Made by a program: the position numbers and the translations under genes. DNA of 43,158 nucleotides, taken from an uncultured Verrucomicrobiota bacterium. GTDB taxonomy: Bacteria; Verrucomicrobiota; Verrucomicrobiia; Limisphaerales; UBA9464. The stretch lies in contig CAIXUG010000044.1 in the NCBI GenBank assembly GCA_903922605.1, positions 1 to 43,158 of the forward strand. Direction: 5' to 3'. Below, piece after piece: positions 1-43,158 of this stretch. Below the pieces are notes generated by a model. It had not been told where the DNA came from. It saw only the letters and a program-made list of their open reading frames with translations, and made no database searches. Each line of letters starts with the position of its first letter. Position 1 is the stretch's first letter.

Positions 1-187
1 CTATTCCCCGGACCTCAACCCCATCGAGCAGAGGTGGAGCAAGGTGAAGACCTTCCTCCGGGGGGCGGAGGCCCGCACCCGTGAAACCCTCCTCGCCGCC
101 ATCGCCGCCGCCCTCCAGACCATCACCGCCCGGGACGCCCTCAACTGGTTCGCCTCCTGTGGCTACAACATTATTTAAAATGCTCTA
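1..187 (+). mobile_element. 3' end of an IS630-family insertion sequence (left contig edge)
   Basis: The first 187 bases hold the C-terminal coding end of an IS630-type transposase and the element terminus. The terminus reads AAATGCTCTA and ends in the TA dinucleotide at 186-187; IS630/Tc1-mariner elements insert at and duplicate TA. The same terminus occurs in inverted orientation at 43019-43029, next to another IS630-like transposase end, which supports the boundary. The downstream MBOAT gene starts abruptly at this point. The 5' end of the element lies outside the window. Confidence 0.75.
2..178 (+). CDS. IS630-family transposase, C-terminal fragment
   Basis: A partial reading frame of 58 codons runs in from the left edge and ends at TAA 176-178. 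It begins YSPDLNPIEQRWSKVK, which matches the conserved YSPxLNPIExxWxxxK block around the last catalytic Glu (third acidic residue of the DDE triad) of IS630/Tc1-mariner transposases. It ends FASCGYNII, close to the FxxCGY endings common in the family. The enzyme cuts and rejoins DNA at TA sites. The N-terminal helix-turn-helix and the first two acidic residues are outside the window, so whether the whole copy is intact cannot be told. Confidence 0.85.
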   Translation, partial: YSPDLNPIEQRWSKVKTFLRGAEARTRETLLAAIAAALQTITARDALNWFASCGYNII

Positions 188-628
188 GTCGTGGAGTCGA
201 TGCTGCCGAAACCGCGCCGCGATCCCGGTAGCGCCAAGCCGGCCCCGGGCACGCGACCCTTCTGGAGCTGGCTGCCCCGGGCGTTGTTCACCTTCGCGCT
301 GATCTGCGTGACCTGGGTTTTCTTCCGGGCGAGCACGCTGACGGACGCCCTGCACCTGCTGTGGCAAAGCACGCTGGGCCTGCGGGTGAACGCGGCGACC
401 AACGCGCAGGCAAAAGGCATCTTCAGCTCCCGGAGCGAGGCCGGCCTCGTCATTTTCGGGGTGGGCTGCCTGTTCCTTCTCGACTGGTTCAACCAGCGCC
501 ACGACCTCGAAAGCCGTTGGTCCCGGCTGTCCTGGCCGGTACGCTGGCTGGGGTATCTGGCCTATGTGTTGTGCCTGGTCCTGCTCGGAAAGTTTGTGAA
601 TGCGAACTTCATCTACTTCCAATTCTGA
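188..628 (+). pseudogene. MBOAT family O-acyltransferase, C-terminal remnant cut by IS630
   Basis: This is the last ~145 residues of a membrane-bound O-acyltransferase of the AlgI type (full length usually about 450-520 aa). Recognisable parts are the TWVFFRAS motif in a membrane segment and the family-typical end NFIYFQF. Further hydrophobic stretches follow at FGVGCLFLLDWF and LGYLAYVLCLVLLG. The N-terminal two thirds, including the catalytic His region, are missing, and the frame runs straight into the IS630 terminus at 187, so the insertion truncated the gene. A GTG at 191 and an ATG at 200 could start a short peptide, but it could not be a working enzyme. It would have moved acyl groups across the membrane onto an exported polysaccharide, together with the SGNH-like protein encoded next. 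Confidence 0.8.
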
Positions 629-667
629 ACGGCCAACCGCGCACATGACTCCTGAAGGCGCAACACT

Positions 668-1534
668 ATGAGGCTGACCAGCGGACTCGGAATGATCGCG
701 AAGCTGTGCGTGCTGGCGCTGCTGGCCACGCTACTGGGCGCACTCGTTGCCGCTCGTACGCCGTACCTGCGCACGGGGAGCTCCAACCGTGCGGTGTACC
801 AGGTGATCGCCAAGGCCAAGGCCCCCGCCGAAGGCACGCGGGTGCTGGTGCTCGGCGACAGCGTCTGCGCGCAGCTCTATCCGCCGGGCGCGGATGTCGA
901 CGGTCTGGTTTCGCTGGCCTCCAATTGCGGCTCGAGCCTCATCGGCCAGCGGCTGCTGCTTGAAAACTGGCTGGAGGCAAATCCATCCGTCCGGGGCATC
1001 TCCGTCGTCCTCATGGTGGTGCCGGACACCCTCGGCAACGACCTGGCCAACCCCTTTACCTACAGCAACCTCATCAAGCCCTTCTGGCGGCGCGAATGGC
1101 GGAGTCGGTTTGACCCGCAGGAGCAGGCGCGCATCGGGCAGTTTCGCTTTGCCTGGCTCAGCCAGAATCCCCTTGTGCAGCTTTCGGACTGGTGCCCGAC
1201 AAGCTATCCGCATTTCGATCCCCGCCCGGGCATCGACGATCTCTGGCTCTCGCCAATCTCCGCGCTGGAGCTGACCAAGATGGAAGCGCTGGCCAAGGCC
1301 CGGGGCTGCACTTTCACCGTCTGGCCCGGGGTCTGGCGTGAATCCAAGCGGAAGCTCGATACCGCACCCTTTATCAGGCAGGTGGAGAGTGCCGGATTGG
1401 GAAGCTGCCTCGGTGCGTACCTGGCCCGGGTTCGTTATGTTCCGGACCAACAGTTTCAGGACCGGGTCCATTTGATCGATCCCAAGCCGCTGGGCCGGGA
1501 CCCGATGCATTTTCTGGCCGCTGGGAATCGCTGA
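668..1534 (+). CDS. SGNH-hydrolase-like membrane-anchored protein (MBOAT partner)
   Basis: This 288-residue protein has one N-terminal membrane segment (about residues 8-29). An SGNH-type fold follows, with the nucleophile block VLVLGDSVCAQLYP (GDS at 63-65) and a C-terminal Asp-His pair in RDPMHF (D278, H281), as expected for a GDSL/SGNH esterase or acyltransferase. Such proteins are routinely encoded beside AlgI-type MBOAT genes and complete the transfer of acetyl groups onto extracytoplasmic polysaccharide (compare AlgJ/AlgX and DltD). The gene starts 39 bp after the MBOAT stop, so the two were one operon. With the MBOAT gene truncated by IS630, this protein has probably lost its partner and its original promoter. 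The exact substrate cannot be read from sequence. Confidence 0.65.
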   Translation: MRLTSGLGMIAKLCVLALLATLLGALVAARTPYLRTGSSNRAVYQVIAKAKAPAEGTRVLVLGDSVCAQLYPPGADVDGLVSLASNCGSSLIGQRLLLENWLEANPSVRGISVVLMVVPDTLGNDLANPFTYSNLIKPFWRREWRSRFDPQEQARIGQFRFAWLSQNPLVQLSDWCPTSYPHFDPRPGIDDLWLSPISALELTKMEALAKARGCTFTVWPGVWRESKRKLDTAPFIRQVESAGLGSCLGAYLARVRYVPDQQFQDRVHLIDPKPLGRDPMHFLAAGNR

Positions 1535-1590
1535 GGCAGCCGTGATCATCCATCGACTATCCATTTACCCCATCGGCAGCTTTCCCCGAC

Positions 1591-2061
1591 ATGGAACATA
1601 CTGAAACACCGCGCGCACGGACTCTTCCGCCAACAGGCATCTTTTTGATGCTGCTGTTATGGATCTCCGCCGCCGCCTTGGAATTCCTGATTTGGCTGGG
1701 GGCGTCCATCCCTTTTCATCTGACGATGGCGCTGTTCAGCCTGGCTTTTGCCGTCCTCATTTTCCGGGGTTATCGCTGGGTCTTTTGGATCAACCTGGGC
1801 CTCCTGTCCCTGATGCTGGGAGTGGCGATTCTCCAATTGCAGATTCCATCCTGGGCAAATGGGGCGCCACCGCTGGCGGTATGGGGGCGCGCCATCATCA
1901 CCGTGGGCATGATGCTCCTGCACCAGCTGTCTTCGGTGCAGGGCTGGTTCGGAATCCAGGGCCGGGGCAGGCGCTGGCAAACCGTTTTTTGGCTGGTGAC
2001 GGCCTCGCTGACCATGCTCGGCCAGTACGTTTTGCCGACACTCAAGGCTTTCAGCCGGTGA
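1591..2061 (+). CDS. Hypothetical four-helix membrane protein
   Basis: A 156-residue protein with about four predicted membrane helices: roughly 17-37 (IFLMLLLWISAAALEFLIWL), 42-60, 65-85 and a last one near 133-150 (FWLVTASLTMLGQYVLPTL). No catalytic motif or family signature is visible. It follows the SGNH-like gene by 56 bp on the same strand and may be the last member of that small operon. Its 3' end overlaps the convergent gene on the minus strand by 11 bp. Confidence 0.6.
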   Translation: MEHTETPRARTLPPTGIFLMLLLWISAAALEFLIWLGASIPFHLTMALFSLAFAVLIFRGYRWVFWINLGLLSLMLGVAILQLQIPSWANGAPPLAVWGRAIITVGMMLLHQLSSVQGWFGIQGRGRRWQTVFWLVTASLTMLGQYVLPTLKAFSR

Positions 2062-2608
2062 CGCTGCCGCCGGGGAGGCCGTGATCAGATTCTGGCGGCG
2101 GGCTCCACTCCGCCGCTTCTAGCGTCTCCGTCAGCAAGGTGAGCATGTCGCGCTCCTGGTCGAGGTCTAACCACTGGCCAAAGCGAACGATTCCATAGCC
2201 GAGGGCAATCATAATCAGGGGGCCCAGAGCTGTTTCAGCGATATGGGCGGGACTTTTTTGCTCGGTGATGGCCTTTCCCACAACGAAAGGCAGGGCAGCC
2301 ACCAGCGCGCCAAACCAGAACATCATGAAAATGCGTACCACCAGGTGAATTTTGAACTGGCCTTCGACCACGGTGCCATCCATGACGGAAAGCAGGCGGC
2401 CATAAAAGATAGGGGCAAACGAATCGCGACCGGGTCTCCGGCAGCGCAGGCGGAAGCGGTCGTCTTTCATGCGACAAAGGATAGGATGGCATCCCTTAAA
2501 ATGGGCCCAATTGGCGACCTCGTCATGGTCGGTGGCCAAGAGCAGCCGCTCCCGGCATTCCTCCAAGGTCTTACGGCTGTGCAGCCGGATTTTCTCGCGC
2601 GTTGGCAA
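2051..2608 (-). CDS. Hypothetical protein with two membrane helices
   Basis: A 185-residue protein of unknown function. The N-terminal ~80 residues are soluble and basic with several Cys (CRERLLLA, GCHPILCRMKDD, LRCRRPG). Two hydrophobic segments follow (IFMMFWFGALVAALPFVVG near 95-113 and IAETALGPLIMIALGYGIV near 123-141), then an acidic amphipathic C-terminal tail. The longest frame starts at a TTG (2606-2608); the ATG at residue 47 is an alternative, but the upstream residues look like real coding sequence. It is convergent with the preceding membrane protein and has no informative neighbour. Confidence 0.5.
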   Translation of the reverse strand: MPTREKIRLHSRKTLEECRERLLLATDHDEVANWAHFKGCHPILCRMKDDRFRLRCRRPGRDSFAPIFYGRLLSVMDGTVVEGQFKIHLVVRIFMMFWFGALVAALPFVVGKAITEQKSPAHIAETALGPLIMIALGYGIVRFGQWLDLDQERDMLTLLTETLEAAEWSPPPESDHGLPGGSVTG

Positions 2609-2755
2609 AGGGAAGCCTGCTTGTTTAGAGTGCTTTCAGAAATTTTATAGCAATACAAAGCGGATTCTTGCAGTTGGAAAAAGCGGGTGGCCCTGATCTT
2701 TGAACCTTTCGATCAAGCCTCAAGTGTTTCCGGCCGTATTGCAATGCGTTCGCGC

Positions 2756-2918
2756 CCTTCCCCCTCACCCTAACCCTCTCCCTCGGGGAGAGGGGAAAGC
2801 CGGGCGGCTTCACGGGTTGTCGGCGGGAGTTTCCGGCAAGTCCAGCGCCGGATTTCGCCGAGAGTCGGACGACGATTCTCCCTCTCCCTGAGGGAGAGGG
2901 CCGGGGTGAGGGGGAAGG
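2756..2918. repeat. Pair of inverted REP-like palindromes (PHPNPLPRGEG type)
   Basis: Two copies of a CCCTCTCCC/GGGAGAGGG palindrome lie in opposite orientation at about 2761-2795 and 2879-2915. Their outer flanks, CCTTCCCCCTCACCC (2756-2770) and GGGTGAGGGGGAAGG (2904-2918), are exact reverse complements, so the whole segment can fold as one large stem. Translations such as PHPNPLPRGEG and LTPALSLRERE are familiar from many unrelated genomes, which marks this as a widespread non-coding repeat. It occupies the middle of the gene-free stretch 2609-3090; I see no gene in the remainder of that stretch. Confidence 0.75.
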
Positions 2919-3090
2919 CAGCTCGCGTCTCTCCGCGTTCCCAACTCATGAGGTGGTTTCTCATTGGGCCTTTTTCCATGGCTACATCATTTCTGTAACC
3001 GCTCTAATGCGGCCGCGCCATTCTACCGGTTAACATGGATGCCGCAATCCGGCCGCGTCCGCGCTCGAGCTCGCCAAGCCGGATGCAGTT

Positions 3091-3780
3091 TCAGGGCCAC
3101 GGGTTCTGCCGGTCGCGCGCCTGACCGAGGGCCGCCAGGAGCTGGTCGCAGCAGCCAATGCAATCGCATCCCTCCTCGTCGTCCGTCGAGGGATCGAGCG
3201 GGTCGGGCCCGGTCTCATCCTGGCAGTCGCAGCAGTCGTCCAAGATCTCAAAGAGCCGGGAAAGCAGGTCGTAGGTGTGAAAATAGGTGGGCAGTTCCTT
3301 GCCGTTGTAGGGACTCGTCTTCACGCCGAACAGGCCGAGGATGGCTTCCGGGATGGCGGCGACCCAGCCCAGAAGAACCAACGCTCCGGCACCGACATTG
3401 CCCGAGAATCCGGTATGATGCAGGTAGTGGTAATACTCATGGAACAGCATCTCCAACAGGGTCCAGTAGGAGCTGAAGAAGCCGTTCTTGCAGTCGTCGA
3501 GCAGATAGTCCGGCGGGAGCTGGTAATTGTTGGAGTAATCCCCGCCGAAGTCCTTGTTCAGGTGGATGCCGTCGCCATCGGTCATGGCTTTCACCGCTGT
3601 GTCATTGGATTCCCAGTCGATCTTTCCGGCATCCAACAGCTGGAGCAGGCCGGCGATGTAGGCCTCGATATCCGTATCCGGATCCTCGTCCAGGCAGTCG
3701 TCGCAGCAATGGAGCATCCGGCGGAGCGATTCCAGTGCGGCACGGATGGTAGCCTTCTGGGAATCATCTAAGGCGGGCAT
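3091..3780 (-). CDS. Cys-rich protein with an HExxH zinc-metallopeptidase-like motif
   Basis: I do not recognise this 229-residue protein. It carries HEYYH at residues 114-118, the HExxH pattern of zinc metallopeptidases, inside a helix (LLEMLFHEYYHYLHH), followed by a hydrophobic stretch (VGAGALVLLGWVAAIPEAILGLFG, about 129-152). Three Cys clusters stand out: CCDDC (25-29), CCDC (183-186) and CDCIGCC (205-211), each in a very acidic setting, suggesting a structural metal site or disulfides. There is no signal peptide. I chose the ATG at 3780 (MPALDDSQ) because the in-frame extension upstream to 3933 has low-complexity, shadow-like composition. It lies 95 bp beyond the GH97 stop on the same strand. 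Peptidase activity is a guess from one motif; the third zinc ligand is not obvious. Confidence 0.55.
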   Translation of the reverse strand: MPALDDSQKATIRAALESLRRMLHCCDDCLDEDPDTDIEAYIAGLLQLLDAGKIDWESNDTAVKAMTDGDGIHLNKDFGGDYSNNYQLPPDYLLDDCKNGFFSSYWTLLEMLFHEYYHYLHHTGFSGNVGAGALVLLGWVAAIPEAILGLFGVKTSPYNGKELPTYFHTYDLLSRLFEILDDCCDCQDETGPDPLDPSTDDEEGCDCIGCCDQLLAALGQARDRQNPWP

Positions 3781-3875
3781 AAGCGGACGCTTCGCTGTCG
3801 CCCTTGCCCTGTCAACGGAAAGCGGGGTGAACGGTAGCCGGAAGCATTCTTCTACGATGGGGCGTGCCTCACCGC

Positions 3876-5816
3876 TCACTCCCGGTCCAGTCGCAGGATA
3901 AATCCTCCTCGGGGCGGCAGCGTGTGCTGCCATTTGCGCGGGCGTTTTAGTGTGGTGCTCTGGATGAGTGTGACCGGATCCGTGCCTTCCGACAGCAGCG
4001 TGGCCCGGTCACTTCCCCGAAAGGGTCGGAGGTCCAGGGTGACCGGTTGCTGATGCGCGGTGCCGTTCAGGCTGGCAATGAACCAGGTGTTGCCCTTCCG
4101 CCGCGCGAACACGACGGCTTCACCTGGCTTGGCCAGCAGGCAGCGCGATTCATCCCAGGTGGCCGGCATGTCTCGCAGCACCTTTTGCGCCTCCTCTGGC
4201 AGCTGGCCGAAGCGCTCCGGGCTGTCGGAAAAGCAGAGGAGACCCGAGGTGAAGACCACGGCGGTGGCCAGCTCATGGGCGGCGGTCGTCTTCCGGGGGA
4301 ACTTCTTCAGGGTGAGGGCCACCGGCGTGTAATCCATCGGCGCGACCGCGTTCCGGGTGAATGGCAGGATTGTGTTCAGCTCGGCGGCGCGCTCGGGAAA
4401 CGTGCGCTCGTAAAAGTAGCTTTCGGTGCCGAGCACCGCCTCGGCTGTCAGCAGGTTCGGCCAGGTCCGCTGCCAGCCACGGGGCAGGGTGCAGCCATGC
4501 AGGTCGATCACCAGCTTTCGGGCGGCGGCATCCTGCAACAGGCCGTGCATGGCCGCGATGGCCTCCTGGCGGTCGGAGCACCAGAAATCGACCTTCAGTC
4601 CGGCCACCTTGGAGGCCACGAACTCATCCAGTTTCCGCCTCCGATGTTCCGCCGTGTAAAAGTCGGACGCCGAGGACCAGGCGACCGATTTGATTCCTTT
4701 GGAGCGCGCATGATTCTCGATGCCCCAAAGACCGGCTTCCCACCAGCCGCCGTCGAAAAGGGTGTACTCCCAGCCCATCCGCGCGGCGAAGTCGCTGAAC
4801 TTGTCATAGATCGCCGGCGTATTCGGCCCCTCGGGATAGGCCCACCAGGACCAGGACGTGCGTCCGGGGTGAATCCAGCCGGTGTCGGTGACGCGCGAAG
4901 GCTCGGCCAGATCCGTGACGAGGCTCGCCATGGCGATGTCGGCGGCCGTATCACCCAGCACCAGCACACGCCACGGCATGGCCCACGGAGTCGTCCAACG
5001 CGGTTCGGGCCCATACTGCGAGGCGATTCCGGCCGTGCCTTCATCCGCGAAAGGAAACGCAATGTGAAGAATGCCGTCCGGGTCGGTGGCGGAGAGATGG
5101 GTGGCGCAATAGCTCGCATCGGTCCCCGTCTCCGAAAGCAGCACCCACGTCCGCGCCGCCGGCGAATGGAGGAGCATCGGGAAGGCCCATCCTTTGACCT
5201 TCGCGCGCACGCTGTGGGGTGCGTCGTGGGGCGAGGCGGGATAATAATAGTCTTCGTATGCCGGGGTGAATTTGCCGGCCGCATGGTAGGGCTGCATCCA
5301 TCCCCGGACATCAGCGCCAAAGATGAAACCCGTGCGCTCCGACTTGATCAGATGCACGGACGCATTTGTGTCCGGCAGCCGATACCGGAACGCCACGCCT
5401 TGGTCGGAGGCGGCCAGGTCCAAAGCGAGCCGGGCACCCGTCGCGTTGGTAAACACAAGACTCTGCCGGTTGAGGAGCGACCGCACGTTGCGGTTGTTTC
5501 CCGAAAACAGCTCGTACGTTTCGACGCGCCGAGTGGGCGTTTCCGCCTCCAGAAGGCCCAATTCCCGCTCAAAGTCCTGATCCTCGTGCGCGAGCCCGAG
5601 CGGCGAAGAGCGCAGGACCCATCGGCCACGGTGCTGCACCGAGAAACTCAGTCGCCCAGCGGCATCCAGACCCGCCTCGATCGTGTTCCGGCCATCCGGC
5701 GAGGCGAGGTTCCACGAGGTATGCAACGGCCTGCCAAAGGCCGCATTGGCCGTCACGCAGCCCAGCAGCGCAGCGAAGATAAGCCGGCCAAAGATTCTGA
5801 CTCGACAACTCAGCAC
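3876..5816 (-). CDS. Glycoside hydrolase family 97 protein (alpha-galactosidase/alpha-glucosidase type)
   Basis: A 646-residue exported GH97 enzyme. The N-terminal beta-sandwich starts SPDGRNTIEAGLDAAGRLSF, the classic GH97 opening. The TIM barrel carries DGGWWEAGLW, GLKVDFWCSDRQE and IDLHGCTLPRGWQRTWPN, then TAEAVLGTESYFYE and the C-terminal beta domain. Asp410 in KVDF sits where retaining GH97 enzymes (such as Bacteroides alpha-galactosidase BtGH97b) have their nucleophile, which favours a retaining alpha-galactosidase over an inverting SusB-type enzyme; an alignment is needed. I chose the GTG at 5816 because it gives a good signal peptide (RIFGRLIFAALLGCVTANAAFG) and a family-typical length; the frame is open upstream to 5984. 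It follows the nitrate cluster on the same strand after a 241 bp gap and is probably a separate unit. Confidence 0.8.
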   Translation of the reverse strand: MLSCRVRIFGRLIFAALLGCVTANAAFGRPLHTSWNLASPDGRNTIEAGLDAAGRLSFSVQHRGRWVLRSSPLGLAHEDQDFERELGLLEAETPTRRVETYELFSGNNRNVRSLLNRQSLVFTNATGARLALDLAASDQGVAFRYRLPDTNASVHLIKSERTGFIFGADVRGWMQPYHAAGKFTPAYEDYYYPASPHDAPHSVRAKVKGWAFPMLLHSPAARTWVLLSETGTDASYCATHLSATDPDGILHIAFPFADEGTAGIASQYGPEPRWTTPWAMPWRVLVLGDTAADIAMASLVTDLAEPSRVTDTGWIHPGRTSWSWWAYPEGPNTPAIYDKFSDFAARMGWEYTLFDGGWWEAGLWGIENHARSKGIKSVAWSSASDFYTAEHRRRKLDEFVASKVAGLKVDFWCSDRQEAIAAMHGLLQDAAARKLVIDLHGCTLPRGWQRTWPNLLTAEAVLGTESYFYERTFPERAAELNTILPFTRNAVAPMDYTPVALTLKKFPRKTTAAHELATAVVFTSGLLCFSDSPERFGQLPEEAQKVLRDMPATWDESRCLLAKPGEAVVFARRKGNTWFIASLNGTAHQQPVTLDLRPFRGSDRATLLSEGTDPVTLIQSTTLKRPRKWQHTLPPRGGFILRLDRE

Positions 5817-6012
5817 CCACTGCCGGACGCCGCTGCAAGGGTGATATTCACGGAGCGAATCCGCCCATCGCCGACCTAAAAGGAGGCGAAACCAGGTAAC
5901 TGCCCAAGCCAAGGGGAGGGCGGACAGAGTTTGTACGCGAACTTTCACCGACACCATTGTCCATGGAAGAAACCAAGGAACCAAGAAAGGCAGGCGTGAT
6001 TTTTCACCCCTG

Positions 6013-6030
6013 CCAAGACGCTACCGCGAC
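6013..6030 (+). repeat. Solo half of the 23.1-23.3 kb inverted-repeat element
   Basis: CCAAGACGCTACCGCGAC is identical to 23247-23264, the right end of the palindromic element between the Pmp3-like and SAM hydrolase genes. The rest of that element is absent here. It lies in the short gap between nasA and the GH97 gene and looks like a decayed or partial copy. Confidence 0.6.
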
Positions 6031-6057
6031 CATGAAGCCGTCTCTCACTGCGCCGCC

Positions 6058-8277
6058 TCACGCTGCCGTAATTTTCACCGCGCAATGCTTGTAGCTGGGC
6101 TGGCGGGAGTGGGGATCGAAGCTCGCGAACGTGAGCCGGTTCACCGCGTCGTAGTGCATCGGGATGAAGACCTGGCCCGGTTGTACCGTGGGGGTGACAA
6201 AGGCCGTGGCGGTCAGGCTCGCGCGGCGGGAGCTGACCGTGACCTGCGAATGCGGCGTGATGTCCAGCCGTCGCGCGTCGTCCGGATGGATCTCCACATA
6301 GCAGGCGGCCGGATAGAGCTTGCGCAGGATTTCGGACTTCGCGGTGCGCGTGTTGGTGTGCCACTGCGCCGATGTGCCGCGACCGGTGAGCAGCGTGAAG
6401 GGGAACGCGGCGTCCGTCGGCTCGGCGACCGGGCGCGGCTGGTCGAAGAGGAACTTCGCGCGTCCATCGGGCGTATAAAACCGGCCGTCGGCGAACAGGC
6501 GGCGTTCGCGGTGGTCCGGCCCGGGCAAGCCCTCCGTCGCCTTCGTGCTTTCCGGCCAGGGCCATTGGATGCCGCCTTCCTGATCAATGTGCCGGTAATC
6601 GCGGATGCCGGTGATGTCACAGGGCTGCCCGGCGCTGAGGCGCTTGAGAATCTGAAAGGCCGCCTCGGGCGAACGCCATTCGCGGAACATGTCGCCACAG
6701 CCCCACGCGGCCGCGATAAGCTGGAAGATCGCAAAATCGCTCAGGGCTTCACCCGGGGCGCGCAACACCTTCTTCACCAGCCCAAACCGTCGCTCACTGT
6801 TGATGAGCGTACCCTCCTTCTCGCCCCAGCCGGCGGCGGGCAGGATTAGGTGGGCGCGCTGCGCCGTGTCGGTCGTATGGTAGAGGTCCTGGACGACCAG
6901 GAAATCGAGCTTCTTGACCAGGTCATTGAAGCGCCCCTGATGAATCCAGGAATGCGACGAGTTGGTCGCAATGATCCACAGGCCCTTGATGGCGCCAGAC
7001 TCGATGCCGTCCACGATCTGGTCATAGGCCCAGGAGTTTTCCGCCGGGATGGCTTCAGGCGGTATGCCGAGCGCATGTGCCACGGCGGCACGATCCCCGG
7101 TCTTCGTGAAGTCGCGTCCACCGAGCAGTGACGTGGCGTTCGCGAAGAGCCGCGAGCCCATCGCATTGCACTGGCCGGTGATGCTGTTCGCGCCAGTGCC
7201 GGGCCGGCCGATGTTTCCGGTCATCAGCGCGAGGTTGATGATCGCCTGCGCGGTGCGTGTGGCCTCGTGGCCCTGGTTCACGCCCATCGTCCACCAGAAG
7301 CTGACGCGCTTCCCGGTCGCGATAAGTTCCACGCAGCGGTCGAAGTCCTCCCGCGGCAGCTTCGCGGCCTCGCACGCGCGCTCCGGGGTGAACTCGGCGA
7401 CAAACTGCGCGAACGCCTCGAAACCCTTCGTGTGGTCCTCCACGAATTCGCACTTTACCGCGCCGCGGGCGATGAGGGCATGGGCGAGCCCGTAGAGCAG
7501 GGTGAGATCCGACTTCGGCGCGAGCGGCAGATGCAGCGTTGCGTTCATCGCCGTCTCCGTGCGGCGCGGATCCAGCACAATGATCTCCGGGTGGTGCGGG
7601 TTGCGCAGCACGCGCTGCCACATGATGGGATGCGCGATGCAGGGGTTCGCGCCGACGAAGACGAGCACGTCCGACTGCTCGAAGTCGGCGTAGGTATAGG
7701 GCGGCGCGTCGAAGCCGAAGCTCTGCTTGTAGGCCACGTGCGCGGTGGCCATGCACTGGCGCGTGTTCGAGTCGGCATGCAGCCCGCCCATGCCGAACTT
7801 GAACAGCGACCCGATGAAGGCCATCTCCTCGGTGCAGATCTGCCCCGTGCTCAGGTAGGCGATGCTATGTTTCCCGTGCCGCTCCTGGATGCCCTTGAAG
7901 CGCGTCACGAACTCGTTCATTGCCCGCACCCACGAGACCGGTTCGAGCTTGCCGGTGGCCGCGTTCCGCAGCAGCGGGGCCGTGGCGCGATCGGGCGCGG
8001 CGAGCGGGGTGAGCGCCTCCCAGCCCTTCGGACACGCCATGCCGAGGTTCACGGGATACTCGGGGTCCGCGGTGAGATTGACGGCCAGGCCGTCCTTGAG
8101 GTGGACGTTCAGCCCGCAGCCGGTGGAACAGAAACCGCAGACCACCGTGGTGGTCGCGTCGGGCTTCAGCCGCGTGGGCACCTGGCCCAGCCCGAACGCG
8201 CCCGGGGCGCGCACCAGATCTTCGGTGAGCGGACCGGACCACTGGCGGAGGAGGGAATTGATGGGGAGCTGGCTCAT
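6058..8277 (-). CDS. nasA: Assimilatory nitrate reductase, molybdopterin catalytic subunit
   Basis: A 739-residue cytoplasmic molybdoenzyme that reduces nitrate to nitrite, the usual length for NarB/NasA. The N-terminal [4Fe-4S] site is C47-x2-C50-x3-C54-x27-C82 ([10 protein letters not shown]...MACPKGW). C174 in [10 protein letters not shown] is the likely molybdenum ligand of the NapA/Nas type. The C-terminal molybdopterin dinucleotide-binding domain contains [17 protein letters not shown]. No Tat signal precedes the FeS motif, so it stays in the cytoplasm. The ATG at 8277 overlaps the stop of the upstream FeS/DmsC gene as ATGA, implying translational coupling; the open frame upstream of it is a shadow of that gene. 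It is the last gene of the nitrate cluster and lacks the C-terminal [2Fe-2S] domain found in some NasA proteins. Confidence 0.93.
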
Positions 8278-10034
8278 GGCATTCCCGGCATCTTGTCCGG
8301 CGCGACCGAGGTGAAGAACAGGTAGCGCTCGGAGATTTCCCCGAGCAGGCAGAGACCCAGCGCGACACTGGCCGCGACCGGCGGTGCGGCCTTTTCCGCG
8401 AAGGCGAAGGGCAGGAACACGCCGCCCACGAGCCCCGACAGCAACCGGAGCACCAGCGCCGGCCGCAGCGCGCCGAGCTGGAGGGCGGCGGTGTGGCGAA
8501 GCTGGGTCCAAAGCTCGGAGTCCGAGTCGGCGTGCTTCAGGATCGCCACGTCATTGGCAAGCTTGGGTAGGCTGAGGAGGATCAGGGCGACTGCCAGCAG
8601 TGGGGACGGGGCGGAGGCAAACGCGAGGGCGGTCCCGAGCACCAGCGCCGAGCCGAGGAAGCGCGGCGCCGTGGAACTGACCCGCCAGAATTTCCGGTGC
8701 GTATCGGCATACACCATCGTCTGGGCGTATAGCGCGGCCAGACCCAGACCGAGGACGGGCGCACTCCAGAGCAGGACCGGAATCTCGTGTGCGCGCCGGA
8801 GCCATTCGGCAACCGGCGGCGGCACAAGTTTCAACTGGCTCGCCAAGTCAGCCCACAGCAGCGCCAGCGCGCCGGTCGCGGCCCCGGCGAAGGCGTTCAG
8901 CGCGATGGCTTCGCGGCTGAGCCAGCTCGTCCGCCAGCCGAGCCATACGCGCCAGGCCTTCGTTGGCTGGCCTAAGTGGAAGACACTGGCGAGCAGCCCG
9001 GCATTGAGCAGGGCGAAGGCGACTGCGGCCAACCACGGCGTGCTGGCCTTCGCGGTCCCAGTTGCGGACAGCACCGCCACCGCGAAAAAGCCGCCGATGC
9101 CCGCCTGGGTGAGCACGAGCATGAGCACGAGCGGCCAGTGCGCATGCTGGGGCTTCCGCTCGCTGTGATCGGCGGCGCGGAGCGAGGCATTGGGCTTGGA
9201 GGAGATATAGCGAGTGGTCGGCCGCGTGATCGCGGCATCGGGCGAGTCGGGCAGCCAGCCATTGGCCCCGACAACTTCCGTCGCGTTCTCCCGAGGTTGC
9301 GCGGCGAGTTCGGTCACGTTCACCAGCGTGATGCGGATGGCCTCGTTCGGGCAGGCCTGCACGCAGGCGGGTGCCTCGCCTTCCGCGAGCCGGCCATGGC
9401 ACATGTCGCACTTCCGCACGATGCCGCGCTTGGCCGAATACTTCGGCACGTCATAGGGACACTTGAGGATGCAGTAGCTGCAGCCGATGCACTGGTCATC
9501 GAGGTGACGGACGATGCCGGTGACCGGGTCCTTGTCGTAGGCCAGTACGGGGCAGCCCAGCATGCAGCCCGGCTCGGCGCAGTGGTGACAGGCGGTCGTG
9601 ACGGTCTGCTGCAGCGGAATGACTTTGTTGCCGGGCGAGGGCACATACGGACGCCGGCCAGCCGGAGTACTTTCGTCTATTTTCACGGCCCGCTGGACCT
9701 GCGCCAGCGGCACGATCGCCTCGCCGACGAGGAAGCCGACCTCGCGCCACGACTCATCCTCATCGAGCCCGTTCAGCGAATGGCAGGCGGTGACACAGCC
9801 CTTGCAGCCGGAGCACTGGTCGAGGTTCACCTCGAAGGCGAACTGCTCGCCGGGCCGCGGAGCAGTGAGCGGGATCAGGTCGCGGTAGTGCGACTCCAGC
9901 AGCGGGCCGTCGTGGCGGTCGTGCGCGCGCGAGAATTTGGCCACCGCCGTGAGCTGGCGCTGCTCGGCCAGCAACTGGTCGATCAGCGTGGAGACCTGCT
10001 CCTCCGGGTTTCCGTCATGGCCGGCTTTGGGCAT
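8274..10034 (-). CDS. Fused four-cluster FeS protein / DmsC-like membrane anchor (electron donor to NasA)
   Basis: A 586-residue fusion. Residues ~60-240 form a DmsB-like ferredoxin with sixteen Cys in four groups: [35 protein letters not shown] and CDMC...ACVQAC. Residues ~290-586 are a DmsC/YnfH-like quinol-oxidising anchor with about eight membrane helices. In dimethyl sulfoxide reductases these are separate B and C subunits facing a periplasmic catalytic subunit; here they are one polypeptide and NasA has no export signal, so the FeS domain should face the cytoplasm. The gene overlaps nasA by 4 bp, strongly implying that it delivers electrons, probably from menaquinol, to nitrate reduction. 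I take the ATG at 10034; a TTG directly upstream would add one residue. Confidence 0.85.
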
Positions 10035-10061
10035 CAAGGGATACGTTGCGGACCGCCGGGA

Positions 10062-11864
10062 TCAGGCACCGCCGAGCAGCTCCTGGAGTTTGCCGAGATC
10101 GTGACGGGTGGTGAACGACAGGAAGGTCTCGCCGGGCTGCCGGTGCTGAAGGTAGCCCTTGAGGATCTTCTCCATCATGGGCTTCAGCTCCGCGACGCTC
10201 ACACCGGTGAAGAGCTGCCGGCCCACGGCCTGTTTGCCGCCGAAGCCACCGCCGACAAAGATGTGGTAACCCTCCACTGACTCGCCGCCGACCTTCACCT
10301 TCGCGCCGAGCAGGCCGAGGTCACCCATGTAGTGCTGGGCGCAGGAATTGGGGCAGCCGGTGATATGGACATTGATCGGCTGGTCGAGCGTCACGCGCGA
10401 ATCCAGCCACTTCATCAGGTCGAGCGCGTGGCCCTTGGTGTCCGCGCCGGCGAACTTGCAGTAGGAATTGCCGGTGCAGGCGATGAACCCGCTCTTGAGA
10501 TTCGACTGCCGCGCCTCGAAGCCGAGCTTCAGCAGCGCCTTCCTCGCCGTCTCGACGAAGGCATCGCGGACGTTCGGGAGGACGAAGTTCTGCCAGACCG
10601 TCAGGCGGATTTCGCCGCTGCCGTAGAGGTCGGCAATCTCAGCAAGCCGCCGCAGTTGCTTCGCAGTGAGCTGGCCCACCGGAACTGTCACGCCGATCCA
10701 ATTCAGCCCCGCCTGCTTCTGCGGATAAATCCCCACGTGCGGGTGCGGATGCAGATCCGGAACTTTGAGCTTTGAGCTTTGAGCTTCGTCCACCGCTTCC
10801 ACCGGAATACGAAGCAACTGGTAGCCCAGCAGCTTCTCCGTCTCTACGAGGTATTGTTCCAACGTCCAAGTCTCGAGGAGATGCTTGAGCCGCGCCTTCT
10901 TGCGGTCGCCGCGGTTGCCGTTGGCGATGTAAACCCGGAGCAGCGCCGCCGTGACTTTGAGCACCTCATCCGGCTTTACGAGCACACCGAGGTCGCGGGC
11001 GAAAGCCTTGTGGCCGGTCGCACCGCCGAGCGCGACGCGGAAGTAAACGCCCTCGGCAATCTGGTCGGTGATGAGCCGGTGGCTGGCGGACCCTTCCGCC
11101 TTCGCGACCACCTTCACCGCCTTGAAGCCGATGTCATTGGTGTCCTCGACCGTCGGGATCTTGCCGCCGCCGTGGAAGGCGATGTTGAACTTGCGCGGCA
11201 GGTCGTAGAACTCGCGGTGGTTCAGGATGAGCTGCCCGAGCGCGTGCGTGAGGGGCAGCGTGTCGATGAGTTCGTCGGGGTCCACGCCGGCCGTCGGATC
11301 ACACGTGAGGTTGCGGATGTTGTCCGCACCCGTGCCGCGCGTGTGCAGGCCGATGGACTGGATGCGGCGCACGAACTCGACGGTGTCCTTCGGCAGGATG
11401 AGCCGCATCTGCAGGTTCGACCGCGTCGTGATCTGCACGTAGCCGCTCGTGAGCTGGTCGGCGATGTTCGCCAGCTCGCGGAGCTGGAAGCTGTGGAGCT
11501 GGCCGCCGGGAATCCGCAGGCGCCCCATGTAGGCCTCCTTGTTGGGTGAGAGGTAGAACAAGCCCTGCCACTTGAAGCGGAAGGTGTTCTCCGTGTCCGG
11601 TGCCTGGTTCGCCGCCGCGTGCTGGAGCAGCAACGGGTAGGCATCCAGCGGATGCAGCTCGTGCTTGATGCGCTCCTCGGGAATGAGGTCGTCCAGGTTC
11701 GGATTGGCCGGTCCCGTCGGCGCGGCGGCGGGGTTCGGCAGGACGTCGCCGAAGGAAAGGCCGCGGTTATGCAGGCCGGCGAACAGGCCTTCGAGATAGG
11801 CGGTCTGTTCGCCGGAGAGTTTCTGGCCGGCGACTTCGGAAAAGGGGATTTTGGGCGTGCTCAT
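10062..11864 (-). CDS. nirA: Siroheme/[4Fe-4S] assimilatory nitrite reductase (NirA type)
   Basis: A 600-residue member of the nitrite/sulfite reductase family; its place between a flavoprotein and nasA marks it as the nitrite reductase (six-electron reduction of nitrite to ammonium). Siroheme/[4Fe-4S] ligands are C463, C469, C504 and C508 in CTGNSYC...TGCPNSC. Two duplicated ferredoxin-like halves are visible (FYLSPNKEAYMGRLRIPGG and HVGIYPQKQAGLNWIGVTVP). Residues 359-368 in the linker between the halves are encoded by a heptamer repeat. The N-terminal helix SGEQTAYLEGLFAG resembles that of the neighbouring flavoprotein. The start is the ATG at 11864, two bases after the upstream stop; the longer open frame is antisense noise. 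The expected physiological donor is the CysJ-like protein. Confidence 0.9.
   Translation of the reverse strand: MSTPKIPFSEVAGQKLSGEQTAYLEGLFAGLHNRGLSFGDVLPNPAAAPTGPANPNLDDLIPEERIKHELHPLDAYPLLLQHAAANQAPDTENTFRFKWQGLFYLSPNKEAYMGRLRIPGGQLHSFQLRELANIADQLTSGYVQITTRSNLQMRLILPKDTVEFVRRIQSIGLHTRGTGADNIRNLTCDPTAGVDPDELIDTLPLTHALGQLILNHREFYDLPRKFNIAFHGGGKIPTVEDTNDIGFKAVKVVAKAEGSASHRLITDQIAEGVYFRVALGGATGHKAFARDLGVLVKPDEVLKVTAALLRVYIANGNRGDRKKARLKHLLETWTLEQYLVETEKLLGYQLLRIPVEAVDEAQSSKLKVPDLHPHPHVGIYPQKQAGLNWIGVTVPVGQLTAKQLRRLAEIADLYGSGEIRLTVWQNFVLPNVRDAFVETARKALLKLGFEARQSNLKSGFIACTGNSYCKFAGADTKGHALDLMKWLDSRVTLDQPINVHITGCPNSCAQHYMGDLGLLGAKVKVGGESVEGYHIFVGGGFGGKQAVGRQLFTGVSVAELKPMMEKILKGYLQHRQPGETFLSFTTRHDLGKLQELLGGA
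10761..10788 (+). repeat. Intragenic heptamer array in nirA (AGCTTTG x4)
   Basis: Four consecutive heptamers: AACTTTG, AGCTTTG, AGCTTTG, AGCTTCG. On the coding (minus) strand they specify the QSSKLKV stretch. The same unit (AAAGCTC in another phase) forms the intergenic arrays at 28998-29099. The array falls in the linker joining the two halves of the nitrite reductase and keeps the frame. Confidence 0.8.
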
Positions 11865-11866
11865 AC

Positions 11867-13705
11867 TCAGTAAACATCGCGCTGGTAGCGCTTCGCCGTC
11901 TTTAGTGCGGCGACGTATTCGGTGGCCTGCTCTTTCGTGCGTCCGCCGGCGGTCTCGATGACCGTGTGGAGGGCGGCGTCCACATCCTTGGCCATGCGCT
12001 TGGCATCGCCGCAGACGTACACGTGCGCACCGGCCTCGAGCCAGGACCACAGCTCGGCGGCCTGTTCGAGCATCCGGGTCTGCACATAGATCTTCTCGGC
12101 CTGGTCACGGCTGAAGGCAAGGTCGAGGCGGGTGAGGGAACCGTCCTTCAACCACGCGGTCAGCTCCTCCTCGTAGAGGAAATCATTCGCGCGTTGCTGG
12201 TCGCCGAAGAAGAGCCAGTTCTGCCCGCTCGCGGCGGTGGCCCGGCGCTCCTCAAGGAACGCACGGAACGGCGCGATGCCGGTGCCCGGCCCGATCATGA
12301 TGACGGGCTTGGTCAGCTCGTTCGGGAGCCGGAAACCATGCGAGACCTGCACGAACACGGGCACGGCGGTCTCGCCAAGCGCGACACGATCCGCGAGCCA
12401 GCAGGAACAGACGCCTTTCTTGCCCCGGCCGTGGGCATCGTAGCGCACGGCGGCCACGGTGAGATGAACCTCGCCCGGATGCGCCTTGGGCGAGGACGAG
12501 ATCGAGTAGAGCCGCGGCTGGAGCTTGCGCAGATGCGTGACGAACTCGGCGGGGGTGAACTTCGCGCCCGGACAGGCCTTGAGGACGTCAACGACATCAC
12601 GGCCGAAGATCCAGCGGTCGAGGTCAGCCTTTCGTGCCGGGTCCAGCAGCGCCAGGAGCTCGGCATTGCCGGCGCGAGTCGCGGCGTCCTTCACCAGCGC
12701 GGGCGCAGGTGCGGTGATGATATAGGTCCGCAGCAGTGCCTGATGAAGCGTGCTGTCCTTGCCGTGGGCATCTTTGACCGGCTCCTCGCCCTGGGCACCG
12801 AGCGCCGCGAGCAGCTCCTCGACCAGCGTGGGACAGTTCGTCGGCACTACGCCGAGTGCATCCCCGGCCTCGTAACTGAGGCTGGAGCCCTCCAAGACGA
12901 TCTCGAAGTGCCGGGTGTCCTTCTGCGAGCCGGCGGTGTTCAGCCGGCGGTTTGTTTTCAGCCGGGCCGGGAAGGGGTTTTGACGGGAGTAAGCAGTAAT
13001 CAGTGGGTCAGTAATCAGTAAGCCAGTAGTCAGTGAAGCAGTGTTCAGTAAATCAGTAGGATTCCCGACCGCCGCCGACTGATCACTGATTACTGTCTCA
13101 CTGATTACTCCCTCACCCGCCGCCAATGCGGGCCACAACGCTTCAGTCCAAGCCCGGGCGGCCACCTCGTAATCTACATCACACTCGCCCCGGGGGACGA
13201 GGCGCTTCGCACCGAGCTTCTCGAGGCGTTCGTCGAACTTTTTCGAGGCGCCGCAAAACTCGGCGTAGTTCTTGTCGCCCAGGCCGAGCACGGCGAACGC
13301 GAGGTTCTCCAGCCGGGGAGCCGTCTCGGCACTGAGCTGCGCCCAGAAGTTCACCGCGTTGTCCGGCGGATCGCCGTCGCCCCAGGTGCTGGTGATGACC
13401 ACGCAGCGCGATTCCTTCGCGAGATCGGCCGGGGCGATGGCGTTTAGTTCGCGGATGGCCGGCGCAAAACCGCGCTTCTCGGCCTCCTTGGCGAACTTCT
13501 TCGCCAGGCTCTGCGCGCTGCCCGTCTGCGAGCCGAAGGCGACGAGCAAGGGGGTCGCGGATTTCGCCGGCGGGTTCGCGCCCGTGCCCGGCGCGCCATG
13601 GCGGTCGTAGAAGACGCCGGCAAAGAAGCCGTTCAGCCAGGCCTGTTGTTCCGGGCTGAACGGCGCGTTGTCGGGCAGTGTGGGAATGATGATCGGTTCT
13701 GGCAT
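11867..13705 (-). CDS. CysJ-like NADPH flavoprotein reductase (donor to NirA)
   Basis: A 612-residue diflavin reductase of the sulfite reductase alpha-subunit type. An N-terminal FMN/flavodoxin domain (about 50-190) has FGSQTGSAQSLA, STWGDGDPPDNA and LGLGDKNY. The FAD domain carries RLYSISSSP, and the NADP domain carries IGPGTGIAPFRAFLEER, LFFGDQQRANDF and the family-typical end RYQRDVY. It would pass electrons NADPH-FAD-FMN to NirA, whose start codon is 2 bp downstream. Residues ~198-238, between the flavodoxin and FAD domains, are encoded by a 7/8-mer repeat pair and look inserted. An extra N-terminal segment PFSPEQQAWLNGFFAG matches the start of NirA. The name cysJ would suggest sulfite reduction, but the neighbours argue for nitrite. 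Confidence 0.87.
   Translation of the reverse strand: MPEPIIIPTLPDNAPFSPEQQAWLNGFFAGVFYDRHGAPGTGANPPAKSATPLLVAFGSQTGSAQSLAKKFAKEAEKRGFAPAIRELNAIAPADLAKESRCVVITSTWGDGDPPDNAVNFWAQLSAETAPRLENLAFAVLGLGDKNYAEFCGASKKFDERLEKLGAKRLVPRGECDVDYEVAARAWTEALWPALAAGEGVISETVISDQSAAVGNPTDLLNTASLTTGLLITDPLITAYSRQNPFPARLKTNRRLNTAGSQKDTRHFEIVLEGSSLSYEAGDALGVVPTNCPTLVEELLAALGAQGEEPVKDAHGKDSTLHQALLRTYIITAPAPALVKDAATRAGNAELLALLDPARKADLDRWIFGRDVVDVLKACPGAKFTPAEFVTHLRKLQPRLYSISSSPKAHPGEVHLTVAAVRYDAHGRGKKGVCSCWLADRVALGETAVPVFVQVSHGFRLPNELTKPVIMIGPGTGIAPFRAFLEERRATAASGQNWLFFGDQQRANDFLYEEELTAWLKDGSLTRLDLAFSRDQAEKIYVQTRMLEQAAELWSWLEAGAHVYVCGDAKRMAKDVDAALHTVIETAGGRTKEQATEYVAALKTAKRYQRDVY
12994..13114. repeat. Intragenic inverted pair of 7/8-mer arrays in the cysJ-like gene
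   Basis: The left array (12994-13060) has nine units, each beginning CAGT and alternating strictly 7 and 8 bp (CAGTAAT, CAGTGGGT, CAGTAAT, CAGTAAGC and so on). The right array (13078-13114) runs the other way: ACTGATC, ACTGATT, ACTGTCTC, ACTGATT, ACTCCCTC. The two can pair across a 17 bp loop. The segment is translated in frame as the linker between the FMN and FAD domains. Confidence 0.85.
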
Positions 13706-13739
13706 CTATGCATCCGCGCCCTCACGGGCGCGGTTCGGT

Positions 13740-15287
13740 TCAGAAACGCACCAGGAGCTGGGTGTAGATCCAGTCGGCATCCTGCGAGCCGGACTTGGAG
13801 AAGGTGTCCTCGATGTAGGCTCCGCGAAAGAAGTGGCCGTAGCCAAACTCGAGGTTGGAAAATTTGGTCAGGATCACGCCGCAGACGGCGTCAATCTCGG
13901 TCCCAAGGAAGCTGCTGTAGTTCGGGTTCAGGCCGTAGCCGAGGCCGCTGCCGGGCGCGCCGGTGTTCACGCCGCCAATGGTCGCGCCCGCGCGCGGCAC
14001 ACCCGCGACGTTGTAAAAGCGGTCATGCGTGTCCGCGAGCCAGAAGGCGTGACCTTCGATGGAGAGCGAGACCCGTGGGTGCGGCTTGATCGAGAAGATC
14101 GCGCGGATGTCGTGGAGATTCTGCCACGGCACCAGGTCCATGTAGCCATAGAACTTGTGGTTCGTGGGGTACAGGTTGTCGAAGGTGCCGTGGGTGCCAT
14201 CGTTCGGGTCGCTGTCGCCGGTCGCATAGTTGTACTCGATCGCGACGCGCGGCGTGCCAAAGGCCTCGGCAAAGGTGTAGCCGAAGTTGCCGGACACGGC
14301 GAAGGCCCGCTGTTCGTCGCGCTGGTTGGGGCGGACGCCGGTGGCGGGCCGCTTCCAATCACCGAATTGCCCGGCGGCCTCGACCGTGTAGTCGAAGTTG
14401 CCCCACTCGTTCGTCGCCGAGCGCAGCCGCGTGCCGACCGTGTAGATGTCGCGGGCGCTGGTGTTGTACGGGGCCGGCGTGGTGAAGGGCGCGTCGAAGC
14501 TCGCCGCGGAGGGGCTCACGTTGCGCGCGAGCACGTAGAACTCGGTCCAGTTCTTCGGGATCTTCTTCGTGTTGAAATAGACGCCGGAGAAATATTCGTA
14601 GTCGTTCGAAGTGTTGAAGGAGTTGTCGTCGGGCACGACCAGCCGGGTCGCGAAGGCGTCCACGCCGAACCACGAGTTCTGCCAGCGCAGCTTGGCGCCG
14701 TCGAACACGCGGCCGATGTTGTTCCAGCCGAACGCACCGATCAGCCGCTCGTCGCCGTAGATCAGCTCCTGGCGGCCGAGCTTGAGCGAGACGGGAAACT
14801 CCTTGTGGTTGCCAATCGTGACGTAGGCCTGGTGCAGATCGAGCGGGCCGTCGGATTCCGGGCTGGCCCCGAGCGCGGCGTTGGGGGCGAAGCCGCGGTT
14901 GTCGCTGGTCACGCTGCTGCTGCGGCCCTCGGCGAGAAAGCCCCACCACTTGTCGGTGTAGCCGAGCCGGAAGAGCACCTTGTCGGCGAAGTAGCCGTTG
15001 TCGTTCGAGATGCCGCCGGGGTTCGTGCCCTTCGCGGTCGCGGTGGAGGCGAAATCGCTGTTTCCCGGGGCCGCGAGGTTGTTCTCACGGAGCTCGTAGC
15101 GGAGGCGGACGGAGCCACCGACGTCCCAGTTGGCCATATAGGCGTCCTGGTTGCGCAGGTAAGTGTTGATGAAGCCGGGGAAGGGCTGCATGGGCGTGGG
15201 CGGGGCGTACTGTGCATCCACCGTCGATTGGACGGCGAAGGCCAGAGCGAGAGTGCTGATGGTCGAGGTGAGACGGGTTTTGTTCAT
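13740..15287 (-). CDS. AlgE-type outer membrane porin (alginate export family) in the nitrate operon
   Basis: A 515-residue outer membrane beta-barrel. It has a cleavable signal peptide (MNKTRLTSTISTLALAFAVQSTVDAQ) and alternating amphipathic strands throughout with AlgE-family features (VRLRYELREN, SLKLGRQELIYGDERLIG, FDGAKLRW), ending in the aromatic Phe typical of BamA substrates (LLVRF). The family is named for alginate secretion, but no alginate gene is present. The gene sits between nrtD and the flavoprotein with gaps of about 30 bp, so it is cotranscribed with nitrate uptake. The natural inference is an anion channel letting nitrate through the outer membrane. Specificity cannot be read from sequence. 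Confidence 0.8.
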   Translation of the reverse strand: MNKTRLTSTISTLALAFAVQSTVDAQYAPPTPMQPFPGFINTYLRNQDAYMANWDVGGSVRLRYELRENNLAAPGNSDFASTATAKGTNPGGISNDNGYFADKVLFRLGYTDKWWGFLAEGRSSSVTSDNRGFAPNAALGASPESDGPLDLHQAYVTIGNHKEFPVSLKLGRQELIYGDERLIGAFGWNNIGRVFDGAKLRWQNSWFGVDAFATRLVVPDDNSFNTSNDYEYFSGVYFNTKKIPKNWTEFYVLARNVSPSAASFDAPFTTPAPYNTSARDIYTVGTRLRSATNEWGNFDYTVEAAGQFGDWKRPATGVRPNQRDEQRAFAVSGNFGYTFAEAFGTPRVAIEYNYATGDSDPNDGTHGTFDNLYPTNHKFYGYMDLVPWQNLHDIRAIFSIKPHPRVSLSIEGHAFWLADTHDRFYNVAGVPRAGATIGGVNTGAPGSGLGYGLNPNYSSFLGTEIDAVCGVILTKFSNLEFGYGHFFRGAYIEDTFSKSGSQDADWIYTQLLVRF

Positions 15288-15317
15288 CGTGGTTGTGCAG
15301 GTTGAAAGGGTTTCGGA

Positions 15318-16151
15318 TCAGGCAGCGACCGCGACGGCAGGTGAGGCTGCGGGTACCGTGGAGGCGGGCTTCTTCTTGTGCGCGTGGACCTCGAGGAACT
15401 CGATCAGGTGGGCACGCAGCCGGTAGTAGTCGGGATGCTCCATCACGGCCTTGCGGTCGCGCGGGCGGGGGAAATTGACCTCGAGAATGTCACCGATGCC
15501 GGCCTCCGGTCCGTCGGTCATGCAGACGATCCGGTCGGAGAGGTAGAGCGCCTCGTCCACGTCGTGGGTCACCATCATCGCGGTGATCTTGTTCTTGCGC
15601 CACAGCTCCAGCAGCACGGCCTGCAGCTCGTAGCGCGTGAGCGAGTCAAGCATGCCGAACGGCTCGTCGAGCAGGAGCATCTTGGGCTTGAGCGCGAAGG
15701 CCCGGGCGATGCCGACCCGCTGGCGCATGCCCTGCGAAAGCTCGCCCGGCTTCTTGTGCATCGAATCGGCCAGGCCAACCACCGTGAGATAATACTCGGC
15801 GATCAGTTCGCGCTCCTCCTTTTCGGCTGTGAAGAAGACCTGCTCAATGCCGAGCATCACGTTCTCCTTGGCCGTCATCCACGGCAGGAGCGACGGCGAC
15901 TGGAAGACGATGCCCCGGTCGGGGCCGGGGCCATCCAGTTCCTTGCCGGCCAGAACGATGCCGCCATCGGTGATGGTGCTCAGGCCGGCGACCATCATCA
16001 GCACCGTGGATTTGCCGCAGCCGGAGTGACCGATGACGGTGACGAACTCGCCCTTGCGCAGCTTCAGGTTGAAGCCCTGCACGATGGTCTGCGGCCCCTT
16101 GGCGGAGGGATAAACCTTCTTCAGGTTGAAGATCTCGAGGTAGTCGTTCAC
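15318..16151 (-). CDS. nrtD: Nitrate ABC transporter ATP-binding protein (NrtD type)
   Basis: A 277-residue ABC ATPase of the nitrate/sulfonate/taurine class. Walker A is GHSGCGKST, the signature is [14 protein letters not shown], Walker B is [13 protein letters not shown] and the H-loop is VTHDVDEAL. The family-typical [21 protein letters not shown] lies between Walker A and the signature. It drives import through NrtB together with the second ATPase encoded just upstream; nitrate transporters of the NrtABCD type use two different ATPases. The start is a GTG at 16151. The Ala/Pro-rich tail ([19 protein letters not shown]) is unusual but looks harmless. Confidence 0.88.
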
Positions 16152-16173
16152 AGGAGTAATCGGTTGGAGTCGT

Positions 16174-17094
16174 TCAGGGTTCGACCTCGACCTTCACGGT
16201 TTTCACCTCGGACGGACGGCGCGCGCGGCCGCCACGCCCGAAGAGCGGCGGGCGCCTGTGCGTGATGTCCTCGGGTTCGACATCAGGCAGCACGAGGTTG
16301 AGGGTGAGCGAGGTCCGGTTGCGGTCGCGGGCCTTGAGCAGGTAGTCAATGACCTCGTTGCGGATCTGCTTGAAGTCGTAGTTCTCGTTCACGGCCCGGC
16401 GGTCACGCGGGTGCGGGAGCAGCACGGGGATGCTGGGACCGAGTGTGGCCCTGGGGCCGGCGGTGAGCGGGATCACACGGTCGGCGAGCAGGATGGCCTC
16501 GTCGGGATCATTGGTGATGAGCACCACGGTCTGCTTCTCCTGGTGCCGGATGCGCGAAATCTCATCCTGCAACGTGGCCCGGGTGAGCGCATCCAGAGCG
16601 CCGAGCGGCTCGTCGAGCAGCAGGACCTTGGGCTGCATCGCCATCGTGCGCGCGACGCTCACGCGCTGCCGCATGCCGCCGGAGAGCTCGCTCGGGCGCT
16701 TCTCGCGGGCGGGCGTGAGGTTCACCATCGCGATGAACTTCTCCGTGTGCGCCTGGCGCTGCTCCGGTGTCCATTGCGGGAACACCTGGTCCACGGCGAG
16801 GGCGACATTCTCATAGACGGTCAGCCACGGCAGCAGGCTGTAATTCTGGAACACCAGCCCACGGTCGGGGCCCGGACCATCCATTTCGCGGCCCTCGAGC
16901 CGAACGGTGCCGGTATCGGGCCGGATCAGGCCGGCGAGGAGCGACATCAGCGTCGTCTTGCCCGCGCCGGAATAGCCGACGATGGCGACGAACTCACCCT
17001 GCTCGATCTCCAGGTCGATGTCCGCCAGCACCTCGGTCCGGGCCGAGCGCGGACCGTAGCCTTTCGAGACGCCACGTAATTGAAGGAAGGACAT
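16174..17094 (-). CDS. nrtC: Nitrate ABC transporter ATP-binding protein (NrtC-like, short form)
   Basis: A 306-residue ABC ATPase: Walker [10 protein letters not shown], signature [16 protein letters not shown], Walker [14 protein letters not shown], switch region [11 protein letters not shown] (Asn replaces the usual His of the H-loop in TNDPDEA). Cyanobacterial NrtC carries a large NrtA-like C-terminal sensor domain; here only about 50 extra residues follow the ATPase core, ending in a basic/acidic tail. I chose the ATG at 17094 ([14 protein letters not shown]); the longer open frame would read through the heptamer array upstream (giving KFVNRKSKIVLP) and is not credible. It lies 22 bp before nrtD and 107 bp after nrtB, with a repeat hairpin filling the latter gap. 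Confidence 0.83.
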
Positions 17095-17100
17095 GGGAAG

Positions 17101-17192
17101 TACGATTTTCGATTTACGATTTACGAATTTCACGGCTGTTCGCGACGCCCCCTGCAATACCCGGTCGTAAATCGTAAATCATAAATCGTAAA
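17101..17192. repeat. Inverted pair of heptamer arrays between nrtB and nrtC
   Basis: The left array (17101-17128) is TACGATT, TTCGATT, TACGATT, TACGAAT. The right array (17165-17192) is TCGTAAA, TCGTAAA, TCATAAA, TCGTAAA. They are in opposite orientation, four units each, with a 36 bp loop. The left array ends 6 bp before the nrtC start codon, where a ribosome-binding site would be, and the whole gap between nrtB and nrtC consists of this element. Confidence 0.85.
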
Positions 17193-17201
17193 TGAAAGTG
17201 A

Positions 17202-17996
17202 TCAGGCTGTCTTGAAGCGCCGCTCGACCACGCTCATGAGGCGGTCGAGCACGAAGCCGACGAGGCCAATCGTGAGGATGCAGAGGATGATCTGCTCGTA
17301 AACGAGCGCGTTGTACTGCTGCCAGAGGAAGCCGCCGACGCCGGGCCGGCCGGTCAGCATCTCGGCGGCGACGATCACCAGCCACGCGATGCCGAGGCTG
17401 AGGCGGAAGCCGGTGAACATGTACGGCAGCGTTGCCGGAATCATCACCTTGGTGAGCGTCTTCCAGCGGGAAAGTTTGAGGACCCGGGCGACGTTCATGT
17501 AATCGGTCGGGATCGCGCGGACGCCGACGGCGGTGTTCAGCACCGTGGGCCACATCGAGCAGAGCGCGATGGTGAAGAGCGCCGCCATCTCGCTGATGTT
17601 GACGCCCTTCACCTTCGCAAAGAGCACCATCCCCAGCGGCAGCCACGCGAGCGGCGACACCGGCCGCAGGATCTGGATGATCGGATCAAACGCCTTGGTG
17701 AACGTCTTCGACAGGCCGAGGAAGAAGCCGATGGGCGTGCCGAGGATCAATGCGATCGAGTAGCCTTTGGCGACCAAGATCAGCGAGAGCCACGTAAAGC
17801 GGAGGATGCCCTGGTCCATCTCGCCGCGCTTGCCAAACGGGTCGAGCACGTAGGGTTTGCTCTCGGTCCAGGTCTTCGTCGGGTTCGGCAGGTCGCCTGC
17901 CCAGGTGGCGCTGCTGAAGTACCACAGGCCGGTGATCACTGCGGCTCCGAGGAGGGGCAGCAGGAGGAAATCGAGTTTGCGCAGCGTTTCTTTCAT
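17202..17996 (-). CDS. nrtB: Nitrate ABC transporter permease (NrtB type)
   Basis: A 264-residue BPD-type inner membrane permease with about six helices. The first helix (LLLPLLGAAVITGLWYF) is near residues 11-27 and the conserved EAA-like loop reads VLKLSRWKTLTKVMIPATLPYMFTG. Other family features are LRPVSPLAWLPLGMV and GVGGFLWQQYNALVYEQII. It forms the translocation channel for nitrate and couples to the NrtC- and NrtD-like ATPases encoded downstream. It starts 21 bp after the stop of the upstream NrtA paralogue, so the two are cotranscribed. Confidence 0.9.
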   Translation of the reverse strand: MKETLRKLDFLLLPLLGAAVITGLWYFSSATWAGDLPNPTKTWTESKPYVLDPFGKRGEMDQGILRFTWLSLILVAKGYSIALILGTPIGFFLGLSKTFTKAFDPIIQILRPVSPLAWLPLGMVLFAKVKGVNISEMAALFTIALCSMWPTVLNTAVGVRAIPTDYMNVARVLKLSRWKTLTKVMIPATLPYMFTGFRLSLGIAWLVIVAAEMLTGRPGVGGFLWQQYNALVYEQIILCILTIGLVGFVLDRLMSVVERRFKTA

Positions 17997-18017
17997 GGGA
18001 GGAAGGGGGGTGAGCGG

Positions 18018-19289
18018 TCAGCCTTTGGGCGACTTGATGGCGAAGGACTGGGCGTAATCCTCGGGCATTTCGGGATTGAAGATTTTGCCGTCGAAAAGTT
18101 TCACCGCGCCGGTTTCGGCGGGATCGGCTGGCACGCCCAGCTCGCGCATGGCCTCGGCGAAGAGGTTGGGGCGCAGGACGGAGCGCGTTACGCCCGCGTA
18201 ATCCGGGGCGCCGTGGACCAGGCCCCAGCGGCGGTACTGGCTGAGGAACCACAGGCATTCCCGCGTCTGCGGGCAGTTGGCATTGCGCGCGTGGAAGGTC
18301 AGTCCGGGCGCGTTTTCCGCCCGGCGGCCATCCCCGTAGGCAAAGCCGGATTGCAGCCGCACGCGGATCGCCTCGGCGGCGCAGTTCAAGAAATCCGGGC
18401 CAGCGACCAGCTCGGCCAGCTCGGTCGCGTTGGCCGGATCATCACACCACGCGCCGGCGGCGTGGAGCGCCTTGAGCACGGCCTTCACCGTGCGCGGATG
18501 CCGCTCCGCAAATTCCGCCGTGAAGGCGCAGACCTTTTCCGGATGGTCGGGCCAGATCGTCTGCGAGGTGATCGCGGTATAGCCGACGCCCTCCGCGACA
18601 GCGCGGGCGTTCCACGGTTCGCCGGCACAGAAGCCATCGAGGCGGCCGCCGGCAAGGTTCTTCACCATCATCGGCGGCGGGATGGTGATGAGCGCGATAT
18701 CACGGTCGGGATCAATGCCGCCCGCCGCGAGCCAGTAGCGCAGCCACAAAGCGTGGGTGCCGGGCGGCAGCGTGTGCGCGAAGACCATCGGTCGCCCTGC
18801 GTCCCGCTTCTCGGTGGCATGCTTGTAGAGCGCCTTCGCCTCCGCACCTACTTGGCCGGAATACTTTTTCCCGAGCGTGATGGCCTGGCCGTTGCGCGCG
18901 AGCACCCACGGGATGACCAGTGGCGTGCGGTTCTGCCCGAGGATGCCCAGGCGCGAGGCCAGCGGCATCCCGTAGAGCATGTGCGCCGCGTGGACCTCGC
19001 CGGAGACCAGCGCGTCGCGCGAGGCGGTCCAGCTCGGGGCCCGATGCAGTGAGGCGTTGAGGCCGAACTCGGTGAAGAAGCCCTTCGCCAAGCCCACGAT
19101 AAACGGGGCGCAGTCCGTCAACGGCAGGAAACTGAACCGCACATCGCGCACCTCCGGGCCATCGCCGGGAAACACACCGCCGCTCCATCCTGCGGGCAGG
19201 CGCGAGGGCGCGTGCCCGTTGGCCGCCGGTTCAGAGGAGACCGGGCTGGTCAGGCGGGCGGCGAGATCGGTGGTGGCAAAGTTATCCAT
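18018..19289 (-). CDS. NrtA/CmpA-like nitrate-binding protein lacking an export signal
   Basis: A 423-residue member of the NrtA/CmpA/NasS solute-binding family (PF13379 type). It shares FLPLTDCAPFIVGLAKGFF, PPGTHALWLRYWLAAGGIDP, ITIPPPMMVKN and DGFCAGEPWNARA with the exported paralogue upstream, over essentially its full length. The N-terminus has no twin-arginine, no hydrophobic core and no lipobox, although it still carries LPAGWSGGVF, the counterpart of LPVGWSGRVF just after the Tat core of the paralogue. The signal has therefore been lost or replaced, and the protein is probably cytoplasmic. Its start lies 22 bp from a hexamer-repeat hairpin. It may act as a sensor or standalone regulatory domain; a real start further upstream is possible but I see none. 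Confidence 0.78.
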   Translation of the reverse strand: MDNFATTDLAARLTSPVSSEPAANGHAPSRLPAGWSGGVFPGDGPEVRDVRFSFLPLTDCAPFIVGLAKGFFTEFGLNASLHRAPSWTASRDALVSGEVHAAHMLYGMPLASRLGILGQNRTPLVIPWVLARNGQAITLGKKYSGQVGAEAKALYKHATEKRDAGRPMVFAHTLPPGTHALWLRYWLAAGGIDPDRDIALITIPPPMMVKNLAGGRLDGFCAGEPWNARAVAEGVGYTAITSQTIWPDHPEKVCAFTAEFAERHPRTVKAVLKALHAAGAWCDDPANATELAELVAGPDFLNCAAEAIRVRLQSGFAYGDGRRAENAPGLTFHARNANCPQTRECLWFLSQYRRWGLVHGAPDYAGVTRSVLRPNLFAEAMRELGVPADPAETGAVKLFDGKIFNPEMPEDYAQSFAIKSPKG

Positions 19290-19310
19290 GTGGCGGACGC
19301 GGAGCAGTGT

Positions 19311-19395
19311 CTTAATCTTACTCTTAATCCTAATCTTAATCTCGGGATTCGGGGGCGAGCGGAGTGATTAAGATTAAGATTAGGATTACGATTAA
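19311..19395. repeat. Inverted pair of hexamer arrays between the two nrtA-like genes
   Basis: The left array (19311-19340) is CTTAAT, CTTACT, CTTAAT, CCTAAT, CTTAAT. The right array (19366-19395) is GATTAA, GATTAA, GATTAG, GATTAC, GATTAA. There are five units each, in inverted orientation, with a 25 bp loop. The element fills most of the 181 bp gap and lies just upstream of the paralogue that has lost its signal peptide. Confidence 0.85.
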
Positions 19396-19470
19396 GAGTG
19401 TGACGGTTTGAGAAGCCGGCGGCGGGGAACAACACACAAAAAACCCGCCGCCGGCCGTTGTTCTCAGGGG

Positions 19471-20745
19471 TCAGCCTTTGAGCGAGTTCACGGCGAAGCC
19501 TTTCGCGTATTCCTCCGGCTTGGCCGGGTCGAAAGTGATGCCGTCAAAAAGGGTTTCCGGTTTCGCATCGGCGCCGCCGTGCGTGTAGCCGACCTCCTTC
19601 ATCGCCTCCTCGTAGAGGTCGGAACGGAGCACCTGCTTGGCGATGCCCTCGTAATCGGGCGCACCCGTGACCATGCCCCAGCGGCGGAACTGCGTGAGCC
19701 ACCAGACGCCGTACTTGAGCTGCGGGTAGTTGCAGTTGCGCTGGCTGAAGATCATCGGGAACTCGTCCTTGTACTTCCGCCCGTCTCCGAGGTCGTAGTC
19801 GCCGAGCAGGCGGCCGAGGATGATGTCCTTGTGGCAGTTGATGTAGTTGGGCTTGCTGACGATGTCGCACTGCTCCGGGCGGTTCTCAACCTTGTCGAGC
19901 CACACGCTCGCGTCGTTCAGGCCCTTGAGCACAGCCTTCACGGTCTTCGGGTTCTTCTCCGCGAACTCCTTCGTGAACGCGCAGACCTTCTCCGGGTGGT
20001 CCTGCCACATCATCTGGGTGGTGATGGCGGTGTAGCCGATCTGGTCGGCGATCGCCCGGGCGTTCCACGGCTCGCCGACGCAGAAGCCGTCCATCTTGCC
20101 GACCTTCATGTTCGAGATCATCTGCGGCGGCGGGATGGTGATGAGCGAGATGTCCTTGTCGGGATGGACGCCGCCCGAGGCGAGCCAGTAGCGCATCCAC
20201 ATCGCATGGGTGCCCGGCGGAAACGTCATCGCAAAGGAGAGCGGTTCACCGAGGCCCTTGGCCTTTTCCACGAACGGCTTCAGCGCCTTCGCGTCGCCCT
20301 GAACCTTGCCCTTGAACTCCGACTTGAGCGTGATGGCCTGGCCGTTCCGGTTCACGAGCCAGGGGATCACCATCGGCTTCTTCGGCGAACCGAGCAGGCC
20401 CATCGTGGAGGCGAAGGGCATGCCGAGGAGCATGTGCGTGAACTGGTTGTCACCGTTGCTCAGCGAGTCGCGGATGGCAGCCCAGTTGGCCCCCTTGGAG
20501 ACAACCACTTCGAGGCCGTACTTCTTGAAAAAGCTCTTCTCGGCCGCGATCACGAAGGGTGAGCAGTCGGTGAGTGCGATGATGCCGCAGCGGCAGCTGG
20601 CCGTTTCCGGCGAGTCATCGGCAAACACGCGGCCGCTCCAGCCGACGGGCAGGCCGGCGAGCACGGTGGCGAGGGCGGATTGTTTGAGGAAGCGGCGGCG
20701 GCCGGGGTTAAGCGGTGAGGAGACGGGTTTCACTGTCAGATTCAT
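19471..20745 (-). CDS. nrtA: Tat-exported nitrate-binding protein of the ABC transporter
   Basis: A 424-residue periplasmic binding protein. The Tat signal is clear: RRRFLKQ at 16-22, then the hydrophobic core SALATVLAGLPVGW. The mature part has the NrtA/CmpA pattern (ALTDCSPFVIAAEKSFF, FPPGTHAMWMRYWLASGG, LITIPPPQMI, DGFCVGEPWNARAIADQIGYTAIT). It binds nitrate (possibly nitrite) outside the inner membrane and delivers it to NrtB. The start is the ATG at 20745, which lies inside the 3' end of the upstream NasS-like gene (38 bp overlap), so the two are translationally linked. The open frame upstream is the shadow of that gene. Confidence 0.9.
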   Translation of the reverse strand: MNLTVKPVSSPLNPGRRRFLKQSALATVLAGLPVGWSGRVFADDSPETASCRCGIIALTDCSPFVIAAEKSFFKKYGLEVVVSKGANWAAIRDSLSNGDNQFTHMLLGMPFASTMGLLGSPKKPMVIPWLVNRNGQAITLKSEFKGKVQGDAKALKPFVEKAKGLGEPLSFAMTFPPGTHAMWMRYWLASGGVHPDKDISLITIPPPQMISNMKVGKMDGFCVGEPWNARAIADQIGYTAITTQMMWQDHPEKVCAFTKEFAEKNPKTVKAVLKGLNDASVWLDKVENRPEQCDIVSKPNYINCHKDIILGRLLGDYDLGDGRKYKDEFPMIFSQRNCNYPQLKYGVWWLTQFRRWGMVTGAPDYEGIAKQVLRSDLYEEAMKEVGYTHGGADAKPETLFDGITFDPAKPEEYAKGFAVNSLKG

Positions 20746-21814
20746 GAGGGAGGGAGGCAAGGCGGAGTTCCTGCGCCTGGGCAAAGAGGTCGGCGCGGAA
20801 AATCTGGGCGAGCTGTTCGGCGGAAAACTTGTCGCGGGCGGTGCCGTCGAGCAGGTGTTTGGCAACCCACGCCGCCTTGTCGGGCGACGGCACGTTGGCG
20901 GACTCGCGGTGGAAAACGATGAAGTCGGCCATCGGCGAGCGGAGCCCGTGGCCGTAATCGAAGTCGCCGGGGAAGCCGCGTCGGATGACCTCGGCCGGCT
21001 GGCCCAGGTAACGCCGGTTGCTCAGCAGGTCCGCCAGCGCGGCGTGGTTGGCCGGCTGATCACAATACGCGCAGGCCTCCAGCAGGGCCGCGAGCAGGCG
21101 CAGATGCTCCGGCTCGCGTCGTTCGGCAAAGTCGGCCGTAGCCAGCAGCACCTTTTCCGGATGCAGCGGCGACAGGTCGGAGCTGGTGGCGGGAATCCAG
21201 CCGGTACCTTCCGACACCGCCAGGCTGTTCCACGGTTCGCCCGCACAGAAGCCGTCGAGGTGGCCGGCGGCGAGGTTCACGACCATCTGTGGCGGCGGCA
21301 CCACCACGAAGCGGACGTCGCGGGTAAAATCGGCCCCGGCCTGTGTAAGCCAGCGGCGCAGCAGCAGGGTGTGCGTTGAATAGGGCGAGACCGTGCCGAA
21401 GGTGAGCGTGCGACGGCCGCGGTTGGCCGTGAGAAAGACGCGGAGTGTCTGGGCGTCGCGGACGCCGGCCTGCCACAGCTCCTCGCTGAGGGTGATCGCG
21501 TTGCCGTTCAGATTCAGCACGAGTCCGGTCACGGTGTGCGTGGGCAGGCAGTTCAGCCCGAGCTCCAAGGCCAGTGGCAGGCCGCACGGTGCGTGCGCCG
21601 CGTCCAGCTCGCCGTGGATGATCTTGTCACGCACGGTGGCCCAGCCGAGCTCGCGGCTGAGCCGCACATCCACGCCGAAGCGCGCGAACAGGCCGTGCTC
21701 CTGCGCCACGACGAGCGGGGCGCAGTCGTTGAGCGGCACGAAGCCAAGCCGCACCGGCGTGCTGGAGATCGTGGTTTTCCGCGCGGTGGCGGTGGTGGCT
21801 ATATTTCGTCGCAT
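20708..21814 (-). CDS. NasS-like cytoplasmic nitrate sensor / NrtA paralogue
   Basis: A 368-residue protein of the NrtA/CmpA/NasS family (FVPLNDCAPLVVAQEHGLFARFG, VPPPQMVVNLAAGHLDGFCAGEPWNSLA). There is no signal peptide from the ATG at 21814 (MRRNIATTATARKTT), so it should be cytoplasmic. In nasST systems a cytoplasmic NasS binds nitrate and controls the ANTAR antiterminator NasT; no NasT-like gene is in this window, so either NasT is elsewhere or the partner is the divergently encoded LysR protein. It is the first gene of the nitrate cluster and overlaps nrtA by 38 bp. An upstream extension to 21928 would run through the regulatory gap and is unlikely. Confidence 0.75.
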   Translation of the reverse strand: MRRNIATTATARKTTISSTPVRLGFVPLNDCAPLVVAQEHGLFARFGVDVRLSRELGWATVRDKIIHGELDAAHAPCGLPLALELGLNCLPTHTVTGLVLNLNGNAITLSEELWQAGVRDAQTLRVFLTANRGRRTLTFGTVSPYSTHTLLLRRWLTQAGADFTRDVRFVVVPPPQMVVNLAAGHLDGFCAGEPWNSLAVSEGTGWIPATSSDLSPLHPEKVLLATADFAERREPEHLRLLAALLEACAYCDQPANHAALADLLSNRRYLGQPAEVIRRGFPGDFDYGHGLRSPMADFIVFHRESANVPSPDKAAWVAKHLLDGTARDKFSAEQLAQIFRADLFAQAQELRLASLPHESDSETRLLTA

Positions 21815-21825
21815 CGGTGTCGCGG

Positions 21826-21846
21826 GTTGCGTTCCCGAGGCGCAAC
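21826..21846. promoter_or_regulatory. Candidate operator palindrome upstream of the nitrate cluster
   Basis: A perfect inverted repeat, GTTGCG-N9-CGCAAC, lies in the 116 bp gap between the divergent NasS-like and LysR genes, 12 bp upstream of the NasS-like start. Its size and place suit binding by the LysR regulator. Function is inferred from position only. Confidence 0.4.
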
Positions 21847-21904
21847 TAGCGTGGCGAATGCCGAACGACCCGACTTGGCCGGATGAGTGCTCGGCAAAGA
21901 ATGA

Positions 21905-21923
21905 CTGGTTCTGATGAAACCAG
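21905..21923. promoter_or_regulatory. Candidate operator palindrome at the lysR start
   Basis: A perfect inverted repeat, CTGGTT-N7-AACCAG, ends 7 bp before the ATG chosen for the LysR gene. It could be an autoregulatory site or a hairpin over the ribosome-binding region. This is inferred from symmetry and place alone. Confidence 0.35.
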
Positions 21924-21930
21924 CTCATTG

Positions 21931-22857
21931 ATGAAGGGACCCCTCGACAGCCGACAGCTCCAAGCCTTCGTGATCCTTGCCCGCACGGGCAGTTTCACGC
22001 ACACCGCCCGTGAACTTTTTCTCACGCAAAGCGCCGTCAGCCATTCCATGAAGGCGCTGGAGACCGACGTTGGCTGCCGCCTTTTGGACAGGGTGGGCAA
22101 GAAGGTGATGCTTACTCAGGCCGGTGAGCACCTTTTGAAACATGCCCAGATTATTCTGCGCGAAATGGCCGCGGTACGCGACGGCATCGAGCATCTGGGC
22201 AAGTGGGGGCGCGGCCGGCTGCGCATCGGTGCCACGGCCTCCATCTGTCAGGTGCTGCTGCCGCCGGTGCTGCGCGAGTTCAAGGAGAGCTTCCCGCAAA
22301 GCATGATTCAGGTGGAACCCGGCGACAGCCGCGACCTCGTCAGCGGACTCGAACGCCAGCGCATGGACATTGCCATGGTGCTGCAGATGCCGACCGACGA
22401 GCGCTTCGAGTTCCTGCCCATCTTCTCGGACGAGCTCGCGTTCATCGCCTCGCCGATGCATCCGTGGGCACAGGCCGGCGAGGTGCCCCGCGCGGAGGTT
22501 GCGCGGCAGAACCTCATCATCTACCGCAAGTCATCCCACACGTTCCGGCTGGTGGACGACTACTTCCGCAAGGAGGACATCGTGCTCAACACCGTGATCG
22601 AGCTGGGCAGCATGGAAGCCATCAAGGAGATGGTGAAGCTCGGCCTCGGCGTGAGCATCATGGCGCCATGGATCGCCCAGCAGGAATTGCGCGACCGCTC
22701 CCTCGTGGCGCTGCCATTGGGCAGGCGCAAACTGAAGCGCGAATGGGGCATCCTGCACTGGCGCGGCCGCCGGCTCACGCTGGCAGAGGAGACGTTCGTG
22801 GGACTCTGCCGCTCTGCCTCCGAAAACCTGATGCGCACGCTCGAAGCGGTGGGCTGA
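21931..22857 (+). CDS. LysR-family transcriptional regulator of the nitrate cluster
   Basis: A 308-residue LysR protein. The N-terminal winged helix-turn-helix is LQAFVILARTGSFTHTARELFLTQSAVSHSMKALE (about 9-43), followed by the linker helix and an effector-binding domain starting GRLRIGATASICQVLLPPVLREF. It is transcribed away from the nitrate cluster across a 116 bp gap, the usual arrangement for a LysR protein that controls its neighbour. Its likely role is activation under nitrate or nitrogen limitation, like NtcB or Cbl/Nac in other bacteria; the effector is unknown. I chose the ATG at 21931 because it places the HTH at the usual distance from the N-terminus; the upstream in-frame start at 21883 adds a tail unlike the family. 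Confidence 0.85.
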   Translation: MKGPLDSRQLQAFVILARTGSFTHTARELFLTQSAVSHSMKALETDVGCRLLDRVGKKVMLTQAGEHLLKHAQIILREMAAVRDGIEHLGKWGRGRLRIGATASICQVLLPPVLREFKESFPQSMIQVEPGDSRDLVSGLERQRMDIAMVLQMPTDERFEFLPIFSDELAFIASPMHPWAQAGEVPRAEVARQNLIIYRKSSHTFRLVDDYFRKEDIVLNTVIELGSMEAIKEMVKLGLGVSIMAPWIAQQELRDRSLVALPLGRRKLKREWGILHWRGRRLTLAEETFVGLCRSASENLMRTLEAVG

Positions 22858-22874
22858 AGTGAGGCGAAGCCGGC

Positions 22875-23045
22875 TCAGGGCGCCGGATTCGTCAGCACGA
22901 GCCACAGGGCGTAGATGATGCCCGGGATCCAGAACAGGCACGACAGCACGATGCTCAGGATGGTCTTGCCGATGCTCCGGGTGGCCAGGGCGACCGCCAC
23001 GGGCGGGAAAAGGACGGCGAGCACGATGAGGATGAACTTGTTCAT
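22875..23045 (-). CDS. Pmp3/YqaE family small membrane protein
   Basis: A 56-residue hydrophobic peptide with two helices. The pattern ILIVLAVLFPPVAVAL...ILSIVLSCLFWIPGIIYALWLV matches the UPF0057/Pmp3 family (PPxxV, xPGIIHAxW). Family members are stress-induced plasma membrane proteolipids affecting membrane potential. It is convergent with the LysR gene, 17 bp beyond its stop, and has its own upstream gap. The start is the ATG at 23045; the longer open frame runs into the repeat upstream. Confidence 0.8.
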   Translation of the reverse strand: MNKFILIVLAVLFPPVAVALATRSIGKTILSIVLSCLFWIPGIIYALWLVLTNPAP

Positions 23046-23127
23046 GGGCGGATGGGGTCGGGTGTGACGGTGGGAAAAGTAGCCTCTGTCGCCGGAGCGA
23101 CAAGCCGGATGGCGCAATCGGACTCGC

Positions 23128-23264
23128 GAAGCGTCTTGGACTGCGGCAGCCCTCTGCCGCTTTGTGAGGCTGCCGAATGGCAGGGTCGCACTTTAGCCAT
23201 TCCAATATCCATCCGGTGGTCGAAAGCGCGAGAGGGCTCGCGCAGTCCAAGACGCTACCGCGAC
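23128..23264. repeat. MITE-like inverted-repeat element
   Basis: Perfect 16 bp arms AGCGTCTTGGACTGCG (23130-23145) and CGCAGTCCAAGACGCT (23241-23256) flank about 95 bp. The inside contains further symmetry (CGCGAGAGGGCTC, GGCAGCCCTCTGCCGC). A frame through it reads VLDCGSPLPL, a phrase I know from predicted proteins in Verrucomicrobiota, which marks it as multi-copy. An 18 bp piece of its right end recurs alone at 6013-6030. It has no coding capacity of its own and fills the gap between the Pmp3-like and SAM hydrolase genes. Confidence 0.7.
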
Positions 23265-23288
23265 TTCGACCGCGTCCCGACTGCCTCA

Positions 23289-24209
23289 TCACTTCACCGC
23301 CGCCGAGACCTTTCGCAGTTCCACCAACCAGTCCGGCCCGGAGCTCACATGGAACTTCTGCGCGAAGCTGCCCTGGTTCAGCGCGAGGGACATGTCGAGC
23401 AAGCTGTTCAGATACAGCAGCGGCTGGCCCTTCGGTACGTCGCCAAAGCTGGTCACGTACGGCACGCGCCGTTCGAACACCGGTTTACCGTCGTGGCTGA
23501 CCTTCACCAGAAACACGTCGCCGAGGTTCGGCTGCACTTCGGCAAACAGCTCGCGCGGGATGTTCGACCACACGTTGCCGTACTGCACATCCAGTACCGG
23601 GATGCCGCCTACGAGCACGCCATTGGTCAGCGTGGCTCGCTGGTACGCGATGCGCACCACGTCGCCCGTCAGCCGGGGGCCGACATCGGCAAAGGCGAGC
23701 TGACCCACGGCGAGCCGCGCGCCCACATAGGCGAACACATCGCGCCCATGGAACGTGTGGCTGGCCTCGCTGCCCTTGAGCCGCTGCCGCGCGACATCAA
23801 TCTCCCGCACCTCATCCAGCCCCGGCGATTCGGCCAGAAAGGTGAGCGTGCCGTTGTCGGGACCGACAATGAGCTGGCCGGATTTCGTGCGTGCCACCAC
23901 CGCCTTGCGCGCGGTGCCGACGCCCGGGTCCACGACGGAGACGAAGACCGTGTTGCTCGGCCAGTAGGGCGTTGTCTGTTTCAGGCGGAAGGCCGCCTCC
24001 CACACGTTGTAGGCGGGAATCTCGTGCGTCAGGTCGAACTGCTTCAGTGTGGGGCTCACGCCGAAGGCCACGCCTTTCATCGCCGACACCGCGCCGTCCT
24101 TCAGGCCAAAGTCGGTCTGGAACACGAGGGCAGACTCGGCGTCCGCGTTGAGAAAAAGGCCGGTGACAGCGGCCAGAGCGGCGAGCAGCTGGCGAAAGGG
24201 TCGTTTCAT
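23289..24209 (-). CDS. Exported SAM hydroxide adenosyltransferase (DUF62 / SAM hydrolase family)
   Basis: A 306-residue protein. After a signal peptide (MKRPFRQLLAALAAVTGLFLNADA) it opens with VFQTDFGLKDGAVSAMKG, the start of SAM-dependent chlorinase/fluorinase/hydrolase family members. The Asp-Arg-His triad of the SAM hydrolases is present with family spacing: D94 (VDPGVG), R101 and H154 (TFHGRDVF). GPDNGTL and VQYGNVWSNI are further signatures. Such enzymes split S-adenosylmethionine with water to adenosine and methionine. A signal peptide is odd, because SAM is cytoplasmic. The start at 24209 is chosen for the signal peptide; the longer frame is repeat-like. The 182 bp upstream, to 24391, shows no gene. 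Confidence 0.82.
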   Translation of the reverse strand: MKRPFRQLLAALAAVTGLFLNADAESALVFQTDFGLKDGAVSAMKGVAFGVSPTLKQFDLTHEIPAYNVWEAAFRLKQTTPYWPSNTVFVSVVDPGVGTARKAVVARTKSGQLIVGPDNGTLTFLAESPGLDEVREIDVARQRLKGSEASHTFHGRDVFAYVGARLAVGQLAFADVGPRLTGDVVRIAYQRATLTNGVLVGGIPVLDVQYGNVWSNIPRELFAEVQPNLGDVFLVKVSHDGKPVFERRVPYVTSFGDVPKGQPLLYLNSLLDMSLALNQGSFAQKFHVSSGPDWLVELRKVSAAVK

Positions 24210-24391
24210 CCGGCGCGGATTATGACGCAGGCCGGGCCGGACGACAATTCCCGGTCGCACGGGTTCAACCGGAGCGGGACCGGAGCGCGGTTCTGTGAGC
24301 CGCAGCAACATTCATCAGTCCGAACGTTCCCGGGGTGATTGGAAGCGGATTGCAGTTCGGAAATTGCTGCGGGTCACAGACCCGCGCTCCA

Positions 24392-26281
24392 TCACCGCGA
24401 CGGCAGCACGAGCACCTTCAGCGCGGAGGGGGCGTCGCCCGCGCGATACACGCGCTGGGTGGCCTTCCGGTAGTCCTCGGGTTTCGCGTAGACGATGTTG
24501 TCCACATAGGTCTGCGGGTTGCGCTCGACGAGCGGGAACCAGCTGCTCTGCACCTGCACCATCACGCGGTGACCGCGGCGGAAGGTGTGCAGGATGTCCG
24601 GCATCGTGAACCCCAGCTTCGTCACCTTGCCCGGCTCCACCGGCGAGGATTTTTCGAAGCCATCGCGAAAGCGCAGCCGCATCACGTCGCCGCGCACGAG
24701 CTGCTGGTAGCCGGCCATCACCAGGTGGGCGGGATTCGGCTCGGGGTTCGGGAAGTCCTCGTCGTACACGTCGATGAGCTTCAGCACAAAGTCCGAGTCG
24801 GTGCCCGTGGTCGAGACATTCAGCGCGACGGTCAGCGGGCCGGCGATTGTCAGGTCCTCATCAAGGGGCTCGGTGACGTACACCAGCACGTCCGGCCGGG
24901 CCGCCGCGAAGCGCTGGTCGTGCGTGGGATAGCCGCGCGGGTAGTCCATCGTGACCTCCGAGGTGAAGGGCACGGGCTTCGCCGGGTCGCTCACGTACTC
25001 GTCAAAGGCGTCCGTGCCTTCCGTCGGCGCGGTGAAGTCGAGCTTGCCGCCCGCGTGGAAGAACAGCGTTTTTGGCTGCGTGTTCTTCGGCGGCCACGTG
25101 TCGAACCGCCGCCAGATCTGCGTGCCCGTCTCAAACACCGTCGCCTCGGTCGCGGTATAGTTCGTATCGTCCTTGAGGAAGTGACGGAAGAACGGCAGCT
25201 CGATCTTCTCCTGGTAGTACGGCGAGGTCTTCGCGTGGAAGTTCATGTCGCCGAGTTTGTCGCCGTCGCCCCGGCTCCACTGGCCATGCGACCACGGCCC
25301 CATCACGAGCATGTTCGTGATGCCCGGATTCTGCCGCTCGGTCGCCCGATACGTCTCCAGCGCGCCAAACAGGTCCTCCGCGTCGTACCACCCGCCGACC
25401 GTCATCACGGCGCAGTGGACGTTCTTCAGGCTGGGCCGGACGTTCCGCGCCTTCCAGAAGGCGTCATAGTTCGGATGCGCTAGAAATTCCGTCCACGCGG
25501 GGAACGCGTTCTTGAACAGCTTGTCCGAATTCCCCAGCGCCCCCAGGCGCAGGTAGAAGTCGTAGCCGTCGTGGCTGTGGGAGACGTAGTTCCGGCCGTT
25601 GTCATGCAGCGGATCGTCCGAAGGCGTCTCGAACCAGTAGAAGAAGTCAAAGTTCTGCGAGAGGAAGAACGCGCCGTTGTGGTGCAGGTCGTCGCCCATG
25701 AACCAGTCCGTCACCGGTGCCTGCGGTGATGCCGCCTTGAGCGCGGGATGCGAATCAATCATCCCCATCGAGGTGTAGAAGCCCGGGTAGGAGATGCCGA
25801 GCATGCCCACCTTGCCGTTGTTGTTCGGCACGTTCTTCACGAGCCAGTCGATGGTGTCCCACGCGTCGGTGCTCTCGTCGATGTCCTTCGGGCCCTTTGC
25901 CGGATTGTACGGCCGCACGTGCTGATAGGTGCCCTCCGACGCGAAGCGCCCGCGCACATCCTGCGTCACCATGATGAAGCCGTCCTTGACCAGTGTCTCG
26001 AAGGAGCCGCTCGGATCGGTGTAGCGGCCCGTGCCGTAGGGCTTCAGCGCGTAGGGCGTGCGCGTGAGCAGGATGGGCTGGTTCGTCGAGTCATCCTTCG
26101 GCACGTACACCCGCGTGAAGAGCTTCACGCCGTCGCGCATCGGGATGCGGTGCTCGTACTTGGTGTAGTGCTCCGCGAGCCAGGCGGCCGTGGCGTCTTC
26201 CTTCTTGTCGTCGGCCAGGGTGGGGAGCAAGGCGGCACAGAGGGAAAGGCCGCACAGGAAAGCCCGGCGAAGGAGCGTCAT
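24392..26281 (-). CDS. CocE/NonD family alpha/beta hydrolase (peptidase S15 type), secreted
   Basis: A 629-residue exported hydrolase with a signal peptide (LLRRAFLCGLSLCAALLPTLA). The X-Pro dipeptidyl-peptidase/CocE fold is clear: HRIPMRDGVKLFTRVYVPKD near the N-terminus, nucleophile S164 in GMLGISYPGF, D300 in VGGWYDAED and H332 in GPWSHGQWSRGDG. A C-terminal jelly-roll domain (FTSEVTMDYPRG...YVTEPLDEDLTIAGPLTVALNVSTTGTDSDF) also fits. Members cut acyl esters or amides, including X-Pro peptides and beta-lactam side chains; the substrate cannot be predicted. It is on the same strand as its neighbours but with gaps of over 100 bp on both sides, so it is probably a single-gene unit. Confidence 0.87.
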   Translation of the reverse strand: MTLLRRAFLCGLSLCAALLPTLADDKKEDATAAWLAEHYTKYEHRIPMRDGVKLFTRVYVPKDDSTNQPILLTRTPYALKPYGTGRYTDPSGSFETLVKDGFIMVTQDVRGRFASEGTYQHVRPYNPAKGPKDIDESTDAWDTIDWLVKNVPNNNGKVGMLGISYPGFYTSMGMIDSHPALKAASPQAPVTDWFMGDDLHHNGAFFLSQNFDFFYWFETPSDDPLHDNGRNYVSHSHDGYDFYLRLGALGNSDKLFKNAFPAWTEFLAHPNYDAFWKARNVRPSLKNVHCAVMTVGGWYDAEDLFGALETYRATERQNPGITNMLVMGPWSHGQWSRGDGDKLGDMNFHAKTSPYYQEKIELPFFRHFLKDDTNYTATEATVFETGTQIWRRFDTWPPKNTQPKTLFFHAGGKLDFTAPTEGTDAFDEYVSDPAKPVPFTSEVTMDYPRGYPTHDQRFAAARPDVLVYVTEPLDEDLTIAGPLTVALNVSTTGTDSDFVLKLIDVYDEDFPNPEPNPAHLVMAGYQQLVRGDVMRLRFRDGFEKSSPVEPGKVTKLGFTMPDILHTFRRGHRVMVQVQSSWFPLVERNPQTYVDNIVYAKPEDYRKATQRVYRAGDAPSALKVLVLPSR

Positions 26282-26385
26282 GGCTCAGAGTCGCCGAAGA
26301 CGAAGCAGAGCGGCAAGGCGGAAGCGTGGCGTCAAGGTTTTCGGCAGTGACCGGACGAATGATGATTGCAGACAGGTCCATGGGC

Positions 26386-26691
26386 TTAAGGCAGCAGCAA
26401 TCTGGCGATCTTCGTTTCCCCAATGCCTCTCCAACCGTGGCGCGTCACCACGACAATGACCGGAATTGTCACCACCGCCATTGCCCCGAACAGCATCAGC
26501 GCGAAAGTCACGTGGCTCCAGTTGTCCAAGGTTCCCTGCCGGTCCAGTTCCTGCCTGGTTTCAGGCGTGGGATGGTTGTGCCAGGCCAGCCAGGCCTTGA
26601 GGTGGTCACTACGGCAGACGCTAACCGACAAGCTAGCGCCCACCGCAAGCAGCAGCTCCACGCACAACCAGATGACAAGGCGTGATTTCAT
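26386..26691 (-). CDS. Hypothetical small membrane protein
   Basis: A 101-residue protein with an N-terminal helix (LVIWLCVELLLAVGASLSVSV), a soluble middle rich in Trp and His (HLKAWLAWHNHPTPETRQELD) and a second helix (FALMLFGAMAVVTIPVIVVV) before a basic tail. It follows the Rieske oxygenase stop by only 15 bp on the same strand and may be cotranscribed with it. I recognise no family. Confidence 0.45.
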   Translation of the reverse strand: MKSRLVIWLCVELLLAVGASLSVSVCRSDHLKAWLAWHNHPTPETRQELDRQGTLDNWSHVTFALMLFGAMAVVTIPVIVVVTRHGWRGIGETKIARLLLP

Positions 26692-26706
26692 TGCCAGCCC
26701 AACCCG

Positions 26707-27720
26707 CTACGCGGTGAATGGTTTGCCCAGCCCCAGCTCCACCAACCCCTGCCGGTACGCGGTGCTCATGCGGTCGCAGCGCAGGTGAAATTCCTCGGTG
26801 AGGTCGAGCGGCAGTTCCTCGGGCCGTTGCGCCTCGACGATGGGCCGGTCTTCACTCACCACCTTGCGTTCCCAGGCGAGGATTTCATCGGCGGTCTTGT
26901 CATGGTCGAAGTTCATCGCGACCGTGAAATGGATGCGCACCTTCTTCGCGGACATCGGCGCGCAGACCTCGCAGATGACGTAGCGCCGGCCGCCGTCGTA
27001 GTTGATGCCCAGCCGGCAGGCGAAGGGGAATGTGAGATCGTACACCATCCAGCGCTGGATGGCGGCCTTCTCAGCGAGCGGCGAGTGTTCTGGATTGGCA
27101 GCCAGATACGGATACTCCATGTGCAACCCGCTCGGCGTGCGCACCACCTCATATTTCGGCACCTCGGGCAGCTCCCGGTTGCCGAAGGTGCCCGTGTGGA
27201 TCCACGCGAAGTGGCCGACATCGAGGAAGTTCTCGATGGCTCGCGCCGCCGAGGCGGCCCACTCCATCGAGGGCAGATGAAGCCGGCGGTAGGTGGTGTC
27301 CTCGGTCTCCGGCCAGTCGGGCAGCGGATGCTTCGCCTCACCCGTAAGACAGGTCCAGATGAGGCCGAAGCACTCGACCGCCGGGAAGGTCGTGAGGCAG
27401 AGCTTCACGGGGATCGGCACGCCGGGCAGCGCGGGCACCTTGGTGCAACGTCCGTCGGTCGCGTAGCGGAAGCCGTGGTAGGCGCAGACGAGTTCATCCT
27501 CTTGCACCCAGCCGAGCGACAGCGGCGCGCCACGGTGGAGGCACAGGTCCTTCGCCACGCACACGCCCTTGCTCGTGCGGAAGACCACGAGCTGCTCGTC
27601 CAGCAACTGCCGTGCGACCGGCTTATCCGTGACCTCGTCGGCAAAGGCGACCGGATGCCAGCACGCCGCCAGCGCGTGCCAGTCAGCCTCGGTGAACGTG
27701 CAGTTGCGCGGAAGATTCAT
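26707..27720 (-). CDS. Rieske [2Fe-2S] ring-hydroxylating-type oxygenase, alpha subunit
   Basis: A 337-residue Rieske non-heme iron oxygenase. The Rieske cluster ligands are C60-x-H62 (CLHRG) and C79-x2-H82 (CAYHG). The mononuclear iron site is in ENFLDVGHFAWIHTGTFG, with D167, H170 and H175 as expected. The layout fits the vanillate O-demethylase/pheophorbide oxygenase branch. The substrate is not evident. The nearby nucleosidase and purine permease allow a role in purine oxidation, like HpxD of Klebsiella, but this is speculation. No reductase gene is adjacent, so electrons must come from elsewhere. The start is the ATG at 27720, next to a 378 bp gap filled with palindromes. Confidence 0.85.
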   Translation of the reverse strand: MNLPRNCTFTEADWHALAACWHPVAFADEVTDKPVARQLLDEQLVVFRTSKGVCVAKDLCLHRGAPLSLGWVQEDELVCAYHGFRYATDGRCTKVPALPGVPIPVKLCLTTFPAVECFGLIWTCLTGEAKHPLPDWPETEDTTYRRLHLPSMEWAASAARAIENFLDVGHFAWIHTGTFGNRELPEVPKYEVVRTPSGLHMEYPYLAANPEHSPLAEKAAIQRWMVYDLTFPFACRLGINYDGGRRYVICEVCAPMSAKKVRIHFTVAMNFDHDKTADEILAWERKVVSEDRPIVEAQRPEELPLDLTEEFHLRCDRMSTAYRQGLVELGLGKPFTA

Positions 27721-27807
27721 GGGTGTTTCAGCGGGAAGAAATTGAAACCGCTCCTCGACACTGATCTGCGCGAATCAGGGCGGACGTACTTCAACCCGCA
27801 TGTATCA

Positions 27808-28033
27808 GGGCTGAAAGCCCGCTCAAGAAATGCCTGGGGTGTAGCGAGTCCGACGAGCGAAGCCCCAGGTAACGGAATCAAAAGGCGTGGAGCGCTGTAA
27901 GCGCGAAACAACCGGTAAGCTACAAGGCATATGTTTCGGGCCTTCAGCCCTTGCCCTATTTTAGCCGCCGACCTGGGGCTACGTTCGCCACGCTCACTCC
28001 ACCCCAGGCTATAATCAATCGCGCTTTCAGCGC
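27808..28033. repeat. Cluster of palindromic hairpins between the Rieske and nucleosidase genes
   Basis: Several perfect small hairpins lie in a row: GGGCTGAAAGCCC (27808-27820), CCTGGGG...CCCCAGG (27833-27869), GCGCTGTAAGCGC (27891-27903), CCTGGGG...CCCCAGG (27972-28018) and GCGCTTTCAGCGC (28021-28033). The second half roughly mirrors the first, so the segment is a composite inverted repeat. No gene is visible in 27721-28098. It is related in style to 30793-30990. Confidence 0.7.
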
Positions 28034-28098
28034 TGAAGAAACATGCGAAGTTTTGGCGATATCCAGTCGAGTGCATCCGTGGTTTAAAAACAGCCGAC

Positions 28099-28911
28099 TC
28101 ATCTCGGCAGTTCGCGGATGATTTCGCGCAAGACGAGGGCGGCGTGGCGGGAGGTGTCGTTCTCGGTGTGGTCGGCGGGGTTCACGCCTTCCTGGCCGCC
28201 GGCCAGATCGCTGAGGGCGCGGACGATGAGGCAAGGCTTGCGGTTCGCCCAGCAGACCTGCGCGACCGCGGTGGACTCCATGTCGAGACAGTCCGCGTGC
28301 CACACGCGGAAGGCCCATTCGCGGTATTCGCGGTTGTCCATGAAGACCGGGCCGCTGATGCCCACGCCACCCACGCTTACCTCGGCACTGCGTCCGCCGA
28401 AATTGAGGGACGGCATATGGGCCAGGGCCCGGCGCGAGGCGGTGAGCAGGGCAGGATCGGCGGGGAATGATTCCTGCCGGACCGGTTCGGCCATGCCGTC
28501 GCGCACGGCCCACACGTGATCGGGGAAAATGAAGCCGAAGTTCTCGTACGGCGGCTTGAAATATTCGGGCAGCACGTAGCCGGAGCCGTCGGGCTTGCGG
28601 TTCAGGTATGCCGCCTCCGAGTGATGCGCCCACTTCTCCGGCACCACCACGTCGCCAATATGGTGCGCGGGATTGATGCCGCCGGCGATGCCGGCGAAGA
28701 GGACGTGGGTGACCGGGAAACGGTCGAGCGCAAGCTGCGTCGTCATGGCCGCGTTGACCATGCTGACGCCGCTGGGAAAGAGCAGCAGATCGTGTCCCTC
28801 GAAGCTCACCCGCTTGAACAGGACGCCATTGATGACCGTGACGGACATGGGGGCGTTCGTGCCGAGCAGAGCCAGTTCGTTTGCTTTGGTCTCCGGCGTG
28901 TAAGCTGACAT
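28099..28911 (-). CDS. 5'-methylthioadenosine/S-adenosylhomocysteine nucleosidase-like protein
   Basis: A 270-residue phosphorylase superfamily enzyme that splits the glycosidic bond of a purine nucleoside, most likely MTA or SAH, giving adenine. Motifs are FAGIAGGINPAHHIGDVVVP, LDMESTAVAQVC (substrate-ribose Glu) and RALSDLAGGQ (catalytic Asp region). It is longer than the ~230 aa bacterial enzyme, with inserted loops between 95 and 165. The true start is the ATG at 28911 (MSAYTPETKANEL); the longer frame reads through a heptamer array and gives VTRHSPLVTPHS, which is repeat translation. Neighbours are a purine permease and, further on, a SAM hydrolase, which fits adenine salvage. Confidence 0.75.
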   Translation of the reverse strand: MSAYTPETKANELALLGTNAPMSVTVINGVLFKRVSFEGHDLLLFPSGVSMVNAAMTTQLALDRFPVTHVLFAGIAGGINPAHHIGDVVVPEKWAHHSEAAYLNRKPDGSGYVLPEYFKPPYENFGFIFPDHVWAVRDGMAEPVRQESFPADPALLTASRRALAHMPSLNFGGRSAEVSVGGVGISGPVFMDNREYREWAFRVWHADCLDMESTAVAQVCWANRKPCLIVRALSDLAGGQEGVNPADHTENDTSRHAALVLREIIRELPR

Positions 28912-28923
28912 GACGGCGACGAG

Positions 28924-28972
28924 GAGTGACGAGTGGGGAGTGACGAGTGGGGAGTGACGGGTGACGAGTTGG
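28924..28972 (+). repeat. Heptamer array upstream of the nucleosidase (GAGTGAC/GAGTGGG)
   Basis: Seven contiguous heptamers: GAGTGAC, GAGTGGG, GAGTGAC, GAGTGGG, GAGTGAC, GGGTGAC, GAGTTGG. The array starts 12 bp upstream of the nucleosidase start codon. The core AGTGACGAGTG is shared with the intragenic array in ileS (32190-32224). Confidence 0.85.
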
Positions 28973-28997
28973 AAGAAGAAGAGGCGCAGCCCGTGAG

Positions 28998-29099
28998 AAA
29001 GCTCCAAAGGCAAAGCTCAAAGCTCAAAAGCAGAGCCGTGCTCCCAAGTCCAAGGCCACTACGGCGCACCCGCTTTGAGCTTTGAATTTTGAACTTTGA
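28998..29099. repeat. Inverted pair of heptamer arrays (AAAGCTC unit)
   Basis: The left array (28998-29031) includes AAAGCTC, CAAAGG, CAAAGCT, CAAAGCT, CAAAAGC. The right array (29072-29099) is GCTTTGA, GCTTTGA, ATTTTGA, ACTTTGA. They are inverted with a loop of about 40 bp. The right array ends 11 bp from the stop codon of the purine permease gene. The unit matches the one inside nirA. Confidence 0.85.
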
Positions 29100-29110
29100 A
29101 TTTCCTTCCC

Positions 29111-30439
29111 TCATTTCCAAATCAGGTGCGCGAGGAACAGCGCGGCCAGCACCCACGCCAGCGGTTTCACTTCCTTCGCGCGGCCGGTGCCGAGGTTGAA
29201 GAGCACATACACCACGAAGCCGAGCGCGATACCCTCGGCGATGCTGAAGGTGAGCGGCATGGCGATCATCGTGACGACGGCCGGGACCGCCTTGCTGAAA
29301 TCCTTCAGGTCCAGCTCGGCGATGCTCTGCATCATGAACACACCCACGATGACCAGCGCCGGAGCGGTCGCGGCGGCCGGGATGATGGCGATGAGCGGGC
29401 TCAGGAACAGCGCGAGCAGGAAGCACCCGGCGGTCGTCAGGGCGGTGAGGCCGGTGCGGCCGCCCGCCTCGACGCCGGCGGCGGATTCGATGTAGCTCGT
29501 CACGGTCGAGGTGCCGAGCGTGGAGCCGACCATCGCGGCGGTCGCATCGGCCGTGAGCGCGCGACCGAGCTTCGGCAGGTTGCCGTCCTTGTCCAGCAGG
29601 CCGGCCCGCTGGCACACGCCGATGAGCGTCCCTATGTTGTCGAAGAGATCCACAAACAGCAGCGCGAGCAGCAGCGGCAGGCATTCGCGCCAGTGCAACC
29701 AGAAGTAGCCGAGATCCAGCTTCAGGAAGGTCGGCGCCAGCGATGCGGGCAAGGCAACAATGGCCTCGGGCGCGGAGGTGATCGGCAGGGCCTTGCCATC
29801 CGCGCCGGTCGTCTTCAGGAAGAAGCCTAGCGCGGTAATGAGGCCGATCACGATGATGATGGCACCGGGGATCTTCCGCCACACGAGGATCGCCGTGAGC
29901 ACGATGCCGCCGAGCACCAGCAGTGGTCCTGGCTGATGCAGGTCGCCGAGGCTCACAAAGGTTGGCGGGCTGGCGACGATGATGCCGCCCCCCTTCAAGC
30001 CGATGAAGGCGATGAACAGCCCGATGCCGCAGGTGATGGCCAGCTTCAGCTCGTGCGGGATGGCCTCGATGAGCTTCTTGCGGATGCCCGAAAGCGTGAG
30101 CACGAGAAAGATGACGCCACTGTAGAAAACCAGCCCGAGGGCCCCCTGCCACGGGACTTTCGCGCCGAGGCACAGGCCGAAGGTGAAGAAGGCGTTGAGG
30201 CCCATGCCGGGCGCGAGCGCGATGGGATAGTTCGTCGCGAGCGCCATGAGGGCGGTCATCAGCGCGGAGGCGAGGGCGGTGGCGGTGATGAGCGCGCCAC
30301 GATCCATGCCGGTCAGGCCGAGGATGCCGGGGTTGACCGCGAGGATGTAGGCCATCGCGGCGAAGGTGGTGAGTCCGGCCACGAGTTCACGGCGGAGCGT
30401 GGTGCGGTGTTGGGTTAGCTGAAACACGCGTTCGAGCAC
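29111..30439 (-). CDS. NCS2 family purine permease (AzgA/PbuG type)
   Basis: A 442-residue inner membrane transporter with about 12-14 helices. Family motifs are TTFAAMAYILAVNP, NYPIALAPGMGLNAFFTF, LLFVDLFDNIGTLIGV and STVTSYIESAAGVEAGGRTGLTA. AzgA-branch proteins import adenine, guanine or hypoxanthine with protons. It is encoded upstream of the MTA/SAH nucleosidase on the same strand; the 199 bp between them holds two heptamer loci, so cotranscription is possible. The start is a GTG at 30439. Confidence 0.9.
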   Translation of the reverse strand: MLERVFQLTQHRTTLRRELVAGLTTFAAMAYILAVNPGILGLTGMDRGALITATALASALMTALMALATNYPIALAPGMGLNAFFTFGLCLGAKVPWQGALGLVFYSGVIFLVLTLSGIRKKLIEAIPHELKLAITCGIGLFIAFIGLKGGGIIVASPPTFVSLGDLHQPGPLLVLGGIVLTAILVWRKIPGAIIIVIGLITALGFFLKTTGADGKALPITSAPEAIVALPASLAPTFLKLDLGYFWLHWRECLPLLLALLFVDLFDNIGTLIGVCQRAGLLDKDGNLPKLGRALTADATAAMVGSTLGTSTVTSYIESAAGVEAGGRTGLTALTTAGCFLLALFLSPLIAIIPAAATAPALVIVGVFMMQSIAELDLKDFSKAVPAVVTMIAMPLTFSIAEGIALGFVVYVLFNLGTGRAKEVKPLAWVLAALFLAHLIWK

Positions 30440-30524
30440 GCCGCATCATTGGCGGACCGCCGCCCGAGGCAAACACGAATTGTGACGAAGCGGTGCCGGG
30501 CAACGCATTTTGACCCGCGTCCGT

Positions 30525-30788
30525 TCACCAATTGAGCAGCACTTCGAGGAGGCCACTCAATAGCTCCAGGCAGTCGAACACAGTCAGGAAACCTCGGAGG
30601 AGGGGATCGACCAAGTCACGAAAGTTGAACGGATCATTCGGAGGCATCAGACGCCCTGAACATGCCCGTTGAAGGCAGGCAAGCAGTTGGAATTTGTGGG
30701 CGGCTTTTCCGAACGCCCGATTCGGAAGGACGTGGCTGATGCGCGACGTCTCGCGTGCCTGAAGGAAATCCTGAAGGGATTTTAGCAT
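30525..30788 (-). CDS. Doubtful small ORF, hypothetical
   Basis: An 87-residue open frame (MLKSLQDFLQARETSRISHV...LLEVLLNW) in the 563 bp gap between ileS and the purine permease. It matches nothing I know, its composition is not convincing, and its start lies at the edge of the palindromic repeat that fills the rest of the gap. It may be a decayed gene or chance. Confidence 0.15.
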   Translation of the reverse strand: MLKSLQDFLQARETSRISHVLPNRAFGKAAHKFQLLACLQRACSGRLMPPNDPFNFRDLVDPLLRGFLTVFDCLELLSGLLEVLLNW

Positions 30789-30792
30789 TCAG

Positions 30793-30990
30793 CCCGGCGT
30801 TGCCTGTCGAAGTCAGGCTACGCCGGGTAATCTGCGAGAATCGTTCTCATCTCTGAAGGAGATGAATCGAAGCCCGAAGGTAAGGCGATACAACCCACGT
30901 TGGGGTTGAAGATCATTTTGCCGGATGACCCAGGGTAGGTCCGCAACGCGGCCCAACCCTGGGCTGAATGATGGAATCCCTTTGGGATTC
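30793..30990. repeat. Palindromic repeat cluster downstream of ileS
   Basis: Perfect or near-perfect hairpins: CCCGGCGTTGCCTG/CAGGCTACGCCGGG (30793-30827), CTCATCTCTGAAGGAGATGA (around 30848-30867), ACCCAGGG...CCCTGGGC (around 30929-30963) and GAATCCCTTTGGGATTC (around 30974-30990). Frames through it (PKGFHHSAQGWAALRTYPG) look like the repeat-derived hypothetical proteins seen in this group. It follows the ileS stop directly and may contribute to transcription termination. Confidence 0.65.
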
Positions 30991-31002
30991 GGGCGGGCTC
31001 GT

Positions 31003-33921
31003 TTATGCGCTGGCCGAAGTGACCGCCTCGACGCAGCGGCCGCAGATGGTCGGGTGCGCGGCGTTCTGGCCGATGTCGGTTTCCCAGTGCCAGCAACGCT
31101 CGCATTTCACGCGGCCTAGCTCGCTGGCCGGTTGGACAACGACGCTATTATTGGTGCTTTCCAGACTTACAATCTCCACCTTCGACACGTTGAGAATTTC
31201 TCGGAACAGTTCGAGCCACTCTGGCTCGTATGGCGTGCTCCGAGTTGAAGATGACTCCGGATCAGGAAGGATGACAGTGCGCATCGGATACTTCACAAGC
31301 GCGTCTAGCGATTTCCCGATGCGCTTGTGTTGACGAGCCTCTTCGAGAAGCGGAAACGCCCGTTCACGGTCCCTAAACAATCCCGCCACATAATCAGTCA
31401 TGCCTTCATGTTCCAACGGCTCCCAGATGGACAGATGCACTGACTTGGCCAGGGCACTCGGGATGAACCCCCATGCTTCCTCCGTGGTGAACACCAGGAT
31501 TGGCGCGAGCATTTGGCAAAGACGCGTGACCATGCAGTGCAACGCCGTCTGTGTGCTACGGCGGCGTGGTGAATTCACTGCATCGGTGTAGAGGCGGTCC
31601 TTAACCACGTCGTGGTAAGTGGCGCTGAGCTGCACGGCAATGAACTGCGAGAGCTTCTGATAGACGACGTGGAATTCGTAATCTCTGTATGCCGAATCAA
31701 CTTCCTCTTCCAACATTGCGAACGCATCAAGAATCCAGCGGTCCAGGTCATTCATTTCCTCTCGACGGTTGGTTCCATGAGGGCCTGCAAACAGGAAGTT
31801 ATGCTTCTCGTCATTGGGATCAAAGTCGTAGAGGTTGCTGAGCTGGTAGCGCAGCGTGTTGCGGATGAGCCGGTAGGTCTCGCCGACCTTCTTCAGGCGC
31901 TCCTCGCTCACGACGATGTCGCTGCGGTAATCCTGCGAGGCGACCCACAGGCGCAGCACGTCGGCGCCGTAGTCCTTGATATAGCGGTCGGCGGTCTGCG
32001 GCTTCTGGTAGCCGCCGGCACCCTGCTTGGACTTGGAGATCTTCTCGCGGTCCTCATCCACCATGAAGCCGTGCGTGAGGACGGTCTTGAATGGCGGCGC
32101 GCCATTGCCCGCGAGGGAAAGGAGCAGCGATGACTGGAACCAGCCGCGATGCTGGTCGGAGCCCTCGAGGTACACGTCGGCCTGCCAATCGAGTGTCGAA
32201 TTACGAGTTTCAAGTGACGAGTGTTGGAGCTCCGGCCGCCGCATGAGCACGGCGCGGCTGGAGCTACCGGAATCGATCCAGACATCGAGGGTGTCGGTGC
32301 CTTTGCGGGCGGCTTCGGTACCGGTCCAATCGGCCGGCCGGCACTGGGGCCAGAGTTCGGCGACAGGCGTGGCGAACCACACGTTGCTGCCGTGCTCCTC
32401 GATGAGCGCGGCGGCGTTGCGAACAATGGCGGCGTTGAGGATCGGCTCGCCGGTGGCGTCGTAAAAGGCCGGGATCGGCACGCCCCACGAACGCTGGCGC
32501 GAGATGCACCAGTCGGGGCGGGTCTTCACGGCGCCTTCGATGCGGTTCTGGCCCCAGTCGGGGACCCATTTCACCGAGGTGATGGCGGCCAGCGCCGATT
32601 GGCGGAAACTGGTGCCGGCCACATCATGGTCGATGCGGATGAACCACTGGTCCACCGCGCGGAAGATGATCGGCGTCTTCGAGCGCCAGCAGTGCGGGTA
32701 GCTGTGGTGGTAATCCTCGCGGTGCGCGAGCGCCTGCTTCTCGACGAGCAGGGCGAGTACGGCGTCGTTGGCTTCGGAGCGGTTATTCTTCTCCAGCGTG
32801 GACTTGCCGACGAGCGATTCGGGCAACTGCTGCTCGCGGGGCAGGTCGTTCGTGGGCGCGAGACGGCCTTCGTCATCGACCGGACAGTAGATGGGCAGGC
32901 CGACCTTGAGGCCGAGCTGATAGTCATCCGCGCCGTGACCGGGCGCGATGTGCACGAAGCCGGTGCCGGTGTCGCTCGTGACGAACTCCGCCGGGTACAG
33001 CTTGCCGGTGCGGGCGCAGAAGGGATGCTCGTACTCGATCGTCGCCAGTTCGTCGGCGTGGAGCGTACGGACGATCTGGTAGCTGCCCCAGTTGAGCTTC
33101 TCGGAGACGGTGGACAGCAGCGAATTTGCGACGATGTAGGAACCGCCCTCGGCCATCACCAGCGAGTAGTGATAGCCGGGGTTGAAGGCGACCGCGAGGT
33201 TCGCGGGGAGCGTCCACGGCGTGGTCGTCCAAATGAGCACGTAGGTGTTCGGCTCGCCTTTCAGGCGGAATTTTACGTACACGCTCTGGCTGACGTGGTC
33301 GGCGTATTCGACCTCGGCCTCGGCCAGGGCGGTCTTGAAGGGGATGCTCCAGTACACGGGCTTCTTGCCGCGATAGACGAAGCCCTTCTCGACGATGTCC
33401 GCGAACATGCGCAGCTCGTCGGCCTCGTACTGGCGGTCGAGGGTGAGGTACGGGTTTTCCCAATCGCCGAAGATGCCGAGGCGCTTGAACTGGCCGCGCT
33501 GCAGGTCGATATACTTGCGCGCGTAAGTGTCACAGGCTGTGCGGATGGTCGCGGCATCGGCGTCGGTCTTGCCGGCTGCGCGGAATTCCTGCGCGACCTT
33601 CGATTCGATGGGCAAACCATGGCAATCCCAGCCCGGCACGTAGGGCGCATCCTTCCCGCGCAGGGTCTGGTATTTGACGACGATGTCCTTGAGCGTCTTG
33701 TTGAGCGCGGTGCCGACATGGACGTCGCCATTCGCGAAGGGCGGCCCATCATGCAGGACGAACTTCGGCTGCCCCGCGCGGGCGGCGCGAATCTGCGCGT
33801 AAATGCCGTCGGCCTCCCATTGCGCCAGGCGTTGGGGTTCGCGCTGCACCAGGTTCGCCTGCATGGGGAACTCGGTGCGGGGCAGGTTCAGCGTGTTCTT
33901 GTAATCGGGCTTCTCGCTCAT
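31003..33921 (-). CDS. ileS: Isoleucyl-tRNA synthetase
   Basis: A 972-residue class I synthetase that charges tRNA-Ile. Motifs are the HIGH-type signature HVGT at 68-71 (PPFANGDVHVGTALNKTLKD), KISKS at 627-631, the YLEGSDQHRGWF block, and a C-terminal zinc finger (KCERCWHWE...PTICGRC), as in the bacterial mupirocin-sensitive type. The start is the ATG at 33921 (MSEKPDYKNTLNLP). Residues ~566-578 (LQHSSLETRNSTLD) are encoded by five heptamer repeats and interrupt the normally short link between RPEL and ADVYLEGSDQHRGW; the Escherichia coli enzyme has about eleven fewer residues here. The frame stays intact, so the enzyme should work. Repeats flank the gene on both sides. Confidence 0.96.
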   Translation of the reverse strand: MSEKPDYKNTLNLPRTEFPMQANLVQREPQRLAQWEADGIYAQIRAARAGQPKFVLHDGPPFANGDVHVGTALNKTLKDIVVKYQTLRGKDAPYVPGWDCHGLPIESKVAQEFRAAGKTDADAATIRTACDTYARKYIDLQRGQFKRLGIFGDWENPYLTLDRQYEADELRMFADIVEKGFVYRGKKPVYWSIPFKTALAEAEVEYADHVSQSVYVKFRLKGEPNTYVLIWTTTPWTLPANLAVAFNPGYHYSLVMAEGGSYIVANSLLSTVSEKLNWGSYQIVRTLHADELATIEYEHPFCARTGKLYPAEFVTSDTGTGFVHIAPGHGADDYQLGLKVGLPIYCPVDDEGRLAPTNDLPREQQLPESLVGKSTLEKNNRSEANDAVLALLVEKQALAHREDYHHSYPHCWRSKTPIIFRAVDQWFIRIDHDVAGTSFRQSALAAITSVKWVPDWGQNRIEGAVKTRPDWCISRQRSWGVPIPAFYDATGEPILNAAIVRNAAALIEEHGSNVWFATPVAELWPQCRPADWTGTEAARKGTDTLDVWIDSGSSSRAVLMRRPELQHSSLETRNSTLDWQADVYLEGSDQHRGWFQSSLLLSLAGNGAPPFKTVLTHGFMVDEDREKISKSKQGAGGYQKPQTADRYIKDYGADVLRLWVASQDYRSDIVVSEERLKKVGETYRLIRNTLRYQLSNLYDFDPNDEKHNFLFAGPHGTNRREEMNDLDRWILDAFAMLEEEVDSAYRDYEFHVVYQKLSQFIAVQLSATYHDVVKDRLYTDAVNSPRRRSTQTALHCMVTRLCQMLAPILVFTTEEAWGFIPSALAKSVHLSIWEPLEHEGMTDYVAGLFRDRERAFPLLEEARQHKRIGKSLDALVKYPMRTVILPDPESSSTRSTPYEPEWLELFREILNVSKVEIVSLESTNNSVVVQPASELGRVKCERCWHWETDIGQNAAHPTICGRCVEAVTSASA
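32190..32224 (+). repeat. Intragenic heptamer array in ileS (CGAGTGT x5)
   Basis: Five heptamers in perfect phase: CGAGTGT, CGAATTA, CGAGTTT, CAAGTGA, CGAGTGT. They are translated in frame in a loop just before the conserved YLEGSDQHRGW segment. The core AGTGACGAGTG also occurs in the intergenic array at 28924-28972. Confidence 0.85.
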
Positions 33922-33968
33922 CTCGGACCTTTCAGGGAGCGCGGAAGCTAGCGGGCGGGGAAACCATG

Positions 33969-34154
33969 GGCAACGGCGAACGACGAACAGCGAACAGCGC
34001 GGCTTGGGGAATGCGCTTACAGCCAGATCGCAGAAGCCTGCCGAAGCCAAGGCGCGTAGAGCTGAACAACAAAGGAACGAAGAAACGAAGATACAGCGAG
34101 ATGTGGACAGCCGGACGGCGGCCTCCTACCCGCACCTCGCTGTTCGCTGTTCGC
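33969..34154. repeat. Inverted heptamer arrays upstream of ileS (GCGAACA unit)
   Basis: The left array (33969-33996) is GGCAACG, GCGAACG, ACGAACA, GCGAACA. The right array (34134-34154) is ACCTCGC, TGTTCGC, TGTTCGC. The two are inverted around a loop of about 137 bp that holds a further degenerate stretch (GAACGAAGAAACGAAG). The right array ends 3 bp before the stop codon of the upstream membrane protein gene. Together they fill most of the 236 bp gap. Confidence 0.75.
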
Positions 34155-34157
34155 AGT

Positions 34158-34823
34158 TTATTGGCGGAAGACGCTGGTCATGATGACTTCCTTGGTTTTC
34201 CAGAGCAGGGTCATGGTGAGCGCGACGGGCGGCAGCGAGAGCACGACGACCAGCCAGATCTTCGCCAGCTCAAGCGTGTTGAGGAACCACGCCAGCCCGG
34301 CGGGCAGATGCTCCTGGCGCAGGAGCAGGAGGTAGGCGGCTGCGAGGATCGTCTGCGTGAGGAGCAGGGTGCGGTTGAGATGGGCGAAGAAGCGGGTTTC
34401 CGTGCGCAGGGTCTCATCGGGCAGCATGGCGGCAAGACGCACCAGCACGTGGTTTAGCGCGAGCAGGAAAGCCATGCCGGCAAACAGGAGCACGACCATG
34501 CTCTGGGTGTAGAACGGCTGGTCGGGCTGCCGGCTCCACCACACCGTGAAGGGCGCGAGTGCGAGCAGCAGCAGCGCCAGCAGCCGGGCCCGCTCCACGG
34601 CGGCGACCCAGATCCGCTCCTGCGGCTGGAAGCTGCCGAACTGGTGCAGGCCATAGACCACGAGCAGGCTCGCCCCGACGACCGGCGGGAAGCCGAAGCC
34701 GCGCAGGCTGTCCTCCAGCGCCGATTTCGCGTCGAGCAGCAGCACGAGCGGCAGGCCCCAGAACAGCGCCGAAAGCCCGCGTACCACGCGGGCCAGCGAA
34801 GGGATGACCTCGGGCTTTGCCAT
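34158..34823 (-). CDS. Hypothetical polytopic membrane protein
   Basis: A 221-residue protein with about five hydrophobic segments: LSALFWGLPLVLLLD (17-31), VVGASLLVVYGLH (48-60), LLALLLLALAPFTVWW (80-95), SMVVLLFAGMAFLLALNHVL (108-127), TILAAAYLLLL and LVVVLSLPPVALTMTLL at the C-terminus. It has a soluble loop with SFQPQERIW. No family recognised. It lies between speA and ileS on the same strand, separated from each by a repeat-filled gap. Confidence 0.6.
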   Translation of the reverse strand: MAKPEVIPSLARVVRGLSALFWGLPLVLLLDAKSALEDSLRGFGFPPVVGASLLVVYGLHQFGSFQPQERIWVAAVERARLLALLLLALAPFTVWWSRQPDQPFYTQSMVVLLFAGMAFLLALNHVLVRLAAMLPDETLRTETRFFAHLNRTLLLTQTILAAAYLLLLRQEHLPAGLAWFLNTLELAKIWLVVVLSLPPVALTMTLLWKTKEVIMTSVFRQ

Positions 34824-34846
34824 CTGATTTCCGTTATCTTCGTATT

Positions 34847-34927
34847 CCTGCTCTTGCTCTTGCTCTTAATCCTATTCGCGGAAAGCTGAACGATCAGGAG
34901 CAAGAGCAGGAGCAGGAGCAAGAAAAC
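34847..34927. repeat. Inverted pair of hexamer arrays (CTTGCT unit)
   Basis: The left array (34847-34876) is CCTGCT, CTTGCT, CTTGCT, CTTAAT, CCTATT. The right array (34892-34927) is GATCAG, GAGCAA, GAGCAG, GAGCAG, GAGCAA, GAAAAC. They are inverted with a 15 bp loop. The element lies between speA and the start of the membrane protein gene. Confidence 0.8.
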
Positions 34928-34999
34928 GCACCGGTTTTCGGGCGCTTCTCTCCGCGATAGGCTGCGTTTCCACCATGGCCAGCGGCTCCATCGCAGGGC

Positions 35000-36961
35000 C
35001 TAGCCGATCGCCAGGTAGGTGTATTCCTTCAGTCCGCGCTCGTAGTCGTCGAGCAGGCTCATGGCCTCCTTGGGCTTGAGCCGGTCGGATTTGATCGCGG
35101 CATCCACCTGGGCCTTCATCTGCCGCTGCAGTTCCTTCTCGTCGTACTGCACGGCGGTGAGGCACTGGATGATCGTGTTGCCCTCGATGACCTCCTCGAC
35201 GTAGTAGCCGGCGGGCTCGTCAGGCTCGAGGAAGACATGGACCTCGTTCACGCGGCCGAAGAGGTTGTGCAGGTCGCCCATGATGTCCTGGTAGGCGCCC
35301 ATCAGGAAGAAGCCGAGGTAGTAGGGCTCCTGGCCGTGGCCATTCTGCCGGAGGGCGTGCATCGGCAGCGTGTCGCGGACGTCGCGCAGGTCGATGAACT
35401 TGTTCACCGCGCCGTCGGAATCGCAGGTGATGTCCACCAGCGTGCCCTCGCGGGTGGGCCGTTCGTCGAGGCGGCTGAGCGGCATGATCGGGAAGAGCTG
35501 GCCGAGCGCCCAATGGTCGAGCAGCGACTGGAAGACGGAGAAATTGCACAGGTACTGGTCGCCCAGCGAATCCTCCAGCTTGCGGATCTCCTCGGGGATG
35601 TAGGCCTGGCCCTGGAAGGTGTCCACGACCGCCTTGCTGATCTCCCAGTAGAGCGTCTCGATCTTGGCCTTGTCGGGCAGCTCGATGAGGCCGAGCGTGA
35701 ACATGTTGTGGGCGTCCTCCTTGCGCTCCAGCGCGTCGTGGTACGCCTCCAGCTTGTTCAGCCTCGCGAGGTTCTTGCGGATGTCCAGCAGCTCCTTCAC
35801 GAGCGCGTGCTCGCCTTCGCCGTAGGTGAACTGCTCGACCGCCGGGGACTTGTGGATCGCCCCGAAAACCTCGACCACCAGCACGCTGTGGTGCGCCACG
35901 ATGGCCCGGCCGCTCTCGGAGATGATGTCGGGATGCGGCACCTTCTCCGCGTTGCAGACGTCGGCGATGTAATAGACGATGTCGTTGGTGTACTCCTGCA
36001 GCGAGTAGTTCGTGGAGCTGTCGAAGGCGCTGCGCGAGCCGTCGTAATCCACGCCCAGGCCGCCGCCCACGTCCATGTACTCGATGCTGAAGCCCATCTT
36101 GTGGAGCTTCGCGTAGAAGCGGGAGGCCTCCTGCACGGCCTTCTTCACCGTGAGGATGTCCGGCACCTGCGAGCCGATGTGGAAGTGCAGCAGCTTGAAG
36201 CAGTGCTCCAGCTTCTCCTCACGGAGCAGCTCGGTCGCGGCCAGCAGCTCGGCGGTGCTCAGGCCGAACTTGGCGTTTTCGCCGCCGCTCTCGGCCCACT
36301 TGCCCGCGCCCTTGCTCAGCAGGCGGGCGCGGATGCCGATCAGCGGCTCGACCCCGACCTGCTTGGAAACGGTGATGATCTGCTTCAGCTCCTCGAGCTT
36401 CTCCACGACCATGATGACGCGCTTGCCCAGCTTGATGCCCTGGAGGGCGAGCTTGATGAAGGCGGCGTCCTTGTAGCCGTTGCAGATGATGAGGCAGCCC
36501 GGCTCGCTCTGGAGCGCCATGCCGATGTACAGCTCGGGCTTGCTGCCGACCTCGAGGCCGAAGTTGAACGGCTTGCCGGCGTCGAGGATCTCCTCCACGA
36601 CCTCGCGGAGCTGGTTGACCTTGATCGGGAACACGCCCCGGTACTGGCCCTGGTAGGCGAACTCCGCGATGGAGGCGCGGAAGGCGAGGTTGATGGCCTC
36701 GACGCGGTGCCGGAGAATATCCTGGAAGCGGATGAGCAGCGGGAACTTCAGCCCGCGCACCTTGGCCTCCTCGATCACGTCGGTAATGTCCACGGTGGCC
36801 CCGGCCTCCTGGAGCGGACGGGCCACGACGTGGCCGGCGTCGTTGATGTCGAAGTATTTCGCGCCCCAGCGGTCAATGTTGTAGGTCGTGCGCGCGGCGG
36901 CGATGTCCCACCCGTTGGGGGCGGCGGCGGCCATTGGCGAGGAAGAGGTGGAATCGCTCAT
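35000..36961 (-). CDS. speA: Biosynthetic arginine decarboxylase
   Basis: A 653-residue PLP enzyme that converts arginine to agmatine, the first step of polyamine synthesis. K114 in VFPIKVNQ is the Schiff-base lysine; LHFHIGSQ, EYMDVGGGLGVDYDGS and ISESGRAIVAHH are the other alanine-racemase-fold motifs. CDSDGAVNKFID and FLMGAYQDIMGDLHNLFGR are typical of the SpeA C-terminus. The length matches the family. The start is the ATG at 36961. The open frame continues upstream for over 1 kb antisense to the TPR gene, which is a shadow. It is a single-gene unit with a 249 bp divergent gap to the TPR lipoprotein. Confidence 0.96.
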   Translation of the reverse strand: MSDSTSSSPMAAAAPNGWDIAAARTTYNIDRWGAKYFDINDAGHVVARPLQEAGATVDITDVIEEAKVRGLKFPLLIRFQDILRHRVEAINLAFRASIAEFAYQGQYRGVFPIKVNQLREVVEEILDAGKPFNFGLEVGSKPELYIGMALQSEPGCLIICNGYKDAAFIKLALQGIKLGKRVIMVVEKLEELKQIITVSKQVGVEPLIGIRARLLSKGAGKWAESGGENAKFGLSTAELLAATELLREEKLEHCFKLLHFHIGSQVPDILTVKKAVQEASRFYAKLHKMGFSIEYMDVGGGLGVDYDGSRSAFDSSTNYSLQEYTNDIVYYIADVCNAEKVPHPDIISESGRAIVAHHSVLVVEVFGAIHKSPAVEQFTYGEGEHALVKELLDIRKNLARLNKLEAYHDALERKEDAHNMFTLGLIELPDKAKIETLYWEISKAVVDTFQGQAYIPEEIRKLEDSLGDQYLCNFSVFQSLLDHWALGQLFPIMPLSRLDERPTREGTLVDITCDSDGAVNKFIDLRDVRDTLPMHALRQNGHGQEPYYLGFFLMGAYQDIMGDLHNLFGRVNEVHVFLEPDEPAGYYVEEVIEGNTIIQCLTAVQYDEKELQRQMKAQVDAAIKSDRLKPKEAMSLLDDYERGLKEYTYLAIG

Positions 36962-37063
36962 CAATCGTTGGTCAAGCGAGGCGGACTGTAGGAATGGCCC
37001 GCCCGGATTCAAGAGGCGCGTTGTGAAAATATGCGGCGCCCGTCGGAGGCCCGTGTGACCCGA

Positions 37064-37078
37064 TTGGTCCTTGACCAA
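37064..37078. promoter_or_regulatory. Small perfect palindrome in the speA/TPR divergent gap
   Basis: TTGGTC-CTT-GACCAA, 6 bp arms around 3 bp, lies about 100 bp upstream of speA and 130 bp upstream of the TPR gene. It could be an operator or part of an attenuator hairpin. The rest of the gap (36962-37210) shows only C- and G-runs. Confidence 0.25.
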
Positions 37079-37210
37079 CCATTCGGGGGGCATGAGCACA
37101 CCCCCTTTTCCCACGGGGGGAACACGGCCCACGTTGAACTGCGGCGCCCCTGAAAATCGGGAGTCATCACAGGGCTGGTGAAATTTCCGGCGCCCCTTTA
37201 GCCTCGCGGC

Positions 37211-37969
37211 ATGCCAAAAATTCTCCGGCCCCTGGCCGCCTGTATCGGCCTGCTGCTGCTCATCACGGGCTGCGGTCCCGCCAGTCAGGCCCCGACGCCG
37301 GCGACCACGAACGCCCCGGCCGCCGCCGGGACCACCAACGGGGCGGCCGCAACCAGCGGCACCGCCCCGCTGCCGATCGGTCTGGGCGCTTCCGGTGAGA
37401 GTACCAAGCTCGTCGCCGAAGCCAGCAAGCTGGCCCAGGCCGGGAAACTGACCGAGGCGGTGCCGCTGCTGGAGAAAGCGCTGAAGCTCAATCCCGACGA
37501 CGAGGAGACCCATTTCAACCTGGGCTTCTACCTGAACCGGCTGGGCCGCAGCGACGAGGCCATCCAGCACTACGTGGAGGCGCTGCGCATCCTGCCCGAC
37601 TATGGGGAGGCGCATAACAACCTGGGCAACCTGCTCGTGAAGAAGGGTGAGCTCCCTGCGGCGGTGACCAATTTCGAGGCGGCCATCAAACTGCAGCCCC
37701 AGAGCAGCAGCGCCCACAACAACCTCGGCAATGCGCTCGCGCAGCAGGGCAAGCTTACCGAGGCGGTGGATCATTTCCGCGAGGCCACGCGCCTCCGGCC
37801 CGACTACGCCGAGGCCTGGCTGAATCTCGGCAACGCCTACATGGCCCAGAACCGCCTGCAGGATGCCGTCAGCCCGCTGCAAACCGCGTTGCAGATCAAC
37901 CCGAACCTCACCCCTGCGCGCAACGCGCTCATGCGCCTGAAGACCCGGCTTGCCGGCAGCGCGAAGTAG
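37211..37969 (+). CDS. TPR-repeat lipoprotein
   Basis: A 252-residue protein with a lipoprotein signal (LAACIGLLLLITGC, lipobox LITGC), a low-complexity Ala/Thr/Pro linker (about 25-60) and then at least five tetratricopeptide repeats. Clear repeats include AVPLLEKALKLNPDDEETHFNLG, AIQHYVEALRILPDYGEAHNNLG, AVTNFEAAIKLQPQSSSAHNNLG and AVDHFREATRLRPDYAEAWLNLG. TPR arrays hold protein complexes together; the partner is unknown. It is convergent with the FG-GAP/UnbV gene, with 7 bp between stops. TPR and CRTAC1/UnbV proteins are often encoded together in this phylum. Confidence 0.85.
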   Translation: MPKILRPLAACIGLLLLITGCGPASQAPTPATTNAPAAAGTTNGAAATSGTAPLPIGLGASGESTKLVAEASKLAQAGKLTEAVPLLEKALKLNPDDEETHFNLGFYLNRLGRSDEAIQHYVEALRILPDYGEAHNNLGNLLVKKGELPAAVTNFEAAIKLQPQSSSAHNNLGNALAQQGKLTEAVDHFREATRLRPDYAEAWLNLGNAYMAQNRLQDAVSPLQTALQINPNLTPARNALMRLKTRLAGSAK

Positions 37970-37976
37970 GTGCCGG

Positions 37977-40900
37977 TCACTTCGGTGCAGCCTTGCCGCG
38001 CGTGCCCAGGAACAGCCGGGTGGCCGTGCCGTTCTGCGTGACCACGAGGTCGGGGTGGCCATCCCCGTTGAAGTCGCCGATGGCCACGCCACGCTGTTCG
38101 CCGTAAACGATCACCCCGGACTGCTCGCCGGGCAGCGGCACAAAGCCGCCCTTCCCGTCACCCCGCAGCCACAGCCCGCGCCCGGAATCCAGGCACAGGT
38201 CGTCGGGGCGCACCGAGAAACAGTTCTGCGCCAGAAACAGGTCCGGGTTGCCATCGCCATCCACATCCGCCGTGGCGATCGCGTTGACGCAGGACCACTG
38301 GGCCTCGGGCGGCAGCTCGGCCGCGTCGAAGTGGTCGCCCCGGTTCAGGAACACCATGGAGGCCAGGGTCGTCACCGTCAGTTCATGCGTTTTCCCGAAC
38401 TGGGCGCCGAAGATTTCCGCCAGCGTCGCCTCCGAAAACTGCGCGTTTTTCGGAAAGCGCGAGACCAGATCGGGCAGCCCGCTCGCCAACGTGTCCCGGT
38501 AACGCCACGGCATCACGCGGCCGTCGACCTTCACAGCCTCGACCGCCGTGACCACGCCATCCCCGTTCAGGTCGCCGTAAATGACCCGCGGCAGGCCGTC
38601 GCCCCAGACCTGCCAGTTGGAGTTCCGCCCCCAGTTGCCGGCAATGAGGTCGGGACGCCCATCGCCGTCGATGTCGGCCACGGCCACGCTGTTCCACCAG
38701 CCGGTGAAATGGCCAAGGGTCGTCTGGCCCGAACCGAAGTTCACCGGCGCATCCCACTCGGCGAGCTTGCCCGCCTGATTGCGATAGATGCGGATCGGCC
38801 CGAACTCGGTGGCGAGCACCAGGTCCGTCCGCCTGTCCCCGTCCAGATCCGCGAAGGCGGCGGCCGTGACCAGGCCGGCCCCGGCCAGGACGCGGGTGTT
38901 GGCCTCGTCCACAACGAATTTGCCGGCCGCATTGTGGAACAGCTTGGAAACGGGCGCTTCGGGCCAGCGCCGCGGGGTCACCCGGCCGCCCACGAACAGG
39001 TCGGCCTGCCCGTCACCATCCACATCGCCCAGCGCCAGCGCAGCAGGGCTGCTGCCCAGGGAGGGCACCGGTTCGCCCACCTGCGCCTTGCCGCCGGCAA
39101 AATCCCAGCGGAGCACGGCAGGCTGGTTGGTGTCCCCGCTTTCGTAATTGGCCAGCGCGGCCAGCAGTGAGCCCTGACCCTTGGCCCCGGGCAGCCATGC
39201 GAGGCCGATCACATCGTCTGGCAGGTTGCCGCCGGGCAGCGGCAGGTCCGCAAAGCCGCCCGCCCCATCCCCCAGCTTCACGGCGATCTGGCCGCCGCGC
39301 CCCGCGCCGATCACGAGGTCGTCATGCCCGTCGCCATTCACATCGGCCACCACCGCCTGCGGACCGAGCGTGCTGAGCCGCCGATGCAGGAGGGGTTGCT
39401 GACCGAAGTCATCAAACGCCTCGTCAAAATGCGTGTGGTCCAGCTTCGCCGTCGCCTCGCTGAAGAGTGGTGCCGGCGTCGGGGGCCGGACCGGTGGTTC
39501 CGCGCTCTCCGAAACGGTTTCGTCCACCTCGTAGATGAAGTTGGCCTGCACTCCCTTGATGAGACTGTGCCGGCCCGAACGCCACACGACCTCAAGCGTC
39601 ATGTCGCCCGAACCGGCGGCATAGACGCGCAGCGTGTCGCTGCTGGAAAGATAGGGGCCGCCGCCGATCATTTCCTGCATCTGGGTCACGGGACCGCCTT
39701 TGAGGGTGATCTTGGCGCCGATGCCGGCGGTGTTGGGCGCCCGGCCCTTCAGCCGCACGGCGACGCGGGGGGCGATGGTGTCGTTGCGGTAGATGAGTGG
39801 TGGGCCCTCCAGGCAGTTCAGCACCACGTCCAGGTCGCCGTCGCCGTCGAGATCCGCCGTGACCATCCCATAGGCGGGTCGCGTGGAATCGAAGCCCCAC
39901 GCCGTGCTGACCCTGTCGAAGGTGAGGTCATGCCGGTTGCGAAAGGCCGCCTTGGGCGGCTCCAGCCGGGGGAACATGAACAGGTTGTCCTTGGTGGCCT
40001 GGACGTTCTGGTTGCTGCGCCCGTGCGTGAGGTCCGTGATGTCCCGGTTGTTCACGTCGTGCATGTAGCCGTTGGAGACCAGCAGATCTTCCCAGCCGTC
40101 GAGATCCACATCGAGGAACAGCGCCCCCCAGGACCAGCCCGTCGCAGACACCCCGGCAAAATTCGCCATCTCGGCAAAGGTCCCGTCGGCCCGCTGCGTG
40201 TAGAGGCAGTTGCGGGCCAGTTCCTCGCGATAGGCGAAATGGCCGGGCAGCCGGTTGACCGGCACCGTCGGGCTGATGCCCCGGAGATGCTCTTTCAGCT
40301 CGGGATCCAGCATTTCGACCGTCACAAAGTCCAGCCGCCCGTCACGGTCGAGGTCGGCGAAATCCACGCCCATCGAACCGTAGCTCATGTTGCGCTGGGC
40401 CCAGATGGAGGCCTCGCGAAAATGCCCCTGCCCGTCACCCAGCCACAGGTGGTCCAGCGTCTGGAAATCGTTGCAGACATAGATGTCCGGCAGGCCGTCG
40501 CCGTTCACGTCCCGGATCTGCACCGCGAGGCCGAAGTCCGGCGGCGTCGGGACGGGATGACCCTCCGCATCGGAAAACATCTTGTCCCAGACCGCCGGGG
40601 TGAAATGCCCCTGCCCGTCGTTCAGGAACAGCACGTCGGGATCGCCGAGCTCGTACATCCGGCCGTTCTCGATCTTCACGCGCTTGGCATACCGGCCGGT
40701 CACGACCGTCTTGCCGTTGACGACCCGCGACGAGACGGCCCCGCCGTCCCGGAGGATCGCCTGCACGGCGAAGTTGCACAGGTACACGTCGAGATCCCCG
40801 TCGCCATCCACGTCGGCCAGCGCCATCGAGGTGCCGCCGGAACTGCCGGTGAACCCCGCCGCCGCGGTGATGTCGGTGAAATGCCCTTTCCCGTCATTGA

Positions 40901-41366
40901 GCAGGCAGGCGTGCGGCCCGCCGAAGCTGGACACCAGCAGGTCGGGCGCGCCGTCGCCATTGATGTCCCCCGCGAGCGCGCCGACGGAGGAGAGGTTGGT
41001 GCAGCCCGCGCCGCTGGCGGCGGTGACATTCGCAAACTTCCAGCCGCCGAGATTGCGGTAGAGCTGGTTGGCCGCCTGCTTGTGCGTGAAATACAGGTCC
41101 GGCAGCCCGTCCCCGTCAAAATCGGCGGTGGCCAGCCCCGAGCCGTTCATCAGGTTCTGGAACTGCTGAGCCCGCGCCTCGGAGAGCGAATTCGTGAAAT
41201 CAATGCCGAGATCGGCCGGTTTCAGCAGCGTGAAACCCGTCCGGCCCGTGGTCGGCACCGGCAGCCGCGCAAAGCGGCAGCCCGGTCCGGTCTGCCAGTC
41301 GTACGCGCCAGCCACAAGGGCAAGCAGCAGCGCGGCTGGCAACACGCAAAGTTGCGAGAAAGTCAT
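37977..41366 (-). CDS. Secreted CRTAC1-type FG-GAP/VCBS repeat protein with ASPIC/UnbV domain
   Basis: A 1129-residue exported protein with a signal peptide (MTFSQLCVLPAALLLALVAGA). Residues ~35-500 form FG-GAP/VCBS beta-propeller repeats with Ca-binding loops such as DFDGDGLPDLYF and DINGDGAPDLLV. The ASPIC/UnbV domain is near 530-600 (VAVRLKGRAPNTAGIGAKI...LRVYAAGSGDM). A second set of VCBS repeats fills ~640-1129 (DVNGDGHDDLVIG, DVDGDGQADLFVG, DFNGDGHPDLVV). Propellers of this kind mediate extracellular binding or adhesion; no enzyme motif is visible. I chose the ATG at 41366; the frame stays open upstream only because it runs antisense through tRNA-Leu (GLEPVRCYSLEPESS). Carrying propellers on both sides of UnbV makes it longer than many homologues. 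Confidence 0.88.
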   Translation of the reverse strand: MTFSQLCVLPAALLLALVAGAYDWQTGPGCRFARLPVPTTGRTGFTLLKPADLGIDFTNSLSEARAQQFQNLMNGSGLATADFDGDGLPDLYFTHKQAANQLYRNLGGWKFANVTAASGAGCTNLSSVGALAGDINGDGAPDLLVSSFGGPHACLLNDGKGHFTDITAAAGFTGSSGGTSMALADVDGDGDLDVYLCNFAVQAILRDGGAVSSRVVNGKTVVTGRYAKRVKIENGRMYELGDPDVLFLNDGQGHFTPAVWDKMFSDAEGHPVPTPPDFGLAVQIRDVNGDGLPDIYVCNDFQTLDHLWLGDGQGHFREASIWAQRNMSYGSMGVDFADLDRDGRLDFVTVEMLDPELKEHLRGISPTVPVNRLPGHFAYREELARNCLYTQRADGTFAEMANFAGVSATGWSWGALFLDVDLDGWEDLLVSNGYMHDVNNRDITDLTHGRSNQNVQATKDNLFMFPRLEPPKAAFRNRHDLTFDRVSTAWGFDSTRPAYGMVTADLDGDGDLDVVLNCLEGPPLIYRNDTIAPRVAVRLKGRAPNTAGIGAKITLKGGPVTQMQEMIGGGPYLSSSDTLRVYAAGSGDMTLEVVWRSGRHSLIKGVQANFIYEVDETVSESAEPPVRPPTPAPLFSEATAKLDHTHFDEAFDDFGQQPLLHRRLSTLGPQAVVADVNGDGHDDLVIGAGRGGQIAVKLGDGAGGFADLPLPGGNLPDDVIGLAWLPGAKGQGSLLAALANYESGDTNQPAVLRWDFAGGKAQVGEPVPSLGSSPAALALGDVDGDGQADLFVGGRVTPRRWPEAPVSKLFHNAAGKFVVDEANTRVLAGAGLVTAAAFADLDGDRRTDLVLATEFGPIRIYRNQAGKLAEWDAPVNFGSGQTTLGHFTGWWNSVAVADIDGDGRPDLIAGNWGRNSNWQVWGDGLPRVIYGDLNGDGVVTAVEAVKVDGRVMPWRYRDTLASGLPDLVSRFPKNAQFSEATLAEIFGAQFGKTHELTVTTLASMVFLNRGDHFDAAELPPEAQWSCVNAIATADVDGDGNPDLFLAQNCFSVRPDDLCLDSGRGLWLRGDGKGGFVPLPGEQSGVIVYGEQRGVAIGDFNGDGHPDLVVTQNGTATRLFLGTRGKAAPK

Positions 41367-41475
41367 GCAGGGGGACGGGGCGAGATCGAAGCCGAGATGC
41401 GCCCAACGGTCAATAGCCGGAAAAAAGGCTTGTCGGCGGGCCTCCGCACGCCTATCTCCCCGCACGCATATCGCT

Positions 41476-41560
41476 GCCCACGTGGCGGAATTGGCAGACG
41501 CGCTAGATTCAGGTTCTAGTGAGTAACATCGTACAGGTTCAAGTCCTGTCGTGGGCACCA
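41476..41560 (+). tRNA. tRNA-Leu (CAG)
   Basis: An 85-nucleotide class II tRNA with encoded CCA. The acceptor stem GCCCACG (41476-41482) pairs with CGTGGGC (41550-41556), followed by discriminator A and CCA. The anticodon stem CTAGA/TCTAG encloses the loop TTCAGGT with anticodon CAG, reading CUG. The T arm is ACAGG-TTCAAGT-CCTGT, and the extra arm between the two makes it leucine type. Confidence 0.96.
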
Positions 41561-41568
41561 TTCCAAGT

Positions 41569-41591
41569 AAACTGCTCTCTATCAGCAGTTT
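41569..41591 (+). terminator. Likely terminator hairpin after tRNA-Leu
   Basis: AAACTGCT-N7-AGCAGTTT, a perfect 8 bp stem 8 bp beyond the tRNA, followed by CCGGTTTTCC. A second inverted repeat (GGTTTTCC...GGAAAACC, about 41594-41618) follows. The T-run is weak, so this is a moderate call. The rest of the stretch to 41793 shows no gene. Confidence 0.45.
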
Positions 41592-41793
41592 CCGGTTTTC
41601 CAAGCAATCCGGAAAACCAAAGTAAGACAGCTTGGTAAGACAAACGTTGGCTGTGTCACCCATGTTTTAGGGTGTTTCCCTGTCTGCTTGGACGCTGAGA
41701 AATAGTCCCGCTATCCGAGGCTTTCGTCTCGTTACCCTAACGGTAAACCGCATCGCAACCACCACCCTCACGCCCGACGCCTGAGCCAAAGCT

Positions 41794-42477
41794 TCATGTC
41801 TGGCGGCGGCGGAACCAAAGCACCGCTGCCGCGCCGAAACCAAACAGGGCATAAGTGGACGGCTCGGGAGCCAGCGCGACGGGCGAGAAGCTGATGTTAT
41901 CCAATCGACCGCCAATGGCCGGCGGGTTGCCGGACGCGAATTCCAACTGCACCGTTTGCCCCGCCCAGGCGGAAACGTTCACACCATAGCTGGCATAATC
42001 GGTAAACTGGCCGGTAGAGGTGTGCCCCAGATCCACGATCGGGGCCAGCGATCCGTTCAGGCTGACGGACAATGACTGACCGACACTCCCGATGAACGTC
42101 ATCGTCTGGCTCCCGGCGGGAATCGTGCCCGTCTGCTCCAATGCAGCGGGTTTCCCGAGAGGACCCGTGCCGCATGCCAGGTCGGCCGTGTAGTTTCCTG
42201 CCAAGGGCTGGAAATAGCCGGCATCCGGGGGAAACGTGCTGAAGAGATTTACGCTGCCAGAACCAGTAGTGAAATCGTTATACAAAACCGCGGTTTGCGG
42301 GACTCCGCCGACCAGCACTGTCCACCCCGGAAATGCCAGGCTCGCCGGAGCCACTTCACCGCCAGCCACAGCCCGAGTCAGGGCGACGTGCTGAACCGCC
42401 TCAAAATCCAGGTCCGTGAAGGCACCGGCAACGGCGGTCCAAGGCCCAAGCAACAGCAAAGTGGCGTGCAGTTTCAT
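41794..42477 (-). CDS. PEP-CTERM sorting domain protein
   Basis: A 227-residue secreted protein with a short signal peptide (MKLHATLLLLGPWTAVAGA), a beta-rich middle (GSQTMTFIGSVGQSLSVSLNG, VNVSAWAGQTVQLEFASG) and a textbook C-terminal PEP-CTERM signal: PEPSTYALFGFGAAAVLW then RRRQT. An exosortase would cleave at PEP and move the protein to the surface or extracellular matrix. The role is probably structural. The start is the ATG at 42477; the longer frame lacks the signal peptide at its N-terminus. Confidence 0.85.
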   Translation of the reverse strand: MKLHATLLLLGPWTAVAGAFTDLDFEAVQHVALTRAVAGGEVAPASLAFPGWTVLVGGVPQTAVLYNDFTTGSGSVNLFSTFPPDAGYFQPLAGNYTADLACGTGPLGKPAALEQTGTIPAGSQTMTFIGSVGQSLSVSLNGSLAPIVDLGHTSTGQFTDYASYGVNVSAWAGQTVQLEFASGNPPAIGGRLDNISFSPVALAPEPSTYALFGFGAAAVLWFRRRQT

Positions 42478-42575
42478 GGCCGGGGGGCATGGAACCCCGA
42501 AAGCGATACCCGGGGCAAGGTGGCAGCCAGCGGCAACGACGGATGGGTCGGGAGACTGATTAGGCTTCGTCGTCA

Positions 42576-43010
42576 TCACAATTTGGAATACTGCCACGTG
42601 TCTGAAGCCGTCTTCTTCTTAATGGTCGCCTCCTCAAACTTCCGTCCCTTGAACACCAACTCAACTCGCGGCAACTCACCAAACGCCTTCGCGCTCTCTG
42701 TGCCCATGTCGAATCTCAGGTAGAAGTAATCAGCCTCTGTTGCTGACTTGTATGAGCCGTTCCACAGCAGTGCGACGCTCTCAAACTGAATGTCCCGGAG
42801 CTTGGCGCACTCGGCGGCGGGAATTGCGTAGTCCTTAGAACCGATGTGGAGCGTGATGTTTGTCACGACTGAATTCGTGATAACAAAGGTGGCACGGTCG
42901 CCAGGCTCAAAGATGATGGCGAGTGCCTGTGGATGCTCAATGCGGTCTCGGTGCGCAAACGCCGATAAAGTGGCCAGCAGAAAAAACGCGATGGGGATGA
43001 GTGCGCGCAT
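42576..43010 (-). CDS. Hypothetical secreted protein
   Basis: A 144-residue protein with a signal peptide (MRALIPIAFFLLATLSAFA) and a small beta-rich domain (HPQALAIIFEPGDRATFVIT, ADYFYLRFDMGTES, RVELVFKGRKFEEATIKKK). I recognise no family. The IS630 element ends 8 bp upstream of the start codon, so the native promoter and ribosome-binding region have been replaced. Whether it is still expressed depends on the IS. Confidence 0.6.
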   Translation of the reverse strand: MRALIPIAFFLLATLSAFAHRDRIEHPQALAIIFEPGDRATFVITNSVVTNITLHIGSKDYAIPAAECAKLRDIQFESVALLWNGSYKSATEADYFYLRFDMGTESAKAFGELPRVELVFKGRKFEEATIKKKTASDTWQYSKL

Positions 43011-43018
43011 AAGGAGCC

Positions 43019-43158
43019 TAGAGCATTTACATAAATAATGTATCATAGTTGGCGCCGGCAAAGAAGCCCGCACAGTCGGCGAGGGTGATGGTGGCGAAGG
43101 CGGTCCTGACGGCCGCCAGGAGTTCCGGAAAGGTTCTGGGGGCGAGGGAGCGGAGGGC
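43019..43158 (-). mobile_element. 3' end of a second IS630-family element (right contig edge)
   Basis: On the minus strand a transposase C-terminus is followed by the terminus AAATGCTCTA, the same as at the left edge, with TA at 43019-43020. The transposase tails differ in sequence, so the two are related but distinct copies. They point toward each other. The 5' end is outside the window. Confidence 0.7.
43027..43158 (-). CDS. IS630-family transposase, C-terminal fragment
   Basis: 43 residues entering from the right edge and ending at a TAA (43027-43029). The tail RTFPELLAAVRTAFATIT, LADCAGFFAGANYD aligns with the left-edge transposase tail (RTRETLLAAIAAALQTIT, RDALNWFASCGYN) and is the usual helical end of IS630 transposases. 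The catalytic residues are off the contig. Confidence 0.7.
   Translation of the reverse strand, partial: ALRSLAPRTFPELLAAVRTAFATITLADCAGFFAGANYDTLFM

Follow-up and report, generated by a model that had tools for sequence, protein, structure and literature searches.

The isoleucyl-tRNA synthetase gene (ileS) of an uncultured Verrucomicrobiota bacterium carries an in-frame array of five heptamers, and the loop encoded there (site B) holds heptamer arrays or palindromic inserts, the latter mostly GTAG-type REP dimers, in many lineages and in frame in the genes that were read. The content of site B differs between close relatives. We consider it likely, with a probability of roughly 0.7, that site B is a loop tolerant of foreign peptide that has been colonised by dispersed intergenic repeats, that these are reshuffled by short-tract recombination, and that reading frame and essentiality act as the filter. 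In-frame insertion of REPs and of Rickettsia palindromic elements (RPE) is known; what is new is that heptamer arrays locked in phase recur at a single site of an essential enzyme.

The window, i.e., the whole stretch of 43,158 nucleotides that was analyzed, belongs to a genome of 5.3 Mb in 90 contigs (G000). Its ileS lies in a minus-strand ORF (31003-34050) and most likely starts at the ATG at 33921. The features of this gene referred to below are the following:

31003..33921, minus strand: ileS, isoleucyl-tRNA synthetase, with the ORF open back to 34050
32189..32223, minus strand: five-heptamer array in ileS, placed by period-7 score (32190-32224 scores equally)
32188..32226, minus strand: codons of the site B loop, QHSSLETRNSTLD, between PEL and WQADVYLEG
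32608..32625, minus strand: codons of the site A loop, DVAGTS, between FIRIDH and FRQ, with no repeat in the window

The window protein scores 840.1 bits against the isoleucyl-tRNA synthetase model TIGR00392 (curated cut-off, 621.4 bits). Its own genome has no second strong IleS match, the 3 others having E values of 1e-24 or worse. Its AlphaFold model (mean pLDDT 80.7) has solved IleRS structures (8c9f, 8c9e, and 1qu2) as top fold matches. In this model, the site B loop is predicted to be coil before strand 583-586, between a helix and the strand preceding the GSDQHRGW motif; because the block means of pLDDT across the loop are 76 and 69, the model does not demonstrate disorder there. The enzyme looks intact: both the alignment of relatives and the TIGR00392 score agree with the earlier note on this DNA, which had described the flanks of the array as conserved and the catalytic motifs as undamaged.

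Read in the coding sense, the units are CACTCGT, CACTTGA, AACTCGT, AATTCGA, and CACTCGA, followed by a T and by the TGG codon of a tryptophan, and they encode the loop QHSSLETRNSTLD between RPEL and WQADVYLEGSDQHRGW. The period-7 score in ileS peaks at this place with 29 of 35 consensus matches (starts 32189 and 32190), the second-best place in the gene reaching 24. Because none of 2000 codon-order shuffles of ileS reached 29, a chance origin of the array was rejected, and the earlier description of five phased heptamers in frame within ileS holds, with the reading frame open throughout. Tandem Repeats Finder, run with a minimum score of 30, did not list the array, which is therefore weak when taken alone; it is the relatives that make it convincing. 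How many residues the array adds depends on the comparison. The previously proposed gain of about 11 residues fits the alignment with the Priestia IleRS, in which 12 columns are gapped opposite the window loop, but not the comparison within the genus, in which the net gain is about 3: the loop has 13 residues in the window and 10 in 6 of the 7 same-genus relatives (L004, L006, L013, L021, L030, and L031), the seventh, from genome G004 (L022), having 39. The array thus replaces a loop and does not only add to one.

Site B was compared across IleS proteins from 110 loci, of which 30 came from one search and 80 were the best of 582 confirmed in another. After 10 duplicates and the second piece of a split gene (L028) had been left out, 99 distinct IleS were kept, 7 of them shorter than 850 residues; since 80 of the loci are the best of 582 confirmed, this is a sample near the window and no census. 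The loops were assigned to classes by eye, that of L078 being read from the alignment: 14 contain heptamer arrays, of ten types, 8 contain palindromic inserts, and 77 have no recognised repeat. A rule scan of the 99 genes for period 7 (at least 28 of 35 matches) located 13 arrays in the site B loop, 1 in that of site A, and 0 elsewhere, and so recovered 13 of the 14 arrays seen by eye, that of L124 being below the threshold. With the same rule, periods 8 to 11 gave no arrays in the 99 genes, and periods 5 and 6 gave 4 and 11, respectively, all away from sites A and B. Site B is hypervariable, with 5 to 39 residues in the 99 sequences: heptamer alleles have 12-13 residues in 13 of 14 cases and 21 in the remaining one, palindromic alleles have 23-39, and the other 77 have 5-19. 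Neither the length nor the sequence of the loop is fixed across the family, and a lone insertion, as the earlier note had it, was rejected because 14 heptamer arrays and 8 palindromic inserts occupy the same loop in this sample. Nor does a simple single insertion predict that arrays of other sequence, in other lineages, share a common phase.

The nearest named IleS records, among the matches listed, are from Verrucomicrobiota, many of them titled Verrucomicrobiales, Pedosphaera, or subdivision 3. Some records, L057, L058, L060, L108, and L130 for example, are titled Akkermansia, Methylacidimicrobium, or Proteobacteria, yet their IleS is that of the Verrucomicrobiota group; such titles are probably mislabels.

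The phase of the arrays is shared to a striking extent. In 9 of the 10 heptamer types the TC of the unit stands at the same register, in arrays of five units of which the last is often degenerate, and the arrays of these types run to one base before the Trp codon, whereas that of L070 ends three bases further away. If the types were independent, a common phase would have a chance of about 1 in a million, assuming seven equal phases, and the register and phase common to 9 of 10 types thus make independent insertion at random phase unlikely. The phase could be explained by common descent with concerted rewriting, by seeding from a conserved codon, by peptide-level selection, or by a mechanism that directs the phase. 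Seeding by slippage from the upstream Glu-Leu codons was rejected because, judged by eye, the spacing from them to the first unit varies between the 36- and 39-base loops and the spacing from the array to the Trp codon is constant in loops of both lengths. As 7 is prime to 3, a long enough array encodes the same periodic peptide in every frame, so that a heptamer that is free of stops is safe in any of the three. Since the frame survives only when units are gained or lost in threes, the number of units would stay steady.

One ancestral five-heptamer cassette may instead have entered the loop once and then been inherited and exchanged horizontally, with its units rewritten in concert by conversion from genomic arrays, in which case the scattered distribution would reflect loss and exchange and no repeated insertion. 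We take this to be a serious possibility, albeit one with the odds somewhat against it; it overlaps with colonisation by dispersed repeats on the source of the units and differs from it on the number of entries. A single cassette would account for the phase and the near-equal length that 9 of 10 types have in common, for the near-identical arrays in the sister genes L081 and L124, and for the local replacement in L070-L130 described below. It is also in keeping with the flank of the loop, as all 22 insert carriers belong to the Trp-flanked allele class and none of them has Phe at this position, vs 20 of the 77 non-carriers (a further non-carrier, 1 of 77, has His). However, this scenario needs a joint change of the units between relatives that are about 87% identical in DNA (L072, with CACTCCG, and L080, with AAATCGG), and loops of similar length without a repeat keep no heptamer trace visible by eye.

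The turnover of site B is seen between the window and its sister genome G004, which are syntenic and align over about 35 kb, most of the larger blocks having 87-94% DNA identity and one block adjoining the array 80%. At 32196-32219 the alignment is interrupted, and here the window has heptamers and G004 a 98-bp REP dimer. Likewise, L074 and L076, with 92% DNA identity, have different REP dimers at the same place. A quick tree of the 99 IleS, inferred without both loops (LG+G4, SH-aLRT support only), requires 13 changes of the heptamer label, at least 11 of them forced by starred branches; with shuffled labels requiring 13.3, its scatter equals that of random labels. The palindrome label changes 5 times vs a mean of 7.8 when shuffled and is thus clustered, which indicates that some palindromic inserts were inherited. 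Because the tree was built from ileS itself, these label changes include losses and exchange. Between L070 and L130 (a partial gene), which share 93.1% DNA identity, the 19 codons flanking the loop have 20 differences, as compared with a mean of 2.5 elsewhere, and no other window along this pair reaches 20; this suggests the replacement of a short tract around the loop. Among 18 pairs chosen by hand for this local-divergence test, the excess is clear in this one and weaker in L084-L106, where 2% of the windows are as high, and in the remaining pairs at least 6% of the windows are as high as the loop flanks. Judged by eye, the spacers that were compared between the window and L033/L034 differ far more than the genes do between these sister genomes, and their heptamer arrays differ as well.

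A candidate source of heptamers is present in the genome itself. In a sample of 350 kb (the window and 17 further stretches), we found 26 period-7 arrays at a threshold of at least 28 of 35 and 18 at a threshold of at least 29, vs totals of 8 and 3, respectively, over 15 first-order shuffles. Of the 26 arrays, 16 fall outside the called ORFs even though coding sequence makes up 82% of the sampled bases, and some of the arrays counted as coding may sit in over-extended 5' ends, the ORFs being those of a simple caller. The genome therefore has dispersed heptanucleotide repeats, similar to the STRR/LSSR type and located mostly between genes. Cyanobacterial STRR repeats are likewise heptanucleotide repeats. 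In the window, these arrays include:

17090..17200, unstranded: inverted pair of heptamer arrays (GATTTAC.../GTAAATC...) at a gene boundary, of the same repeat class
28918..28975, unstranded: heptamer array GACGAGT/GGGGAGT, which reads ACTCGTC/ACTCCCC as its reverse complement and resembles the array in ileS
33965..34164, unstranded: pair of heptamer arrays in inverted orientation, upstream of ileS

Among 14 pairs of neighbouring arrays less than 400 bases apart, a sample that includes 3 stretches of G004, 11 match better in inverted orientation and 2 in direct orientation, with 1 tie. As intergenic arrays often form inverted pairs around a short spacer, they could fold into long hairpins. Such pairs were observed in the window (the 2 listed above and 28997-29108) and also in L037 (8244-8342), L041 (10955-11198), and L048 (1149-1280).

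Judged from its units, the window array resembles the repeats dispersed in the same genome. The heptamer type of the loop was sought outside ileS for 8 of the 14 carriers, the vocabulary search covering all carriers but L003, L070, L078, L081, L090, and L124, and was found for 6 of them (genomes G000, G019, G025, G029, G030, and G031). ACTCGTN arrays, the nearest to the window's ileS type, gave 16 overlapping matches in G000, none of which falls in this window, 11 in G004, and 0 in the other 27 of the 29 genomes. CACTCCG occurs elsewhere in the genome in 4 of 4 carriers of the CACTCCG type vs 5 of 39 other genomes, and AATTCAA occurs in G019 and in 2 of 28 other genomes. In the genomes of L080 and L082 (G032 and G033), the AAATCGG and CAAAACTC patterns, respectively, matched solely at the expected position of ileS; AAATCGG gives no support, because it is present in 8 of the 13 other genomes of the same search. 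The matches of L080 and L082, together with two of the four in the genome of L072, were assigned to ileS by position alone. Backwards controls matched in 3 of 29 genomes for ACTCGTN (G003, G018, and G025), in 1 for CACTCCG (G028), and in none for AATTCAA and the GTAG palindrome; in 14 hand-picked genomes, they matched in 4 for CACTCCG, 2 for AAATCGG, and 2 for CAAAACTC. In addition, 8 of the 22 loci with an insert had heptamer arrays in their flanks, vs 5 of the 77 without (Fisher p = 0.001, with no correction for relatedness).

The palindromic inserts were analyzed with an arm rule that permits near variants of GTAG. Of the 8 palindromic inserts at site B, 7 had inverted GTAG-like arms with 16-18 of 20 arm bases matching and on this rule are GTAG-REP dimers; the 5' arm begins with exactly GTAG in 5 of these 7, and the insert of L099 failed the rule. 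Four further matches to the rule, all at one conserved coding position, were discarded as spurious. Site A (FIRIDH^FRQ) contains REP-like dimers by rule in 5 of the 99 genes (L070, L017, L029, L090, and L094). Near-identical palindromic elements are present at both sites in L094, and the site A insert of L070 is a heptamer array between GTAG-like arms. The GTAG palindrome pattern was detected in 5 of 29 genomes (G000, G004, G019, G022, and G025), and three of these (G004, G022, and G025) have such palindromic inserts in ileS. The presence of RAYT did not emerge as the determinant of REP inserts: Y1_Tnp is present in 28 of 29 genomes, and its counts do not track the 5 palindrome-bearing genomes.

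If site B has been colonised as we propose, the window array would derive from the dispersed heptamer repeats of its own genome, either as a copy or in remodelled form. Repeats could arrive through transposition of REPs, or through slippage or templated events that start from dispersed arrays; homologous recombination over short tracts, across the conserved flanks, would then spread and replace the alleles. Since ileS is an essential gene, an event would survive only if it preserved the frame and introduced no stop. The loop peptide probably has no function of its own.

Two further readings concern the arrays as such. Heptamer arrays might constitute a mobile class, in which cassettes of five units enter specific targets, or are rewritten there, always in the same phase and through a mechanism that reads the unit, the ileS loop being a preferred target of both the cassettes and REP dimers; the inverted intergenic pairs and the L070 site A array between REP-like arms would then be steps of the same process. 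We regard this as unlikely. Selection on the peptide, by which the loop would prefer a periodic xSxLxxx and the arrays would be retained or adjusted to serve in structure or regulation, seems to us quite improbable. Several lineages do have the same heptapeptide frame (HSALRTP, HSSLETR, NSKFKIQ, and KSEIGNR), but 77 of 99 relatives do without a recognised repeat, with loops of 5 to 19 residues, and the palindromic inserts encode quite different peptides at the same place. Finally, a chance low-complexity loop or an assembly artefact is scarcely credible: Tandem Repeats Finder missed the array and the titles of nearly all 80 named relatives mark them as metagenome-assembled, but the codon shuffles and the concentration of period-7 arrays in the 99 genes at site B (13, with 1 at site A and 0 elsewhere) speak against it.

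In-frame insertion of repeats into genes of functional proteins has been described for RPE (PMC10969869, PMC3733652), and the colonised ileS loop is similar in that repeats lie in frame inside the gene of a functional protein. Unlike RPE, the insert in the window is an array of direct heptamers without a palindrome and is thus no member of that family, and here a single loop of a single essential gene holds repeats in many genera. The palindromic inserts at site B are closer to the GTAG-REPs of PMC3733652, as 7 of the 8 have inverted arms ending in GTAG or a near variant. As that study reports, the verrucomicrobium Opitutus terrae is the richest of its genomes in intragenic GTAG repeats, REPs also lie inside tRNA synthetases of other bacteria, and the recB genes of two Xanthomonas species have different REPs at about the same site, the sites differing otherwise; the words 'ileS' and 'heptamer' are absent from its main text (PMC3733652). 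Arrays of the TAACTGA heptanucleotide are reported from Beggiatoaceae, Cyanobacteria, and some Bacteroidetes, in a study in which seven-base units are the most abundant of the 5-11 base repeats in most genomes, polymerase slippage is a proposed cause of such repeats, and repeats in coding regions are likelier with units in multiples of three (PMC4679880). Unlike the TAACTGA and STRR repeats as described, the arrays analyzed here comprise many heptamer types per genome, often in inverted pairs, and lie in frame within an essential enzyme, where both site and phase recur. A satellite survey places heptamer- and hexamer-derived families among the most abundant short bacterial satellites, takes such families to arise locally, and calls the dispersal of noncoding satellites rare; its main text does not mention Verrucomicrobiota (PMC6749651). 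Borg elements also have fast-evolving tandem repeats that are read as protein and form new disordered regions, but, unlike the ileS loop, they are archaeal extrachromosomal elements (PMC9879509). Among the matches listed, no open-licence title or start of an abstract described heptamer arrays or REPs in the ileS of this group, which is no proof of absence.

Site B offers a natural record of noncoding repeats having turned into protein, many times over, at a single position of an essential enzyme, and the tempo, the frame filter, and the spread of such events are thereby measurable. Moreover, seven-base arrays, which are usually ascribed to slippage, differ here between relatives at a fixed site and phase, so that their origin and movement can be tested directly by comparing strains.

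Period-7 arrays were also observed inside other ORFs. In the window, a TTTGAGC array (10757-10795) lies within a nitrite/sulfite reductase-like ORF on the minus strand (10062-12050), and the version in the sister genome is 12 bases shorter and, by eye, less repetitive. Other arrays lie in an AMP-binding ORF of L041 (14833-14871), a UvrD helicase ORF of L047 (9554-9603), and an Hsp70 ORF of L051 (1749-1795).
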